NCBI GenBank assembly: GCA_902540235.1
Contig: CACBLI010000001.1
Coordinates: forward strand, 1 to 64,000
Length of the DNA: 64,000 nt
Source: an uncultured Pelagibacteraceae bacterium
GTDB lineage: Bacteria; Pseudomonadota; Alphaproteobacteria; Pelagibacterales; Pelagibacteraceae
Direction of reading: 5' to 3'
Made by a program: the position numbers and the translations under genes. Positions within the stretch are counted from its first letter, which is position 1. Every line of letters starts with the position of its first letter. Under the pieces are notes generated by a model that saw only the letters and a program-made list of their open reading frames with translations, did not search any database and had not been told where the DNA came from. Positions 1-64,000 of this stretch are shown here, one piece after another.

Positions 1-237
1 AATATAAAAATCGAGACTAATAAATTTGGTTTATATGGCGATATCATAAATAATAAGCTTGAAATTGTTCATAAAAATAAAACTAAGATTAAAAAGTGGA
101 AAGATGACAAAAATTTTTTAGATACACTTAAAAAACAACATTTAGCAATAATTAAAAATAAAAATAAAGAATTATTGTGTAATTTTAACGACGGATTAAA
201 AACATTTAAATTTTTAAATAAGTTAAGACATTTATAA
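1..237 (+). CDS. C-terminal end of a Gfo/Idh/MocA-like sugar oxidoreductase (partial)
   Basis: An open frame enters from the left edge and stops at TAA 235-237, leaving 78 residues of a protein whose start is outside the window. The tail pattern (a long basic helix, a short strand, then an Asp-Gly turn and the helix DGLKTFKFLN) resembles the closing segment of Gfo/Idh/MocA-family NAD(P)-dependent oxidoreductases, where a DG turn precedes the last helix. Such enzymes oxidise or epimerise nucleotide sugars, which fits the neighbouring surface-carbohydrate genes 8 bases downstream. The Rossmann domain is not in view, so the family call rests on the tail alone. It could also be another sugar-modifying enzyme. 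Confidence 0.5.
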   Translation, partial: NIKIETNKFGLYGDIINNKLEIVHKNKTKIKKWKDDKNFLDTLKKQHLAIIKNKNKELLCNFNDGLKTFKFLNKLRHL

Positions 238-245
238 AATTAAAA

Positions 246-1658
246 TTGAAAAAAATTAGTTTATATTTACCAATAGAATTAAAAGCTAGAGAGTTAGCTC
301 CCAAAATACTTCTCTCTTTAGTTGCTGCAAATAAAAACCTGAGAGTTTATTTAGGAACACAAGCAACAATTTCAAGAATTATAAGCACAAAGAAAGAGAA
401 AGGGGGTGTTTATTTTTTTAAAGGTGGGCTAAGTCTTAATTTAGTTAAGAATATCAAAAAAAAATGTTCCAAATTCATTATTCTAGATGAGGAAGCTGGC
501 CCAGGTGATGAAAATCCAAGAATGACTATGAGGGAAAGAATAAACAAAAATATAGAGCAAGAAATCGATAGATACTACATTTTAGGAAAAAAAAATTTTG
601 ATATAGCAAAAATAATTTTTAGTAATTTTAGAAAATCGCTTGTATTATCTGGTTGGCCACGAATAGACTTTTTTAAATTATCAGCTAAACAAAAAAAAAA
701 TAATCAGAGTGTTAAGGATATAAAAAAGAAGTATGGGGATTATATTTTATTTGTTTCTGATTTTGGTCAGAATTCAAGAAAAATGATTTTTTATACAAAA
801 GAAACTAATAAAAAAATTTATAAAGATAATAAAAGATTACAAAATAAAATTAACAAAATTTCCCTAGATCAATTTAATGAATTTAATAAAGTTTCAGATT
901 TGTTGCTGGATTTGGATAAAGATAATTCAATTCCAATGATTATAATTAGACCACATCCTTCAGAGGATCATGAACCATGGGAAAGAATATCAAAAAAAAT
1001 GAAAAAATTTAAAGTAATCCTTGAAGGTGAGATTTCCCCATGGATACATGGATCTAAAGCAATTTTACACAGAGGATGCTCAACCTCAATTCAGGCTTAC
1101 TTAGGAAATATACCCCAAGGTTATATAGTGACTAATAAAAAAACAATAAGGAGAGCACTTCCTTACACGTTATCGAAAAAACTTTTTTCTTTAAAAGATA
1201 TAAAAGAATTTTGTAAAAATATACCTAGGGTGAAAGATATTAAATATGAGAATTCTTTACTTAAAAAAGATTTTAATCAAATTATCCATACAGATAAGAA
1301 ATTTGCATCTGAGATAATAGTTGATGATATAATTAAAATGAATCCTTCTAAAGAGCATCTCTATAAGCCCGATATTATTACATTTTCTAAAAATTGGGCA
1401 AGAAATTTTGTGCACAATTATGATGTGGCTTTTTTTATTCTAAAAAAGTTTTTTTTAAAATTTGTTAACAATGTTTATGAAACACAAATTGATAGAATTG
1501 TATCACACCATCAAAAAATTCCGTTTGGAATTAGACTGAGAGATATTAACAATGAAATATCTAATTATAATTTTAAAAATAAAATTATCGTGAAACAAAT
1601 ATTAAAAAACGCTTTTTTAATTGAAAAAAAAAATGATAAGATAATTAATAGCAAATAA
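246..1658 (+). CDS. Surface carbohydrate biosynthesis protein, GT-B-like
   Basis: A 470-residue cytosolic protein starting at TTG, 8 bases after the previous stop. Visible landmarks are an acidic DEEAGPGDEN stretch near residue 81, an RPHPSED motif near residue 235 and HRGCSTS near residue 275. The pair RPHP...H(R)G.ST.(I)QA is the nucleotide-sugar-site pattern of GT-B proteins such as CDP-glycerol glycerophosphotransferases and of the family usually named surface carbohydrate biosynthesis protein. In other bacteria these sit in nonulosonic-acid or capsule clusters. Here it lies between an oxidoreductase tail and an SDR, supporting a role in making or transferring an unusual sugar. Donor and acceptor cannot be read from the sequence. 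Confidence 0.65.
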   Translation: MKKISLYLPIELKARELAPKILLSLVAANKNLRVYLGTQATISRIISTKKEKGGVYFFKGGLSLNLVKNIKKKCSKFIILDEEAGPGDENPRMTMRERINKNIEQEIDRYYILGKKNFDIAKIIFSNFRKSLVLSGWPRIDFFKLSAKQKKNNQSVKDIKKKYGDYILFVSDFGQNSRKMIFYTKETNKKIYKDNKRLQNKINKISLDQFNEFNKVSDLLLDLDKDNSIPMIIIRPHPSEDHEPWERISKKMKKFKVILEGEISPWIHGSKAILHRGCSTSIQAYLGNIPQGYIVTNKKTIRRALPYTLSKKLFSLKDIKEFCKNIPRVKDIKYENSLLKKDFNQIIHTDKKFASEIIVDDIIKMNPSKEHLYKPDIITFSKNWARNFVHNYDVAFFILKKFFLKFVNNVYETQIDRIVSHHQKIPFGIRLRDINNEISNYNFKNKIIVKQILKNAFLIEKKNDKIINSK

Positions 1659-1663
1659 TAAAT

Positions 1664-2482
1664 ATGAATTATCTTAAAAAAATCTCTCTTAAAAGAAAAA
1701 AAATTTTTATAATAGGTGGCTTAGGTTTAATTGGTGAAGAAACATCTAAAGCATTATATCAGCTCGGAGGAAATATTTACGTATTAGACAACAATTTTCC
1801 AAAAAAATATAAAAATAAAAAATTTTTTAAGAAAAATGGGATTAATTTTGTAAATTTTGATTGTAGTAATTTAACTTATTTAGAAAAAAATTTCAAAACT
1901 ATATTATCACAGTATGGATGTCCTGATATTTTTATCAATTGCTCATATCCAAGATCAAATGATTGGCTAAAAAATTCATTTAAAGAAATAAAGTTAATAT
2001 CACTAAAAAAAAATATCGAATCAAATCTAATTTCTCAATCATGGTTAGCGAAAATAGTTGCAGAAAGTATGGTAAAATACAAAAGTAAAAATTCTGATAA
2101 GAGTATCATTTTTGTTGGTTCGATATATGGATTATTAGGACAGGATCTCTCTTTATATAAAAATACTAAAATGCGTGAGAATATGACTTACTCGATTATT
2201 AAAGGTGGCATTACAAACTTTACTAGACAAATGGCTTCATTTTATGGGAGATACAATATTAGAGTAAATATACTTGTTCCAGGAGCAATAAATGGTCCAG
2301 TAGCAGGTTTAGCTACTAAACAATCTAAAATATTTATAAATAATTTTTTAAAAAAAAATCCTATGAAGAAATTAGGTAAACCAAGCGATGTAGCTGGTGC
2401 TGCAATTTTTTTATCCTCTGAAATTTCAACTTACATTACAGGCTCAACCATAATAATTGATGGTGGTTGGACAATTATTTAA
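1664..2482 (+). CDS. SDR-family oxidoreductase
   Basis: A 272-residue short-chain dehydrogenase/reductase. The N-terminal nucleotide-binding loop reads GGLGLIG at residues 18-24, a serine lies in VGSIYG near residue 151, the catalytic Tyr-x-x-x-Lys is YSIIK at residues 176-180, and the C-terminal SDR strand reads TGSTIIIDGGW. It has no signal peptide. It starts 5 bases after the upstream carbohydrate gene, so the two are surely co-transcribed. SDRs of this type in surface-sugar clusters reduce or oxidise an activated sugar or its precursor; the substrate is unknown. The match to the extended catalytic pattern is clear, the pathway is inference. Confidence 0.8.
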   Translation: MNYLKKISLKRKKIFIIGGLGLIGEETSKALYQLGGNIYVLDNNFPKKYKNKKFFKKNGINFVNFDCSNLTYLEKNFKTILSQYGCPDIFINCSYPRSNDWLKNSFKEIKLISLKKNIESNLISQSWLAKIVAESMVKYKSKNSDKSIIFVGSIYGLLGQDLSLYKNTKMRENMTYSIIKGGITNFTRQMASFYGRYNIRVNILVPGAINGPVAGLATKQSKIFINNFLKKNPMKKLGKPSDVAGAAIFLSSEISTYITGSTIIIDGGWTII

Positions 2483-2495
2483 TAAAATTTAATTA

Positions 2496-4238
2496 ATGAA
2501 ACGAAAATCAATTTTAATCCTTTTATTAGATTTATATAAATTTTTTAGTAAAAAAAGAAAATTTCAAATTTTTTTAATTTTCTTGTTAGCAATTTTTTCT
2601 GCTTCAGCTGAACTTATTACTATTGGATCGCTGATACCTTTTGTGGACTTAATGATAGAGCCAAAAAGATTATTTAATTACACTATACTGGTAAATTTAT
2701 TCGCATTCTATGAAATAAATGAATTAAAAGATGTTATGATTTTTATGACTGTAATATTTATATCTTTAATAATCATCTCAACTTTGATTAGAATATTTAT
2801 AGCATATTTTACTATAGTTGTAGTGCATGGAATTGGTCATGATTTGAGTGTTAAAATATTTAAAAATACTATTTATCAACCGTATCAGTTTCACATTGAT
2901 AATAATACCAGCAAAACAATAACAAATTTATCAAGAGGAGGTGCATCAATAGGAATTTTACACCTTATAGTCCAATCTTTTGTGTCATTACTATTAAGTA
3001 TATCAATTATTTTTATGCTTTTATATTTAGATTTGAAATTAACAATAATAGGCGGATCAATATTAATGTCTTTTTATGTGTTGATTTCGTTATTTTTTAA
3101 AAGAATATTATTTTTAAACAGTTTTCAAATTTCTCAAAATGAGGAGTCAAGGATCAAAAATATTCAAGAAAGTATTGGTGGTATTAGAGAGACTATAATT
3201 GGCAACATGTACAATTTATTTCTTAATAACTTTAGGAAAATAGATTGGGCAATGAATAAAGCTCAAATTAAGAATTCCGTAATTTCAATTATTCCAAGTC
3301 ATATAATTATGATGATTGCGATGACTTCTTTAACTTTATTAATCTTTTATAAAAGTTTCGGTGATGGTAGTCTTATAGACTCTCTTCCAATAATTGGAGG
3401 TCTTATCTTAGGTGCGCAAAAACTCATTCCACAATTACAAATTGTTTATAGTAGTTGGTCTAAAGCACAAGGAAATTATAAGATAATTGAAGAGGTTTTA
3501 GTTGTTCTTAATAAAGTTAAATCTAACCTCAAAATTAAAAATTCTTTATTACAAAAAATGCCCTTCAATAAAGAAATTAGAGTTAAGTCATTATATTTTA
3601 AATATCAAAATTCAAAAAAAAATATTTTTGAAAATATTTCTTTCCTGATTAAAAAAAACGATATTGTAGGTATTTCTGGAAGCACAGGTTGTGGTAAAAG
3701 TACTTTATTAGATTGTGTAATTGGACTATTGAGCCCAACTAACGGCTCAATTAAAATTGATAATGTTATTCTAAATAAAAATAATGTAAAAAATTGGCAA
3801 AAAAATATTTCACATGTGCCTCAATTTATTTATCTCGCAGATCTTTCGATTAAAGAAAATATAACGTTTGGATTAGATCACTCAAAAATTGATAGAAAGA
3901 AACTTATTGAAAGCTGTAAAATTGCAGAAATTTATGATTTTATAAAATCTAAAAGAGATGGATTTAATTACATTGTTGGTGAGAAAGGTGGAAGACTTTC
4001 TGGTGGTCAGAAACAAAGAATTGGAATAGCTAGAGCTTTATACCTTGAAAAAGAGTTACTTATATTAGATGAGTCAACCAACGCTTTGGATGATAAAATA
4101 GAAAAGAAGATATTAAATAATTTAAAAAAATTTAGAAAAGATACTACCATAATTCATATCACACATAAAAAAAGCTTAACAAAATATTTTGACTCTCATT
4201 ATGGTTTTTCAAAAAATAGATTTAAAAAACTCAAATAG
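2496..4238 (+). CDS. ABC transporter, fused permease and ATPase (MsbA/PglK type)
   Basis: A 580-residue half-transporter. The first about 330 residues form a six-helix exporter membrane domain; the rest is an ATPase with Walker A GSTGCGKST at residues 395-403, signature LSGGQ at 501 and Walker B LLILDES ending near 527, followed by an H-loop in IIHITHK. Homodimers of this design flip lipid-linked oligosaccharides (PglK/WlaB) or lipid A (MsbA). Its place among glycosyltransferases argues for flipping an undecaprenyl-linked glycan across the inner membrane. The next gene starts on the last base of its TAG stop (TAGTG), so translation is coupled. A peptide or lipid exporter cannot be excluded. 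Confidence 0.85.
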   Translation: MKRKSILILLLDLYKFFSKKRKFQIFLIFLLAIFSASAELITIGSLIPFVDLMIEPKRLFNYTILVNLFAFYEINELKDVMIFMTVIFISLIIISTLIRIFIAYFTIVVVHGIGHDLSVKIFKNTIYQPYQFHIDNNTSKTITNLSRGGASIGILHLIVQSFVSLLLSISIIFMLLYLDLKLTIIGGSILMSFYVLISLFFKRILFLNSFQISQNEESRIKNIQESIGGIRETIIGNMYNLFLNNFRKIDWAMNKAQIKNSVISIIPSHIIMMIAMTSLTLLIFYKSFGDGSLIDSLPIIGGLILGAQKLIPQLQIVYSSWSKAQGNYKIIEEVLVVLNKVKSNLKIKNSLLQKMPFNKEIRVKSLYFKYQNSKKNIFENISFLIKKNDIVGISGSTGCGKSTLLDCVIGLLSPTNGSIKIDNVILNKNNVKNWQKNISHVPQFIYLADLSIKENITFGLDHSKIDRKKLIESCKIAEIYDFIKSKRDGFNYIVGEKGGRLSGGQKQRIGIARALYLEKELLILDESTNALDDKIEKKILNNLKKFRKDTTIIHITHKKSLTKYFDSHYGFSKNRFKKLK

Positions 4239-5038
4239 TGATTAAATTTTCTGTAGTAATACCTTCTTATAAAATTAATAAATTATTATTTAAAACATTG
4301 TTAAGTGTTTTTAAACAAACAACCAAACCTTATGAAATTATAATTATTTTTTCACATAAAATATCTCAAAATCAAAAAAAACTTTTATTAAAAAAGAATA
4401 AAAATTTAAAAATATTTTTTTCTAATAAAGGAAATGTATCTCTAAATAGAAATTACGGAGCCCTAAAAGCAAAGGGTAATTATATAGCATTTTTGGATGA
4501 TGATGATTTATGGAGTAAAGATTATCTAAGATTAATAAAAAAAAGATTGAGTGAAAATTCAACGAAATTAATAATAACATGGTTAAATAAAATTAAAAAT
4601 AAAAATGTTAGTAAATTCAAAAGAATTAGCCAAAAAGTAAAACCAGAGGATTTATTTGTTTTTAACCCGGGTATAATGGGCTCGAATATAGTCATTGAGA
4701 AAAAAGTCTTTAAAAAAATTGGTGGGTTTGATAAAAAATTAGCTTCTTCAGAAGACAAAGATTTCTTTATTAGATTCCTTGATAAAAAAATAAAATTTAA
4801 TATTTTGAATAAACCACTGGTATATCATCGACAAAAAAATCAAAAACAACTTTCATATGATACTACTGGAAAGGAACTGTTTTTAAAAAAATATGAATAT
4901 AGAATGTCAAAAAAAGATATTTATATCAATCAGAGAAGAATTTTTTTATTAAAATTAAAAAATGCAAGTTATTTAAGAAAAATTACATATTTTTTTAATT
5001 TTTTTTATAAATTAATCATTTATAAAATTGGTTTTTGA
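4238..5038 (+). CDS. Family 2 glycosyltransferase
   Basis: A 266-residue GT-A enzyme starting at GTG that overlaps the upstream ABC stop by one base. It begins with the usual VVIPSYK strand and loop, has the acidic metal/nucleotide site FLDDDD near residue 87, and a later SSEDKDF segment matching the catalytic-base (ED) region of GT2 enzymes. The C-terminal 60 residues are basic and aromatic, which may attach it to the membrane. It probably adds one sugar of the lipid-linked glycan exported by the preceding transporter. The sugar specificity is not readable. Confidence 0.82.
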   Translation: MIKFSVVIPSYKINKLLFKTLLSVFKQTTKPYEIIIIFSHKISQNQKKLLLKKNKNLKIFFSNKGNVSLNRNYGALKAKGNYIAFLDDDDLWSKDYLRLIKKRLSENSTKLIITWLNKIKNKNVSKFKRISQKVKPEDLFVFNPGIMGSNIVIEKKVFKKIGGFDKKLASSEDKDFFIRFLDKKIKFNILNKPLVYHRQKNQKQLSYDTTGKELFLKKYEYRMSKKDIYINQRRIFLLKLKNASYLRKITYFFNFFYKLIIYKIGF

Positions 5039-5039
5039 A

Positions 5040-5603
5040 ATGAAAGAATTAATAAATAACTATAAAAAAAATTTATCTGAAACTCTTGAAAAGCTAGATG
5101 TTGAAAAAGTTAAGGAATTCTGTGAATTGATTTTGAGTGCATGGAGGACCAATAATACTATTTATTTGTGTGGAAATGGTGGTAGTGCAGCAAACGCAAT
5201 ACATATTGCTAATGATATGACTTATGGAGCTGGTAAAAAAAATGGAAAAGGCATAAGTATAGAGTCACTTTCCTCTAACTCCGCAGTTTTAACTTGTCTA
5301 GCAAATGATCTTAGTTACGAAGATATTTTTTCTGAACAAATCAAGGTAAAAGGAAAACCTAACGATTTACTTATTGTTTTATCTGGAAGTGGTAATTCTA
5401 AAAATGTGATCAAAGCAATTGAAATTGCAAAGAATAAAAAAATGAAAACTTTTGCAATTGTAGGTTTTGATGGAGGAAAGTGCAAAAAAATTGCAGATAA
5501 GTCCATTCATTTAAATGTTAATGACATGCAAGTGGCGGAAGATTTTCAGCTAATTGTGAGCCATATGTGTATGCAATGGTTATCAAATCAAAAGATCAAT
5601 TAA
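5040..5603 (+). CDS. gmhA: SIS-domain phosphoheptose isomerase-like protein (GmhA/DiaA family)
   Basis: A 187-residue protein with one sugar-isomerase (SIS) fold: phosphate loop CGNGGSAANA (G45-S49), a second loop SGSGNS and the late acidic helix VAEDFQL. This is the GmhA/DiaA pattern; GmhA converts sedoheptulose 7-phosphate to D-glycero-D-manno-heptose 7-phosphate for LPS core or surface heptose. An in-frame TTG exists four codons earlier at 5028, but ATG 5040 follows the upstream TGA directly and is preferred. No heptose kinase, phosphatase or nucleotidyltransferase lies in the window, so the substrate could be another ketose phosphate. Confidence 0.78.
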   Translation: MKELINNYKKNLSETLEKLDVEKVKEFCELILSAWRTNNTIYLCGNGGSAANAIHIANDMTYGAGKKNGKGISIESLSSNSAVLTCLANDLSYEDIFSEQIKVKGKPNDLLIVLSGSGNSKNVIKAIEIAKNKKMKTFAIVGFDGGKCKKIADKSIHLNVNDMQVAEDFQLIVSHMCMQWLSNQKIN

Positions 5604-5747
5604 TAAGAGATAGTAGAAAATAGCCAAGCTAATTGTAAAACTTGTTAAATAACTTTTTAGGATCTATTTGTAAAAGTTAATGAAGTGAGTGCTTTAACAA
5701 AATATTCTCGATTAATCATAAGAAAAAAAGTTTCAAATTGATTAATT

Positions 5748-7238
5748 TTAATTATTTTTTAAACAACCGAGTAGATAATTCATTATTTGTGTATTATTAA
5801 GTCCTGTCTTTATAGCTTGATTACATTTAATATTATTTTTAACTAAATTAAAAATTTGCATTCTATTACCATATTTAATCTCTGAAATATTTGACATTTC
5901 CCAATTGTGATCTGATTGAATAATAACAGTTGCATTTTTGTCTATTTCTTCAATGTTATCAATAATATCTTTAATTCTTTTAACAACACATAAATATGAA
6001 TTTTTATATCCTTCAAAATTAGTCTTTCCTTCAAATTTCTTGTAATTACAATTTGCATCATGTCTATAAGGCCAATGAGGTGACATGTGATGTACGAAAT
6101 AAAAAGTAGAATTAGTTTTGATGTAATTTTGACTAGAAATCATAAACTTTCTTAATTTACTAATTGCATCATTTCTTTGATTAATTTGTAAATGCTTCTG
6201 AACAAAACTAGCCTCTGTTAGTTTGTTAAAAATTTGAAGAAAAGGTGTCTTTTTTAAAAAGGCTTGAAGAAGATAAAAATCAATATGTTGCTCCTTTTTA
6301 TCACTAAGACAGTACTTGTAATTATACCGTGAGCAGTTCGCAAAACTATTTCCAATCCATTTAAATTCATAACCTAACTTATTTAGTTCAGAAACTAATT
6401 TTGGATTATATTTTTTTCTCATAATGCCAGGAAAAGTTCTATAAATATCTGGCTTATAATAATTTCTTTCCGCACCTTTTTTATAACTAATAAAAATTTC
6501 TTCCTCTAAAAAAAATAAAGATGTTAAAATTTCAGTCGTATTTGGATAAAAATTTAGGGTATTCTCAAAGTATTTATAATTTTTTTGATTAAAAAAATTT
6601 TTAAAATTTGATAAGTCTGTTTTATAGTAATTTTCAAATTCATTTAAAGGCATCATCGCATCGAGAATGAAATAGTAAATATTTGGTTTTTTAATTTTTG
6701 TGATTAACTGATTGTTATTATTATTCAATATTTCGTTAACTTTTATTTTTGAATAAAATTCTGTGGTAAACTGAATGGTTGAAAAAAAAAGATTAAGACT
6801 TAAAAAAAGTAAAAAAAAGACTGAAAAAATTTTTTTTTTTTTAATTAAATTAAAAGACAGATAAATCAAGGTTAAAATAATAATAAGAGAGATTTCTGAA
6901 GAAAATTTCAATAACACTTCAATATTTTTAAAAAAAATATTTAAGTTTGTTTTAAAAAAATTATGTTGGAATAAAATCCAAGTAGAAATTGATAAAAATG
7001 AGACTAATGAGTATCCCTGTAAAGAAACAAAAAAACCTAAAATCAAATAGGTAGAGTAAATTAAGGAAAAATAAATTGTTAATAAAATGAGTAAGTTGTT
7101 ATTAAATATAAAGTCTAGCTCTTCTAAATTTGCATTAAAAAACTCAATCCATGGAATTAAAGTTAGTGTAAAAAGAATTATTATTAAAAAGGTTTTTAGA
7201 AAGTATTTATTGAAATTCTCAGACTTTAATATAATCAT
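5748..7238 (-). CDS. Membrane-anchored sulfatase / phosphoethanolamine-transferase-like protein
   Basis: A 496-residue protein whose first about 160 residues are four to five hydrophobic helices, followed by a periplasmic alkaline-phosphatase-superfamily domain. That domain opens with YYFILDAM (first metal-site Asp), has a Thr/Ser-rich PNTTEILTS segment where sulfatases carry the nucleophile, then HHMSPHWPY and a closing SDHNW metal pair. The design matches EptA/MdoB/LtaS-type transferases that add phosphoethanolamine or glycerol phosphate to surface glycans. Its start codon lies back-to-back with the small YLDPGTGS gene on the other strand. A run of 13 T (6830-6842; A in the mRNA) lies in the lysine-rich linker. 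Phosphotransferase versus sulfatase is undecided. Confidence 0.7.
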   Translation of the reverse strand: MIILKSENFNKYFLKTFLIIILFTLTLIPWIEFFNANLEELDFIFNNNLLILLTIYFSLIYSTYLILGFFVSLQGYSLVSFLSISTWILFQHNFFKTNLNIFFKNIEVLLKFSSEISLIIILTLIYLSFNLIKKKKIFSVFFLLFLSLNLFFSTIQFTTEFYSKIKVNEILNNNNNQLITKIKKPNIYYFILDAMMPLNEFENYYKTDLSNFKNFFNQKNYKYFENTLNFYPNTTEILTSLFFLEEEIFISYKKGAERNYYKPDIYRTFPGIMRKKYNPKLVSELNKLGYEFKWIGNSFANCSRYNYKYCLSDKKEQHIDFYLLQAFLKKTPFLQIFNKLTEASFVQKHLQINQRNDAISKLRKFMISSQNYIKTNSTFYFVHHMSPHWPYRHDANCNYKKFEGKTNFEGYKNSYLCVVKRIKDIIDNIEEIDKNATVIIQSDHNWEMSNISEIKYGNRMQIFNLVKNNIKCNQAIKTGLNNTQIMNYLLGCLKNN

Positions 7239-7244
7239 TTGACA

Positions 7245-7475
7245 GTGAAAAAAATTTTAAATTATTTATTTTTAAACATTATAGCAATTTTATTGGTTGT
7301 TACTAATGCTTATGCATATTTGGATCCTGGAACTGGGAGTTTTATTCTGCAGGCTATCATTGGTTTTTTAGCAGCTCTATCAGCAGGTTTTTTATACTAC
7401 TGGACAAAAATAAAAAATTTTTTCTTAAATGTTTTTAAGAAAAAAAATAATGATGAAAAAACTGATACTAGATGA
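7245..7475 (+). CDS. Small membrane protein with YLDPGTGS motif
   Basis: A 76-residue protein from GTG 7245 (an in-frame TTG lies two codons earlier at 7239). It has an N-terminal hydrophobic helix that could be a signal sequence ending near NAYA, then the strongly conserved-looking YLDPGTGSFILQ, a second hydrophobic helix and a lysine-rich cytosolic tail. I recognise YLDPGTGS as the hallmark of tiny proteins found beside surface-glycan genes; I know of no assigned function. The tail overlaps the following methyltransferase, and the start is about 6 bp from the divergent sulfatase-like gene. The three probably act together, for example as a scaffold for glycan modification. Confidence 0.6.
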   Translation: MKKILNYLFLNIIAILLVVTNAYAYLDPGTGSFILQAIIGFLAALSAGFLYYWTKIKNFFLNVFKKKNNDEKTDTR

Positions 7476-8841
7476 TGGATCATTTAGAGATCCAGACGCA
7501 AGAGTAGCCTACTTTAAAGACTCTGTTTACAGAATTGTATATCAAAATGGTTTTAAAAAGTATGATTTAATTAAAAAGATACTTGGAAAAGACGAAATTT
7601 CAAAATATTTAATTGAAACGAAAGAAGTAGACCAAAACGAGCTTAGTTTTTTAGAACTTGAAAATCAAAAAGATATAAAAGTGTTTAAACATAAAAAGAT
7701 AGATTACGTCACATATCCTTATGAGTGGAGTTTTAATAGATTAAAAGATGCAGCATTGCACCATTTAAAATTACATTTAAATCTTCTAAAAAATAATGCG
7801 ACTTTAATCGATGCATATAGTTATAACATCCAATTTGATAATTATTCACCAATATTTATTGATCTTACATCGATTAAGGAATATTCAGACGGCGAATTTT
7901 GGACTGGACATAAACAATTTTGTGAAAGTTTTTTAAATCCACTTATTTTAAAATCTAAATTAGGAATAAATTTCAATAATTGGTTTAAAGGTAATTTAGA
8001 GGGAATTAGCACTGATGAACTTTCTAAAATACTAAAATTTAGTCATATGTTTTCATGGAATATTTTTTATAATGTTTTTCTTCTCAATCATTTTGAGAAA
8101 AAATATAAAAAAAATGAGGATTTAAAGATAGCAAAAAATAAAAAATTAAAAAAAAACTATTACTTATCAATCCTTTCAAATTTACTCAATTTTATTAATA
8201 ACTTAGAAGTTAAAAAAGAGACTAGCGTTTGGAGTGAGTATTCAAGAGATAATACTTATAATGATGAAGAAAAAAAAAATAAACGTGAGTTTGTAAAAAA
8301 TTATCTTAGCAAAAATAATTTTGATAAAGTTTTGGATTTGGGTTGTAATAATGGAGAATATTCTAAGCTGGCGTTACAATCAGGTTGCAAGCACGTAGTA
8401 GGTCTAGATTATGACTTAAATGCTATTGATGAAGCTTATTTGATTTCAAAAAAAGAAAAACTAAATTTTTTACCTTTATATTTTGATGTCTCAAACCCTA
8501 GTTCAAACATTGGATGGAGACAAAAAGAGAGAAAGGGTTTTTTAGAAAGGCTTAATTTTGATTTTGTATTAGCTCTTGCTTTTGAGCATCATTTGACAAT
8601 TGCAAAAAATATACCACTAGAGAACGTTATTAGCTGGATAGTATCATTAGCACCTAAAGGTATAATAGAATTTGTACCTAAAAACGATGTCACAATTCAA
8701 TCGATGATGAAATTAAAAGGTGATATTTTTCCAAATTATAATTTAGAGAATTTTAAAAATTTATTATTAAGAAATGCAAAAATATCTTCAGAAAAAATTG
8801 TTAGTAAATCTGGTAGAATTTTGTTTTCTTTTGAAAAATAA
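7453..8841 (+). CDS. NoeA-like SAM-dependent methyltransferase
   Basis: Possible starts are ATG 7429, 7450 and 7453; 7453 (MKKLILDDGSFRDP) is preferred because it keeps the overlap with the previous gene to 23 bases. The product is 462 residues. The N-terminal half has FRDPDARV, a YPYEWS segment and a DAYSYNIQF...PIFIDLTS stretch reminiscent of a degenerate kinase-like fold. The C-terminal half is a class I methyltransferase with VLDLGCNNGEYS and the second acidic motif VVGLDYD. This two-part layout matches proteins annotated as NoeA-related, first noted among host-specificity nodulation genes. It may methylate a glycan or its lipid carrier; the target is unknown. Confidence 0.7.
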   Translation: MKKLILDDGSFRDPDARVAYFKDSVYRIVYQNGFKKYDLIKKILGKDEISKYLIETKEVDQNELSFLELENQKDIKVFKHKKIDYVTYPYEWSFNRLKDAALHHLKLHLNLLKNNATLIDAYSYNIQFDNYSPIFIDLTSIKEYSDGEFWTGHKQFCESFLNPLILKSKLGINFNNWFKGNLEGISTDELSKILKFSHMFSWNIFYNVFLLNHFEKKYKKNEDLKIAKNKKLKKNYYLSILSNLLNFINNLEVKKETSVWSEYSRDNTYNDEEKKNKREFVKNYLSKNNFDKVLDLGCNNGEYSKLALQSGCKHVVGLDYDLNAIDEAYLISKKEKLNFLPLYFDVSNPSSNIGWRQKERKGFLERLNFDFVLALAFEHHLTIAKNIPLENVISWIVSLAPKGIIEFVPKNDVTIQSMMKLKGDIFPNYNLENFKNLLLRNAKISSEKIVSKSGRILFSFEK

Positions 8842-8887
8842 TTGTATTTATTAGTTCACTTATTTATATTTTTCTAAAAAACAGTAA

Positions 8888-8893
8888 TATAAT
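8888..8893 (+). promoter_or_regulatory. Possible -10 element upstream of the 8908 gene
   Basis: A perfect TATAAT lies 15 bases before the ATG at 8908 in the 66-base gap after the NoeA-like gene. No good -35 is visible at 16-18 bases upstream, and in DNA this A+T-rich such hexamers arise by chance. It is listed because it is one of the few intra-island gaps long enough to hold a promoter. Confidence 0.25.
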
Positions 8894-8907
8894 TTTTAGT
8901 ATCTTTT

Positions 8908-9912
8908 ATGAAATATTTGATATTTATTTTTAAACGAAGATTTAGACGGGAAGCTCTTAACAATTTTCTGCATGTTAAAAAAGTTAAAGAAGTATCAATA
9001 TTTAATTTTTCTGGACCAATATTTTATCTTTTGGGAAAATTTTTGTATTTTTTTTTGAGATCAAAAAAAATAATTTTTGTTTCATGTGATGGTCATGATT
9101 ATCTTTATAGAGAAAAAAATTCAATTAATTTATGGATGGGAGGAACGACTAGTAAAATACCAAGTAATTATAAAAAGTTTAAAAATAATTTTGTTTCTGC
9201 AAGTACTTTATTTACTGACGAAAATAAATTGCTCACTTTCTTTCCTGTAATTAAAAATCGAGGAAAAATTAATGATGATTATAAATTTATTTATATTTCT
9301 GAAAATAAAAAGGTTGAAAATACTAATTCTCTAAAAATTTGGCAAAAAAACAAAGATAAAATTTTAAATGATCTTTCTTTAGTAGATAAAAAAGAATTTT
9401 GGAAGGAAATTGTAGATATAAATGATGAAATTGGACAAAATCTTTATATTGATATTAAATCCTTGATAAGGTTTGAACTGGTCAGAGAATTAAATATTAT
9501 ACTGAAAGATAAACTTTTACTGGTTGGTTCTAATTGGAAAAAATATTATCCTAATGCACTAGAATCTAATTATTCTGGTAAATATGTAGAAAATCTTTAC
9601 CAGGGAAATATATGTATTGATTTTGGTAGCAAGAATAGTGAAAAATGCATTTATCCTAGAAGTTGTAAAATCATTGAAAGTGGCGGTTTATTATTTCAAT
9701 CAATTAATAAAGATAGCAAAGATGTATTTAAAAATTTATTTGATAAAATTTGCTTTGTTTCTTTAAAAGATATGGGAGAAAAAATTTCATTTTTTTTAAA
9801 AAATCCAATCCAAACGGAGAGGCTATTGATTATGCAACAAAAAATTTTTGAAAGTGAGAATTTTAATTATAAAACGATAAAGAAAATAGAAAATTTTATA
9901 AATAGCAGATGA
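8908..9912 (+). CDS. Putative glycosyltransferase, CgeB-like GT-B
   Basis: A 334-residue protein with no clear signal peptide. The C-terminal third reads like the donor half of a GT-B enzyme: GSNWKKYYPNA, then DFGSKNSEKCIYPRSCKIIESGGLLFQ-like spacing, where Arg-Ser/Cys-x-x-x-Glu takes the place of the usual E-x7-E donor-binding loop, followed by a loop of the type used for a nucleotide sugar. The N-terminal half (FVSCDGHDY, then LWMGGTTS) is not recognised. Its stop overlaps the next methyltransferase start by four bases. Assignment as a glycosyltransferase is inference from this C-terminal pattern and from its neighbours. Confidence 0.45.
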   Translation: MKYLIFIFKRRFRREALNNFLHVKKVKEVSIFNFSGPIFYLLGKFLYFFLRSKKIIFVSCDGHDYLYREKNSINLWMGGTTSKIPSNYKKFKNNFVSASTLFTDENKLLTFFPVIKNRGKINDDYKFIYISENKKVENTNSLKIWQKNKDKILNDLSLVDKKEFWKEIVDINDEIGQNLYIDIKSLIRFELVRELNIILKDKLLLVGSNWKKYYPNALESNYSGKYVENLYQGNICIDFGSKNSEKCIYPRSCKIIESGGLLFQSINKDSKDVFKNLFDKICFVSLKDMGEKISFFLKNPIQTERLLIMQQKIFESENFNYKTIKKIENFINSR

Positions 9913-11084
9913 AAAAAACATTTTTAGATCTTGGTAATCAGCCGCTTGCAAATAATTTTAGTAAAAAATATATTCCACCGCTATTTAGACTTAAGCTTAA
10001 ATTTGATACAAAGTCTAAATTAGTGATGATAAACAAACATTTGAAGAAAGAAAGTATGTTTAACAAATCTTATCCTTACAGATCATCAAAGTCAAAACTA
10101 GTAAAAAAATTATTTAAAGAATTATCAAAAAAAATTAGAAAAAAATTAAAGGCTGAAAATATTTTAGAAATTGGTTGTAATGATGGGACATTTGCTTCAA
10201 ATTTTAAGAAAAATAGTATTACATGCATAGAACCTTGTGGTGACGTTGCTGCTGAGGCAAAGAGAAAAGGTCTGAGTGTTTATGTTAAATATTTTGATAA
10301 TTTATTAGTAAAAAAATTGATAAGGGATCATAAAAAGTTTGATGTGATATTCTCTGCTAACACAATAACTCATATTTCAAATTTAAACTCAGTCTTTAAT
10401 AATGTATCTAAAATTCTCACTAAAAATGGTACGCTTATAATAGAGGAGCCCTCTTTGTTAGAAACAATCAAAAAAAATTCTTACGATCAATTTTATAACG
10501 AGCATATTTACGTTTTTTCAACAATAGCTTTACAAAATATTTTAAAAAAAAATAACTTGGAAATTTATGATGTAGAAAATATCAAAGTTCATGGAGGATC
10601 CAATCGTTATTATATTAAAAAAATTGAAAATAAGCAGATAAGAATTTCACTTAGATTTAAACGAAATATTATCTTAGAAAAAAAATTTGGACTTCACAAA
10701 CTATCTTGTTATAAAAATTTTTCAAAAAAAGTTAAAAATTCTAAAGTTAAACTAACTGAGTTATTCAAGAAATTAAAAAAGAATAATAAAAAAATTATTG
10801 GGTATGGAGCTTCAGCAAAAGCTGTGACTATTATTAACTACTGTAATTTAAAAGATAATTATTTTGATTTTTTTTATGACACAACAAAGCAAAAAATAGG
10901 CAAATTTTTACCTGGAACAAAAATTAAGGTTCTCAAATATCAAAAACTTAAAAATAATAAAATATATGTCTTTTTAGGTGCCTGGAACTTCTATAAAGAA
11001 ATTCTAAAAAAAGAAAATTTTTTTTATGCCAGTTCTGGTAAATTTATTACACACATTCCCTACCCGAGAATTATAACAAAATGA
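9909..11084 (+). CDS. NovU/TylC-type sugar C-methyltransferase-like protein with degenerate zinc site
   Basis: A 391-residue protein. The N-terminus starts at LDLGNQPLANNF, the diagnostic turn of the Methyltransf_13 zinc-binding domain; a SAM domain follows with LEIGCNDGTF near residue 87 and IEEPSLL; the C-terminal Methyltransf_14 domain has GYGASAKAVT near residue 300. This three-domain order is that of TylC3/NovU/EvaC deoxysugar C-methyltransferases. The first Cys pair normally precedes LDLG and is absent here, and the second pair is replaced by FDTKSKLVMI, so zinc binding appears lost. It may still methylate an NDP-sugar or may have changed role. Four-base overlaps on both sides imply coupled translation. 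Confidence 0.72.
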   Translation: MKKTFLDLGNQPLANNFSKKYIPPLFRLKLKFDTKSKLVMINKHLKKESMFNKSYPYRSSKSKLVKKLFKELSKKIRKKLKAENILEIGCNDGTFASNFKKNSITCIEPCGDVAAEAKRKGLSVYVKYFDNLLVKKLIRDHKKFDVIFSANTITHISNLNSVFNNVSKILTKNGTLIIEEPSLLETIKKNSYDQFYNEHIYVFSTIALQNILKKNNLEIYDVENIKVHGGSNRYYIKKIENKQIRISLRFKRNIILEKKFGLHKLSCYKNFSKKVKNSKVKLTELFKKLKKNNKKIIGYGASAKAVTIINYCNLKDNYFDFFYDTTKQKIGKFLPGTKIKVLKYQKLKNNKIYVFLGAWNFYKEILKKENFFYASSGKFITHIPYPRIITK

Positions 11085-12223
11085 AAAAAAATTATTTTTG
11101 GTCACCACATATTGACCCTCAAATAGCAACATTAAAATCAGTTTCTAACTCAATAGATTCTTTGACAAGATATGGAAAAAAATCAAAAAATTTCTTAATA
11201 AATGTTTTCGGTGAATGGGATGAACATGATTTACATAAAATTATTAAGATTAATCTAATTTCTAATAGAAATTTAAAAAAAAAAAAATTTAAAGGTTTTT
11301 TTAATTCAAGGCTTTTATATTTTTCAATTTTTTTTACATCATATTTTCCTCTGAAAAAAATTTTAAATAAAGATAAACCAGATTATCTAGTAATCCATTT
11401 GATAACCTCAATACCAATTTTTATGTTTATTTTAAATAAATTTAAGACTGAATTAATTCTAAGAATATCAGGTTATCCTAGACTTAATTTTATTAGATTT
11501 TTACTATGGAAAATAGCTTCGTCTAAAATTAAATATGTAATTTGTCCAACCAAAGAAACAAAAAACTTTTTGTTAAGTAAAAATATTTTTAGGAAAGATC
11601 AAATTATTTTTATTCCAGATCCTATAATAAATATTAAAAAAATTAATATTCTAAAAAGAGAAAAAATAGGAATTAAATTTACAAAACCTTATTTTTTATG
11701 TATTGGACGATTTACAAAACAAAAAAATCATATTTTTTTAATCAATTTTTTTTCTAAAAATTTAGATTATTTGAAAGATTATGACCTTATAATTATTGGA
11801 CAAGGAGAACTACAAAGTACATACATTGAAATGATTAAGGAAAAAAAATTAAATGAAAAAATTAAAATTCTTGGTTACAAAAAGAATATTTTTAATTATC
11901 TATATAACGCAAAATGCATGATCTCCTGCTCTTTATGGGAAGACCCTGGATTTGTCATGGTTGAGAGTGCATGTGTCAATACACCTATAATTTCATCAAA
12001 CTGCCCAAGCGGACCCAAGGAATTTATTGGTAACAATGAAAATGGATTTATATTTAATTCAAATGATGAAAATAGTTTTAAAGAAGCATTAGATAATTTT
12101 CTTAATTCTTCAGAAGAAAAAATTAATAAAAAGTTGATTAGTGCTAAAAAAAGATCAAAAATGTATACTTGTTTCTACAATTCAAAAAAATTATCTAATA
12201 TCCTGAATGAAAACCAAAAATAA
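11081..12223 (+). CDS. Family 4 (group 1) glycosyltransferase
   Basis: A 380-residue GT-B enzyme. The C-terminal domain carries GRFTKQKNH at its start, then LGYKKN, and the donor-site motif EDPGFVMVESA (Glu-x7-Glu type) followed by NCPSGPKEFIG, all standard for GT4 retaining transferases. The N-terminal acceptor domain is divergent. It overlaps the methyltransferase before it by 4 bases and the epimerase after it by 17. It probably transfers a hexose onto the growing lipid-linked glycan; the donor is unknown. Confidence 0.83.
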   Translation: MKKNYFWSPHIDPQIATLKSVSNSIDSLTRYGKKSKNFLINVFGEWDEHDLHKIIKINLISNRNLKKKKFKGFFNSRLLYFSIFFTSYFPLKKILNKDKPDYLVIHLITSIPIFMFILNKFKTELILRISGYPRLNFIRFLLWKIASSKIKYVICPTKETKNFLLSKNIFRKDQIIFIPDPIINIKKINILKREKIGIKFTKPYFLCIGRFTKQKNHIFLINFFSKNLDYLKDYDLIIIGQGELQSTYIEMIKEKKLNEKIKILGYKKNIFNYLYNAKCMISCSLWEDPGFVMVESACVNTPIISSNCPSGPKEFIGNNENGFIFNSNDENSFKEALDNFLNSSEEKINKKLISAKKRSKMYTCFYNSKKLSNILNENQK

Positions 12224-13187
12224 AAAAAAAATATTAATTACTGGAGTAGCAGGATTTATAGGTTTTTCTTTAGCACAAAAAATTCTACAATCTAAAAATT
12301 ATTATGTTATTGGAATTGATAATCTGAACACTTATTACTCTAAAAAACTCAAACTGAAGAGATTAGATCTCCTAAAAAGTAAAAATTTTAAGTTTTATAA
12401 AATTGATTTGACAGAAAAAAATAAACTATATGGTTTATTCAAAAAACATAAATTTGATATAATCTTTAATCTTGCCGCACAAGCAGGTGTTAGGTATTCA
12501 TTTAAAAATCCAAAATCTTATACTAATACAAATATTATTGGTTTTTTAAATCTGATTGAAATGTTGAAAAATTTTAAAGTAGATAGATTATTTTTTGCAT
12601 CCTCAAGTTCAATTTATGGAGACCAGAAACCATTTCCAAAAAAAGAGGATAGTGAATTAAATCCAATTAATTTATATTCACTTTCCAAACTTTCCAATGA
12701 ACAATTTGCAAATTCGATGAGTAAAATAATAAAAACTAAAATGATCGGATTAAGATTTTTTACAATTTATGGACCCTGGGGTAGACCAGATATGATGATT
12801 TTGAAATACTTAATTTCAGCCTATAAAGGCTCAAGTTTTCCGTTATTTAATAATGGTGATCATTTTAGAGATTTTACATATATTGATGATGCTATAAATA
12901 TTTGTATTTTTCTGATTAAGATTAAACTTAAAAAGAAATTTGATATTTTTAATATATGTTCATCAAAACCAGTTCATATAACAAAAATTTTAAAAGAAAT
13001 AGATAAATATTCAAAAAAACCATTAATTAAGAAAAAAGCTAGAGATAAAGCAGATGTTTATAAAACATATGGTGATAATAAAAAAATAATAAATTTCTTA
13101 AAAAAAAAAGTAAAGTTCACTACCCACAATCAGGGAGTTAAAAATACATGTGAATGGTTTTTAAAGAATAAAAAAATTTTTAATTAA
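12207..13187 (+). CDS. UDP-glucuronate 4-epimerase-like NAD-dependent epimerase
   Basis: A 326-residue extended SDR. It shows the NAD loop TGVAGFIGFSLA near residue 12, NLNTYYS just after, NLAAQAGVRYS, the serine strand FASSSSIYG, the catalytic pair YSLSK and GLRFFTIYGPWGRPDM. This last motif with NLNTYYS is typical of UDP-glucuronate 4-epimerases (LspL/CapI group), which make UDP-galacturonate from UDP-glucuronate. Acidic sugars of this kind are common in capsules. Other UDP-sugar 4-epimerases share most of the fold, so the exact substrate is less certain than the reaction type. Confidence 0.75.
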   Translation: MKTKNKKKILITGVAGFIGFSLAQKILQSKNYYVIGIDNLNTYYSKKLKLKRLDLLKSKNFKFYKIDLTEKNKLYGLFKKHKFDIIFNLAAQAGVRYSFKNPKSYTNTNIIGFLNLIEMLKNFKVDRLFFASSSSIYGDQKPFPKKEDSELNPINLYSLSKLSNEQFANSMSKIIKTKMIGLRFFTIYGPWGRPDMMILKYLISAYKGSSFPLFNNGDHFRDFTYIDDAINICIFLIKIKLKKKFDIFNICSSKPVHITKILKEIDKYSKKPLIKKKARDKADVYKTYGDNKKIINFLKKKVKFTTHNQGVKNTCEWFLKNKKIFN

Positions 13188-13220
13188 ATTTATATTTTTT
13201 TGGAAATTACGATTATCTTA

Positions 13221-14297
13221 TTAAAAAAAATTAACTATACTTTTACAGCGTTTATCCCACGTATATTCTTGAACTGTTTTATAAGCATTCTTTTTCAAAT
13301 ATTTGTTTTTAGTAGTATTTTCAAAAGATGATTGAATAGCATTAGACCACTCATCGTCTTTATTAACTTTTACCAATTTACAATTAAAATTATTTTTAAG
13401 GATATGTTTATAAACTCTAAGATTTGAGGCAATTATAACCATTTTAGCAGCCATATAATCAAACATTTTTAAAGGTGACATATACTTTTGTAAATAAATT
13501 GAACCTCGACCTTTGACTTTATTTTGATAGGGCATTAGAGCAACATCATATTTTGATAGAATTTTAGGTATTTTAGAATAATTAACGTAATTGAAAAATT
13601 TGACATTTTCATCTTTATTTAAAACATTTAAATATTTTATCTCCCCATAAAGATGAAAAAAAATTTTTTTATTTTTCTTAGCTAGTCTCAATATTTGCTC
13701 AATACCCTTTCCCTCAAAAAAACTTCCAATATAAATACATGTTTTTTTAAATTTTTGTTTTTTTTTATGATTAAAATCTCTTAAGTTTACAGCGTCATCT
13801 AGAATAAGGTATTTTTTTTTACTAATTTTATATATACGATTTAAATTTTTATTTAAAAATATAAATCTTAAATTATCAATTAAATTTAAACTCCTTAGTA
13901 ACCAGTATATCATTTTTGAAAATCCTGTTATTTCATGGTGTAGTTCTAAGATGATTTTTTTTTTAAAAAGACATGCTAGTAAAGAAAAAATTATACTGCG
14001 TGAAATAAATAAAGCATCATAATCTAATTTTTTAATCAGAATTTTAATTGAAAATATAACTCTTAATATAAAATTTAGGATAATTGTATTACTGAATATT
14101 GAAAAAATATTAAATCTATTTTTTATATTATAGATTTTATTTATTTTTTTTATATTTTTACTATTAATTACTAGCAGATTGACGTCATATCTTAGCTTTG
14201 AAAATGCCTCGCACATTTTCATTACATGAATTGAGTATGCAGATTTACTTGGCAGATTTAATTCTGCAACATAATAAATTTTCTTTTTCTCTTGCAT
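13221..14297 (-). CDS. Family 4 glycosyltransferase
   Basis: A 358-residue GT-B protein on the opposite strand, convergent with the epimerase (33-base gap) and divergent from the next GT2. The N-terminal LPSKSAYSIHVMK matches the acceptor-domain opening of GT4 enzymes, and YIGSFFEGKGIEQI opens the donor domain. The donor-site motif SPLKMFDYMAAK is a variant in which the usual first Glu is replaced (the S-P-x-K-x-x-E/D-Y-M-A pattern). It is a likely sugar transferase for the surface glycan. The inverted orientation suggests separate acquisition or a separate promoter near 14300-14360. Confidence 0.78.
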   Translation of the reverse strand: MQEKKKIYYVAELNLPSKSAYSIHVMKMCEAFSKLRYDVNLLVINSKNIKKINKIYNIKNRFNIFSIFSNTIILNFILRVIFSIKILIKKLDYDALFISRSIIFSLLACLFKKKIILELHHEITGFSKMIYWLLRSLNLIDNLRFIFLNKNLNRIYKISKKKYLILDDAVNLRDFNHKKKQKFKKTCIYIGSFFEGKGIEQILRLAKKNKKIFFHLYGEIKYLNVLNKDENVKFFNYVNYSKIPKILSKYDVALMPYQNKVKGRGSIYLQKYMSPLKMFDYMAAKMVIIASNLRVYKHILKNNFNCKLVKVNKDDEWSNAIQSSFENTTKNKYLKKNAYKTVQEYTWDKRCKSIVNFF

Positions 14298-14361
14298 ATG
14301 TAATTAAGAGCTGATTAGTTTTACATATTTTTCAAAATAAAAAAAGATTAATGTATCTCTA

Positions 14362-15126
14362 ATGGGGTCAAAAAAAGAAATGTTTGAAGATTTGGTATCA
14401 ATTATAATACCTTATTACAGAAAAAAAGAATATATTTTAAAAACAATAAATTCGATTTTAAATCAATCATATACTTATTTTGAAATAATAATTATTTACG
14501 ATGATGAAAATTTGTCTGATTTAAACTACTTAGAAAAATTGTTCAAATCAGAAAATAAAATTAAGATTATTAAAAATTTAAAAACTATTGGTGCTGGATT
14601 TTCAAGGAATAAAGGAATTCAAAACGCCAAAGGCGAATTTATTGCATTTATAGATGCAGATGATGTTTGGAAAAAAAATAAGTTAGAAAATCAAATAAAT
14701 TATATGAAAAAAAAAAATTTAAAATTTACTCACACTTCATACGAAATTATTGATGAAAATGGTAGAGTTTTAGGAGAAAGAATTTCAAGGAATTTCAACA
14801 AAGTAAATGATTTAATTAAGTCTTGTGACATAGGATTATCAACAGTTATTCTCAAAAAAGAAATAATTGATAATCAAACAAAATTTCCAAATTTAAAAAC
14901 TAAAGAGGACTTTGTTTTATGGTTAAAAATTCTACAAAAAAACATCTTGATTAGCTCTTTAAATGAAAATTTAACATCATGGAGGAAGTTAGATAACTCT
15001 CTATCTAGTTCAGTTATTCAGAAATTAAAAGATGCCTTCAAAGTTTATAATCATTATATGAAATTTAATTTTATCAAATCCTTTTACTACATGGTATGTT
15101 TAAGTATTAATTTTTTAAAAAAATAG
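14362..15126 (+). CDS. Family 2 glycosyltransferase
   Basis: A 254-residue GT-A enzyme. It begins with VSIIIPYYRK, has the metal-binding FIDADD near residue 97 and KEDFVLW for the catalytic-base region; SLNENLTSWRK resembles the usual C-terminal helix. The same architecture occurs in WcaA-like and teichuronic-acid transferases. The chosen ATG is the first in frame; a second Met six codons on is also possible. Two bases separate its stop from the WecA-like gene, suggesting that it acts early, on the sugar laid down by that enzyme. Confidence 0.82.
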   Translation: MGSKKEMFEDLVSIIIPYYRKKEYILKTINSILNQSYTYFEIIIIYDDENLSDLNYLEKLFKSENKIKIIKNLKTIGAGFSRNKGIQNAKGEFIAFIDADDVWKKNKLENQINYMKKKNLKFTHTSYEIIDENGRVLGERISRNFNKVNDLIKSCDIGLSTVILKKEIIDNQTKFPNLKTKEDFVLWLKILQKNILISSLNENLTSWRKLDNSLSSSVIQKLKDAFKVYNHYMKFNFIKSFYYMVCLSINFLKK

Positions 15127-15127
15127 A

Positions 15128-16153
15128 ATGCACTATTTGTTTTTTTTTTTAATTCCAACTTTAATTTATATTTTAAATTCTTATATCATCAAAAATGGAC
15201 ATTTTTTTAACTTTTCTGGTGAGTTACATCAAAAAATTTTAGGGACAAAAAAGACCCCATTATCTGGTGGAATTTATTTAGTATTATTTATATCAATTAT
15301 TTTTATAGAAAAAGATATAACAACATTCATTTTCTTTATTTTAATTTTTATGTTAGGTCTATTTTCTGATTTAAAAATTTTATCAGTTCCTTCAAAAAGA
15401 CTACTTTATCAATTCATTTTGATTTTATTTTTTGTATATTTTTTAAGTTTAAATGTAATTTCAACAAGAGTTATTTTTATAGATCAGGCTTTAGAAAACT
15501 ATTATATAAGTATCTTGTTTAGTGCTTTCTCTCTAATAATTTTAATTAATGGTACAAATTTCATAGATGGATTAAACGGTCTAGTTCTTACATATTACTT
15601 AATCGTTACGGCTATACTCTATAAATTAGACCTGTTAGCAGGTATAAATTTTAGTACTAATGAAACAATTTATTTTTGTTATTTATTATTTGTAATGATT
15701 ATATTTAATTTTTTTAATAAATTATACTTGGGTGACTCGGGAGCTTATTTACTAGGATTATTAATTGGCTATTTATTAATTGAGTTGCATAAATATAACC
15801 CAAATATATCACCATTTTTTATTGTATTATTATTGTGGTATCCATGTTTTGAAAATTTATTTTCAATTATAAGAAAATTTAAGTTAGGTAAGTCTCCAGT
15901 TTCTCCAGATAACAAACATTTCCATCAGCTATTATTTTATTTTTTAAAAAGAAAGTTAAAATTTACTAATTTGGCAAGTAATAATTATTCAAGTTTAATT
16001 ATCAACTTCTATAACTTTAGTACCTTAGTTTTTGGGAGCTACAATATTTATAATACTCAACTTCTGGTATTAATAATAATAATTAATATATTAATCTATA
16101 CTATAATTTATTTAAAGTTATTTAAATTTAAATATAAAAATATTAATTTTTAA
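15128..16153 (+). CDS. WecA/MraY-type polyprenyl-phosphate sugar-1-phosphate transferase
   Basis: A 341-residue integral membrane protein with about ten hydrophobic helices. Family motifs seen are KKTPLSGG in the first cytosolic loop, NGTNFIDGLNGL, YLGDSGAYLLG with D203, and a histidine cluster NKHFHQ. These define enzymes that start glycan synthesis by placing a sugar phosphate (often GlcNAc-1-P) on undecaprenyl phosphate. The motif normally reading D-D in the second loop is LFSDLK here, so the first acidic residue is Ser80 and only D81 remains. Its 3' end overlaps the convergent GT2 gene by 11 bases. Initiating transferase is the best call. Confidence 0.8.
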   Translation: MHYLFFFLIPTLIYILNSYIIKNGHFFNFSGELHQKILGTKKTPLSGGIYLVLFISIIFIEKDITTFIFFILIFMLGLFSDLKILSVPSKRLLYQFILILFFVYFLSLNVISTRVIFIDQALENYYISILFSAFSLIILINGTNFIDGLNGLVLTYYLIVTAILYKLDLLAGINFSTNETIYFCYLLFVMIIFNFFNKLYLGDSGAYLLGLLIGYLLIELHKYNPNISPFFIVLLLWYPCFENLFSIIRKFKLGKSPVSPDNKHFHQLLFYFLKRKLKFTNLASNNYSSLIINFYNFSTLVFGSYNIYNTQLLVLIIIINILIYTIIYLKLFKFKYKNINF

Positions 16154-16814
16154 AGAAAAATAACTTTATCATTTCTATTAATATCATTAAACCATCCTTA
16201 AAAACGTTAACTTTTTTTTTCCCACCAATTCTTGATCTTTCGTAGGCTTTCGATGTAACTAACTTGCAACCTTTTCTTTTTGCTTTTATTGGCAACTCAA
16301 CACAAAATTTAAAATCCTTCGATGATAAATTTAAATCCTTAGCTTTTGATGTTTTACCTATTATGTAAGTATATAAAATATCTGTAATATTTAGACTAAA
16401 AAATATATTTCCAATTTTGGTAAAAATAAAGTTACCAATATAGGTAATTACTGTATCATCATCACTCCCACAGTTTTTTTCATATCTAGTTCCAAAGACA
16501 AAATCAGCTTTATTGTTTCTCATTTGCTCAATCATTTTAGTTAGCTCTTTTGGGTCAAATGATCCATCCGCATTAAATATGCAGAACAATTCTGTTTTTA
16601 CAGAGTTGATACCAAAAATTAACGCATCACCGTAGCCTTTGCCATTTTGATAAAGTATTTTACACTTATAATTTTTGGTAGATTGAATAGTTTCTTCATC
16701 ATCTTTTTCTAAAACAATCAATATCTCTAAATTATAATTTTTTAACTCCTCCAATACTTTAGGTAATGACTCTTTCTCGTTTTTAGCAGGAATTACTAGT
16801 GTAAGATTTTGCAC
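16143..16814 (-). CDS. Family 2 glycosyltransferase, polyprenyl-phosphate-sugar synthase-like
   Basis: A 223-residue GT-A protein. It shows LTLVIPAKNEKESL at the start, an NGKGYGDAL segment and FNADGSFDP with its acidic metal site near residue 80, then FGTRYE and RIGGKKK. That string (VIPAKNE, GKG.GDA, DADGS, G.R, R..G.SK) is the dolichyl/polyprenyl-phosphate mannose or glucose synthase pattern. Such enzymes load one sugar onto a lipid for use by GT-C transferases on the far side of the membrane. A GT-C-like protein is encoded just after it on the other strand, a fitting partner. Confidence 0.8.
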   Translation of the reverse strand: MQNLTLVIPAKNEKESLPKVLEELKNYNLEILIVLEKDDEETIQSTKNYKCKILYQNGKGYGDALIFGINSVKTELFCIFNADGSFDPKELTKMIEQMRNNKADFVFGTRYEKNCGSDDDTVITYIGNFIFTKIGNIFFSLNITDILYTYIIGKTSKAKDLNLSSKDFKFCVELPIKAKRKGCKLVTSKAYERSRIGGKKKVNVFKDGLMILIEMIKLFFFKN

Positions 16815-16918
16815 AAATATACAGGTTTATTATTATTTTATGTTAATAATTTCTGATTTGATTTATCTTAAAATATTAAGTTTTTAAATAGAATTCTTTA
16901 AATAACTTTTTTTAGCAA

Positions 16919-16924
16919 TATAAT
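16919..16924 (+). promoter_or_regulatory. Possible -10 element before the 16949 gene
   Basis: TATAAT is present 25 bases before the ATG in a 134-base divergent gap (16815-16948). A matching -35 is weak (around 16895-16901). A promoter is expected here because the flanking genes are divergent, but the base composition makes the hexamer alone weak evidence. Confidence 0.3.
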
Positions 16925-16948
16925 TAAAAATAACAAAGAAATACATTG

Positions 16949-18613
16949 ATGAATTTAGCAATCTTTTTATTATTTTACGTAATAATTATAATTTCAATAA
17001 TTGGATACGGTTTACTATTTGAAAATATTCTAAAAAATAACGTAGCTATTGAGTTTGAATATAACCTTCTGGGTAGTTTACTTTTTTTAATATTTTTGTC
17101 TTTCCTAACCCATTTTTTCCTCAATCACGGGTATATACATAATACAATTATTTTGATTATTGGAACAGTTTCTTTCATATTTCATTTTTTTAAAAAAAAA
17201 AAAATAATTAAAGAATATTTCAAATATATTTTTTCTATATTTGGGATATTAACAATAGCGTTATTGGCAACAAAGACTCATGATGATTTTCCTTATTATC
17301 ATTTTCCCTACACCTATTATCTGACTCAAGAAAATCTAATAATTGGTGTAGGGAGTCTTGTTCACGCTTTCAGAACACCCTCATCAATTTTTTATTTAAA
17401 TTCCTTATTTTATCTACCTATAATTGAATATTTTTTATTTAATATGGGCGCGATTTTAATATTTGCGATTTCAAATTTAATTTTAATTTTTAAAATAAAA
17501 AGTGACTATTGCAGTAAACAATACGATTTTGTCTTTTTTTTAAGTCTTTTATCTTTTTTATTTGTAAATATATTTTTTTATAGAATCGCTGAGCATGGAA
17601 CCGATCGTTCTGCTCAAATATTAATTTTTATACTGTTTATTGAGGTTTTCAGTTTATATAGAGAATCTGTAAACTTAGAAAAAATTTTCACTAAAATTTT
17701 CATATTATTAGGTTTGATAATTTCACTAAAAGCGTTTTATGTTTTGTATTTAATAATACTCTTTCCTATATTATTTCAATTTAAAAAAAATAAATTTTTT
17801 TTAAATTTTTTTAGGAATTTCTATTTTTATCTTTTTTCTTTTATTGGATTATTTTTAATGCTTGTAAATATTTTTAATTCTGGTTGTGCCCTCTATCCTG
17901 TAAGTATTACTTGCTTTCCTAATCTTGATTGGTCACTATTTAATGAGGCTAAATCTTCAAATGATTGGTACGAACAATGGGCTAAGGCAGGTGCAGGTCC
18001 TAATCACCGGGTAGAGGATCCAATAAATTACATCAAGGGTTTTAATTGGGTTCCAAATTGGATAGAGATGTATTTTTTTAATAAAGTAAGTGACTTTATA
18101 TTTGGCTTATTTTTTCTTCTACTAATAGTTTTTTTCACATTTTATTCGAGAAATAGGATTGATATAAAAATAAAAAATCAAAATTTTATTATATACATTT
18201 TAATCATTATTTTATTTTTAGAGTGGTTTTATAACCACCCAAGTCTTAGATATGGTGGTTTTAGTTTAGTTGCGCTTATTTTGTTTGTCCCATTTTCAAT
18301 TTACATTTCAAAATTTATTTCGATAAAATTTTTGAAAAAAAAGATTATTTCTCTCATTATATTATCTTTAATAATATTCGTTGGAAGAAATATTTCTAGA
18401 ATAAACAATGAAGTAGAAAAGTATAACTATAATGTATTAACATACCCATATTATTATTTAGATGAGGTTAATTTTAGAGTAGATAAAATTGTAAATAATA
18501 TACAAATAAATCACCAGAATTGTATTAATAAAGGTAAAATAAATTGTATTGGTTTTGAGAAAATATCTGTCACTAAAAAAAATATTTACTATATCTTAAA
18601 AAAGAATAAATGA
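16949..18613 (+). CDS. Polytopic membrane protein, GT-C-like (LIC_10190-type)
   Basis: A 554-residue protein with about twelve hydrophobic segments. A TTG one codon earlier is possible, but ATG 16949 is preferred. After the third helix comes KTHDDFPYYHFPY, an acidic loop in the position where GT-C enzymes place their catalytic carboxylate, then RTPSSIFYLNS. The later periplasmic region has two cysteines in GCALYPVSITC. I associate this pattern with the LIC_10190 family of surface-glycan membrane proteins, whose biochemical role is not known to me. A 13-A run (17192-17204) lies in the gene. Glycosyltransferase or polymerase activity is inference. Confidence 0.6.
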   Translation: MNLAIFLLFYVIIIISIIGYGLLFENILKNNVAIEFEYNLLGSLLFLIFLSFLTHFFLNHGYIHNTIILIIGTVSFIFHFFKKKKIIKEYFKYIFSIFGILTIALLATKTHDDFPYYHFPYTYYLTQENLIIGVGSLVHAFRTPSSIFYLNSLFYLPIIEYFLFNMGAILIFAISNLILIFKIKSDYCSKQYDFVFFLSLLSFLFVNIFFYRIAEHGTDRSAQILIFILFIEVFSLYRESVNLEKIFTKIFILLGLIISLKAFYVLYLIILFPILFQFKKNKFFLNFFRNFYFYLFSFIGLFLMLVNIFNSGCALYPVSITCFPNLDWSLFNEAKSSNDWYEQWAKAGAGPNHRVEDPINYIKGFNWVPNWIEMYFFNKVSDFIFGLFFLLLIVFFTFYSRNRIDIKIKNQNFIIYILIIILFLEWFYNHPSLRYGGFSLVALILFVPFSIYISKFISIKFLKKKIISLIILSLIIFVGRNISRINNEVEKYNYNVLTYPYYYLDEVNFRVDKIVNNIQINHQNCINKGKINCIGFEKISVTKKNIYYILKKNK

Positions 18614-18662
18614 TTATATTTGATATTAAAATAAGTAAAAAACAAAATATAAACTGTAAAAA

Positions 18663-19709
18663 ATGAAAAAAAAAGTAGCTTTAATTTTTGGTATCACTGG
18701 TCAAGATGGATCCTATTTAGCAGAAATATTATTAAAAAAAAATTATATAGTACATGGAGTTAAAAGAAGGTCTTCAAGCACAAACACTCTTAGAGTAGAT
18801 CATATATATCAAGATCCACATGATAAAAATTACAGATTTAGACTTCATTATGGTGATGTTACAGATTCTTTATCTGTTTCAAATGTTATAAAAAAAATAA
18901 AACCCCATGAAATTTACAATTTGGCTGCTCAATCACATGTAGCTGTTTCATTTGAAGTTCCAGAATATACAGCGAATGCAGATGCATTAGGAGCTCTTAG
19001 AATATTAGAGGCTATAAAATTCCATAAACTTGAAAAAAAAACAAAATTTTATCAAGCTGGTACCTCAGAAATGTATGGTAAAGTTCAAAGTTCGCCTCAA
19101 AATGAAAAAACATCTTTTTATCCTCTAAGTCCATATGGTGTAGCAAAATTATATGCACATTGGATTACAAAAAACTACAGAGAGGCTTATAAAATTTTTG
19201 CTTGTAATGGAATTTTATTTAATCATGAAAGCCCAAGGAGAGGTGAGACATTTGTTACAAAAAAAATAGTTTCAGCACTTTGTAAGATTAAAGAAGGAAA
19301 ACAAAAAAAATTATTTTTAGGAAATTTGAACTCAAAAAGAGATTGGGGTCATGCCAAAGATTATTGCTATGCAATGTGGAAAATGCTTCAGCAAACAAAA
19401 CCTGACGACTATGTTATAGCTACAGGAAAACAATACTCAATTAAACAATTTATTAATTTAACAGCTAAACAATTAAAGATGAAAATTACTTGGAAAGGAA
19501 AAGGAATTAAGGAGAAAGGTTACAATAAATTTGGTTTTCCAATAATCGAATGTGATAAAAACTATGTAAGACCATTAGATGTGGATACATTGTTAGGTGA
19601 CGCAAAAAAAGCCAGAAAATTGCTTAAATGGAATCCTAAAAGCAACATTAATTCATTAATTAATGAAATGATTGAGACAGAGTATAAAATGATAAATGCA
19701 AATAAATAA
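18663..19709 (+). CDS. gmd: GDP-mannose 4,6-dehydratase
   Basis: A 348-residue extended SDR. Motifs are the NADP loop [13 protein letters not shown] near residue 9, [19 protein letters not shown], the catalytic segment AGTSEMYG with [21 protein letters not shown] and RDWGHAKDY, all diagnostic of Gmd. It converts GDP-D-mannose to GDP-4-keto-6-deoxymannose. The next gene, fcl, overlaps by 14 bases and completes the route to GDP-L-fucose, so the surface polymer probably contains fucose or a relative. The length is normal for the family. Confidence 0.93.
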
Positions 19710-20634
19710 AAAAAGTAAAATATTCATTGCTGGCCATAATGGTATGGTGGGCTCATCAATAGTTAGGCATTTTAAAAATAAAGGTTATAAAAATCTATTT
19801 TTAAAAAGTCGAAAAAGTCTAGACTTGGTAGATCAAAAAAAAACTTATTCTTATATTAAAAAAATAAAACCAGACTTTGTAATAATTGCAGCTGCAAAAG
19901 TGGGTGGTATCTTTATTAATAATGAAAAAAAAGCAGAATTTATTTATGAAAATATTATGATTCAGACAAATTTAATTCATTCTTCTTTCCTAGCGGGAGT
20001 TAAAAAACTTATTTTTTTAGGATCTAGCTGTATCTATCCCAAATATTCAAAACAACCAATCAAAGAAAATTATTTAATGACTGGTAAACTTGAAGAGACG
20101 AATGATGCTTATGCTATTGCTAAAATAGCAGGACTTAAAATGTGTGATGCTTATAATAAACAATATAAAACAAATTATTTATGCCTGATGCCAACAAATT
20201 TATATGGTCCAAATGATAATTATAATCTTAAAACATCCCATTTTTTTCCAGCTATAATATCTAAAATACATTTTGCTCTAAAAAGAGAAGTAAAAAATAT
20301 AAAAATCTGGGGTGATGGAACTCCAAAAAGAGAATTGATGTATGTAGATGATCTTGCGGATGCTTGTGAATTTTTTTTAAAAAAAAAAACAAAACATTCA
20401 TTAATTAACATAGGTAGTGGTGAGGAAAAATCAATTCTAAAATATTACAAATTTGTTATAAAAAAATTAAATATAAATGTAAAAATTAGTTTTGATAAGA
20501 AAAAACCTAACGGAACTCCTCAAAAAAAACTGGATTTGACTTTAGCAAAAAGTTATGGATGGAAATCAAAATATAATCTAACTAAAGGATTTGATTTAAC
20601 CTATAAAGATTATTTAAAAAGAATCGATCGTTAA
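19696..20634 (+). CDS. fcl: GDP-L-fucose synthase
   Basis: A 312-residue SDR with the NADP loop [12 protein letters not shown] near residue 10, AAAKVGGI, the serine motif LGSSCIYPK, the Tyr-Lys pair in AYAIAK, and [14 protein letters not shown]. These are the signature segments of GDP-4-keto-6-deoxymannose 3,5-epimerase/4-reductase (Fcl/WcaG). It starts inside the end of gmd, so both enzymes are made together and supply GDP-L-fucose. No fucosyltransferase can be singled out among the neighbours. Confidence 0.93.
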
Positions 20635-20640
20635 TTTAAA

Positions 20641-21528
20641 ATGAAAAAAATAATTATTGTAACAGGTGGCAGTGGTTTTGTTGGGAGTAATTTAATAGAA
20701 TATTTGATAAATAAAACTAATAAAGATATAATTAGTTTGGATGATTATTCATCTGGAACTAAAAAAAATCATATTAAGTCAAAAAGAGTAAAATATATTA
20801 AAGGTAATACTAAAGATATTAATAATATATTAAAAATGTATGCTTCTAAAATTCACTCCTTATTTCATTTTGGAGAATTTTCAAGAATTTACCAAAGTTT
20901 TTTAAATATGAATAAGTGTATACAATCTAATTCTATTGGGTCGAATGCCGTCTTTGATTTTTGTTTAAAACACAATATTAAACTAATCTATTCTGCAACA
21001 TCAGCATCTTTAGGAAATAAGGGAAAAGACAAAAATCTTTCTCCTTATGCTTTTACCAAAGCAAAAAATTTAGAACTTTTAGAAAATTTGAGGAAATGGT
21101 TTAATTTTAAGTACGAGGTAATATTTTTTTATAATGTATATGGCCCTGGTCAAATAAAAAAAGGAGATATGTCTACTGTGATTGGAATTTTTGAAGACTG
21201 TTATTTAAAAAATCTACCTTTACCAGTGGTGAAACCTGGTTCACAATCTAGAAGATTTACACACATAAGTGATACTATTAAGGTATGTTATAAAGCTTGG
21301 AGAATTAATAAATCTAAATTTTATAGTATTTCAAACAGAGATAGCTACACAATTTTAGAAGTTGCAAAAATGTTTGGAGGGAAAATTAAATTTTTGCCAC
21401 CTAGAAAGGGAGAAAGATACGCATCTGCTTTAACAAATTTGAGTCTATCTAATAAAATTTTTCGAACATATGGCAAGATAAGATTAAAAGATTATATTAA
21501 AGAATTCGTGAAAAATACTAAAAAATAA
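20641..21528 (+). CDS. NAD-dependent epimerase/dehydratase
   Basis: A 295-residue extended SDR, slightly short for a UDP-sugar epimerase. It shows the loop TGGSGFVGSNLIE near residue 8, the strand LDDYSSGT, the serine region YSATSASLGN, the catalytic YAFTK and FYNVYGPGQ. This suits a UDP-glucose 4-epimerase-like or dehydratase-like enzyme, but the substrate cannot be fixed. It is the last gene before the 5S rRNA, and its TAA lies within the 12-bp inverted repeat at the island junction. Confidence 0.75.
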   Translation: MKKIIIVTGGSGFVGSNLIEYLINKTNKDIISLDDYSSGTKKNHIKSKRVKYIKGNTKDINNILKMYASKIHSLFHFGEFSRIYQSFLNMNKCIQSNSIGSNAVFDFCLKHNIKLIYSATSASLGNKGKDKNLSPYAFTKAKNLELLENLRKWFNFKYEVIFFYNVYGPGQIKKGDMSTVIGIFEDCYLKNLPLPVVKPGSQSRRFTHISDTIKVCYKAWRINKSKFYSISNRDSYTILEVAKMFGGKIKFLPPRKGERYASALTNLSLSNKIFRTYGKIRLKDYIKEFVKNTKK

Positions 21529-21554
21529 GGTTTTTTTGACACAAAACCTTATTT
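21523..21554 (+). terminator. 12-bp inverted repeat at island/5S junction, probable terminator
   Basis: Arms 21523-21534 and 21543-21554 are perfect reverse complements (AAATAAGGTTTT against AAAACCTTATTT) around an 8-base loop. The left arm contains the TAA of the last island gene. Only two G-C pairs are present and the T-run after the stem is interrupted, so this would be an A+T-type hairpin terminator. It would insulate the 5S gene from read-through of the glycan operon. A regulator binding site is an alternative. Confidence 0.5.
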
Positions 21555-21564
21555 ACATTAAATT
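21536..21564 (+). promoter_or_regulatory. Possible 5S rRNA promoter
   Basis: TTGACA at 21536-21541 sits in and beside the loop of the inverted repeat, and TAAATT lies 17 bases further on at 21559-21564. This spacing would start transcription about 10-15 bases before the 5S gene. If 5S is separated from 16S-23S by the island it needs its own promoter, and this is the best candidate seen. The -10 matches consensus at four of six positions. Confidence 0.4.
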
Positions 21565-21584
21565 TTTTATCTATATAAGTTTTT

Positions 21585-21700
21585 CGCCGGTGATTATTGC
21601 GAAAGTGTTACACCCGATCCCATTCCGAACTCGGAAGTTAAGCCTTTCAGCGCCGATGGTACTTTATCTTAAGATATGGAAGAGTAGGTCATTGCCGGCA
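21585..21700 (+). rRNA. rrf: 5S ribosomal RNA
   Basis: The segment contains the universal 5S core CCGATCCCATTCCGAACTCG followed by GAAGTTAAGC, and ends with AGAGTAGGTC. The two ends (GCCGGTGAT at 21586 and ATTGCCGGC ending at 21699) pair into helix I over nine base pairs with two G-U wobbles. The length, about 116 bases, is normal. No 23S or 16S sequence precedes it in the window; glycan genes do. Exact ends are uncertain by one or two bases. Confidence 0.95.
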
Positions 21701-21710
21701 TACAAATTTT

Positions 21711-21836
21711 ATGAAAATTAAAAGTTCTTTAAAATCTATAAAAAAAAGAGACCTTAACTCTAAGTTAGTTAGGCGAAGAGGTAGAGTTTATATCATAAAT
21801 AAAACAAATCCCAAATTTAAGGCAAGACAGAAATAG
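21711..21836 (+). CDS. rpmJ: 50S ribosomal protein L36
   Basis: A 41-codon gene starting 10 bases after the 5S. The product has the L36 core [23 protein letters not shown] and is very basic. It has no cysteine, so it belongs to the zinc-free type of L36 found in many alphaproteobacteria, which replaces the Cys3-His site. It is assigned by recognition of the whole short sequence. Confidence 0.93.
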
Positions 21837-21841
21837 TTAAA

Positions 21842-21952
21842 ATGGATAACGAGGACCACAATAAAACTTGGAATAATTTCACTAAGTTTGTCTTGTGGGG
21901 AACTGTCGCTGTTATCTTAGTGCTAGTTCTTATGGCAATATTTTTATTGTAG
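21842..21952 (+). CDS. aa3-type cytochrome c oxidase subunit IV-like small protein
   Basis: A 36-residue reading frame five bases after rpmJ and 12 bases before pntA. It has a short acidic N-terminus (MDNEDHNKTWNNFTKF) and one membrane helix filling the rest (VLWGTVAVILVLVLMAIFLL). This size, the aromatic/Thr N-terminus and the position next to pntA match the bacterial aa3-type cytochrome oxidase subunit IV family (PF07835-like), which alphaproteobacteria often encode beside transhydrogenase. It would sit at the edge of the oxidase. The call rests on pattern and context. Confidence 0.7.
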   Translation: MDNEDHNKTWNNFTKFVLWGTVAVILVLVLMAIFLL

Positions 21953-21964
21953 AATGATATAATT

Positions 21965-23053
21965 ATGAAAATTGCCTCTACTTCTGAAAATTTAAACTTT
22001 GAAAAAAGAGTAGCGATAACTCCAGAGATAGCAAAGAAATATATTTCTTTAGGTTTCGAAGTTTTACTACCAAACAACTATGGTCTTCATTTAGGTTTTG
22101 ATAATGACCAATATGCATCTCAAGGGGTAAATATTTTTGACAATGACAAAGATGTTTTGATTAATAGTGAGATAATATTACAATTAAATTTACCATCAGA
22201 TAATTATTTATCATTACTAAAAGAAAATCAAAATTTAATAGGAATTTTAAATCCATACTTAAATAAAGAAAAATTAGAAAATTTATCAAAGAAAAATATT
22301 AATAATTTTTCTTTAGAATTATTACCAAGAATCACCAGAGCTCAATCAATGGATATTCTCTCATCTCAAGCCAACCTTGCTGGATATAAAGCGGTAATCG
22401 AGTCATTTGCCAACTTCGAGAAAGCAATACCAATGATGATGACAGCTGCAGGAACAGTTCCTGCAGCTAAGGTTTTAATTGTTGGAGCAGGTGTCGCAGG
22501 TTTACAAGCTATTGCAACAGCAAAAAGAATGGGTGCGATTGTCTTTGCAACAGATGTCAGAATGGCTTCAAAAGAGCAAGTTGAAAGTCTAGGAGGCAAA
22601 TTTCTAACTGTTGAGGGATCTGAAAATCTTGAAACTAAGGGTGGTTATGCAAAAGAAGCCTCTGAAGAATTTAAGAAAAAACAAGAGGAATTATTAAGTG
22701 AAACCTTAAAAAAAATTGATATTGTCATATGCACGGCTCTAATACCAGGTAAGAAAGCTCCGGTGATAATTAAAGAAAATATGATTAAAAAAATGCAGAA
22801 AGGATCTGTAATTTATGATTTGGCAGCTATTCAAGGAGGAAATACAGCATATACAAAAGTTAACGAAATAGTTGACCAAGAAGGAGTGAAAATAATGGGA
22901 GAAATGAATATTCTTAATAAATTGCCAATTTCCGCCTCAGCCTTATATGCAAAAAATTTATTTAATTTTGTGTCAAATTTACTAGATAAGAAAACTGGCA
23001 AAATTAATATAAACTTAGAAGATGAAATAATAGAAAAAACGTTAATTAAATAG
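21965..23053 (+). CDS. pntA: NAD(P) transhydrogenase subunit alpha, part 1
   Basis: A 362-residue soluble domain I of proton-translocating transhydrogenase. It begins KIASTSENLNFEKRVAITPE as alanine-dehydrogenase/PntA proteins do, has an NAD loop VGAGVAGLQAIATAKRMG near residue 173, and the RQD-loop region appears as SLELLPRITRAQSMD. In alphaproteobacteria PntA is often split into this soluble part and a short membrane part, as here (next gene two bases on). It passes hydride between NADH and NADP+ driven by proton influx. The start ATG 21965 is supported by the conserved N-terminus. Confidence 0.93.
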   Translation: MKIASTSENLNFEKRVAITPEIAKKYISLGFEVLLPNNYGLHLGFDNDQYASQGVNIFDNDKDVLINSEIILQLNLPSDNYLSLLKENQNLIGILNPYLNKEKLENLSKKNINNFSLELLPRITRAQSMDILSSQANLAGYKAVIESFANFEKAIPMMMTAAGTVPAAKVLIVGAGVAGLQAIATAKRMGAIVFATDVRMASKEQVESLGGKFLTVEGSENLETKGGYAKEASEEFKKKQEELLSETLKKIDIVICTALIPGKKAPVIIKENMIKKMQKGSVIYDLAAIQGGNTAYTKVNEIVDQEGVKIMGEMNILNKLPISASALYAKNLFNFVSNLLDKKTGKININLEDEIIEKTLIK

Positions 23054-23055
23054 TT

Positions 23056-23367
23056 ATGGAAATAGATCCTTTTATTTTTAGATTGAGTATATTTATTTTA
23101 TCAATCTTCGTAGGTTATTATGTTGTCTGGAGTGTGACGCCATCTCTGCACACACCTTTGATGTCAGTAACTAATGCAATTTCTTCTGTTATAATAGTTG
23201 GGGCTATCATTGCAGCTCTTGCTAGCACAGAGGGAAATACTTTTTCATCTGCATCTTTATTTGGATATTTAGCGATAACATTAGCTGCTGTTAATATTTT
23301 TGGTGGTTTTTTAGTAACTCAGAGGATGTTGGCAATGTATAAAAAAAAAAAGAAAGATAAAAAATGA
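23056..23367 (+). CDS. pntA2: NAD(P) transhydrogenase subunit alpha, part 2 (membrane)
   Basis: A 103-residue protein with three hydrophobic helices, corresponding to the membrane end of E. coli PntA. The segments VVWSVTPSLHTPLMSVTNAISSV and LAITLAAVNIFGGFLVTQRML are classic for this family, including the conserved His-Thr-Pro-Leu-Met turn. It ends in a lysine-rich tail and overlaps pntB by four bases. Together with PntB it forms the proton channel domain II. Confidence 0.93.
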   Translation: MEIDPFIFRLSIFILSIFVGYYVVWSVTPSLHTPLMSVTNAISSVIIVGAIIAALASTEGNTFSSASLFGYLAITLAAVNIFGGFLVTQRMLAMYKKKKKDKK

Positions 23368-24761
23368 TATCCGCTAATTTATCTGCAATATTTTACTTAA
23401 TTTCTGGTGTACTTTTCATTCTTGCTTTAAGAGGCTTATCTTCTCCTGAAACATCGAGACAAGGAAATCTTTATGGCATAATTGGAATGGTGATTGCCAT
23501 AACAGTTACTTTCCTTTCAGTAGGAAATTTTTCATCTGGATTTATTTATGTAATTATTTTTCTTCTTGTCGGAGGTGCTATTGGAGCATTTATAGCTTTT
23601 AAAATACCAATGACTGCAATGCCAGAATTAGTGGCTGGTTTCCACAGTCTTGTTGGTCTAGCTGCAGTTTTTGTAGCAATCTCTGCTTTTATAAATCCTG
23701 AAGCTTTTAATCTTGGATTTCCAGGTAAAATTAAACTTGCAAGTTTAATAGAAATGTCGATTGGTGCAGCAGTTGGTGCTATTACATTCTCTGGTTCAAT
23801 AATAGCTTTCTTAAAACTCCAAGGCATCATGTCTGGCGCTCCTATTACATTTAAAGGTCAACATTTGATAAACGCATTAATACTTATTTCTATTGTATTT
23901 TTAACTTATTTTCTCTGTGTATCTCAAAACTCAAATTTATTTTGGATTTTGATAGGTATTTCATTCTTAATTGGTTTTTTGTTAATTATTCCGATTGGTG
24001 GAGCAGATATGCCAGTAGTAATTTCTATGTTAAACTCATACTCTGGATGGGCCGCTGCAGGAATCGGATTTACACTAGAGAATACTGCCTTAATTATAAC
24101 AGGCGCTCTTGTTGGATCATCAGGAGCAATTTTATCTTATATAATGTGTAAAGGAATGAATAGATCATTTTTTAATGTCATTTTAGGTGGTTTTGGTGCG
24201 ACTGAACAATCATCAAAAGATAAAAATAAGGAGCAAAGACCTGTGAAGAGTGGTAATGCTGATGACGCAGCTTTTTTAATGAAAAATGCATCTTCAGTTA
24301 TAATTGTTCCTGGATATGGTATGGCTGTTGCTCAAGCTCAACATGCTTTGAGGGAAATGGTGGATACATTAAAGAAAAATGGTATTAAAGTTTCTTACGC
24401 AATCCATCCAGTTGCAGGTCGTATGCCAGGACATATGAATGTTTTACTTGCTGAAGCTAATGTGCCCTACGACGAAGTTTTTGAATTAGAGGAGATAAAT
24501 AATGATTTCGCTAACGCAGATGTTGCATTTGTGATTGGTGCAAATGATGTAACTAACCCAGTTGCAAAAACAGATCCACAGAGTCCAATATACGGAATGC
24601 CAGTTTTAGATGTAGAAAAGTGTAAATCAGTTTTATTTGTCAAAAGAAGTTTATCTCCAGGATATGCCGGAATTGATAACGATCTTTTTTATAAAGAAAA
24701 TACCCTAATGTTATTTGCCGATGCAAAAAAGATGACAGAGGACATCACAAAAAATTTGTAA
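23364..24761 (+). CDS. pntB: NAD(P) transhydrogenase subunit beta
   Basis: A 465-residue protein: about nine membrane helices, then the soluble NADP-binding domain III. Landmarks are GGADMPVVISMLNSYSGWAAAGIGF in the last membrane part (given here only as family-typical), VPGYGMAVAQAQH in the NADP loop and GRMPGHMNVLLAEA. It makes NADPH from NADH at the expense of the proton gradient. Overlapping starts make the three pnt genes one translation unit. Confidence 0.95.
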   Translation: MISANLSAIFYLISGVLFILALRGLSSPETSRQGNLYGIIGMVIAITVTFLSVGNFSSGFIYVIIFLLVGGAIGAFIAFKIPMTAMPELVAGFHSLVGLAAVFVAISAFINPEAFNLGFPGKIKLASLIEMSIGAAVGAITFSGSIIAFLKLQGIMSGAPITFKGQHLINALILISIVFLTYFLCVSQNSNLFWILIGISFLIGFLLIIPIGGADMPVVISMLNSYSGWAAAGIGFTLENTALIITGALVGSSGAILSYIMCKGMNRSFFNVILGGFGATEQSSKDKNKEQRPVKSGNADDAAFLMKNASSVIIVPGYGMAVAQAQHALREMVDTLKKNGIKVSYAIHPVAGRMPGHMNVLLAEANVPYDEVFELEEINNDFANADVAFVIGANDVTNPVAKTDPQSPIYGMPVLDVEKCKSVLFVKRSLSPGYAGIDNDLFYKENTLMLFADAKKMTEDITKNL

Positions 24762-24766
24762 TATAA

Positions 24767-25465
24767 ATGAGTACTAAGATTTTTTGTGATATTGCGGATT
24801 TTAAATTAATTAAAAAATTTAATAAAAAGCCGATTGTCAAGGGTTTTACAACCAACCCAAGCTTAATTCGAAAAGCTGGGGCTAAATCATACGAGCTATA
24901 CTGTAAAAAAATTTTAAGTGTTTGTAACAAAAAACCCATTTCTTTTGAAGTTTTTGGCGATGATGATGAAAGCATGATTTATCAAGGATTAAAAATTAGC
25001 GCTTGGGCAAAAAACATTTATGTCAAAGTTCCTGTAATAAATACTAAAAATAGGTTTTCTTATAAAGCTATTAAACAGCTAAATAGCAAAGGGATAAAGC
25101 TTAATATCACTGCAGTATACACGGCTAGTCAAACTAAGAAAATTTTAAAAGTAATTAACAGAAAAACTAAAGTAATTATCTCAATATTTGCTGGCAGATC
25201 TGCTGATACAGGCAAAGATCCTATACCAGAGTTTGAGAAAAGTATAAAATTGGCAAAGAAATTTAAAAATGTTGAAATCTTATGGGCAAGTGTGCGTGAA
25301 CCTTATAATTATTTACAATCAAAGCAATTAGGTTGTCATATAATTACTATCCCACCATCAATCATTGAAAAAATTGAGAAGTTTGGAAAATCATTTGACC
25401 AACTTACATTAGAAACTGTCAAATCTTTTTTAATAGATAGTAAAAAATCAGGATTTAAAATTTAA
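24767..25465 (+). CDS. tal: Transaldolase-family protein
   Basis: A 232-residue TIM-barrel aldolase of the short transaldolase / fructose-6-phosphate aldolase group. FCDIADFKLI opens the barrel, VKGFTTNPSLI follows, the Schiff-base lysine is K87 in YVKVPV, and NITAVYT and SIFAGRSADTG are the later conserved strands. It would exchange dihydroxyacetone units in the pentose phosphate pathway, matching the transketolase encoded further on. It starts five bases after pntB. Transaldolase against F6P aldolase activity cannot be told from sequence alone. Confidence 0.87.
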   Translation: MSTKIFCDIADFKLIKKFNKKPIVKGFTTNPSLIRKAGAKSYELYCKKILSVCNKKPISFEVFGDDDESMIYQGLKISAWAKNIYVKVPVINTKNRFSYKAIKQLNSKGIKLNITAVYTASQTKKILKVINRKTKVIISIFAGRSADTGKDPIPEFEKSIKLAKKFKNVEILWASVREPYNYLQSKQLGCHIITIPPSIIEKIEKFGKSFDQLTLETVKSFLIDSKKSGFKI

Positions 25466-25527
25466 TTTTAGACAAAAAAATAAATTTCATATTTCAATCG
25501 CAAGATTGATTTTTAAAAAGTAAAGTT

Positions 25528-26217
25528 TTATCTTAAAGGCTCGAAAAAAGCATCCATAAAAAGTATTTTATTATCTTTAAATTTTATTTTTGATATAGAT
25601 ATTAAAATATATTTATTTTTTTTCATGAATTCAATAATCTGGTAAAAATTTGGCTCTACGTTTTTATAAATATTCATGAAGAGAATTTCTATTTTGATTA
25701 ATTTTATAGTTTTTTTGGATAAATTAAATCTCATTCCTTTCAAAACTTTGAGATCTTCTCCCTGAACATCAATTTTACAAAAATCAATTTTTTTAAAACT
25801 ATCAAAAATATTGTCAAATTTGTCTGTTTGCACCAGGTATTTTTTATTCAGTTTTTTTAAAGATTTAAACATATCATTTTGCTCATAAAGGCTCGATTGT
25901 GAAGATATTTCATATTGATAGAATTTTTTTTTTTTACATTCATTTGATAAAGCCAAATTGAATGTTTTAATTTTTAAATCTTCATAATTTTTTTTAATTT
26001 TTTCACACAATTCAGGAATCGGTTCAAATACATAAATTTGTTTAAAATTCAAAAAAGAATATAAATAATCAATATAACTTCCCTGATTTGCACCAACATC
26101 TACATAGATAATATCTTTTTTTTTTATGATTGATTTGATTAATTTTTTTTCATCACAAAAGGACGATGATAAGTAACTTATCGCGTCATCTAGTTTTTGA
26201 TAATATTTAAGTAGCAT
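25528..26217 (-). CDS. FkbM-family methyltransferase
   Basis: A 229-residue class I SAM enzyme. The SAM loop is YVDVGANQGSYIDYLY near residue 39, VFEPIPELCEKIKKN follows, and the FkbM-specific segment FCKIDVQGEDLKVLKGM lies near residue 146. FkbM enzymes O-methylate sugars or polyketides and are frequent in surface-glycan islands. Together with the divergent membrane gene after it this forms a small accessory islet outside the main island. The substrate is unknown. Confidence 0.85.
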   Translation of the reverse strand: MLLKYYQKLDDAISYLSSSFCDEKKLIKSIIKKKDIIYVDVGANQGSYIDYLYSFLNFKQIYVFEPIPELCEKIKKNYEDLKIKTFNLALSNECKKKKFYQYEISSQSSLYEQNDMFKSLKKLNKKYLVQTDKFDNIFDSFKKIDFCKIDVQGEDLKVLKGMRFNLSKKTIKLIKIEILFMNIYKNVEPNFYQIIEFMKKNKYILISISKIKFKDNKILFMDAFFEPLR

Positions 26218-26263
26218 TTAAATATATTCTTGAAAGATCATTTTTTTAATTTATTACTTATTT

Positions 26264-27538
26264 ATGTTAAACGATTATGTCAAAAAAAATTATCACATTT
26301 TAACTTATCTTATTTGTTATTTAACTCTATTAATAGGTTTTTTTGTTGGTGAAAATGTTACAACAGGGCCTAAACCAGATTTTTTTCATACATGGAATGG
26401 AGCTATGGAATTTAATGATAATTGGTTATTATCATTATTGAATTTTGATAAAATCGAAAATTATACAAGGATATCTCCTATATATTTATTAATAATTAGT
26501 TTAATCAATAAAGTTTTTCAGAGCGTAGAATTAACAAAATTTTTTTTGTTTTTTATAATGAGTTTTTGCCAAATTTTATTTTATAAAATTTTAAAAAAAA
26601 TTTATTTTCCAAATACTATAAATAACAAAAATATTTTGTTTTGTTTAAGTTGTGTAATTTTTATCTCACCGTCATTTAGGGCAAATATAATTTGGCCTGA
26701 AAGTGCAATGCTTGGTCTATTATTTTTCTTAGTAGGATTGTATTATTTTTTTAGAAATCAACTAAAAGCTGAAAATAAGGATATTTTTTTGAATATCCTA
26801 TTTGTGGCGTCAGCGGCATATATAAGACCTAGTTTTGCTTTATTTTCTATAATTTTCTTCATTTTGTTTTTAATTCAAACAAAGAATTTACAAATATTTT
26901 TATACATGATTATATTGAATTTAATTTTAGCATTTCCTGCATTTTATTATTTATTTATCCTAGAAATACAATTCTTTAATATATCGGTTGCTGGAAAAGA
27001 AATAATGGGTCTTAATTTAAATTATTTAAGTAAATTACCATTGGTTCTCTCAATAATTTTTTTTCATTTAATTCCAATCTTATATTACAAAAAGTTTTTC
27101 ATAGAAAAATTTTTCTTTAAGAAAAATTTTATTCTTATACTACTATCAATATTTATATCATCTATACTCATACTTTTGTTTGAATATGATATAAATTTGT
27201 CAGGTGGTGGTATTTTTTTACATTTATCAAATTTCTTTTTTAAAAATAATATATTTTTTTTAATATTGATCCCTTTTTTTACTTTTTTTATAATTAAATT
27301 ATTGTTAGTAGATTTTTATAAAAATATAACAATTCTCTTACTTATCGTACTTTCAATACCTCAATATACTGTTTATCATAAATATTTTGATCCTCTACTA
27401 ATAATACTTGCATTTACTTTAATAAATTTTGGAATTAAAAAAGATTTTTTTCATAAAAAATTTATTGGTATTTTATACATATTCTATTTTACTTATTATA
27501 TTATTTCGTTTGTTAATAATTATTATTTGATAGTCTAA
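26264..27538 (+). CDS. Polytopic membrane protein, GT-C-like glycosyltransferase candidate
   Basis: A 424-residue protein with about ten to twelve hydrophobic helices. Between the first two is GENVTTGPKPDFFHTWNGA, where an acidic residue sits as in the first periplasmic loop of GT-C enzymes, and later AYIRPSFALF resembles the segment after helix five in that superfamily. No other motif was recognised. It is divergent from the FkbM gene (46-base gap), so both may share a promoter region. A role in transferring sugars from a lipid-phosphate donor is inference. Confidence 0.5.
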   Translation: MLNDYVKKNYHILTYLICYLTLLIGFFVGENVTTGPKPDFFHTWNGAMEFNDNWLLSLLNFDKIENYTRISPIYLLIISLINKVFQSVELTKFFLFFIMSFCQILFYKILKKIYFPNTINNKNILFCLSCVIFISPSFRANIIWPESAMLGLLFFLVGLYYFFRNQLKAENKDIFLNILFVASAAYIRPSFALFSIIFFILFLIQTKNLQIFLYMIILNLILAFPAFYYLFILEIQFFNISVAGKEIMGLNLNYLSKLPLVLSIIFFHLIPILYYKKFFIEKFFFKKNFILILLSIFISSILILLFEYDINLSGGGIFLHLSNFFFKNNIFFLILIPFFTFFIIKLLLVDFYKNITILLLIVLSIPQYTVYHKYFDPLLIILAFTLINFGIKKDFFHKKFIGILYIFYFTYYIISFVNNYYLIV

Positions 27539-27572
27539 AAGCTTAACTTACTAATTATACAAAGTGATATAA

Positions 27573-27593
27573 ACTTAATTTTTTTATTTAAGT
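27573..27593 (-). terminator. Weak hairpin between convergent transcripts
   Basis: ACTTAA at 27573-27578 pairs with TTAAGT at 27588-27593 around an A/T loop. It lies in the 79-base gap between the + strand membrane gene and the tRNA on the minus strand, where both transcripts should end. The stem is short and has only one G-C pair, so termination function is uncertain. Confidence 0.22.
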
Positions 27594-27617
27594 AGTAAAA
27601 TTTTTATTTTCTATAAT

Positions 27618-27694
<77 letters not shown>

Positions 27695-27700
27695 ATATAT

Positions 27701-27907
27701 TTAAATTCTATTTTTTAGTTTGTTTAATTTTTTTACTCTTTTAATATTTTCTTGAAGAATTCTTTTTTTTTTTTCTGAAGGTTTTTCGTAAGTATTTTTA
27801 AGTTTGATGATCTTAAAAAAACCATCTCTTTGAAGTTTTCTTTTTAAAACTCTCAAAGCTTGTTCTACATTATTATCTTTAACTTCTATTTTAATAAATA
27901 CCCCCAA
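27701..27907 (-). CDS. rpsU: 30S ribosomal protein S21
   Basis: A 68-residue basic protein with the S21 core VKDNNVEQALRVLKRKLQRDG and YEKPSEKKKR. The only ordinary start codon in frame is TTG at 27907-27905, giving four extra residues (Met-Gly-Val-Phe). Aligned with alphaproteobacterial S21 proteins as I recall them, the usual first Met would fall on the ATT codon at 27895-27893, which has GGGGG a few bases before it. The true start is therefore open. S21 takes part in initiation on the 30S subunit. It is followed directly by the initiator tRNA. Confidence 0.92.
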   Translation of the reverse strand: MGVFIKIEVKDNNVEQALRVLKRKLQRDGFFKIIKLKNTYEKPSEKKKRILQENIKRVKKLNKLKNRI

Positions 27908-27958
27908 AAAAATGTTTTAATATCATTTTTAAAAAAATATGTCTATTATTTTTCATTG

Positions 27959-28537
27959 CTAATTACTGTTAATTTTTAGTTGTTTATCTTTTTCTTTTTT
28001 TTCTCTTTTCACACGCCTTTCAGCCTTTGCAAGCGCTTCACCTAAATCTTTCTGTGAAAAAAGATTTAAAGCAACAGGGTCTTTTGGGTTAAGATTGTTA
28101 TAATTCCAGTAACTTTTATTTCGGATGGATGTAACTGTATTTTTTGTTATACTGACCAATCTTGCTATTTGTGAATCTTTTAAAATATTGTGATTTTTAA
28201 TTAACCATAAAGCAGAGTCTGGTTTGTCTTGTCTTTTTGATAAGGGTACATACTTTTTAATTTTTTGTTCATTATCACTAGAAATTTTTATGTCAGTATT
28301 TTTAATCTGAAGAGGTCTATTTTCGTCTTTTGAAGAAAGTTCAATTTCATCTCTAGAAAGTTGGCCTGAGATTATAGGGTTATAAGCCTTTATACCTTTT
28401 GCAACTTCGCCATCCGCTATACCTTGAATTTCAACTTCATGCATATTGCAAAAATCTGCAATTTGCTTAAATGTTAACGTGGTATTTTCAACTAACCAAA
28501 CAGCTGTTGCCATAGGCATTAGTGGAGTGTTAGACAT
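27959..28537 (-). CDS. trcR: Cell cycle transcriptional regulator TrcR (DUF1013)
   Basis: A 192-residue protein that opens with PLMPMATAVWLVENTTLTFKQIA, continues with FCNMHEVEIQGIADG and later has KPDSALWLIKNHNILKDSQIARL. This double-helical pattern is that of DUF1013, named TrcR in alphaproteobacteria, a regulator tied to the CtrA/GcrA cell-cycle circuit. The C-terminus is lysine-rich. Its start overlaps the rpmE stop by one base (TAATG). The DNA target is unknown. Confidence 0.85.
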   Translation of the reverse strand: MSNTPLMPMATAVWLVENTTLTFKQIADFCNMHEVEIQGIADGEVAKGIKAYNPIISGQLSRDEIELSSKDENRPLQIKNTDIKISSDNEQKIKKYVPLSKRQDKPDSALWLIKNHNILKDSQIARLVSITKNTVTSIRNKSYWNYNNLNPKDPVALNLFSQKDLGEALAKAERRVKREKKEKDKQLKINSN

Positions 28538-28767
28538 TAGTTTTTCTTTTCAGATTTAAAGTTTTGGAATTTCTTGTTAAATTTACTAATTCTGCCCTTG
28601 TCCATCAATTTTTGCTTTCCACCAGTCCAAGCAGAGTGAGATTTTGGATCAATCTCTAGTTTTAATATTTCACCCTCTTTTCCCCATGTTGATCTTGTTT
28701 CAAATTGACTGCCATCTGTCATTTCAACTTTAATTCTATGGTAGTTTGGATGAATTTTTTTTTTCAT
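28537..28767 (-). CDS. rpmE: 50S ribosomal protein L31
   Basis: A 76-residue protein with [19 protein letters not shown] at the front and [24 protein letters not shown] at the end, both typical of L31. It has no Cys-x-x-Cys, so it is the zinc-independent form. It lies 35 bases after suhB and couples to trcR. With L36, both usually zinc-binding ribosomal proteins in this window are zinc-free. Confidence 0.95.
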
Positions 28768-28802
28768 GACGAGACTTATAACAAAAGAATCTTTTAAAAC
28801 AA

Positions 28803-29543
28803 TTAAAAGTTACTGAGTTTTTCTAACAATTTTGAACTTATGTTAGAACTTGAGGCAATAATCTTGATGTTTTTGTTGTTTGAAAGATCTATATGATTAA
28901 GAATTCCACCTGCTTCTTTGATTAAAATTATTCCAGCAGCAATATCCCAAATATTCAAGTTGTCTTGAAAATAACCGTCATATCTTCCAGATGCTACATA
29001 TGCCATATCTAATGCTGCACATCCAGATTTTCTGTAAGGTAGGTCAAGTTCATAATTAATTTTTCCCCCTGTAACAAATAAACAATTATTTATTTGATTT
29101 TTTTTTGAAACCCTGACCCTATGATTGTTAAAATATGATCCATTATTCTTTTCAGCATAAAACATTTCATTTTTTATTGGATCAAAAATTATTCCAGAAA
29201 TTATTTCATCATTAGATTTAAGAGCTATTGATATTGCAAAGTGAGGTATTCCATGTAAGAAATTTACTGTTCCATCAATAGGATCTATGATCCAAGTATT
29301 CTTTTTATCTTTATTATCTTCAAGTCCGTTTTCCTCACTTACAATTGAATAATGAGGTTTAGCTCTTTTTAGTTCCTCAATAATTATCTTTTCTGCTTTT
29401 AAATCAGAATTAGTTACAAAATCTGCCGGACCTTTTTGAGAAACTTGCAATTTTTCAATTTCGCCAAAATCTCTGATTAGTATCTTCGATGCTTTTTCTG
29501 CAGCTTTAATCATAATATTTAAATTTGCTGAAATCGAGTTCAT
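28803..29543 (-). CDS. suhB: Inositol monophosphatase family protein (SuhB-like)
   Basis: A 246-residue phosphatase with the metal sites [19 protein letters not shown] and, near the end, WDIAAG, which define the inositol monophosphatase family. SuhB also acts in rRNA transcription in enterobacteria; whether it does here is unknown. An upstream ATG at 29570 would add nine residues and overlap efp by 23 bases; ATG 29543, four bases after the efp stop, gives the normal N-terminus ([11 protein letters not shown]). Substrate could be inositol, fructose bisphosphate or a nucleotide phosphate. Confidence 0.88.
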
Positions 29544-29547
29544 AAAC

Positions 29548-30108
29548 TTAAATTTTTTTAATATACTCAAGGTTTCTAGTATCCACTATTACCTCATCAC
29601 CAGCCTCTACAAAAGGTGGCACTTGTATATTTAAACCATTTAATAACTTTGCAGGTTTATATGAAGAAGAAACTGTTTGACCCTTTATGGCTGCGTCTGT
29701 CGTTTCAATTTTACATGTTACTTGGTTCGGCAATTCAACTGAAATAGGTGTTTCGTTATAAAAACTTATCAAAACCTCTAAATTTTCTGTAAGCAATTTA
29801 CCTTTCTCACCAACTAAGCTTTTCTTAATCTCTATTTGATCAAACGATTTTGGATTCATAAAAAAATAATTATTTTCATCATTATATAGGAAATTAAATT
29901 TTGTTTCTTCCAAAGATGCTTTTTCAACACTTTCGTTTGATCTAAATCGCTCGTTCAATTTAGTATTTTTATTGACGTTTTTCATTTCAATTTGCGCAAA
30001 TGCCCCACCTTTACCAGGCTTAACATGCTGAGTTTTTAGCACTTGCCACAAATCATTTTTATGTTCCAAAAGCATTCCCACTCTAATTTCACTAGCATTG
30101 ATTTTCAT
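29548..30108 (-). CDS. efp: Elongation factor P
   Basis: A 186-residue protein with the three-barrel EF-P layout: KINASEIRVGMLLEHK at the start, HVKPGKGGAFAQ carrying the modifiable Lys34, and the last-domain segment VPPFVEAGDEVIVDTRNLEYIKK. EF-P relieves ribosomes stalled on polyproline. Lys34 is kept, so lysylation by an EpmA-like enzyme is possible; none is in this window. It overlaps thiE by four bases. Confidence 0.96.
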   Translation of the reverse strand: MKINASEIRVGMLLEHKNDLWQVLKTQHVKPGKGGAFAQIEMKNVNKNTKLNERFRSNESVEKASLEETKFNFLYNDENNYFFMNPKSFDQIEIKKSLVGEKGKLLTENLEVLISFYNETPISVELPNQVTCKIETTDAAIKGQTVSSSYKPAKLLNGLNIQVPPFVEAGDEVIVDTRNLEYIKKI

Positions 30109-30719
30109 TTTATATTTTTAATCGCTTCTATTGGTTTAATTTTTTTATTATTCCAAATATAGCCTGAGATAGCTAAAAAGTTGGTTTTATTCAACAATAG
30201 TTTTTTATAATTTTTTGAATTGATACCACCTATAGCAACAATAGGAGTTTTTGTCATTTTTTTTACTTTTTTTAGTAAATTAATTGTAGCTTTGTATTTA
30301 ACTTTTTTTGTTTTTGATGTGTTGAATGCTCCGATCGCAATGTAATTAGCATTATTTTCAACGGCTTTTTTTATTAACTTAATTGAGTTATGACAAGTAA
30401 TTCCTATTATTTTATTTCCAATAATTTTCCTAGCTTCCAAAATATTCATATCTTTTTGTCCTAAATGACAACCATGCGCATTTAATTTTTTGGCTAGCAT
30501 TACATCGTCATTTATTAAAAATTTAACATTGAATTTGCTGCATATTTTTTTGATTTTTTTTCCAATTATAAATTTTTTTTTAAAACTTTCTTTTTTCAGC
30601 CTTAATTGAAAAAAACTAATTTTTTTTGATCTTAAAACCTCAAGTAAATCATTATAAAAAACATTGTTGATTTTTGAAGGTGAAATAAGATATATGAATT
30701 TTTTTTTATTATACTTCAA
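30105..30719 (-). CDS. thiE: Thiamine-phosphate synthase
   Basis: A 204-residue TIM barrel starting at TTG inside the end of fba. It has FFQLRLK near residue 37, FLINDDVMLAKKLNAHGCHLGQ around residue 66, a GITCHN phosphate-binding strand, YIAIGAFNTSKTK and IVAIGGI, the series expected for ThiE. It joins the pyrimidine and thiazole phosphates to make thiamine phosphate. The window also has thiD but no thiC, consistent with the known need of SAR11 cells for an external pyrimidine precursor. Confidence 0.88.
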   Translation of the reverse strand: MKYNKKKFIYLISPSKINNVFYNDLLEVLRSKKISFFQLRLKKESFKKKFIIGKKIKKICSKFNVKFLINDDVMLAKKLNAHGCHLGQKDMNILEARKIIGNKIIGITCHNSIKLIKKAVENNANYIAIGAFNTSKTKKVKYKATINLLKKVKKMTKTPIVAIGGINSKNYKKLLLNKTNFLAISGYIWNNKKIKPIEAIKNIK

Positions 30720-31716
30720 GATCTTTAAACCATTTGCTTTGAGCTGCTAAAGTATTCATTTTTGCTCGATGGTTAAAAACTTTTTGAGTACCTTCAATAT
30801 CTTCAATATTTTTTGACCAAAACTTTAGTGCACTTTGTTGAAGAGCTCGTCCATAAGAATAACTCATTATAAAATCAGTATCGTTGTATTTATTTATTAA
30901 ATTTAAATTTTCTGTTGCCTCAATTTCTGACTGACCGCCAGATAAAAAAGCAATTCCTGTGACTTCAGAAGGGACAGAATTTTTTAAACATTTAATTGTC
31001 AATTTAGCGACTTCTTCGTTTGTAATTTTATTGTCAGATTTATTACCAGCTAAGATCATATTGGGTTTTAGAATAATTCCTTTTAAATCAACTTTATGTA
31101 AAATTAACTCTTCAAAACATTTTTTTATTACCTCAGAAGTTTTTTCATAACATTCTTTTGCTGAATGTTCGCCCTCCATTAAGACCTCAGGCTCAACTAT
31201 TGGAACCATTCTACATTCTTGAACTAGTGCAGAGTATCTTGCTAATGCATGAGCATTAGACTGTATTGATAGTTTGCTTGGAAAATTTTTTGTTATAGTG
31301 TAAACGCCTCGCCATTTCGTAAATTTTGCACCAAGTTTATAGTATTCTTTTAATCTTTCTCTCAATCCATCCAGACCCTCTGTAATTTTTTCATCTGGTG
31401 ATCCTGCTAAAACTTTTGCACCAGTATCAACTTTAATGCCTGGGGCGCTACCCATACTAGAAATCAATTCTGGTATTTTTATTTTTTTTGAAGTCTCTTG
31501 TTTAATTGTTTCATCATACAAAATCACTCCTCCAATACAGTCTGTCATACTTGACGCACTGAATAATGTTTCTCTAAATGATAATCTATTTTCTGGAGAT
31601 GATGGAACTTTTACATCATCTAATCTTTGAGTCATTGTTCCAGTGCTTTCATCTGCAGCTAAAATTCCTTTTCCTTTCTCAAGAATTTTTAAAACAATAT
31701 TGTTTAATTCAGACAT
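30709..31716 (-). CDS. fba: Class I fructose-bisphosphate aldolase
   Basis: A 335-residue protein of the animal/plant-like class I aldolase family: GILAADESTGTM near residue 16, FTKWRGVYTI, ILKPNMILAG with the Schiff-base lysine, and FLSGGQSEIEATENL. It needs no metal, unlike class II aldolases. It cleaves or forms fructose 1,6-bisphosphate from two triose phosphates. It is the fourth gene in the tkt-gap-pgk-fba string, overlapping pgk by eight bases and thiE by eleven. Confidence 0.95.
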   Translation of the reverse strand: MSELNNIVLKILEKGKGILAADESTGTMTQRLDDVKVPSSPENRLSFRETLFSASSMTDCIGGVILYDETIKQETSKKIKIPELISSMGSAPGIKVDTGAKVLAGSPDEKITEGLDGLRERLKEYYKLGAKFTKWRGVYTITKNFPSKLSIQSNAHALARYSALVQECRMVPIVEPEVLMEGEHSAKECYEKTSEVIKKCFEELILHKVDLKGIILKPNMILAGNKSDNKITNEEVAKLTIKCLKNSVPSEVTGIAFLSGGQSEIEATENLNLINKYNDTDFIMSYSYGRALQQSALKFWSKNIEDIEGTQKVFNHRAKMNTLAAQSKWFKDLEV

Positions 31717-32896
31717 TTTGATTTAAAGCTTTTATACCAGGAAGTTCTTTTCCTTCAAGATATTCTAAAAACGCTCCACCAGCAGTTGAAACAAAGTTAA
31801 AATCTTGAATTATATTTAATTGGTTTATCAAAGCTATTGTATCTCCTCCACCTATTACAGAGTAGATTGAATTTTCTTTATTTTTTTTTACAATTGCTTT
31901 TGCAATTTCGTAACTTCCAACCGCAAAATTTGGATTCTCAAAATAACCTGCCGGACCATTCCACAAAACTGTTTTACTTATTTTGATAATTTCTATTATT
32001 TTTTGAACTGTTGTAGGTCCAATATCTAAAATTAAGTCATCATTTTCAATATTATCTAGTTCTTTAACTTTTGGACTATCGTTTACATTTTTTCCAACCA
32101 AAACATCTTCAGGAAAAGTAATTTTGCAAGAATGATTTTCTGAAGTTTCAAAAATTTCTTTTATTTCAGTTTCACAATTGAATTCCTTTATTGAGCTGCC
32201 AATGTTGTGCCCTCTATACTTTATGATATTATTAGCCATTCCCCCAACAATTATAATGTTATCAAATTTTGGTATTAAATTTTTAATTATACTAGTTTTT
32301 GTCAAAATTTTTGATCCACCAATAATGCAAGTAATTGGTTTTTTTATTTCTGTTGTAACCTTTTTAAGTGCTTTCATTTCTGTTTCTAGTTGTAGACCAG
32401 CATATGCGGGTAAAAATTCTGTAATCTTGCTTATAGATGTATGTGATCTATGAGAACAAGAAAATGCGTCATTCACATATAAATCAGCCAGACTAGCTAA
32501 ATGTTTAGCCAAAAATACATCGTTTTTTTCTTCTTCTTTATAAAATCTAATATTTTCTAAAAATACAATTTGCTCCTGAGGATTTTTAAATAAATCTTTT
32601 TTTTTCAGTTTAAAAATATTTTCATCTAATAACTGAATTTTTTTCTTTACTTTTTTTTCTAAGCTTTCACAAATTGGTTTTAGTGAGAGATTTTTGTTAA
32701 ATTCACCCTTTGGTCTTCCCACATGAGAGATAATTATAATTTTCGATTTTTTTTCAATTAAGAAGTTTAAAACAGGAAGAATTTTATCAATTCTAGTTTC
32801 ATCAGTGATAAGGCCATTTTTTAATGGGACATTCAAATCTAATCTTAACAAAACTTTTTTTTGACTAAGATTTTCTTGGTCTTTTATATTTTTCAT
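31709..32896 (-). CDS. pgk: Phosphoglycerate kinase
   Basis: A 395-residue enzyme with RLDLNVPL near the N-terminus, ISHVGRPKG, CSHRSHTSI, a hinge region and GGGDTIALINQ, all PGK hallmarks. It interconverts 1,3-bisphosphoglycerate and 3-phosphoglycerate with ATP. A TTG one codon upstream is possible, but ATG 32896 overlaps the gap stop as TGATG and is preferred. The gene belongs to a tightly packed triose-phosphate operon. Confidence 0.96.
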   Translation of the reverse strand: MKNIKDQENLSQKKVLLRLDLNVPLKNGLITDETRIDKILPVLNFLIEKKSKIIIISHVGRPKGEFNKNLSLKPICESLEKKVKKKIQLLDENIFKLKKKDLFKNPQEQIVFLENIRFYKEEEKNDVFLAKHLASLADLYVNDAFSCSHRSHTSISKITEFLPAYAGLQLETEMKALKKVTTEIKKPITCIIGGSKILTKTSIIKNLIPKFDNIIIVGGMANNIIKYRGHNIGSSIKEFNCETEIKEIFETSENHSCKITFPEDVLVGKNVNDSPKVKELDNIENDDLILDIGPTTVQKIIEIIKISKTVLWNGPAGYFENPNFAVGSYEIAKAIVKKNKENSIYSVIGGGDTIALINQLNIIQDFNFVSTAGGAFLEYLEGKELPGIKALNQNV

Positions 32897-33897
32897 CAAG
32901 AATTCTTGTGGATATACTCTGCTATGTCACACATTCTATTTGAAAAACCCCATTCATTATCATACCAAGCTGAAATTTTACCCATATTTTTTCCAATTAC
33001 GTTAGTTAAGTTTGAGTCAATGATTGATGAAGCTTGATTATGATTAAAGTCTACAGATACAAGTTTTTCTTTGGTAATCTCAAGTATCTTATTCTTTTTG
33101 CTAAAATTGTGAAACGCTAAATTAATTTTTTTGATACTCAAATCTTTTTTGGTACAAAAAACAAGTTCAATTAAAGAAACATTTGGAGTAGGAACTCGCA
33201 TTGCAACACCCTCTAATTTACCTTTTAGGGATGGAATAATTTCACCAATTGCCCTAGAGGCACCAGTTGAAGTAGGCACAATTGATTGGCTAGCGGATCT
33301 AGCTCTTCTAGGATCTTTATGGGAATTATCTAAAAGTCTTTGATCAGTTGTATACGCGTGGATAGTTGTCATAAAACCTCTTTCGATTTCAAAATTCTCA
33401 TTCAGAACATGAGCTACTGGAGCAAGACAATTTGTTGTGCAGGATGCAGCAGAAATTATTTTGTCGGCTTTTTTCAGTTTTGTTTCGTTCACTCCAAATA
33501 CAATAGTTTTATCAGCTTTTTTACATGGAGCTGAAACAATAACTTTTTTTGCTCCATTTTTAAGATGAGGTTCCAACTTTTCTTTTGAGTTAAATTTCCC
33601 TGTACATTCAAAGACATAATCTACATCAAATTTTTTCCAATTAATTTTATTTAAATCTGTTTCTTGACTGAATGATATTTTATTTTTATTTATGATCAGA
33701 TGTTTATCATCAAAACTTATGTCTGCATTAAATTTTCCATGAACAGAATCATATTTTAACAGAGCAGAACAGATTTCAGAATTTGTTCTATTATTAATGT
33801 GTTTAATTTCTAAATTTTTATTATTGTTTTCTAATATGGATCGAGTAATCATTCTACCAATTCTACCCATACCGTTAATTCCAATTTTTACTTTCAT
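32896..33897 (-). CDS. gap: Glyceraldehyde-3-phosphate dehydrogenase
   Basis: A 333-residue enzyme. The NAD loop is [11 protein letters not shown], the catalytic cysteine lies in [11 protein letters not shown], followed by [14 protein letters not shown] and [12 protein letters not shown]. It oxidises glyceraldehyde 3-phosphate to 1,3-bisphosphoglycerate. Its start overlaps the tkt stop by four bases (ATGA), so it is made together with transketolase. NAD or NADP preference is not certain from the sequence. Confidence 0.96.
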
Positions 33898-35837
33898 AAT
33901 CTTTTTTTAATCCTCTGGACTATGGTATCGGCATTTAATCCGAAATGATCGTAAATTTTTTTGTAAGGTGCGCTTTTTCCAAAATCATTGACTCCAAAGT
34001 TTAGTCCTGAGGCACCTGTGTACTTTTTCCAATAATGTGTTTCTGAGGCTTCTATTGAAACAATTAATTCAGTTTCAGATAGGATTTTATTTTTATAATC
34101 TTTATTTTGTTGATCAAATAATTCCTGACAAGGCATTGATATTATTTTGGAATAGATGCCATCTGTGGCCAATTTATGACCCACTTCACAGGCTAAATTA
34201 GTCTCAGATCCAGTTGCTAAGATTGTTACTTTAATGTTCTCTCCAGTTCTAAAAATTTCATAAGCACCGGCAGTGGACTCATTTTTAGACGAACTTTTAA
34301 CCCTTAAAGGATTAATCCCTTGTCTAGTTAAAGCTATCACACTAGGGGTCCTATGACTTTTAATTGCTAATTGCCAGCATTCAAAAGTTTCGATCGTATC
34401 TGCTGGTCTAAATACATTCAAATTTGGAATAGATCTTAAACTTGTCAATTGTTCGATTGGTTGATGAGTTGGACCGTCCTCACCTAAGCCAATGGAGTCA
34501 TGAGTAAAAACATAAATTACTCTTTGTTTCATCATTGCTGCTAATCTTATTGATGGTTTACAGTAATCACTAAATATTAAAAATGTACCTCCATAAGGAA
34601 TTAAATTGCTATGTAACGCTATTCCATTCATTATTCCACACATTGCATGTTCTCTAACGCCATAGTGAATATAGTTTCCAGAAAAGTCTTCAGATTTAAT
34701 AATTTTATGATCTTTGGTCTTTGTATTGTTTGAACCTGCCAAATCAGCTGAACCACCTATTACATTTGGAAGTTTTGTTAGAACATTTAAAAACATCTCA
34801 GACGATTTCCTTGTTGCCATTGGCTTTGGGTTTTTTAAAAAATCATTCGTTATTTTTTTAATTAAGTTTTTTAATGAGCTTAAGTTTTTAAAACTAGACA
34901 AAACTTTTTTATATTTAATTTCATATCTTTTAGCTTTTAGTAAGGATTTTTCTCCAATTTTTTTCCATTCATTTAACAATTCTTCAGGTATCTTGAAAGG
35001 CTCATAATTCCACTTAAGTTTTTTTCTAACTAATTTGATTTCATCCTCACCTAAAGGACTTCCATGCGATGAAGCTTTACCGCTTTTGTTTGGAGAACCA
35101 TAACCAATTTTTGTCTTACAAGAGATTGCAATTGGTTTATTAGTTTTTTGAGCTTTCTTTAATGCACTCGAAATTTCTTTATAATTATGACCATTAACTT
35201 TTAAATAATTCCAACCGTAACTCTTAAATCTCTTCTCATGATTATCTGAAACTGCTAAGTTAGTTGGGCCGTCAATAGATATAGAATTATTATCAAATAA
35301 AAGAATAAGATTTTTTAATTTTAAATGGCCTGCCAAACTTAAAGCTTCATGACTTATTCCCTCCATTAAGCATCCATCACTAGCTAATACATATGTTTTG
35401 TGGTTTATAATTTTTTTTCCAAGTTTTTTTTTCAAAATCTCTTCTGATATTGCGAAACCAACAGCATTAGATATTCCTTGTCCAAGTGGACCAGTCGTTG
35501 TTTCTATCCCAGTGTTGGGGTGGTATTCTGGGTGACCAGCACAAATACAATTTAGCTGCCTAAAATTCTTAATATCATTTAAAGAGACACTTTTATAACC
35601 AGTTAAATATAATAGACTATAAAGCAACATCGATCCATGACCTGCAGATAGCACAAACCGGTCTCTGTTAATCCAATTAGGATTTTTAGGATTAAAACTC
35701 AAAAAATCTTTAAATAAAACTGTTGCTACATCTGCCATTCCCATAGGCATTCCTGGGTGTCCAGAATTAGCTTTCTGAACAGCATCAATTGACAAAAATC
35801 TGATACAATTGGCTAAATCTCTATATTGTTTGCTCAA
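33894..35837 (-). CDS. tkt: Transketolase
   Basis: A 647-residue thiamine-diphosphate enzyme. It shows SGHPGMPMG near residue 26, the ThDP motif region [28 protein letters not shown] and, in the pyrimidine domain, YGVREHAM and [16 protein letters not shown]. It moves two-carbon units in the pentose phosphate pathway. The start is TTG at 35837 with AGGA at a fitting distance upstream; no ATG lies nearby in frame. It is first in the minus-strand operon and its promoter should lie in 35838-35891. Confidence 0.95.
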
Positions 35838-35891
35838 AAATTATCCTGTCTAGACTAAGAAGATTCAATTTAATAATATAAATATATATAT

Positions 35892-36215
35892 ATGAATTCT
35901 GTAATCGAAAAAGAAAAAAAATTAACTTTAGCGTTAACAAAATTAAAAAATTTAAATTATAAAAATTCAAATATAAAAAAAAACATAGAAGATTTAGATG
36001 AACAGAAAAATCAATTACAAATTGAAAAACAAGAATTAGAGGAAAAATACAAAAGATTACTTTATGACTATAATAGTTTAAACGGTAGATTGAACGAATT
36101 AAAGAATCAGGAGAAAAAGGATATAAAAAAACAAGAGCAATTTTCTCAAAAAATTGATGAATTAAATCAAGAAACAGATAATTTATTAAGTGAATTTGAT
36201 AAATGGCAAACGTAA
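35892..36215 (+). CDS. Coiled-coil protein, DUF4164-like
   Basis: A 107-residue protein that is nearly all charged helix with heptad spacing, without membrane segments or cysteines. Small coiled-coil proteins of this type (DUF4164-like) sit directly before zapA in alphaproteobacteria. Its last codons overlap the zapA start by 13 bases, so it is likely to work with ZapA at the division site. No catalytic function is expected. It is divergent from tkt with a 54-base A/T-rich gap that must hold both promoters. Confidence 0.65.
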   Translation: MNSVIEKEKKLTLALTKLKNLNYKNSNIKKNIEDLDEQKNQLQIEKQELEEKYKRLLYDYNSLNGRLNELKNQEKKDIKKQEQFSQKIDELNQETDNLLSEFDKWQT

Positions 36216-36649
36216 GTATTAAATTTAATGGAAAAGAGTTTTTATTGTCTTGCGATGATGGTCAAGAGGAACATCTTGAGGAATTATTAATACAGATCAA
36301 TCGAAAATTTAATGAACTTAAAAATGATCTAGGAAATCTTGGAGAAAATAAGCTTCTGTTAATTACGGCAGTCAAAGTAATGGATGAATACCATGAAACG
36401 AAAAAAAAAGTTGAACAAAAAAAAGATGAATTAAAAAATCTTTCAGATAAATTTAAAGAATTAAAATCGTTAATTTATGAATACAGAGATAAAAAAGAAG
36501 AAGAGATAGTACAGATAAAAAAAAATCATACTCAACTTAAAAATGAAATTGAACAAAATCAAAAAAACTATGAAAAATTAATAGATGAAGCTGCGAATGA
36601 AATCTCAAGTTTTGTTGAAAAAGCAAGTCTAGAGGATTTATCCAAATAA
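36203..36649 (+). CDS. zapA: Cell division protein ZapA
   Basis: A 148-residue protein whose first half carries the ZapA fold: VSIKFNGKEFLLSCDDGQEEHL, then NKLLLITAVKVMDEYHE. The second half is a long coiled coil, making it longer than the about 100 residues of enterobacterial ZapA. ZapA cross-links FtsZ filaments at midcell. Only six bases separate it from the cyclo-ligase gene, so the 6S RNA gene often found at this place in other bacteria is absent here. Confidence 0.85.
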   Translation: MANVSIKFNGKEFLLSCDDGQEEHLEELLIQINRKFNELKNDLGNLGENKLLLITAVKVMDEYHETKKKVEQKKDELKNLSDKFKELKSLIYEYRDKKEEEIVQIKKNHTQLKNEIEQNQKNYEKLIDEAANEISSFVEKASLEDLSK

Positions 36650-36655
36650 GACCCT

Positions 36656-37204
36656 GTGAATAAGTCAGAAATAAGAAAAAAAATATTAAAGATAAGGAAA
36701 ATTAATTATCATAAAAATAAAAAAATTAATTTTGAACCTTTATTAAAAATTTTGAGAAAATCAAAAGTAACTGGTAAAGTTATTGGAGGATATTATCCAT
36801 ACAATTATGAAGTTGATACTATAGAAATTTTCAAAGAACTAGAAAAATTTAATTATCGTTTATCATTACCAAAGATTAGAAAAAATTACCAAATGGACTT
36901 TTTTCAGTGGTCAACAAAAGATCCATTAGAAATAAATAAGTTTGGTATACCTGAACCTGTCTCAGATATAATAAAGTTACCAAATATTTTATTAGTACCT
37001 TTAGTTGCCTTTGATAAAAATCGAAACAGAATTGGTTATGGTGGTGGATTTTATGATAGGTATATCAAAAAATTAAAAAAAAAGAAAAAGATTTTAACAA
37101 TAGGTCTGGCTTACTCTTTTCAAAAAATTAAAAAAGTACCAATTACTAAAAATGATATTCAATTAGATTTTATATTAACAAATATTTTTAAAGGTAAAAA
37201 TTAA
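36656..37204 (+). CDS. fthC: 5-formyltetrahydrofolate cyclo-ligase
   Basis: A 182-residue enzyme starting at GTG. It has KSEIRKKILKIRK at the front, GGYYPYNYEVDT, PLVAFDKNRNRIGYGGGFYDRY with the ATP/folate-binding glycine loop, and a closing IQLDFILTN. It uses ATP to turn 5-formyl-THF into 5,10-methenyl-THF. Linkage with zapA is common in proteobacteria. Its stop overlaps the following ATG (TAATG). Confidence 0.93.
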   Translation: MNKSEIRKKILKIRKINYHKNKKINFEPLLKILRKSKVTGKVIGGYYPYNYEVDTIEIFKELEKFNYRLSLPKIRKNYQMDFFQWSTKDPLEINKFGIPEPVSDIIKLPNILLVPLVAFDKNRNRIGYGGGFYDRYIKKLKKKKKILTIGLAYSFQKIKKVPITKNDIQLDFILTNIFKGKN

Positions 37205-38010
37205 TGAGAATATTATTTTTAGGTGATGTAGTTGGGATTTCTGGCTGCTCTAAAATTATGAACAATCTACTTGATCAAATTAAAATAAATAATATTGATT
37301 TCGTAATTGTAAATGGTGAAAACGCTGCAGAAGCTGGAGTAGGTTTAACAAAAGAAATATGTGAAGATTTTTTTAAATGCGGTGTTGATGTAATTACAAC
37401 GGGAAATCATGTTTGGGATCAGAAAGAAATTATGAATTATATTGATAAAGAAAACAGGTTGTTAAGGCCAAAAAATTTATTTGAACCTGCGCCTGGATCA
37501 GGATTTAAGATTTTCAACACTAAAAATGATATTAAAGTCGGTGTGCTTAATTTAATGGGAAATGTTTTCATGAAAAAATGTGATGATGTTTTTGAAACCT
37601 CAAAAAAATTTTTAAAAGCGTTTAAATTAAAAAAGGACTATGATTTACTTGTAGTTGATTTTCATGGAGAAATTACGAGTGAAAAAAATGCAATTGGCCA
37701 TTTTTTTGATGGTAAAGCTACCTTAGTAGTTGGAACCCATACCCATATACCAACAAACGATGCAAGAGTATTAAATAATGGAACTGCTTTTCAAACAGAT
37801 GCAGGAATGTGTGGTGATTATGATTCGGTTATTGGAATGAATAAATATAATTCATTGAATAGATTTATGAAAAAAGACTCAGTTAAACACTTTCCAGCAA
37901 AAGGTGATGCTACTTTAAGTGGTGTAATTGTTGATTGTGACTTAGAAACTGGGCTCGCTTCAAAAATAAAAAGTTATATTTATGGAGATCTATTAAAAAA
38001 TAAAATATAA
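37204..38010 (+). CDS. YmdB-family metallophosphoesterase
   Basis: A 268-residue protein with FLGDVVGISG at the N-terminus, NGENAAEAGVGLT, TTGNHVWDQKE, VDFHGEITSEK and VGTHTHIPTNDA, the metal-ligand series of the TIGR00282/YmdB family. Bacillus YmdB is a cyclic-nucleotide phosphodiesterase that affects biofilm and RNA turnover; the proteobacterial role is unclear. It lies between the folate gene and yebC, a usual alphaproteobacterial order. Confidence 0.9.
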   Translation: MRILFLGDVVGISGCSKIMNNLLDQIKINNIDFVIVNGENAAEAGVGLTKEICEDFFKCGVDVITTGNHVWDQKEIMNYIDKENRLLRPKNLFEPAPGSGFKIFNTKNDIKVGVLNLMGNVFMKKCDDVFETSKKFLKAFKLKKDYDLLVVDFHGEITSEKNAIGHFFDGKATLVVGTHTHIPTNDARVLNNGTAFQTDAGMCGDYDSVIGMNKYNSLNRFMKKDSVKHFPAKGDATLSGVIVDCDLETGLASKIKSYIYGDLLKNKI

Positions 38011-38013
38011 TTT

Positions 38014-38736
38014 ATGGCAGGTCATTCACATTGGGCAGGTATTAAACACAAAAAGGGTAAAGCTGATAAACAAAGATCTAAAATTTTTTCAAAATTATCT
38101 AAAGAAATAACTGTGGCAGCAAAGCTTGGAGATAAAGACCCAGGTATGAATCCAAGATTGAGATCTGCAATACAGGCAGCTAGGTCTGCAAATATGCCTA
38201 AAGACAATATTGAGAGAGCAATTGATAAATCCTCATCAAACACAGAATTGAACTTTGAAAGTATAAGATATGAAGGCTTCGGACCGGAAAAAATTGCAGT
38301 TATTGTTGAAACTCTCACTAATAATAAAAATAGAACCGCATCAAATATAAGAACTATTTTTCAAAAAGCTGGTGGGAGCCTTGGTACCCAAGGTTCTGCT
38401 TCACATAATTTTAGTCAGTTAGGTATAATTAAAATAGATGTAAAAGAGGTATCCGAGGAACGTATTCTTGAATTAGCTATTGAAGCTGGTGCAAATGAAT
38501 GTAAGTCAAACTCTAAATTTCATGAAATTCAATGTTCGATCAATGATATTTATAATATAAAAAAAAAACTAGAGGAAGAAATAACAAACTTTATATCCAC
38601 AGATATAGAATGGATCCCTTTGACCAAGGTTAAGCCTCCAAAAGAAAAAAATGAGGTTTTGATTAATTTTTTTATGTCATTAGAGGATGATGATGATGTA
38701 CAAAATGTTTATTCAAACGTAGAATTTAAGAATTAG
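38014..38736 (+). CDS. yebC: YebC/PmpR-family protein
   Basis: A 240-residue protein starting MAGHSHWAGIKHKKGKADK, with RLRSAIQAARSANMPKDNIERAI and YEGFGPEKIAVIVE, the standard YebC/TACO1 sequence. Family members act as transcription regulators or help translation through proline-rich stretches. It precedes a ruvC-like gene, as in most proteobacteria. Confidence 0.95.
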   Translation: MAGHSHWAGIKHKKGKADKQRSKIFSKLSKEITVAAKLGDKDPGMNPRLRSAIQAARSANMPKDNIERAIDKSSSNTELNFESIRYEGFGPEKIAVIVETLTNNKNRTASNIRTIFQKAGGSLGTQGSASHNFSQLGIIKIDVKEVSEERILELAIEAGANECKSNSKFHEIQCSINDIYNIKKKLEEEITNFISTDIEWIPLTKVKPPKEKNEVLINFFMSLEDDDDVQNVYSNVEFKN

Positions 38737-38739
38737 ACT

Positions 38740-39234
38740 ATGCTAATTATTGGAATAGACCCTGGAATATCTGGTTCGATTTGTTTTTTTGAAAATGGTA
38801 AAATTATTGATGTAGTCGAAATGCCTACAATGACAGAAGGAAAAAAGAATAAAAGACAAGTAAATGGATCTCAGATTTATAATGAGATTTCAAAAAGAAT
38901 TAGCAAATTTGAAAATCATAAGATCAGAGTTGTAATCGAACAAGTCTCAGCTATGCCAGGTCAAGGTGTTACAAGTATGTTTAATTTTGGTCAATCATTT
39001 GGAATTTTAAAAGGTATTTGTTCCTCAATGCAGTTACCAATGTATTTTGTAAGGCCAGCTAAATGGAAAAAACATTTTAATTTAATAAATTCTCAAAAAG
39101 ATGCCAGCAGAACTAAAGCTATTGAGATATTTCCTTATTTTTCACAACAATTATCGAAAAAAAAAGATTCAAATAAAGCTGATGCTATTTTAATTTCAAG
39201 CTTTTATTATGAAACCCATAATAAAGAAGATTGA
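38740..39234 (+). CDS. RuvC-like Holliday-junction nuclease, phage-like type
   Basis: A 164-residue RNase H-fold nuclease. Acidic active-site residues are visible as D7 in GIDPG, E67 in VVIEQVSAMPG and D148 in NKADAILIS. The segment GQGVTSMFNFGQSFGILKG and YFVRPAKWKKHF resemble the RuvC-like proteins of phages and plasmids more than E. coli RuvC, and the usual second C-terminal Asp is not in its normal place (D143 is five residues earlier). It sits exactly where ruvC lies after yebC, yet no ruvA or ruvB follows: tolQ begins 52 bases on. It probably resolves recombination junctions, perhaps without RuvAB. Confidence 0.72.
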   Translation: MLIIGIDPGISGSICFFENGKIIDVVEMPTMTEGKKNKRQVNGSQIYNEISKRISKFENHKIRVVIEQVSAMPGQGVTSMFNFGQSFGILKGICSSMQLPMYFVRPAKWKKHFNLINSQKDASRTKAIEIFPYFSQQLSKKKDSNKADAILISSFYYETHNKED

Positions 39235-39286
39235 GATTTAAGAAATTAAGACAAAATCATGACACATTTAAGTGTGAGAAGACATT

Positions 39287-39961
39287 ATGGAAGCTGATAT
39301 CTCTACTCAAGCGGTTGGCCTTGCATCTAGCGCTGACTTTTCTTTGATGAATTTATTTATTAGAGCAGATATTATTGTAAAATCGGTGATCGTTCTTCTA
39401 ATTGTTTGTTCAATTTATTCTTGGGCTGTAATTATTGAAAAATTAAGATTATTTAAAAAAATAAATCAATCCTCTGAAGAATTCGAAAAAAAATTTTGGA
39501 ATTCTAAATCTGCAGAGTCAATGTATAATAGCTTACCAGCAAATCCTGAAGATCCAATGGCTTTAGTTTTTAAAGATGCAATGCAAAATTTACTTAAAAG
39601 AAAATCAAAAACAGATTTAAATACAAGAATGACAACTATGCTAGAAACTGGGATAGAAAAACAAATGTCTAAAATTAGTAAAGGTTTTATATTTTTAGCA
39701 ACGGTAGGCTCAACCGCACCTTTCATTGGATTATTTGGAACAGTTTGGGGTATAATGAATTCATTTCAATCAATTGCAATTTCAAGGAATACAAGTTTAG
39801 CTATTGTTGCTCCTGGTATAGCGGAAGCACTTTTTGCAACTGCTCTTGGATTATTAGCTGCAATACCTGCGGTTATTGCCTATAATAAATTTAATTATGA
39901 CTCTGCAAAATATTCCCAAAGGTTAGAAAATTTTTCAAAAAGATTTTTAACAATAATTTAA
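39287..39961 (+). CDS. tolQ: Tol-Pal system proton channel TolQ
   Basis: A 224-residue inner-membrane protein with three hydrophobic helices in the ExbB/TolQ order: one near residue 30, and two after residue 130. The helix starts GSTAPFIGLFGTVWGIMNSF and IAEALFATALGLLAAIPAV are diagnostic. With TolR it forms the proton-driven motor that energises TolA and keeps the outer membrane attached during division. TolR follows two bases later. Confidence 0.95.
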   Translation: MEADISTQAVGLASSADFSLMNLFIRADIIVKSVIVLLIVCSIYSWAVIIEKLRLFKKINQSSEEFEKKFWNSKSAESMYNSLPANPEDPMALVFKDAMQNLLKRKSKTDLNTRMTTMLETGIEKQMSKISKGFIFLATVGSTAPFIGLFGTVWGIMNSFQSIAISRNTSLAIVAPGIAEALFATALGLLAAIPAVIAYNKFNYDSAKYSQRLENFSKRFLTII

Positions 39962-39963
39962 GG

Positions 39964-40380
39964 ATGGCTTTTAAATTTAATCGTTCAGCAAAAGAGCCTA
40001 TGAGCGAAATAAACGTCACACCTTTTGTAGATGTGATGTTAGTGCTCTTAATTATTTTTATGGTTACTGCTCCTTTATTAACTGTGGGAGTTCAAGTTGA
40101 TTTACCAGAAAGTTCAGCTGACTCTTTACCAGAGGAAACAGAACCTCTAACTTTAACTATAAATTCAAAAGGTGAAATTTTTATTCAAGAGTCTAAAGTT
40201 GAATATGAAAAAATTATCGCAAAAGTTTTAGCAGTTTCAAAAAATAGAACTGACACAAGAATTTATGTAAGAGGTGATAAAACTATAAATTATGGAAGAG
40301 TACTAGAAATTATGGGTCTTTTATCTGGTTCTGGCTTTACCAAAGTAGCGCTTATTTCAGAACCATATAAGGAAAGGTAA
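39964..40380 (+). CDS. tolR: Tol-Pal system protein TolR
   Basis: A 138-residue ExbD/TolR protein: a short cytosolic N-terminus with EINVTPFVDVMLVLLIIFMV, where the Asp in the single helix carries protons, then a periplasmic domain with LPEETEPLTLTINSKGEI and YVRGDKTINYGRVLEIM. It follows tolQ directly and precedes tolA by five bases. Confidence 0.95.
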   Translation: MAFKFNRSAKEPMSEINVTPFVDVMLVLLIIFMVTAPLLTVGVQVDLPESSADSLPEETEPLTLTINSKGEIFIQESKVEYEKIIAKVLAVSKNRTDTRIYVRGDKTINYGRVLEIMGLLSGSGFTKVALISEPYKER

Positions 40381-40385
40381 CTCAA

Positions 40386-41195
40386 TTGAGTAGAAACATA
40401 ATTATATCTTCAGTTTTACATTTATTATTAATTCTGTTTACAGCTATGAGTTTACCTTTTTTAGCAAAAAAACCAATTAACCTACCTCCAATTGTATCAG
40501 TTGAGTTGATACAAATATCAGATAAGTCAAATATTCCTTTCGCACCTAAAGCAAAAAAAATAATTGAAGAGATAAAAGAAAAAGAGGAAAAACTTGTTTC
40601 AGAGCAAGCACCACCTAAAAAAATAAAAAAAGTAAAACCTGACGCTGTTCCAATGCCAGAGGATAATGTTGAGAAGATAAAAAAAATTGAGGAAGATAAA
40701 CAAAATCCAGAAAAAATTGATAACGAGGTTAAGCAAGTTTCGGAATTTGAGAAAAAAGAGTTATTTGACCCTAATAGTATCGCTGCTTTAATAGATAAGT
40801 CTAAAGTAGAGAGAGCCGAGACTTTAAAAAAAACAGACAAGATTACTCAAGATCAAGATAGAAATATTGAAAATACTGGCTTGAGTTTAAGTGAGGAAGA
40901 TGCACTTAAAGCTCAAATTTTTGGATGTTGGAGCATTCCTTTGGGGTTACCTTATAATGAAAACTTGTTAGTGAGAATTAAATTAGAGTTAAAACCTGAT
41001 GGTAGTGTTATAAGTTCAGAAATTTTAGATCATGCTAGAATGAATAAGCCAGGACAGGGATTTTATAAGGTCTTAGCGGAAAGTGCTTTAAGAGCAATAA
41101 AACTTTGCCAACCACTAAGAGTCCCCTCAACAGGATATGAAAGATGGAAAGACTTACAATTGAATTTTGATGCAAGAGAGATGCTAGAAGGTTAA
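40386..41195 (+). CDS. tolA: TolA-like periplasm-spanning protein
   Basis: A 269-residue protein starting at TTG. The N-terminal helix (IIISSVLHLLLILFTAM) anchors it in the inner membrane and includes the Ser-His pair typical of TolA/TonB; residues about 55-160 form a Lys/Glu-rich linker; the last 90 residues fit a TonB/TolA C-terminal domain with a CWSIPLGLPYNENL start and LKPDGSVISSEIL. It is shorter than E. coli TolA (421 residues). Position between tolR and tolB settles the call. Confidence 0.87.
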   Translation: MSRNIIISSVLHLLLILFTAMSLPFLAKKPINLPPIVSVELIQISDKSNIPFAPKAKKIIEEIKEKEEKLVSEQAPPKKIKKVKPDAVPMPEDNVEKIKKIEEDKQNPEKIDNEVKQVSEFEKKELFDPNSIAALIDKSKVERAETLKKTDKITQDQDRNIENTGLSLSEEDALKAQIFGCWSIPLGLPYNENLLVRIKLELKPDGSVISSEILDHARMNKPGQGFYKVLAESALRAIKLCQPLRVPSTGYERWKDLQLNFDAREMLEG

Positions 41196-41203
41196 AATAC
41201 TTT

Positions 41204-42544
41204 ATGATAAGAAAATTAATTCTACTTTTTTTGGTTTTTTTCCCGTCAAACACATATGGTTTAATTAAAGTTGATATTACAAGAGGTAATTTAGATCCTC
41301 TTCCACTAGCAGTTTCTCCTTTAGCAATAGATATTGAGTCAAAAAATAAATTTAAAAAAATTTTAAATAAACAAGATATTGGATCTGAAATATCGATAAT
41401 TGTAGAACGAAACCTTAAAACCTCAGGATTATTTAATCCCCTAAATAAAGAAGCATTTTTACAAAAACCAGACATTGCAAATTTAAAACCTAGATTTGAA
41501 GATTGGAAATTAATTAAAGCTCAGGCATTAATAACAGGCAAGGTCAACTTTGTTGATGAAAAACTAAGAGTTGAATTTAGGTTGTGGGATATTTTAGCTG
41601 GAAGAGAAATGATGGCGCTAGCGTTTACAACAGTGCCAACCAACTGGAGAAGAGTTGGACATATAATTTCAGATAAAGTCTATGAAAGATTAACAGGAGA
41701 AAAAGGTTATTTTGATACCAGGATTATTTATGTTGCTGAAGAGGGGCCAAAAACACAAAGAGTAAAAAAGCTAGCAATCATGGATCAAGATGGTTTTAAT
41801 AATAAATTTTTAACACTTGGAAATGAATTAGTTTTAACTCCAAGATTTAATAAAACAAGTCAGTTGGTAACATATCTTTCGTACTTCAGAAATCTTCCAA
41901 GAGTTTATTTACTTGATATAGAAACGGGCACCCAAGAAGTGGTAGGAGATTTTCCTGGAATGACGTTCGCACCAAGATTTTCTCCTGATGGAAAAAAAAT
42001 TATTATGAGTTTTGCTAAAGACGGAAATTCTGATATTTATACAATGGACTTAGAAAGTAGAGTAGTTGATCGTATTACAAATCATCCTTCAATTGATACT
42101 TCGCCGTCTTATTCTCCTGACGGTAAATTTATCTCTTTCAACTCAGATAGAAGTGGTTATCAACAAATTTATGTTATGGATAGTAACGGAAAAAATGTAA
42201 AAAGAATCTCATTTGGGAAGGGACTTTATGGAACTCCTGTTTGGTCCCCTAGAGGAGATCTGATTGCTTTTACTAAATTACATAAAGGTAAATTTTATAT
42301 TGGTGTTATGAGAACGGATGGGTCTGGGGAAAGATTACTAACAGAAAATTTTTATCAGGAGGCACCATCTTGGTCCCCTAATGGTAGAGTTTTAATTTTT
42401 TATCGTGAGACAAAAACTAATGATGAAGGCAAGGGTTTCTCTGCTAAATTGTGGTCTATAGACCTTACAGGCTATAATGAGCGTGAGGTTAAGACACCAA
42501 CTGATGCCTCAGACCCATCTTGGTCATCTTTATTAAGTAATTAG
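41204..42544 (+). CDS. tolB: Tol-Pal system protein TolB
   Basis: A 446-residue periplasmic protein with an N-terminal signal sequence (LILLFLVFFPSNTYG, probable cut after residue 19 or so). An N-terminal domain is followed by a beta-propeller with repeated blades such as FSPDGKKIIMSF, YSPDGKFISFNSD and WSPRGDLIAFTK. It docks with Pal in the periplasm. The gene is followed by a 103-base gap with its own promoter for pal. Confidence 0.95.
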   Translation: MIRKLILLFLVFFPSNTYGLIKVDITRGNLDPLPLAVSPLAIDIESKNKFKKILNKQDIGSEISIIVERNLKTSGLFNPLNKEAFLQKPDIANLKPRFEDWKLIKAQALITGKVNFVDEKLRVEFRLWDILAGREMMALAFTTVPTNWRRVGHIISDKVYERLTGEKGYFDTRIIYVAEEGPKTQRVKKLAIMDQDGFNNKFLTLGNELVLTPRFNKTSQLVTYLSYFRNLPRVYLLDIETGTQEVVGDFPGMTFAPRFSPDGKKIIMSFAKDGNSDIYTMDLESRVVDRITNHPSIDTSPSYSPDGKFISFNSDRSGYQQIYVMDSNGKNVKRISFGKGLYGTPVWSPRGDLIAFTKLHKGKFYIGVMRTDGSGERLLTENFYQEAPSWSPNGRVLIFYRETKTNDEGKGFSAKLWSIDLTGYNEREVKTPTDASDPSWSSLLSN

Positions 42545-42576
42545 ATAAATTAAGTTAGTTAATTAGATAAATTAGC

Positions 42577-42605
42577 TTGATTTTTAGACTTGAAACATCT
42601 ATCTA
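42577..42605 (+). promoter_or_regulatory. Probable pal promoter
   Basis: TTGATT at 42577-42582 and TATCTA at 42600-42605 are 17 bases apart, with TCTAAT overlapping the latter as an alternative -10. They lie in the tolB-pal gap, so pal may be expressed beyond the level of the tol genes. A strong ribosome-binding site, AAGGAG at 42638-42643, precedes the pal ATG by four bases; few genes in the window have one as good. Confidence 0.45.
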
Positions 42606-42647
42606 ATTGTGGAAGATTAAATTTAAGCAAATTGTTCAAGGAGTTTT

Positions 42648-43127
42648 ATGAAATTTAACAAAATTTTGAAAAATGCACTTTTAATTATTGTTGCATGTTT
42701 AGCACTATCTGCTTGTGCAACTAAAAAAGCAGGAACAGGTCAAATGCAAGGGGATGTTTATACTGGCAAAGACACAGTTGAATATTTAGCTTCAGGTGTT
42801 CCAGACAGAGTGTTTTTTGCTACCAACGAATCTGTTTTAACAACAGCATCGAGAGAAACTTTAAGAAAACAGGCTGCGTGGTTAAGAAAAAATTCAAAAA
42901 TAAATATTGTTTTAGAAGGTCATGCTGATGAAAGAGGTACAAGAGAGTATAACTTGGCTTTAGGCGAAAGAAGAGCTAATGCTGCGAAAGACTACCTTAT
43001 GACGTATGGTGTCTCATCAGATAGAATTTCAGTTTTGAGTTATGGTAAAGAGAGACCTGTAGATTCAGGATCTAATCCACTATCATGGTCTAAAAATAGA
43101 AGATCAGTTACCGTAAAAGCTAATTAA
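42648..43127 (+). CDS. pal: Peptidoglycan-associated lipoprotein Pal
   Basis: A 159-residue lipoprotein. The signal peptide ends in the lipobox LSAC with Cys23 as lipid site; the OmpA-like domain carries VFFATNESVLT, LEGHADERGTREYNLALGERRA and SYGKERPVD, the peptidoglycan-binding series with its conserved Asp and Arg. It links the outer membrane to the wall and to TolB. A strong terminator follows directly. Confidence 0.96.
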   Translation: MKFNKILKNALLIIVACLALSACATKKAGTGQMQGDVYTGKDTVEYLASGVPDRVFFATNESVLTTASRETLRKQAAWLRKNSKINIVLEGHADERGTREYNLALGERRANAAKDYLMTYGVSSDRISVLSYGKERPVDSGSNPLSWSKNRRSVTVKAN

Positions 43128-43145
43128 CGAAATCTACATTTAATA

Positions 43146-43179
43146 GACCCCTTGGTTAAATCCTAGGGGTCTTTTTTTT
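43146..43179 (+). terminator. Rho-independent terminator after pal
   Basis: GACCCCT at 43146-43152 pairs with AGGGGTC at 43165-43171, followed by eight T. The G+C-rich stem stands out in this A+T-rich sequence and is the clearest intrinsic terminator in the window. Confidence 0.9.
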
Positions 43180-43209
43180 GCCATCATTATCTTTATTTAT
43201 TTATTTAAG

Positions 43210-44193
43210 ATGTATTTTAAAAAAAAAGAATCTTTTTTAGTTTTATTTTCAATTCTAAGTTTATTAATAAATTTTAATGCAAAAGCTGACAATCATGATG
43301 TTTATGAGGTTTTAAGTTCGATTCAACAGGATTTAAAAACTCTTGAAAAAGCTGTTTACTCACAATCAAGTGAGTCTTTAGATAATAATTTTGATAGTTC
43401 CGTTAGTACTGAATTTAATTCAGAAGACGTCTTGACAAGACACTTGCTTAAACTTTCTGAAATTGAAAATCAATTTCAAGAATTAACTAATAAGTTCGAA
43501 GAAATAAACTTCAAATTAGATAAATTGTCAAATAGATTGTCTAAAGTACAAGCCGATAATCAAATTAGATTTCAAGATTTAGAAAACTTAAAATCTAATA
43601 ACGAGACAGAAATTAAAGTTTCCAAAAAATCTAATCAAGAGCAATTACCGGGCAGTTCTCAACCACAGGATTTGGGAACAATATCTTATAAAGATACAGA
43701 GACAAAAGAAAAAACTCAAAAAATTGAGTCAGTTGAAACAACAGCTTCGATTGTGACTGAAACATTTCAAGCTGAAGAAAAAATATTGCCTAAAGCGCCC
43801 ATAGAAAAACAGTATGCCTTCGCAACTAGTTTTCTAAAAAATGGAGACTATACAACAGCTGAGAGGGCATTTAGAGAATTTGTTTTGACAAATCCAGAAC
43901 ATGAGTTAGCTGGAAATGCACAGTATTGGTATGCTGAAACATTTAGAATTAGACAACTTTACACTGATGCTGCTTCTGCATATTTAGAAGGATATCAAAA
44001 ATATCCAAAAGGAGAAAAAGCCCCTATAAATTTACTGAAGCTTGGTGTATCTATGGTTCAAATTGGAGAAAAGGATCAAGGTTGTAAAATGATTAATGGT
44101 GTTGAAAACCAATATCCAGATGCAAGCCAATCTGTAATTCAAAAAGCTAAATATGAGTCTCAAAAATTTGAATGTAGTAAACAAAATTCCTAG
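43210..44193 (+). CDS. cpoB: Cell division coordinator CpoB (YbgF)
   Basis: A 327-residue periplasmic protein. A signal sequence (LVLFSILSLLINFNAKA) is followed by a coiled-coil region to about residue 130, a low-complexity linker, then TPR repeats beginning EKQYAFATSFLKNGDYTTAERAF and SAYLEGYQKYPKG. This is the CpoB/YbgF layout; it ties Tol-Pal to peptidoglycan synthesis at septation. It comes after the pal terminator, so it may have a promoter in 43180-43209. Confidence 0.9.
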   Translation: MYFKKKESFLVLFSILSLLINFNAKADNHDVYEVLSSIQQDLKTLEKAVYSQSSESLDNNFDSSVSTEFNSEDVLTRHLLKLSEIENQFQELTNKFEEINFKLDKLSNRLSKVQADNQIRFQDLENLKSNNETEIKVSKKSNQEQLPGSSQPQDLGTISYKDTETKEKTQKIESVETTASIVTETFQAEEKILPKAPIEKQYAFATSFLKNGDYTTAERAFREFVLTNPEHELAGNAQYWYAETFRIRQLYTDAASAYLEGYQKYPKGEKAPINLLKLGVSMVQIGEKDQGCKMINGVENQYPDASQSVIQKAKYESQKFECSKQNS

Positions 44194-45181
44194 GACTTTA
44201 AAAAATAAATTAAATCATAAAAGAATTAAAAAAATTTATAAAAGTTTTGAGAGAAATCTTAACATCTCTGAAAATTTTATTGTAGCGGTTTCGGGAGGAC
44301 CAGATAGTTTAGCACTTGCGTTTTTATCTAAAATATACTCAATTAAAAAAAAACTAACAGCGAAATTTTTTATAGTAGACCATAAGCTGAGGATAGAGTC
44401 TTCCAAAGAGGCAAAAAGAACACAAAAAATTTTAAAAATCCATGATATTAATGCTAAAATATTAACCTGGTTTGGTAAAAAACCACTTACAAATATACAG
44501 GCAATAGCAAGAAGAAAAAGGTATCAGCTATTATTTTCAGAGTCTGATAAACTTAAGATAAAGAATATTTTATTAGGACATCACAAAAATGATCTATTTG
44601 AGAATTTCTTTATTAGGATGTTGAGAGGTAGTGGTTTAAAGGGTTTAATTTCTATGGATAAGAAAATCATAATAAACGGAAAAAATTTATTAAGACCTTT
44701 AATAAATGAGAAAAAAGAGGACCTAAGATTTATTGCAAAAAAAGTATTTAATTTTTATATAAATGATCCTTCTAATGAAGATGAAAAGTATTTAAGGATT
44801 CAAGTTAGAAAAATAATCGAAGAGTTTCAGAAAAAAGGGTTTGACCGAAAAAAATTAGACACAACAATTAAAAATTTAAAGCATTCAAACGATGTAGTTA
44901 ATTATTATGTTAATGAAAATTTAAAAAAAAATACTTTTTTTTCGTCAAAAAAAAAAAAATTAATCATTAAAAACGAATATTTTAATCAACCCTTTGAAGT
45001 GATTTTAAGATCTTTATCAGAATCGATAAGATTTATTGGTAAAAGATGCTATCCAGTGAGAGGAAAAAAGTTAGAAAAAATTATCTCAAAAATTGAGAAA
45101 AACACCCTTTATAAACAAACATTAGGCGGTTGTATTATAGAAAAGGTAAATCAAACAATAATAATATCAAAAGAGCATTAA
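44153..45181 (+). CDS. tilS: tRNA(Ile)-lysidine synthase
   Basis: A 342-residue PP-loop ATPase. The ATP motif VAVSGGPDSLALAFL lies near residue 44, and LLGHHKNDLFENFFIRMLRGSG matches the family helix with its conserved HH..D. It makes lysidine at C34 of tRNA-Ile(CAU) so that it reads AUA. The C-terminal domain is short. ATG 44153 overlaps cpoB by 41 bases; later starts are possible since the first 20 residues are not conserved. A 12-A run lies at 44947-44958. Confidence 0.9.
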   Translation: MSLKNLNVVNKIPRTLKNKLNHKRIKKIYKSFERNLNISENFIVAVSGGPDSLALAFLSKIYSIKKKLTAKFFIVDHKLRIESSKEAKRTQKILKIHDINAKILTWFGKKPLTNIQAIARRKRYQLLFSESDKLKIKNILLGHHKNDLFENFFIRMLRGSGLKGLISMDKKIIINGKNLLRPLINEKKEDLRFIAKKVFNFYINDPSNEDEKYLRIQVRKIIEEFQKKGFDRKKLDTTIKNLKHSNDVVNYYVNENLKKNTFFSSKKKKLIIKNEYFNQPFEVILRSLSESIRFIGKRCYPVRGKKLEKIISKIEKNTLYKQTLGGCIIEKVNQTIIISKEH

Positions 45182-45244
45182 ATTAATTGAATTGAGACCA
45201 AAATTGCCACTTGTTTAATTGATAATAATTCTTATTTTAAGGTG

Positions 45245-47146
45245 ATGAATATAAAAAATATAGCTATGTGGGCAATAATAGTACTGCTAACTATCGGCCT
45301 ATATAATATGTTTAAAAATCCCCAAGCTAATACTTTAGAGGGTAATAAAATTATATTTTCCGAATTCTTAACTTCTGTTGAAAACGGAGAAGTTGTTAAG
45401 GTGGAAATTCAAGGTAAAAATATTAAAGGGGTTTATTCAAATGGAAATAGCTTCTCTACTTATTCACCAGAGGATCCAAATCTTATTGAAAAACTATCTG
45501 AAAAAGGTGTAAGTATCTCTGCAGCACCTATTGATGAAAAAATGCCATCTCTTTTTGGTGTTTTGCTCTCATGGTTCCCAATGCTCTTACTAATTGCTGT
45601 TTGGATTTTTTTCATGAGGCAAATGCAAGGTGGAAAAGGTGGAGCGATGGGTTTTGGAAGATCAAAAGCAAAAATGATGAACGAACTCAAAGGTAAAGTC
45701 ACATTCAATGATGTTGCTGGTGTTGAGGAGGCTAAAGAAGAAGTAGAGGAAATAGTTGAGTTTTTGAAAGATCCAAAAAAGTTTAGCAGACTTGGAGGCA
45801 AAATACCGAGAGGTGCTTTATTAGTTGGCCCACCAGGTACGGGAAAAACTTTATTAGCTAGAGCTATCGCAGGAGAAGCAGGTGTCCCCTTTTTTACAAT
45901 TTCAGGATCTGATTTCGTTGAGATGTTTGTGGGTGTTGGTGCGTCTAGAGTAAGAGATATGTTTGATCAAGGAAAGAAAAACTCACCTTGTATAATTTTC
46001 ATAGATGAGATAGACGCAGTCGGAAGAAGTAGAGGTGCTGGTCTTGGTGGTGGTAATGATGAAAGAGAACAAACACTTAATCAATTACTTGTTGAAATGG
46101 ATGGTTTTGATACTAATGAAGGTGTTATAATAATTGCTGCAACTAATAGACCTGATGTTTTAGACCCTGCATTGTTGAGACCAGGAAGATTTGATCGTCA
46201 AGTAGTCGTCTCAAATCCAGATATTATTGGAAGAGAAAAAATCTTAAAAGTGCATGTAAAGAAAATAAAAATGGCTCCAGATGTAAATTTAAGAACTGTT
46301 GCTAGAGGAACGCCAGGTTTCTCAGGTGCTGATCTTGCTAACTTGGTAAATGAAGCAGCACTTTTAGCTGCAAGAAAAAATAAAAGAATAGTAACCTTAA
46401 ATGAGTTTGAGGATGCGAAAGATAAAGTGATGATGGGAGCTGAAAGACGTTCAATGGTTATGACTGAAGACGAAAAAAAATTGACTGCTTATCATGAGGG
46501 TGGACATGCTTTAGTATCATTTAATATGCCAAGCTATGATCCTATTCATAAGGCTACCATAATTCCAAGGGGTAGAGCTTTAGGAATGGTAATGAATTTA
46601 CCTGAGAAAGACAAGCACGGTTACTCAATTAAATATTTGAAAGCTAGACTAGCAGTATGTTTTGGTGGAAGAGTTGCTGAAGAAGTAATTTTTGGAAAAG
46701 ATAATATTTCAACTGGTGCCGGAGGTGGAAATGGCTCAGATATAAATCAAGCTACGCAACTTGCAAGAGCAATGGTTACCAAATATGGAATGAGTGAAGA
46801 AATGGGTCCAGTTGAATATGGCGAAAATCAAGAAGAGGTTTTCCTAGGAAGATCAGTTACACAAACACAGTCCGTTTCTGAAGAAGTAGCAAAAAAAATA
46901 GACAAAGAAATTAGAAAATTAGTTGACGAAGGTTACAATAAAGCAAGGGAAATTTTGACTGAAAAAATTGACGATTTGCACAAAATTGCGAAAGCTCTTA
47001 TAACTTATGAAACCTTAACAGGTGAAGAAATAGAAAATATAATAAATAAAAATATTTATCCTGCTGATAAAGAAAATTTACAAGTTGAAGAAGATAAAGG
47101 TTCTGCAATGGGAGCATTAGGCCTTAAACCAAAAATTGTCCACTAA
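45245..47146 (+). CDS. ftsH: ATP-dependent zinc metalloprotease FtsH
   Basis: A 633-residue membrane protease. Two N-terminal helices flank a periplasmic domain; the AAA module has Walker A GPPGTGKT at residues 195-202, [12 protein letters not shown] and the arginine-finger segment RPGRFDRQ; the zinc site is HEGGH at 417-421. It degrades misfolded membrane proteins and regulators such as the heat-shock sigma factor, which is encoded downstream in this window. A GTG one codon earlier exists, but ATG 45245 after AAGG is preferred. Confidence 0.97.
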
Positions 47147-47151
47147 TTTTA

Positions 47152-48207
47152 ATGCTTAGATATTACACAAGGGCGTGTAATTTCTACTATGGCAAACACT
47201 CTGTAAAATTAGTCAACAAAAGAAAAGCTTTACCATTATGCCAAATAAAAGAAATCTCATTTGATCAAATTGAAATATTAACCAGAAATTCAAAAAAAAA
47301 AATTTTCATAAATCAAATAAAAAAATTATCTAAATCACTCAGAAAAAAAATAAATTTTGATTTAAAAAAAATTAAATCAAAGAAAAAAAATTTTTCAAAT
47401 TTAAATTTTAAAAAGTATCCAAATTTGTTAGGAGTATTAAATCTAACACCTGATAGTTTTTCTGATGGTGGAAAATTTAACACACAAAAAAGAGGAGTTT
47501 ATCATGCAATTAATTTGTTAAAAGATGGAGCAGATTTAATTGATGTTGGTGGTGAGTCGACCAGACCAGGATCTAAAGCAATTTCTGAAAGTTTAGAATG
47601 GAAGAGAATTAATAAAATTTTAAAATTGTTAATTAAAAAAAAAATACCTTTATCATTGGATACCAGAAAATCAAATATTATGGAGAAAGGCATAAACCAA
47701 GGTGTAAGATTGATAAATGATGTTTCAGGTCTAGATTTTGATATTAATACAATAAGTATACTTAAGAAATATAAAATCCCATTTGTTATTCAACATACAC
47801 AAGGTCATCCAGAAAACATGCAAGAAAAACCAACTTATAAAAATGAGCTATTAGATATATATGATTTTTTTGAAGAAAAGATAAAATTGTTAAGATCGAA
47901 AGGTATTAAACATAATAATATAATTTTAGACCCAGGTATTGGTTTTGGAAAAAATTTGAAACATAATATGAGTCTAATTAGCAATATTTCTATTTTTCAT
48001 TCACTTGGTTTTCCTATACTTGTAGGTAATTCAAGAAAAAGATTTATTAAGGATTTGTCAGGAAAAAACGATAGTAAACTCCGGATTGGAGGAACAACAG
48101 CTTCATCAATTTATTTAATGATGCAAGGTGTTCAAATTTTAAGAATTCATGACGTAAATGAAGTTATCCAAAGCTTAAAGGTTTTTAAAAAGATTATTAA
48201 TAATTAA
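47152..48207 (+). CDS. folP: Dihydropteroate synthase
   Basis: A 351-residue protein. The catalytic TIM barrel begins near residue 92 with LLGVLNLTPDSFSDGG and continues with DVGGESTRPGS, INDVSG and DPGIGFGK. It joins para-aminobenzoate to the pterin diphosphate in folate synthesis. About 90 residues precede the barrel; such N-terminal extensions with a YYTRACNF-like start occur in other alphaproteobacterial FolP proteins. Its stop overlaps the glmM start by one base. Confidence 0.93.
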   Translation: MLRYYTRACNFYYGKHSVKLVNKRKALPLCQIKEISFDQIEILTRNSKKKIFINQIKKLSKSLRKKINFDLKKIKSKKKNFSNLNFKKYPNLLGVLNLTPDSFSDGGKFNTQKRGVYHAINLLKDGADLIDVGGESTRPGSKAISESLEWKRINKILKLLIKKKIPLSLDTRKSNIMEKGINQGVRLINDVSGLDFDINTISILKKYKIPFVIQHTQGHPENMQEKPTYKNELLDIYDFFEEKIKLLRSKGIKHNNIILDPGIGFGKNLKHNMSLISNISIFHSLGFPILVGNSRKRFIKDLSGKNDSKLRIGGTTASSIYLMMQGVQILRIHDVNEVIQSLKVFKKIINN

Positions 48208-49538
48208 TGACAAAAAAATATTTTGGTACTGACGGTATTAGAGGAGCTATCAACAGCGAAAATATTAATGGAGATATGTTTTTTAAATTTGGTCTAGCAA
48301 GCGGAACATATTTTAAATCTCAAAAAAGAAGAAAACAAATTGCAATAATTGCTAAAGATACAAGATTATCAGGTTATACTTTAGAACCTGCACTTGTGTC
48401 AGGGCTGGCATCAGCAGGTATGAACGTATTTACTTTGGGACCTTTGCCAACAAATGGTCTAGCCATGCTCACAAAAACTATGAAAGCAAACATGGGGATT
48501 ATGATTACAGCCTCTCATAATCCACATAAAGATAATGGTTTAAAATTATTTGGACCAGATGGGATGAAATTGTCAGATAAAATAGAAAAAAAAATAGAAA
48601 GTTTAATAGATAAAAAAATTATTAAAAATCTCTCAAAACCAGAAGAGCTGGGAAGAGTAAAAAGATTAGAAACTGGCACTAAAGATTATATTAAAATTTT
48701 AAAAAAAAATTTTACTAAAGAATTTAATTTAAGAGGTCTTAGAATTGTAATTGATTGTGCGAATGGTGCTGGGTACAAAGTTGGACCAGAGTTATTGAAG
48801 TCTTTAGGAGCTAAAGTGATTGCAATCGGTGTAAATCCAAACGGTTTGAATATTAATAAAAATTGTGGCTCTACATTTCCAAAAAAAATAATGTCTGCTG
48901 TGAGAAAACACAGGGCTCATATAGGAATTTCATTAGATGGAGATGCTGACAGAATAATTATGTGTGATGAAAAAAGTAATATCATAGATGGAGATCAAAT
49001 TATTGCTGCTTTGGCAACAAGATGGAAAATAAAAAAGATGTTGAGAGGAGGTGTTGTTGGCACACTAATGTCGAATTATGGCCTCGAAAAATTTTTTAAA
49101 AAAAAAGGAATAAAATTTATCCGTGCTAACGTAGGTGACAGATATGTTAAAGAAAAGATGCACAAAAATAAATTCAATTTAGGTGGTGAACAGTCAGGCC
49201 ATATTATTTTAGGTAAATTTGCAACTACAGGAGATGGTTTACTTGTTGCTTTAGAGTCTTTATTTGCATTAAGAAAAGGAAAAAAAGCTAGTGACTTTTT
49301 TGATAAATTTAAAAAAACACCCCAATTACTAAAGAATATTCAGGTTAAAGATAAGAATATTATTAATAAACCTGAAATTAAAAATTCAATAAAATTAGCA
49401 TCTAAACTTATTAAAGGTCAAGGAAGAGTACTTGTAAGAAAGTCAGGAACAGAGTCAAAAATAAGAATAATGGTAGAAAGTGAGAATAGGAATCTCCTTT
49501 CAAAATGTGTTAACATTATTCAAAAAAAAATTAAATAA
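48207..49538 (+). CDS. glmM: Phosphoglucosamine mutase
   Basis: A 443-residue phosphohexomutase. It begins KKYFGTDGIRGA, carries the phosphoserine loop MITASHNPHKDNG, the metal loop SLDGDADRI and GGEQSGHII for sugar binding, and ends with VRKSGTESKIRIM. It turns glucosamine 6-phosphate into glucosamine 1-phosphate for UDP-GlcNAc, feeding peptidoglycan and surface glycans. Confidence 0.96.
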   Translation: MTKKYFGTDGIRGAINSENINGDMFFKFGLASGTYFKSQKRRKQIAIIAKDTRLSGYTLEPALVSGLASAGMNVFTLGPLPTNGLAMLTKTMKANMGIMITASHNPHKDNGLKLFGPDGMKLSDKIEKKIESLIDKKIIKNLSKPEELGRVKRLETGTKDYIKILKKNFTKEFNLRGLRIVIDCANGAGYKVGPELLKSLGAKVIAIGVNPNGLNINKNCGSTFPKKIMSAVRKHRAHIGISLDGDADRIIMCDEKSNIIDGDQIIAALATRWKIKKMLRGGVVGTLMSNYGLEKFFKKKGIKFIRANVGDRYVKEKMHKNKFNLGGEQSGHIILGKFATTGDGLLVALESLFALRKGKKASDFFDKFKKTPQLLKNIQVKDKNIINKPEIKNSIKLASKLIKGQGRVLVRKSGTESKIRIMVESENRNLLSKCVNIIQKKIK

Positions 49539-49539
49539 T

Positions 49540-52534
<2,995 letters not shown>

Positions 52535-52574
52535 AAACAGTTTATCTAATTAATATTTTATTTTTTTCAATATT

Positions 52575-53555
52575 TTATTTGCTTGATTTTCTCAGCATTT
52601 TGAGAATAGTTTCAAGTTCTTGCGGTAAAATAGAGTTAAATATCATCTCTTTATCTTTTTTTGGATGAATAAAGCCAATTGTTTTTGCATGGAGAAACTG
52701 TCTATTTAAATTAATAATGCTTGCTTCCAATAATGGTTCAATATTTTTTATTTTTTTAAATTTTTTTTTGTATTTATCATCACCTACAATGCTATTGCCC
52801 AAGTAATTCATATGAACTCTAATTTGATGAGTTCTTCCCGTTTCAAGTTTACATTCTAATAAACTTAAAGTTGGAATATTTTTATTTTCAAAAAGTTCGA
52901 TTGTTTTATAATTTGTTATTGCCTTTTTGCCTTTAGAATTACTGACTGTCATCATTTGTCGATTTTTTGAACTTCTTGTGATTAAAGTTTCTATTTTACC
53001 TTTTGAGGGTCTAATTTTCCCCCAAACTAATAATTGGTAAACTCTTGTGATTGAATGTCTGCTAAATTGAAGTGATAGATTTTCATGAGAGTAGTTATTT
53101 TTTGCTATTACAACTAGCCCTGATGTATTTTTATCAATTCTGTGAACTATTCCTGGCCTTAATTCACCACCGATATTTGACAATGAATTTTTATTGTAAC
53201 TCACTAAAGCGTTGACAATTGTGTTATCAAAATTTCCTGCACCAGGATGCATAACTATTCCTGATGGTTTATTTAATACAATTAAGTCATCATCTTCATA
53301 CATAATATCTAATTTATATTTATAAGCAGTTAAAGAGCTCTTTTGTGGCTCAGGTGCTATTAATTTAATATTATCATTAAAATAAACTTTTTTAGAGGGA
53401 TCTGAAATAATCTTATCATTCAGCTTCAATTTTTTACCTAAAATTAAATTCTTAATTCTAGTACGACTCATTTCTTTGACGTTATTACTAACAAAAACAT
53501 CTATGCGAGGATTTTTATCTTTTTCTTTAACTATCAAATTTATTTTTTTTTCCAT
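52575..53555 (-). CDS. rluD: Ribosomal large-subunit pseudouridine synthase, RluD type
   Basis: A 326-residue protein with an N-terminal S4-like RNA-binding domain (RIDVFVSN, MSRTRIKNLI) and a catalytic domain with HRIDKNTSGLVVIAK containing the active Asp, VMHPGAGN and GRTHQIRVHM. It modifies uridines in 23S rRNA helix 69 if it is RluD. The position beside rpoH is common in alphaproteobacteria. Site specificity is inferred from family. Confidence 0.9.
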   Translation of the reverse strand: MEKKINLIVKEKDKNPRIDVFVSNNVKEMSRTRIKNLILGKKLKLNDKIISDPSKKVYFNDNIKLIAPEPQKSSLTAYKYKLDIMYEDDDLIVLNKPSGIVMHPGAGNFDNTIVNALVSYNKNSLSNIGGELRPGIVHRIDKNTSGLVVIAKNNYSHENLSLQFSRHSITRVYQLLVWGKIRPSKGKIETLITRSSKNRQMMTVSNSKGKKAITNYKTIELFENKNIPTLSLLECKLETGRTHQIRVHMNYLGNSIVGDDKYKKKFKKIKNIEPLLEASIINLNRQFLHAKTIGFIHPKKDKEMIFNSILPQELETILKMLRKSSK

Positions 53556-53578
53556 AAAATGTTATATTAATATTATAT

Positions 53579-53655
53579 GCGCTTGTAGCTCAACTGGATA
53601 GAGCGCCTGACTTCGGATCAGGAGGTTCTGGGTTCGACTCCTAGCAGGCGCGCCA
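53579..53655 (+). tRNA. tRNA-Arg (UCG)
   Basis: A 77-base cloverleaf with encoded CCA. The acceptor arms GCGCTTG and CAGGCGC pair with one G-U; the anticodon loop CTTCGGA gives anticodon UCG between stems CCTGA and TCAGG; the T loop is TTCGACT. It reads CGN arginine codons. It stands alone between the divergent rluD and the convergent ABC permease. Confidence 0.95.
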
Positions 53656-53656
53656 T

Positions 53657-54451
53657 CTATTCCCCCATATTTATCAAAGTTCCTTTAACACGTGCTTTTA
53701 GAAAAGAGAGATAAAATAAACCTATCCCACAAACAAGGTAAATTACATTTAATAAATATGCCTTGTTTAAATTTTCATAACTTATTTGGCCATTTACTAG
53801 AATATTTCTTGTCTCATCAAATATATAAACTAAAGGCAATCCCTTTGCTATAATTTGAAAAAAGGTTGGAAGAATTTCTATTGGATAATAGATACAACCA
53901 AGTGGAGCTAATAAAAATAGTGAAGACCAAGCAATATTTTCAAATGACGGTCCAAATCTCATTAGACCAGCGCTTACAAATAAACCTAGGGTTATTCCAA
54001 AAATATATAAGCTTAAGAATAATAGAAGTAGTGGAAATCCTAATTTTAATATAGAAATTCCAAACAAAGGTGAGGTTAATAAAATAGCAGGCACTAATCC
54101 AATTAAAGTTCTAATCAAAGCTGTAAAAATCAAAGATGCAATTATTTCTTTAAGTTTTAATGGTGCAATAAATAGATTAGTAAAATTTCTACTCCAAATT
54201 TCCTCCAAAAAAAGCATATTAAAACTAATACTTGACCTAAAAAGAATGTCATAAAGTATCGCGCAAGTAAGAATTACTCCAAGAGTATTATTATAATAAT
54301 CACTATAAATAGAAAAAAATTTAGAAATGAAACCCCAAAGAATTATTTGTATAGTTGGCCAATAAACAAGATCTAAAATCCTCGGCAAAGAACTTTTTAT
54401 TAAATAAAAATGTCTAAGAAAAAGTCCGTGCATTTTATTAAAATTCATCAT
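53657..54451 (-). CDS. ABC-2 type exporter permease
   Basis: A 264-residue membrane protein with six hydrophobic helices. FIAPLKLKEIIASLI and the last-helix pattern IYYPIEILPTFFQIIAKGLPLVY are typical of ABC-2 permeases (drug, polysaccharide or lipid exporters). Its stop lies one base after the end of tRNA-Arg. It overlaps the partner ATPase by 14 bases. The substrate is unknown; it is not placed in a glycan cluster. Confidence 0.87.
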   Translation of the reverse strand: MMNFNKMHGLFLRHFYLIKSSLPRILDLVYWPTIQIILWGFISKFFSIYSDYYNNTLGVILTCAILYDILFRSSISFNMLFLEEIWSRNFTNLFIAPLKLKEIIASLIFTALIRTLIGLVPAILLTSPLFGISILKLGFPLLLLFLSLYIFGITLGLFVSAGLMRFGPSFENIAWSSLFLLAPLGCIYYPIEILPTFFQIIAKGLPLVYIFDETRNILVNGQISYENLNKAYLLNVIYLVCGIGLFYLSFLKARVKGTLINMGE

Positions 54452-55172
54452 TATTCCTAGTAAGCTTTAAAAAAACTTCTTCCATATTTCTTCGACCATG
54501 TTTTTGGATTAATTTATCAGTACTTCCCTGGTCAATTATAGATCCATTATTCATCATTAGCACTGACGAGCATAATCTCTCTACTTCCGACATGTTATGT
54601 GAAGCTAGTAGTATAGAAGTTCCTTTTTCCTTTTGATAATTTTCAAAAAAACTTCTAACAAAGTCTCCTGTTTCAGGATCAAGAGATGCAGTAGGCTCAT
54701 CAAGAAGTAAAACTAATGGATCATTTATTATAGATTTAGCAAGACTAACTCTATTTTTTTGGCCAGATGAAAGTTCTCCAGTAATCTTATTAATGATATC
54801 ACCAAGTCTTAGTTTTTCTGAAAGATATTCAATTTTTGTTTTAAGGTCTTTTACATCATAAAGTTTGCCATACACAATTAGATTTTGTTTTACAGTCAAT
54901 TTTTTTGGCAATTCTATATATGGAGAAATGAAATTTAAATTGTTTAATAACTGAACTCTATTTTTTTCTATTTCAATACCATTGATTAATACTTTGCCAC
55001 TTGTCGGCTTTAATAATCCTAATATCATTCCAATAGTTGTAGTTTTTCCACAACCATTAGGTCCTAGAATACCAACAATTTCGTTCTTATTTAATTTGAA
55101 CGAAATATTATTTACAGCTTTTTTTTCATTATAATTCTTTGATAATTCAATAATTTCAAGAGTCGTTTTCAT
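54438..55172 (-). CDS. ABC exporter ATP-binding protein
   Basis: A 244-residue ATPase with Walker A GPNGCGKTT near residue 38, signature LSSGQKNR, Walker B LLLLDEPTASLD and H-loop ASHNMSEVERL. It energises the permease encoded after it. It begins at the last base of the Sua5-type gene, so the three minus-strand genes are one unit. Confidence 0.92.
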   Translation of the reverse strand: MKTTLEIIELSKNYNEKKAVNNISFKLNKNEIVGILGPNGCGKTTTIGMILGLLKPTSGKVLINGIEIEKNRVQLLNNLNFISPYIELPKKLTVKQNLIVYGKLYDVKDLKTKIEYLSEKLRLGDIINKITGELSSGQKNRVSLAKSIINDPLVLLLDEPTASLDPETGDFVRSFFENYQKEKGTSILLASHNMSEVERLCSSVLMMNNGSIIDQGSTDKLIQKHGRRNMEEVFLKLTRNNDEF

Positions 55173-56104
55173 TAAAACTTAGATGCCCTTAATAATCTAT
55201 CATTAATAGCTTTACCCAATCCTTGATTTGGAATTTTAGCCACAGCGATAGATTTATATTTGTCTTTTTTTATTTTTCTTAAAGTACTGTATAAATTTTT
55301 TGCAGCTTCATTTAAATTACCTTTTTTTGATAAAAAATAATAATTTGATTTAGGTTTTTTCTTTTTATTAATGAATAAAAAAGCTTCTTCATTTTTGGCT
55401 TTTTTTGCTTTTAATCTGATGGGGATACCCGGAGAATAATGAATTCTTGATTGACCAGGAGCAGAAACTTTAGAAGGATTATTTTTAAGTATAATTTTTC
55501 TATTTAATATTTTTTGAATAGTTTTTACTTCTATACCACCCAATCTTAAAATCTTTGGTTCATTTCTGATATCAATTATTGTGGACTCAATTCCTATTGA
55601 TGATCTTCCACCCTCAAGTATAAATTTGATTTCTTTACCAAAATCCTCTTTTATATCTTTTGAACAAACAGGGCTTAGACGAGAAGATTTATTTGCACTA
55701 GGAGCTGCCAATGGAAATTTAATTCTTTTCAATAAATTTCGTGTGACAGCATGTTTTGGAAATCTAACTGCGAGCATCATTTTTTGATTAGTTATAATTT
55801 TAGAAATTTTAGATTTTTTTTTTAAATTTAAAATAAATGTGACTGGTCCTGGACAAAATTTTTTATATAATTTAAAAAAATTTTCGTTAAGATTACAGTC
55901 ATCTTTTAAGTTTTTATAATCATAGTAATGAACTATAAGAGGATTGTATTTTGGTCTCTTTTTTAATCTGAATATTTTTTTGCATGCTTTATCAGAGTAA
56001 GCATTTCCTGCTAACCCATAAACGGTCTCGGTTGGTATCGCTACACATTCATTTTTATTAAGATATTTTTTAGCTTTTTTAATATGTGCAAGATTAATTT
56101 TCAT
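55172..56104 (-). CDS. L-threonylcarbamoyladenylate synthase, Sua5 type
   Basis: A 310-residue protein: a YrdC/TsaC domain in the first about 200 residues (VAIPTETVYGLAGNAY, KRPKYNPLIVHY, PLAAPSANKSSRLSP, GIESTIIDI) and a C-terminal Sua5 domain (SAPGQSRIHYSPGIP). It makes threonylcarbamoyl-AMP for the t6A37 modification of ANN-reading tRNAs. It carries the two-domain Sua5 form, not the short TsaC of E. coli. Confidence 0.92.
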   Translation of the reverse strand: MKINLAHIKKAKKYLNKNECVAIPTETVYGLAGNAYSDKACKKIFRLKKRPKYNPLIVHYYDYKNLKDDCNLNENFFKLYKKFCPGPVTFILNLKKKSKISKIITNQKMMLAVRFPKHAVTRNLLKRIKFPLAAPSANKSSRLSPVCSKDIKEDFGKEIKFILEGGRSSIGIESTIIDIRNEPKILRLGGIEVKTIQKILNRKIILKNNPSKVSAPGQSRIHYSPGIPIRLKAKKAKNEEAFLFINKKKKPKSNYYFLSKKGNLNEAAKNLYSTLRKIKKDKYKSIAVAKIPNQGLGKAINDRLLRASKF

Positions 56105-56124
56105 GTATTAATAAAGAGTTTTAT

Positions 56125-56379
56125 ATGAAAGAAAAAAATATACCAAATAATTATAACACTTTATCTGTTGAGGAATTAACAAATTTAGCTGACAAGATTA
56201 TTGAGGACTTAGAAAACCAAAAAGATTTAGATGTTTCCATTGAAAAATATCAAAAATTATTAAAACTTAATAATATTATCGAAAAAAAATTTAAAGATAA
56301 TTTTAAGAATATTAAAGAAAAAACTAAAGAAAATGTATCAAAAATTAGATCAAGGAAAAATGCAAAAAAAGCTAAATAA
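56125..56379 (+). CDS. xseB: Exodeoxyribonuclease VII small subunit
   Basis: An 84-residue helical protein with LSVEELTNLADKIIEDLEN and DLDVSIEKYQKLLKL, resembling XseB, whose helices wrap around XseA. The order xseB-ispA-dxs is a standard proteobacterial operon, which supports the call. The large subunit is not in the window. It overlaps ispA by 20 bases. Confidence 0.8.
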   Translation: MKEKNIPNNYNTLSVEELTNLADKIIEDLENQKDLDVSIEKYQKLLKLNNIIEKKFKDNFKNIKEKTKENVSKIRSRKNAKKAK

Positions 56380-57232
56380 AATCGCACGTGATACAAATTT
56401 ATTTTTAAAAAATTTTATAAAAAATCAAAATAAATCAGAATTAATCACCCCGATGAAATATGGTTTATTTTCTGGTGGAAAAAAGATTAGATCAAAAATT
56501 TTGATTGATATTGGCAGATTATTTAAATTGAATTATAAAACATTAATTGTTGTAGGTTCTGCAATTGAATGTATTCATGCATATTCTCTTATACATGATG
56601 ATTTACCTTGTATGGATAATGACTCCATTAGAAGAGGCAAACCCTCCACGCATAAAAAATTTGGGGAGTCAACAGCTGTTCTTGCTGGTAATTCTCTTTT
56701 AACATTAGCTTTTGAAATTTTAAGTCATGAAAGTTTTAATATTCCAAAAAAAACCAAAGTGGATTTGATAAGTAAAATCTCTAAAAGTTCTGGCCATCTC
56801 GGAATTGCGGGTGGTCAATTTTTAGATCTTAATTATGAACACAAAAAAGTTTCCAGAAACAAAGTTATCGAAATGGAAATAAAAAAAACAGGCAAACTTT
56901 TTAGTTTTGCTTGCGCTGCTCCTTTAATTTTAAAAGGCAAAAGTAAAAAAGAAGTTAGAAACTTTGAGCAAATAGGTTATGATATAGGTTTGCTATTTCA
57001 AGTTGCCGATGATCTAATAGATCACAAAGGGAATTTATCGATAGCTGGAAAAAAAACAGGAAAAGATAAAAAAAAAGGTAAGGCCACTCTTATTAGTTTA
57101 CTAGGATATGAAAATACTATTAAATACGCTAATAACCTGATTTTAAAAATTAATAAAAAGTTGAAAAAATATGGTTCAGACAAAAAAAATTTATCAGAAA
57201 CTCTAAATTATATTTTGAATAGAAATAAATGA
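56360..57232 (+). CDS. ispA: Polyprenyl (farnesyl/geranylgeranyl) diphosphate synthase
   Basis: A 290-residue enzyme with the first Asp-rich motif DDLPCMDND near residue 80 (DDx4D), [12 protein letters not shown] and the second Asp-rich motif QVADDLID. It condenses isopentenyl diphosphate units to farnesyl or geranylgeranyl diphosphate. An ATG at 56333 is in frame, but ATG 56360 has AAGGA upstream and is preferred. It is followed directly by dxs, which supplies its substrates. Confidence 0.92.
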
Positions 57233-59142
57233 AAAAAAAATACGAATTCTTAGATGACATTAATTTTCCTTCAGATTTAAAAAAGATTCCTGAAGCAAAA
57301 TTACAAAAAGTAGCAGATGAGTTAAGAAAGGAAATGATTGAAGCGGTATCAGTTACTGGCGGTCATCTAGGAGCAAGTCTAGGAGTTGTAGAATTAAGTG
57401 TAGCTCTACATTATATTTTTAACACACCTAATGATAAATTAATATGGGATGTCGGTCACCAATCTTATCCGCACAAGATTTTAACTGGAAGAAAAGACAG
57501 AATAAGAACTATTAGACAAGGCAAAGGTCTTTCTGGGTTTACTAAAAGATCTGAAAGTGAATATGATCCGTTTGGCGCAGCACATAGTTCAACATCAATT
57601 TCTTCTGCTTTAGGTATAGCGGTAGCTAATAAATTATCTAACAAATCAGATAACGTGATTGCAGTAATAGGTGATGGTGCTATGAGCGCAGGGATGGCCT
57701 ATGAAGCAATGAATAATGCAGGTGCCTCTAAAACTAAAATGATTGTCATCCTTAATGATAATGATATGTCAATTGCAAGACCTGTTGGTGCAATGAGCAC
57801 TTATTTAGCAAAAATTTTTTCTGGTAAAATCTACTTCAGTTTAAGGGAAACTTTTAAATTAATCATGTCAGCATTTTCAAAAAGATTTAGTGCGAAAGCA
57901 GGAAAAGCAGAAGACTTAATAAGATCGGCAGTGACTGGTGGAACTTTATTTAGCTCGTTAGGCTTTTATTATATAGGCCCAATTGATGGTCATGATCTAA
58001 ATTCTTTAATACCAATTTTAAAGAATGCCAGAGATACTAAACATCAGGGACCAATATTAATCCATATCAAAACAAAAAAAGGTAAAGGATATTCATTTGC
58101 AGAAGAGGCAAAAGATCATTACCACGGAGTATCCAAGTTTGATGTAAAAACAGGAAAACAAGTTAAGAGTAACAGCAAAATTCCCTCTTATAACAAAGTT
58201 TTTTCAGATACCCTTATTAAGCACGCTAAAAAAGACAGCAAAATAATTGCTATCACAGCAGCTATGCCTGATGGCACTGGTTTAGATGATTTTCGAAAAG
58301 AATTTCCAGAAAGAACTTTTGATGTAGGAATTGCTGAACAACATGCAGTTACATTTGCAGCAGGTTTAGCAACTGAAAATTACAAACCCTATGCTGCTAT
58401 ATATTCAACATTTCTTCAAAGAGCTTATGATCAGGTAGTTCACGATGTAGCAATCCAAAGTTTGCCTGTTAGATTTGCAATAGATAGAGCTGGACTAGTT
58501 GGTGCTGACGGATCTACACATGCGGGAAGTTTTGATGTAACATATTTATCAACCTTGCCTAACTTTATTGTGATGGCTCCAAGTGATGAATCTGAACTAG
58601 TTAAAATGATTAACACCTCAATGGAAATAAATGATAAACCTAGTGCTTTTAGATATCCAAGAGGAACTGGAGTAGGTTCAATTTTACCTTCAATTAATGA
58701 AAAGCTAGAAATTGGTAAATCTAATATAATTCAAGAAGGAAAAAAAATGGCTATATTAAACTTTGGTGCGAGATTAAGTGAAACTTTGAAAGCTTCAGAA
58801 AATTTAAAAAAAAAGGGAGTTAATATTACAATTGTAGATGCAAGGTTTGCTAAACCTCTTGATGAAAATCTTATTTGGCAAATAGCGACTACTCATGAAG
58901 CGATCATGACAATTGAGGAAGGATCAATAGGAGGATTTGGTTCACATGTGGTTGATTTCTTGACTAAAAAAGGCTTAATGGACTCAAGTCTAAAATTTAG
59001 ATCAATGACTTTACCTGATATTTTCATTGATCAGGACACACCGAATAACATGTATAAGTTTGCCAATTTAGATGCTATTTCTATCGAGGAAAAAGTTTTA
59101 GATTTGTTAAATTCAAATATAATCTTACAAAAACAAAAATAA
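57229..59142 (+). CDS. dxs: 1-deoxy-D-xylulose-5-phosphate synthase
   Basis: A 637-residue thiamine-diphosphate enzyme with [46 protein letters not shown], and [16 protein letters not shown], then [10 protein letters not shown]. It makes the first intermediate of the non-mevalonate isoprenoid route from pyruvate and glyceraldehyde 3-phosphate. Overlap with ispA by four bases shows coupled translation. Confidence 0.96.
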
Positions 59143-59147
59143 TATAT

Positions 59148-60230
59148 TTAACTGCATTGAGCTTTGTTCATTAAATAGTGGTCAAGCAAAACACAAGATA
59201 ACATAGCCTCACCAACTGGAACAGCTCTTATACCTACACATGGATCATGTCTACCAGATACTGATATAGTAGTATTTTTTCCAAATTTATTAATTGTTTT
59301 TCTACTCTTTAGTATTGAGGAGGTTGGTTTCACTGCAAATGAAACAATTATTTGTTGCCCTGAGGAAATACCACCAAGAATACCACCAGCATTATTTGAT
59401 GCAAATTTCATTCTTTTTTTATTTTGTGAAATTTCATCAGAATTTTCTTCACCAGATAGTTGAGCAGAATTCATACCTGAGCCTATGTTTACTCCTTTAA
59501 CTGCATTTATACTCATCATGGCAGATGCAATATCAGAATCTAGTTTAGAGTAAATAGGCGCACCTAAACCCACAGGTACACCATCTGCTCTGACTTCAAT
59601 TATTGCACCACATGAAGATCCTGCTTTCCTAATACTTAGAAGATATTTTTCCCAAATTTTCAACATTGATTTATCTGGGCAAAAAAATGGATTGTTATAT
59701 ATTATCTTATCATTCCATTTTCCTGTATCACAACCAAGAATACCAAGTTGTGTTACTGCCCCAGAAACTTTAAATTTTTTTCCTAATTTTATTTTTAAAA
59801 CTTTTTTAGCTACTGCACCTGCAGCAACTCTTGCAGCCGTTTCTCTAGCAGAGGATCTACCGCCTCCTCTATGATCTCTAATGCCATATTTTTTAAAGTA
59901 AGTAAAATCAGCATGGCCAGGTCTAAATTTATCTTTAATATTTTTATAATCTTTTGATCTCACGTCCTCGTTATAAATTATTAGAGATATTGGTGTTCCT
60001 GTGGTTTTTCCTTCAAATACACCTGATAAAATTTTTACTTTGTCACTCTCTTTTCTTTGAGTTGTAAACTTAGATTGACCAGGTCTTCTTTTATCCAATT
60101 CTGTTTGAATATCTTGTTCTTTTAGATCTACCATAGGTGGACAACCGTCAATAATACAGCCAATAGCTGGCCCATGAGACTCTCCCCATGTTGTAAAACG
60201 AAAAAACTTTCCAAAAGTATTAAAAGACAT
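59148..60230 (-). CDS. aroC: Chorismate synthase
   Basis: A 360-residue enzyme with [17 protein letters not shown] at the start, [30 protein letters not shown] and [14 protein letters not shown], the standard AroC series. It uses reduced FMN to make chorismate, the branch point to aromatic amino acids and to the para-aminobenzoate used by FolP. It is convergent with dxs (five-base gap) and divergent from pdxH. Confidence 0.96.
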
Positions 60231-60263
60231 TATTTATATTGTATAAATTATTTTGTTAAAATT

Positions 60264-60890
60264 ATGAATGAAAAAAACTCTTTAGGCCTTAATAAAAGCT
60301 TTTTAGATCTTAATAATCCTTTTGAATTATTTGAAAAATGGTTTGAGGAGGCTAAAAAGAAAGAAATTAACGACCCAAATGCTTTGGCTTTAGGCACCGC
60401 TAGTAGAGATGCTGTTCCATCAGTGAGAATGGTTTTACTTAAAGGTTTTGATAAAAATGGATTCATTTTTTATACAAATTTAAACAGTCAAAAAGGAAAA
60501 GAATTAAAAGATAATCCAATCGCTACAATGTGTTTTCACTGGAAAAGTTTGTTAAGGCAAGTAAGAATTGTTGGAACATTAAAATTGGTGGATAATAAAA
60601 CTGCTGATGATTATTATAACTCTCGAGGCTACGAAAGTAGAATAGGAGCTTGGGCATCCAAACAAAGCAGCGTTTTAAAAAGTAGAGGCGAACTTTTAAA
60701 AAATTTGCAAGATTTTAAAAAAAAATACAACGATAAAGACAATGTTCCTCGACCTGACTATTGGTCTGGTTGGAATTTAACACCATCAACTATTGAATTT
60801 TGGTTAGATGGGGAAAACAGAATTCACGAGAGATTGAAATATTTTTTAAATAAAAACAATAATTGGGAAAAGAAACTTTTAAGTCCCTAA
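60264..60890 (+). CDS. pdxH: Pyridoxamine 5'-phosphate oxidase
   Basis: A 208-residue flavoenzyme. NALALGTASRDAVPSVRMVLLKG opens the FMN-binding barrel, then FYTNLNSQKGKEL, SRIGAWASKQSSVL and the C-terminal WDGENRIHERLKY-like end, typical of PdxH. The open frame extends to 60174 but that part overlaps aroC and has no family match, so ATG 60264 is used. It makes pyridoxal phosphate. Its end overlaps the convergent prenyl synthase by four bases. Confidence 0.92.
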   Translation: MNEKNSLGLNKSFLDLNNPFELFEKWFEEAKKKEINDPNALALGTASRDAVPSVRMVLLKGFDKNGFIFYTNLNSQKGKELKDNPIATMCFHWKSLLRQVRIVGTLKLVDNKTADDYYNSRGYESRIGAWASKQSSVLKSRGELLKNLQDFKKKYNDKDNVPRPDYWSGWNLTPSTIEFWLDGENRIHERLKYFLNKNNNWEKKLLSP

Positions 60891-61900
60891 AAGTTTCTAG
60901 ATAAGCTAAAAGATGTTAAATTTTGCAGAATATTTTTTTCCTCTGTATCTTTGAATATTGATAAAGAATTAGAAGCCAAGTTAATATAATGTTGAGCTTT
61001 AAGATAGCAGGCGTCAATTATCTTATAATTTTTTATTAATGATAAAGCAAAATCTAGATCGATCTCATCTCTTGATTTTTTAGAAAAAATATTTCTAAGT
61101 TCCTCTCTCTCTTTATGATTAGCTTTTTGAAATAATAAAATTATAGGAAGAGTTATTTTGCCCTCGTAAAAATCTTGTCCAATTTTTTTTCCAAAGAGTT
61201 TTAATTCAGAATTATAGTCTAAAGTATCATCGGCTATTTGAAATGTTAGTCCTAAATTTCTACCATAAAATTCTAAAGCCTCTTTTTCTTTTGTTTTCAT
61301 ATTAGATAAAATAGCACCTACCTTTGTAGAAGCTGCAAATAACTCCGCTGTTTTTGCTGATATAATCTTTAAATAAGTTTCTTCTAACATATCAACTTCA
61401 CCCTGATGCTGAAGTTGCAGAATTTCTCCCTGAGCAATTTTTGAGGATGTTGATGACAATAATTTTAAAACTTCCATATTTCCGTCTTCAACCATCATTT
61501 CAAAACATCTACTAAGCAAGTAATCACCTGCTAAAACTGAAGAATGATTATCCCAAATTTTATTTAATGTTTTTTTACCTCTTCTGACGGAACTATCATC
61601 TATTACATCATCATGCATTAACGTTGCGCCGTGTATTAGCTCAACACAAGCTGCTAGATTTATATCTCTGGTTCCTTTTTTATAACCACATAATTTTGCA
61701 GATCCTAGAGTTAGTAATGCCCTTAATCTTTTTCCACCTGTATCAAGGTGATAGTTTGTCATTTTTTGAACTAAGTCTACTTTACTCTCTAATTTTGACT
61801 TTATTTTTTCTTCAACTAAAAATAATCTATCTTCAACTGAATCTTTAAGTTGAAAGTATGAATTATTAATTTTATTTTTTAATCGTATTACACTTCCCAT
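60887..61900 (-). CDS. ispB: Polyprenyl diphosphate synthase (octaprenyl type)
   Basis: A 337-residue trans-prenyltransferase with GGKRLRALLTL, first Asp-rich motif HDDVIDDSSVRRGK (DDx2D) and second motif FQIADDTLDY. The DDxxD spacing and length fit long-chain synthases that make the ubiquinone side chain, in contrast to ispA in the same window, which has DDx4D. Chain length cannot be set from sequence alone. Confidence 0.9.
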   Translation of the reverse strand: MGSVIRLKNKINNSYFQLKDSVEDRLFLVEEKIKSKLESKVDLVQKMTNYHLDTGGKRLRALLTLGSAKLCGYKKGTRDINLAACVELIHGATLMHDDVIDDSSVRRGKKTLNKIWDNHSSVLAGDYLLSRCFEMMVEDGNMEVLKLLSSTSSKIAQGEILQLQHQGEVDMLEETYLKIISAKTAELFAASTKVGAILSNMKTKEKEALEFYGRNLGLTFQIADDTLDYNSELKLFGKKIGQDFYEGKITLPIILLFQKANHKEREELRNIFSKKSRDEIDLDFALSLIKNYKIIDACYLKAQHYINLASNSLSIFKDTEEKNILQNLTSFSLSRNF

Positions 61901-61945
61901 TTATCGAGCAAATTAGTATAATAGGTTGCTTTTGATACTTATCAA

Positions 61946-61973
61946 TTGACGCACCTAAATCTTCAATTATAAG
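61946..61973 (+). promoter_or_regulatory. Probable sppA promoter
   Basis: TTGACG at 61946-61951 and TATAAG at 61968-61973 are 16 bases apart, each matching consensus at five of six positions, in the divergent gap before sppA. GAC-GC-ACCT at 61948-61956 and AGGTGTC at 61972-61978 can pair with a two-base bulge across the promoter, a possible operator. Confidence 0.5.
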
Positions 61974-62013
61974 GTGTCTTTATATTGTTAAAAAAATTCT
62001 ATAAATATTAAAA

Positions 62014-62820
62014 ATGCTCTCTTTTTTAAAAAAGAAAAAAATTATTCCACACATAAAGCTAAGTGGCGTAATTGGAAATGTTGGAAAGTTTAAACAAGGC
62101 ATAGATTTTTCTGGTCAAGAAGAGATTATTTTAAAAGCTTTTTCAGTTAAAAAAGCTCCATGCGTAGCTATTACAATAAACTCTCCTGGAGGTTCTCCTG
62201 TCCAATCACATTTAATTTATAGTTTAATTAGAGAACAAGCAAAAAAAAATAAAAAAAAAGTAATAGTTTTTGCTGAAGATGTAGCAGCTTCAGGCGGATA
62301 TCTAATAGCATGTGCAGGCGATGAAATTTATGCAAACTCAAGTTCAATAATAGGCTCGATAGGAGTTATCTACTCCTCTTTTGGTTTTACAGAATTAATA
62401 AAAAAGATAGGTGTCGAAAGAAGAGTGCATACTGCTGGAAAAAATAAAAGTACATTGGACCCATTTTTAGATGAAAAAAAGGAAGACATTGAAAGACTAA
62501 AAAATATTCAATTGGATTTACATAAAGATTTCATAGAGGTGGTTGAAAAAAGTAGGTCATCAAAACTTAAAAAATCTGAGGTAGAATTATTTTCAGGTGA
62601 ATTTTGGTCAGGTAGAAAAGCCAAAGATCTTGGTTTGATAGATGAGATAGGAAATGCAAATAAGGTATTAAGAGAAAAATTTGGAGAGGATATTATTGTT
62701 AAAAAATTTGAAAAATCAAAAAGTTGGCTCAGTAAAAAATTATCATCTTCAAATGACCGTGTCGATCAATTAGCAAATATATTAGAGGAAAAATCTATTT
62801 GGCAAAAATATGGCCTCTAA
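62014..62820 (+). CDS. sppA: S49-family signal peptide peptidase
   Basis: A 268-residue single-domain S49 peptidase. [11 protein letters not shown] starts the substrate-binding strand, [20 protein letters not shown] contains the catalytic Ser, and [11 protein letters not shown] contains the likely Lys general base; [20 protein letters not shown] closes the fold. No clear signal sequence or helix is seen at the N-terminus, so it may be cytosolic or peripheral. It removes cleaved signal peptides from the membrane. It overlaps glyQ by 11 bases. Confidence 0.9.
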
Positions 62821-63691
62821 AAAAAATAAAAAAAAACCAAAATTTCAAACTTTCCAAGATACAATTATTAATCTTCAAAAGTTTTGGAGTAAAAATGGAT
62901 GTGTAATTTTACAGCCTTATGATATGGAAGTTGGAGCTGGAACATTTCACCCAGCCACTACTTTAAGATCACTTGGGCCCAAGCCATGGAGAGCAGCTTA
63001 TGTTCAGCCTTCACGAAGACCTACAGACGGAAGATATGGAGATAATCCAAATAGACTTCAGCATTATTATCAATTTCAAGTTATAATAAAACCCTCTCCA
63101 CTAAGTATAAAAAAACTTTATTTAAATAGTTTGTCGGTAATAGGAATCAATCATAAAGACCATGATATTAGATTTATTGAGGATGATTGGGAAAGCCCAA
63201 CTCTAGGAGCTGCAGGTCTTGGATGGGAAGTATGGTGTGATGGAATGGAAATATCTCAATTTACGTATTTTCAACAAATGGCAGGTTTCGAATGTAAACC
63301 TGTTTCAGTAGAGATAACTTACGGCCTTGAAAGAATTTGTATGTTTACCCAGCAGAAAAAAAACGTTTATGATTTAGTTTGGAATAATGAAGGTATTGAT
63401 TACAGGAAAGTTTTTTATCAATCAGAAAAAGAATTCTCAGCTTATAATTTCGAGCATGCAAATATAGAAAATTTATTCAAAATATTCGATATGCACGAGA
63501 GTGAGGCAAAATCATTAGTTGAAAAAAATATATCTTTACCTGCATACGATCAATGTTTGAAAGCAAGTCATATATTTAATGTATTAGATGCTCGTGGAGC
63601 AATTAGTGTTGCTCAAAGAGCAGAGTATATCAGTCGAATAAGAGAAATCACAAAACAAGCTGCTATAATTTGGGTACAGTCGCAAACATAG
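62810..63691 (+). CDS. glyQ: Glycine--tRNA ligase alpha subunit
   Basis: A 293-residue class II aminoacyl-tRNA synthetase subunit with [35 protein letters not shown] and [20 protein letters not shown]-like order, the known bacterial alpha2beta2 GlyRS catalytic chain. It charges tRNA-Gly. The beta subunit follows after one base. Confidence 0.97.
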
Positions 63692-63692
63692 A

Positions 63693-64000
63693 ATGTCAGA
63701 ATTTTTTTTAGAATTATTTAGTGAAGAAATTCCTGCTGGACTTCAAAAAAATTTAAGAGAAAAAATTTTTGAAGACTTTAAAAATTTATTTGAGGAAAAA
63801 TCAATAAAATCAAAAAAAAACTTTTCTTTTTCAAATCCAAATAGGTTAGTTTTAGTTTTTGAAGGCCTAGATAAAAAAATTAAAATTAAATCTAAAGATA
63901 TTAGAGGCCCTAAAACTAGCGCCCCTGAGCAAGCATTGGAAGGTTTTTTGAAATCAAACAAAATTGATAAAAAGGATTTATTTAAAAAAAAAACTGATAA
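63693..64000 (+). CDS. glyS: Glycine--tRNA ligase beta subunit (partial)
   Basis: ATG 63693 opens a frame that runs off the window edge, giving about 102 residues. The N-terminus FFLELFSEEIPAGLQ and the segment NRLVLVFEGL, then GPKTSAPEQALEGFLKS are typical of the GlyS N-terminal domain. The rest lies to the right of the window. Confidence 0.95.
   Translation, partial: MSEFFLELFSEEIPAGLQKNLREKIFEDFKNLFEEKSIKSKKNFSFSNPNRLVLVFEGLDKKIKIKSKDIRGPKTSAPEQALEGFLKSNKIDKKDLFKKKTD

Follow-up and report, generated by a model that had tools for sequence, protein, structure and literature searches.

The noeA and noeB genes are an old, known pair (Ardourel 1995, as cited in PMC9758233), and in Sinorhizobium meliloti the nodL-noeA-noeB operon consists of host-range genes with a role in the nodulation of particular Medicago species. 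A NoeA homologue of Legionella anisa, Lani_1194, has been read as a kinase with the corresponding PKA residues named, and its neighbourhood is conserved, with Lani_1193 in 65% and Lani_1195 in 38% of 816, while WbdD of E. coli O9a is treated as a separate kinase-methyltransferase family (PMC9758233). Both the pairing of noeA with noeB and a kinase fold for NoeA had already been described. Small peptides that use a tyrosine have been described as well, DltX being a Tyr microprotein shuttle and PatA a Tyr peptide (PMC12148441). Arylsulfotransferases (ASSTs) have aryl sulfates as donors, and what they do physiologically is for the most part not known (PMC13426309).

The window analysed here is a 64,000 nt stretch of DNA from an uncultured Pelagibacteraceae bacterium (contig CACBLI010000001.1), and all three genes named in the original prediction are present in it. 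The first encodes a NoeB-like AlkP/sulfatase-fold inner-membrane enzyme (AlkP; 5748..7238, minus strand, 496 aa) with N-terminal membrane helices and an extracytoplasmic catalytic domain. The second encodes the YLDPGTGS membrane microprotein (YLD; 7245..7475, plus strand, 76 aa) from a GTG start, with an alternative TTG start at 7239, and its 3′ end overlaps by approximately 26 nt the gene for a NoeA-type kinase-methyltransferase (7450, or 7429, to 8841, plus strand). There is no nodL, and the AlkP gene is divergent from the other two. The spacing of about six bases claimed for the divergent starts proved to be 6 bases, and is identical in the relatives L080 and L082. A scan for consensus promoters and terminators gave 22 promoter-like sites versus 29.8 in shuffled sequence, and since such sites were no commoner than in the shuffles, the scan tells nothing about how the two divergent genes are transcribed.

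The AlkP protein of the window matched no Pfam family, PF00884 (Sulfatase) included, and a phmmer search against PDB sequences gave no match at E<1; its relatives NoeB and the L127 homologue do match PF00884. The metal ligands D193, H383, D443 and H444 are conserved in the family, with a Thr/Ser nucleophile column identified by eye, and the model of the window protein is closest in fold to MCR, EptA, PbgA and LtaS, at modest TM-scores. Most of the relatives share only about 15% identity with the window protein, and hence their substrates may differ.

The third gene had been predicted to encode a methyltransferase with an unusual N-terminal half, and it is this half (7450..8214, plus strand) that keeps kinase catalytic residues. 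R28, D121, N126 and D138 (the pair D121xxxxN126 forming one motif) are invariant in 20 sequences including that of the window, with R28 replacing the beta3 Lys, so that judged from its sequence NoeA appears to be more than a methyltransferase. The remainder (8215..8841, plus strand) is a class I SAM methyltransferase domain with a D296xGxNxG motif (pLDDT 88.8) and a Pfam match to Methyltransf_23 (28.5 bits, cut-off 27). Residues 256-463 of the model matched methyltransferases at Z of about 13, including MePCE, BCDIN3D and WbdD; such enzymes filled the match list of the full model, and the kinase-like half was absent from that list, which does not count against a kinase fold. The resemblance to the phosphate-methylating MePCE and WbdD is non-specific, as unrelated small-molecule methyltransferases score equally. 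WbdD, a structural neighbour of NoeA, acts on O-antigen as a kinase-methyltransferase (PMC9758233), and many hydrolases are found within the AlkP superfamily, which would fit a WbdD-like capping of the glycan by NoeA in the cytosol, with the AlkP-fold enzyme as a hydrolase removing or editing the added group. We regard this as improbable, since the nearest folds, at their modest TM-scores, are membrane transferases and not soluble hydrolases, and a parallel system described below keeps its pairing with an ASST, which is a transferase.

The census covered 67 YLD loci flanked on either side by at least 3 kb of sequence, and a membrane AlkP/sulfatase-fold protein was located within 7 kb of YLD in 61 of these. 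Within 2 kb of YLD, AlkP genes had a density of approximately 18-25 per 100 kb, versus 0-2.5 farther out. One locus missed by the AlkP model (L141) also carries a PF00884 protein, and another (L041) has an AlkP-like neighbour of YLD, as judged by eye. NoeA was present within 7 kb in 42 of the 67 loci, and was immediately downstream of YLD in 50/54 loci; the canonical order YLD-NoeA-AlkP was found in 34 loci, 24 of them non-Pelagibacter. Conversely, nine of 398 sampled Pseudomonadota genomes contained NoeA, and all nine had YLD within 2 kb (p=2.7e-13). The module was found in many bacterial groups and in two apparent archaeal bins. The locus census and the reciprocal search show that the three-gene arrangement is not due to chance, and that the trio is a widespread module rather than a SAR11 oddity. 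The earlier proposal of a conserved unit is supported. The two outcomes set beforehand to speak against it, YLD occurring mostly alone or the genes being adjacent in one genome only, were not seen: the AlkP partner is rarely missing, and the co-occurrence extends far outside SAR11.

Loci without NoeA often have in its stead a CDP-glycerol-transferase-like enzyme (Glyphos_transf, detected with a model built from 320-420 aa members with ABC transporters excluded), usually together with phosphonate or phosphoramidate genes. The loci divided into 42 with NoeA, 17 with Glyphos_transf and none with both (Fisher p=3e-10), and the two labels change at least 7-11 times on the AlkP tree. The cargo genes next to these Glyphos_transf loci encode PEP mutase-cytidylyltransferase and phosphonopyruvate decarboxylase, and also PPDK-like and gamma-glutamyl-CDP-amidate-hydrolase-like proteins. 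The microprotein and the AlkP enzyme are the constant core of the module, and the cytosolic charging enzyme is exchangeable, being either NoeA or a CDP-headgroup transferase. A recognised charging enzyme was absent at 8/67 YLD loci, among them L080, which is closely related to the window but lacks NoeA at the corresponding place; these loci, like the low identity of the AlkP relatives and the non-specific methyltransferase resemblance, tell against the relay proposed next.

Gene linkage, exchangeability of the charging enzyme, conserved catalytic residues, folds and the parallel sulfo-version, all of them computed, point to a relay for decoration of a surface glycan, a reading that we hold to be somewhat more probable than its negation. 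In the cytosol, the NoeA-type enzyme would make ready a small phospho-group, methyl phosphate being the likeliest; beyond the inner membrane, the membrane AlkP-fold transferase would attach this group to a surface glycan. YLD, with its signal peptide and single helix and with its Tyr-Leu-Asp-Pro-Gly end facing outward, would couple the two enzymes. From these features we infer the direction of transfer, the physical coupling, a glycan as acceptor and methyl phosphate as product. The original prediction had also proposed a glycan-decorating unit, and the location of the module in a surface-glycan island and the functional position of YLD, with one enzyme on its cytosolic side and the other on its extracytoplasmic side, still stand. 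Its division into two separate decorations, methylation inside and a phospho-substituent outside with a scaffold between, takes up the presence of both a methyltransferase and an AlkP-fold enzyme, but now seems very improbable: the kinase residues of NoeA, and the mutual exclusivity of NoeA and the CDP-headgroup transferases that replace it, point to one phospho-type cargo, and a single phospho-group charged inside and moved outside is the better reading. Our searches found no biochemistry on any member of the module.

The two helices claimed for YLD correspond to one signal peptide and one transmembrane helix. The predicted signal peptide (MKK...NAYA; 7245..7316, plus strand) ends in an A-x-A site, and is followed by the YLDPGTGS motif (7317..7340), predicted to be extracytoplasmic, of which the Tyr codon (7317-7319) would provide the mature N-terminus; the transmembrane helix and a Lys/Arg-rich, predicted cytosolic tail, assigned from hydropathy and charge, occupy 7341..7475. 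The helix has a mean hydropathy of 1.7, the tail has a median net charge of +5, and the loop is without Lys or Arg. A24, Y25, D27, P28 and G29 are invariant in 36 diverse members, and among 86 family members the -3/-1 residues preceding the Tyr are A/A in 67, S/A in 18 and V/A in one. The Tyr is present in 87/87 loci, a count that is partly circular because the collection scan demanded it; family members were also recovered by searches that set no such requirement. Weak SAR11 matches of the first family search (L022-L028; E about 0.005, several with internal stops) were dismissed as chance. The microprotein matched no Pfam or NCBIfam family, a literature text search for the string YLDPGTGS gave no match in 5.39 million papers, and no description of its role was found in the literature. 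A YidC paralog lies beside YLD in seven loci (L096, L101, L119, L130, L137, L141 and L142), but the copy in L032 is the housekeeping yidC, and a dedicated insertase for YLD was thus rejected as a general feature.

One locus (L043) encodes a natural fusion of 556 aa with YLD N-terminal to AlkP, which is the sole direct tie of YLD to either enzyme, a point to be set against the relay. The same fusion, together with AlkP being the most constant partner of YLD, agrees with YLD doing no more than assemble or stabilise the AlkP enzyme within the membrane, while a lipid carrier, loaded by the charging enzymes, is flipped by other, unrelated machinery. EptA, MCR and LtaS, relatives of the AlkP enzyme, draw their headgroups from phospholipids, and the acceptors of the PF04464 CDP-glycerol transferases are lipid-linked. 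We nevertheless consider it unlikely, if clearly possible, as NoeA genes that overlap YLD or come directly after it are commoner than AlkP genes adjoining it, and a sister microprotein pairs with an ASST of unrelated fold, so that an AlkP-specific chaperone does not account for both families.

This sister microprotein, YxGPG, is located between a periplasmic ASST and a PAPS sulfotransferase in parallel operons, and its profile aligns with that of YLD (hhalign probability 98.2, E 5.8e-14); no literature on an ASST accompanied by a small membrane protein was found. The relay may have a sub-version in which YLD itself carries the group, its conserved Tyr, exposed by signal peptidase as mature N-terminus, bearing an activated aryl ester. 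By analogy, YLDPG and YxGPG would be phospho- and sulfo-counterparts of DltX, with the Tyr charged with methyl phosphate (as Tyr-O-methylphosphate in the window), phosphonate (Tyr-O-phosphonate in the CDP loci), phosphoramidate or sulfate (Tyr-O-sulfate in YxGPG) and presented as donor to the AlkP-fold transferase or the ASST. The Tyr is conserved in both aligning families, the chemistry is matched on both sides, ASSTs take aryl-sulfate donors (PMC13426309), and DltX is a direct precedent, with a Tyr peptide also in PatA (PMC12148441). The proposal remains doubtful, as export leaves the Tyr on the outer side, away from the cytosolic charging enzymes, and no MBOAT-like channel was seen, one carrier protein per moved group would be costly unless recycled, the N-terminal fusion in L043 speaks against a disposable carrier, and one homologue (L203) reads YMGAG instead of YxGPG. 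If true, it would define a general microprotein route for ATP-, CTP- or PAPS-derived groups across the membrane, identify the natural donor of these ASSTs, and explain in general terms how polymers outside the membrane receive groups that were activated in the cytosol. The module joins three fields, namely Nod-factor and surface-glycan host range, marine phosphonate glycans, and ASSTs without a known natural donor, and the recognised but unexplained nodulation pair noeA/noeB gains an overlooked third member and, with the relay, a concrete candidate chemistry.

Sinorhizobium and Ensifer symbiotic plasmids show the order nodL-[YLD microprotein]-noeA-noeB, and in S. meliloti 1021, too, the YLD ORF (pSymA, about 419,058-419,306) immediately precedes noeA; the PLSDB table for strain 1021 does not list this small ORF, and in Ensifer canadensis it is annotated as a hypothetical protein. 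The NoeA and AlkP-fold genes follow in the same order there, whereas in the window nodL is lacking and the AlkP gene is divergent. The L. anisa Lani_1194/Lani_1195 locus shares the kinase plus methyltransferase reading and an AlkP-fold neighbour, but the main text of that paper gives the YLDPGTGS microprotein no role and reports neither the CDP-headgroup replacement nor the sulfo-parallel (PMC9758233). WbdD likewise combines a kinase and a SAM methyltransferase in one cytosolic protein, and the methyltransferase domains superpose (Z 12.8), but in WbdD this domain comes first (residues 7-210), whereas in NoeA the aligned domain is C-terminal. The window AlkP has its best fold matches in the EptA/MCR phosphoethanolamine transferases and LtaS, which share membrane helices and an extracytoplasmic AlkP-fold domain; sequence similarity to solved members is not detectable, and the resemblance is at fold level only. 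The PAPS-independent ASST operons (PF14269 clade), with their profile-detectable sister microprotein beside the ASST and PAPS sulfotransferase, differ in using sulfuryl instead of phosphoryl chemistry, in having GPG in place of DPG, and in an extra membrane protein of 120-250 aa. DltX, from teichoic-acid D-alanylation, is likewise a membrane microprotein whose extracellular Tyr is invariant, and it links a donor inside to a transferase outside (PMC12148441). It has a C-terminal FXYXXF motif, acyl cargo and MBOAT and SGNH partners (in the frequent neighbour clusters of the YLD loci, no MBOAT was recognised), whereas YLD has AYLDPGTGS near its N-terminus, YLDPG at the predicted mature N-terminus, and phospho- or sulfo-partners.

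All three genes of the original prediction were present where it had placed them: an AlkP/sulfatase-fold, NoeB-like membrane protein running leftward from 7238 to 5748, a YLDPGTGS microprotein (YLD, 76 aa) running rightward from a GTG start at 7245 to 7475, and the methyltransferase-type protein NoeA (to 8841), which starts inside the end of the microprotein at 7450 (or 7429). The translations of the surrounding genes describe a SAR11 surface-polysaccharide island, with glycosyltransferases, nucleotide-sugar enzymes, an ABC exporter and a SIS isomerase. No Pfam or NCBIfam family matched the AlkP or YLD proteins of the window, NoeA matched generic methyltransferase models only, and YLD is a single-copy gene in this genome.

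Relatives of YLD were gathered from 197 Pelagibacteraceae genomes, GTDB contigs (80 fetched of 434 relatives) and plasmids, and came from Pelagibacter, Rhizobium, Mesorhizobium, Pseudomonas, Microbulbifer, Bdellovibrionota, Desulfobacterota, Bacteroidota, KSB1, Omnitrophota, Gastranaerophilales and two MAGs labelled thaumarchaeal (putative origin). Residues A24, Y25, D27, P28 and G29 are invariant in a diverse alignment; the collection scan demanded A-Y-[LI]-D-P, which makes invariance of the Tyr in that set partly circular, and two of the profile searches did not demand it. Positions -3/-1 ahead of the Tyr carry A/A or S/A in 85/86 members, K and R are absent from the 8-residue loop throughout, and the median net charge of the tail is +5, from which we infer a cleavable signal peptide, a short Y-[LI]-D-P-G end facing outward, a single transmembrane helix and a tail in the cytosol.

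Linkage was assessed in a census of 87 distinct loci, picked for their YLD content (the frequency of AlkP alone is outside its scope), with partner profiles built from YLD neighbourhoods. Among the 67 loci with ≥3 kb on both sides, an AlkP-fold gene was found ≤7 kb from YLD in 61 and ≤2 kb in 53, and one further locus (L141) has a PF00884 protein missed by the AlkP model; AlkP density was 18–25 per 100 kb within 2 kb of YLD vs 0–2.5 beyond. NoeA was found in 42 of these 67 loci, and adjoins YLD on the same strand in 50/54 cases across all loci. We found the one-strand order YLD-NoeA-AlkP at 34 loci (24 are non-Pelagibacter), and one SAR11 genome carries a YLD-AlkP fusion as a single 556-aa reading frame (L043). 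Reciprocally, NoeA was present in 9 of 398 unconditioned Pseudomonadota genomes, each time with YLD ≤2 kb away (9/9, hypergeometric p = 2.7e-13 for co-occurrence). The same gene run is annotated as nodL, hypothetical protein, noeA, noeB on an Ensifer canadensis plasmid, and in S. meliloti 1021 a YLD ORF lies between nodL and noeA (L228:2059-2307, pSymA about 419,058-419,306), in a stretch with no feature in the PLSDB gene table.

Some contigs were unusual. The sole match in two scans of a viral collection (L029:4917-8756, IMGVR_UViG_3300048852_000112) has the full YLD-NoeA-AlkP module directly behind tail-fibre genes (PHROG tail families), and could represent phage-borne modification of the host surface. 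A 7.8-kb single-cell contig has the same gene inverted at either end (L106:33-752 and L106:7005-7724), probably through amplification or an assembly chimera. A contig labelled as an Acidimicrobiaceae MAG (L088) has a Pelagibacter-type module that nests among Pelagibacter on the AlkP tree, and is probably misbinned. In a close relative of the window, the AlkP and YLD genes are likewise head-to-head (L080:9977-10454) and NoeA is absent at that place; a 557-aa protein encoded two genes upstream of AlkP has a kinase domain just below the Pfam cut-off.

At YLD loci lacking NoeA, a CDP-glycerol-glycerophosphotransferase-like protein (Glyphos_transf; PF04464 in Pseudomonas) often stands in. The two were mutually exclusive in the 67 loci (NoeA only 42, Glyphos_transf only 17, both 0, neither 8; Fisher p = 3e-10). 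In a phylogeny of 66 AlkP proteins, the charging-enzyme label shifts 18 times, and strongly supported branches require no fewer than 7 changes for Glyphos_transf and 11 for NoeA; the charging enzyme has therefore been exchanged repeatedly, with YLD and AlkP kept. The Glyphos_transf gene is often flanked by CMP-activated small-headgroup pathways. One set comprises a PEP mutase-cytidylyltransferase fusion (TIGR02320) and a phosphonopyruvate decarboxylase (TIGR03297), both over cut-off, with an iron alcohol dehydrogenase; the other comprises PPDK-like PRK05849, gamma-glutamyl-CDP-amidate-hydrolase-like and nucleotidyltransferase proteins, which, going by the NCBIfam name, resemble the methyl-phosphoramidate pathway of Campylobacter. 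At L141:5257-11548, PEP-mutase-like, decarboxylase-like, class V aminotransferase and nucleotidyltransferase genes lead into YLD and a Glyphos_transf-type gene, and this run of 2-aminoethylphosphonate-like genes suggests a glycan decorated with aminophosphonate.

The NoeA alignment retains the kinase active-site residues R28, D121, N126 and D138 and the SAM motif D-x-G-x-N-x-G, and a kinase fold has been published for the homologue Lani_1194, which has an AlkP-fold neighbour (PMC9758233). In the NoeA model (pLDDT 88.8) residues 256–463 form the methyltransferase, with matches including the phosphate-methylating MePCE, BCDIN3D and WbdD, although unrelated methyltransferases scored equally and WbdD has the reverse domain order. 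The AlkP model (pLDDT 76) is nearest to the MCR/EptA phosphoethanolamine transferases, PbgA and LtaS, at only 10–16% identity. We lean slightly towards a relay: a phospho-group (in the window, methyl phosphate is the probable one) would be made ready in the cytosol, the AlkP-fold enzyme would transfer it onto a surface glycan, and the microprotein would couple the cytosolic side to the outer one. That the Tyr of the microprotein itself carries the group is a bolder form which we consider rather unlikely: it would parallel DltX and PatA, where peptides bearing a Tyr deliver acyl groups to transferases on the outside (PMC12148441), but the Tyr is predicted to face outward whereas the charging enzymes are cytosolic, no channel enzyme turned up among the frequent neighbours, and the L043 fusion is ill-suited to a disposable carrier. 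YidC-like (60KD_IMP) insertase paralogs near YLD at seven loci (L096, L101, L119, L130, L137, L141 and L142) are suggestive of a link, not a general one; L114 has a partial paralog and L102 the periplasmic domain only.

The YLD profile searches also brought up a second small family, with Y-x-G-P-G replacing Y-x-D-P-G (YxGPG; L182-L188, L042, L044-L046, L199-L208, L215 and L223), and the two profiles matched with probability 98.2 and E 5.8e-14, though both are short and hydrophobic. Its operon encodes a PF14269 arylsulfotransferase, the microprotein, a membrane protein of 120–250 aa and a PF13469 PAPS-type sulfotransferase, and is whole in ten loci (L182-L188, L042, L045 and L046), with L044 ending at a contig edge. 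PF14269 was present in 25/398 Pseudomonadota genomes and adjoined by YxGPG in 12 of the 25. Neither arylsulfotransferase nor PF13469-type sulfotransferase was found in YLD loci, and neither NoeA nor Glyphos_transf in YxGPG loci, where the AlkP model matched only two of the microproteins themselves; we regard these matches as artefactual, arising from the L043 fusion among its training sequences. As the partner sets are kept apart, the common pattern is, as predicted from gene content, a cytosolic enzyme spending an activated group, a microprotein with a conserved Tyr, and an extracytoplasmic transferase of matching chemistry. Aryl sulfates are the group source for arylsulfotransferases, and the physiological role of most of these enzymes is poorly understood (PMC13426309).

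No account turned up in the open-licence literature searched of the microprotein as a constant member, of CDP-headgroup systems taking the place of NoeA without overlap, or of the sulfo-parallel formed by the YxGPG operon. The noeA/noeB pair and the kinase nature of NoeA are already known, and Lani_1193 of the Legionella paper may be the same microprotein as YLD.
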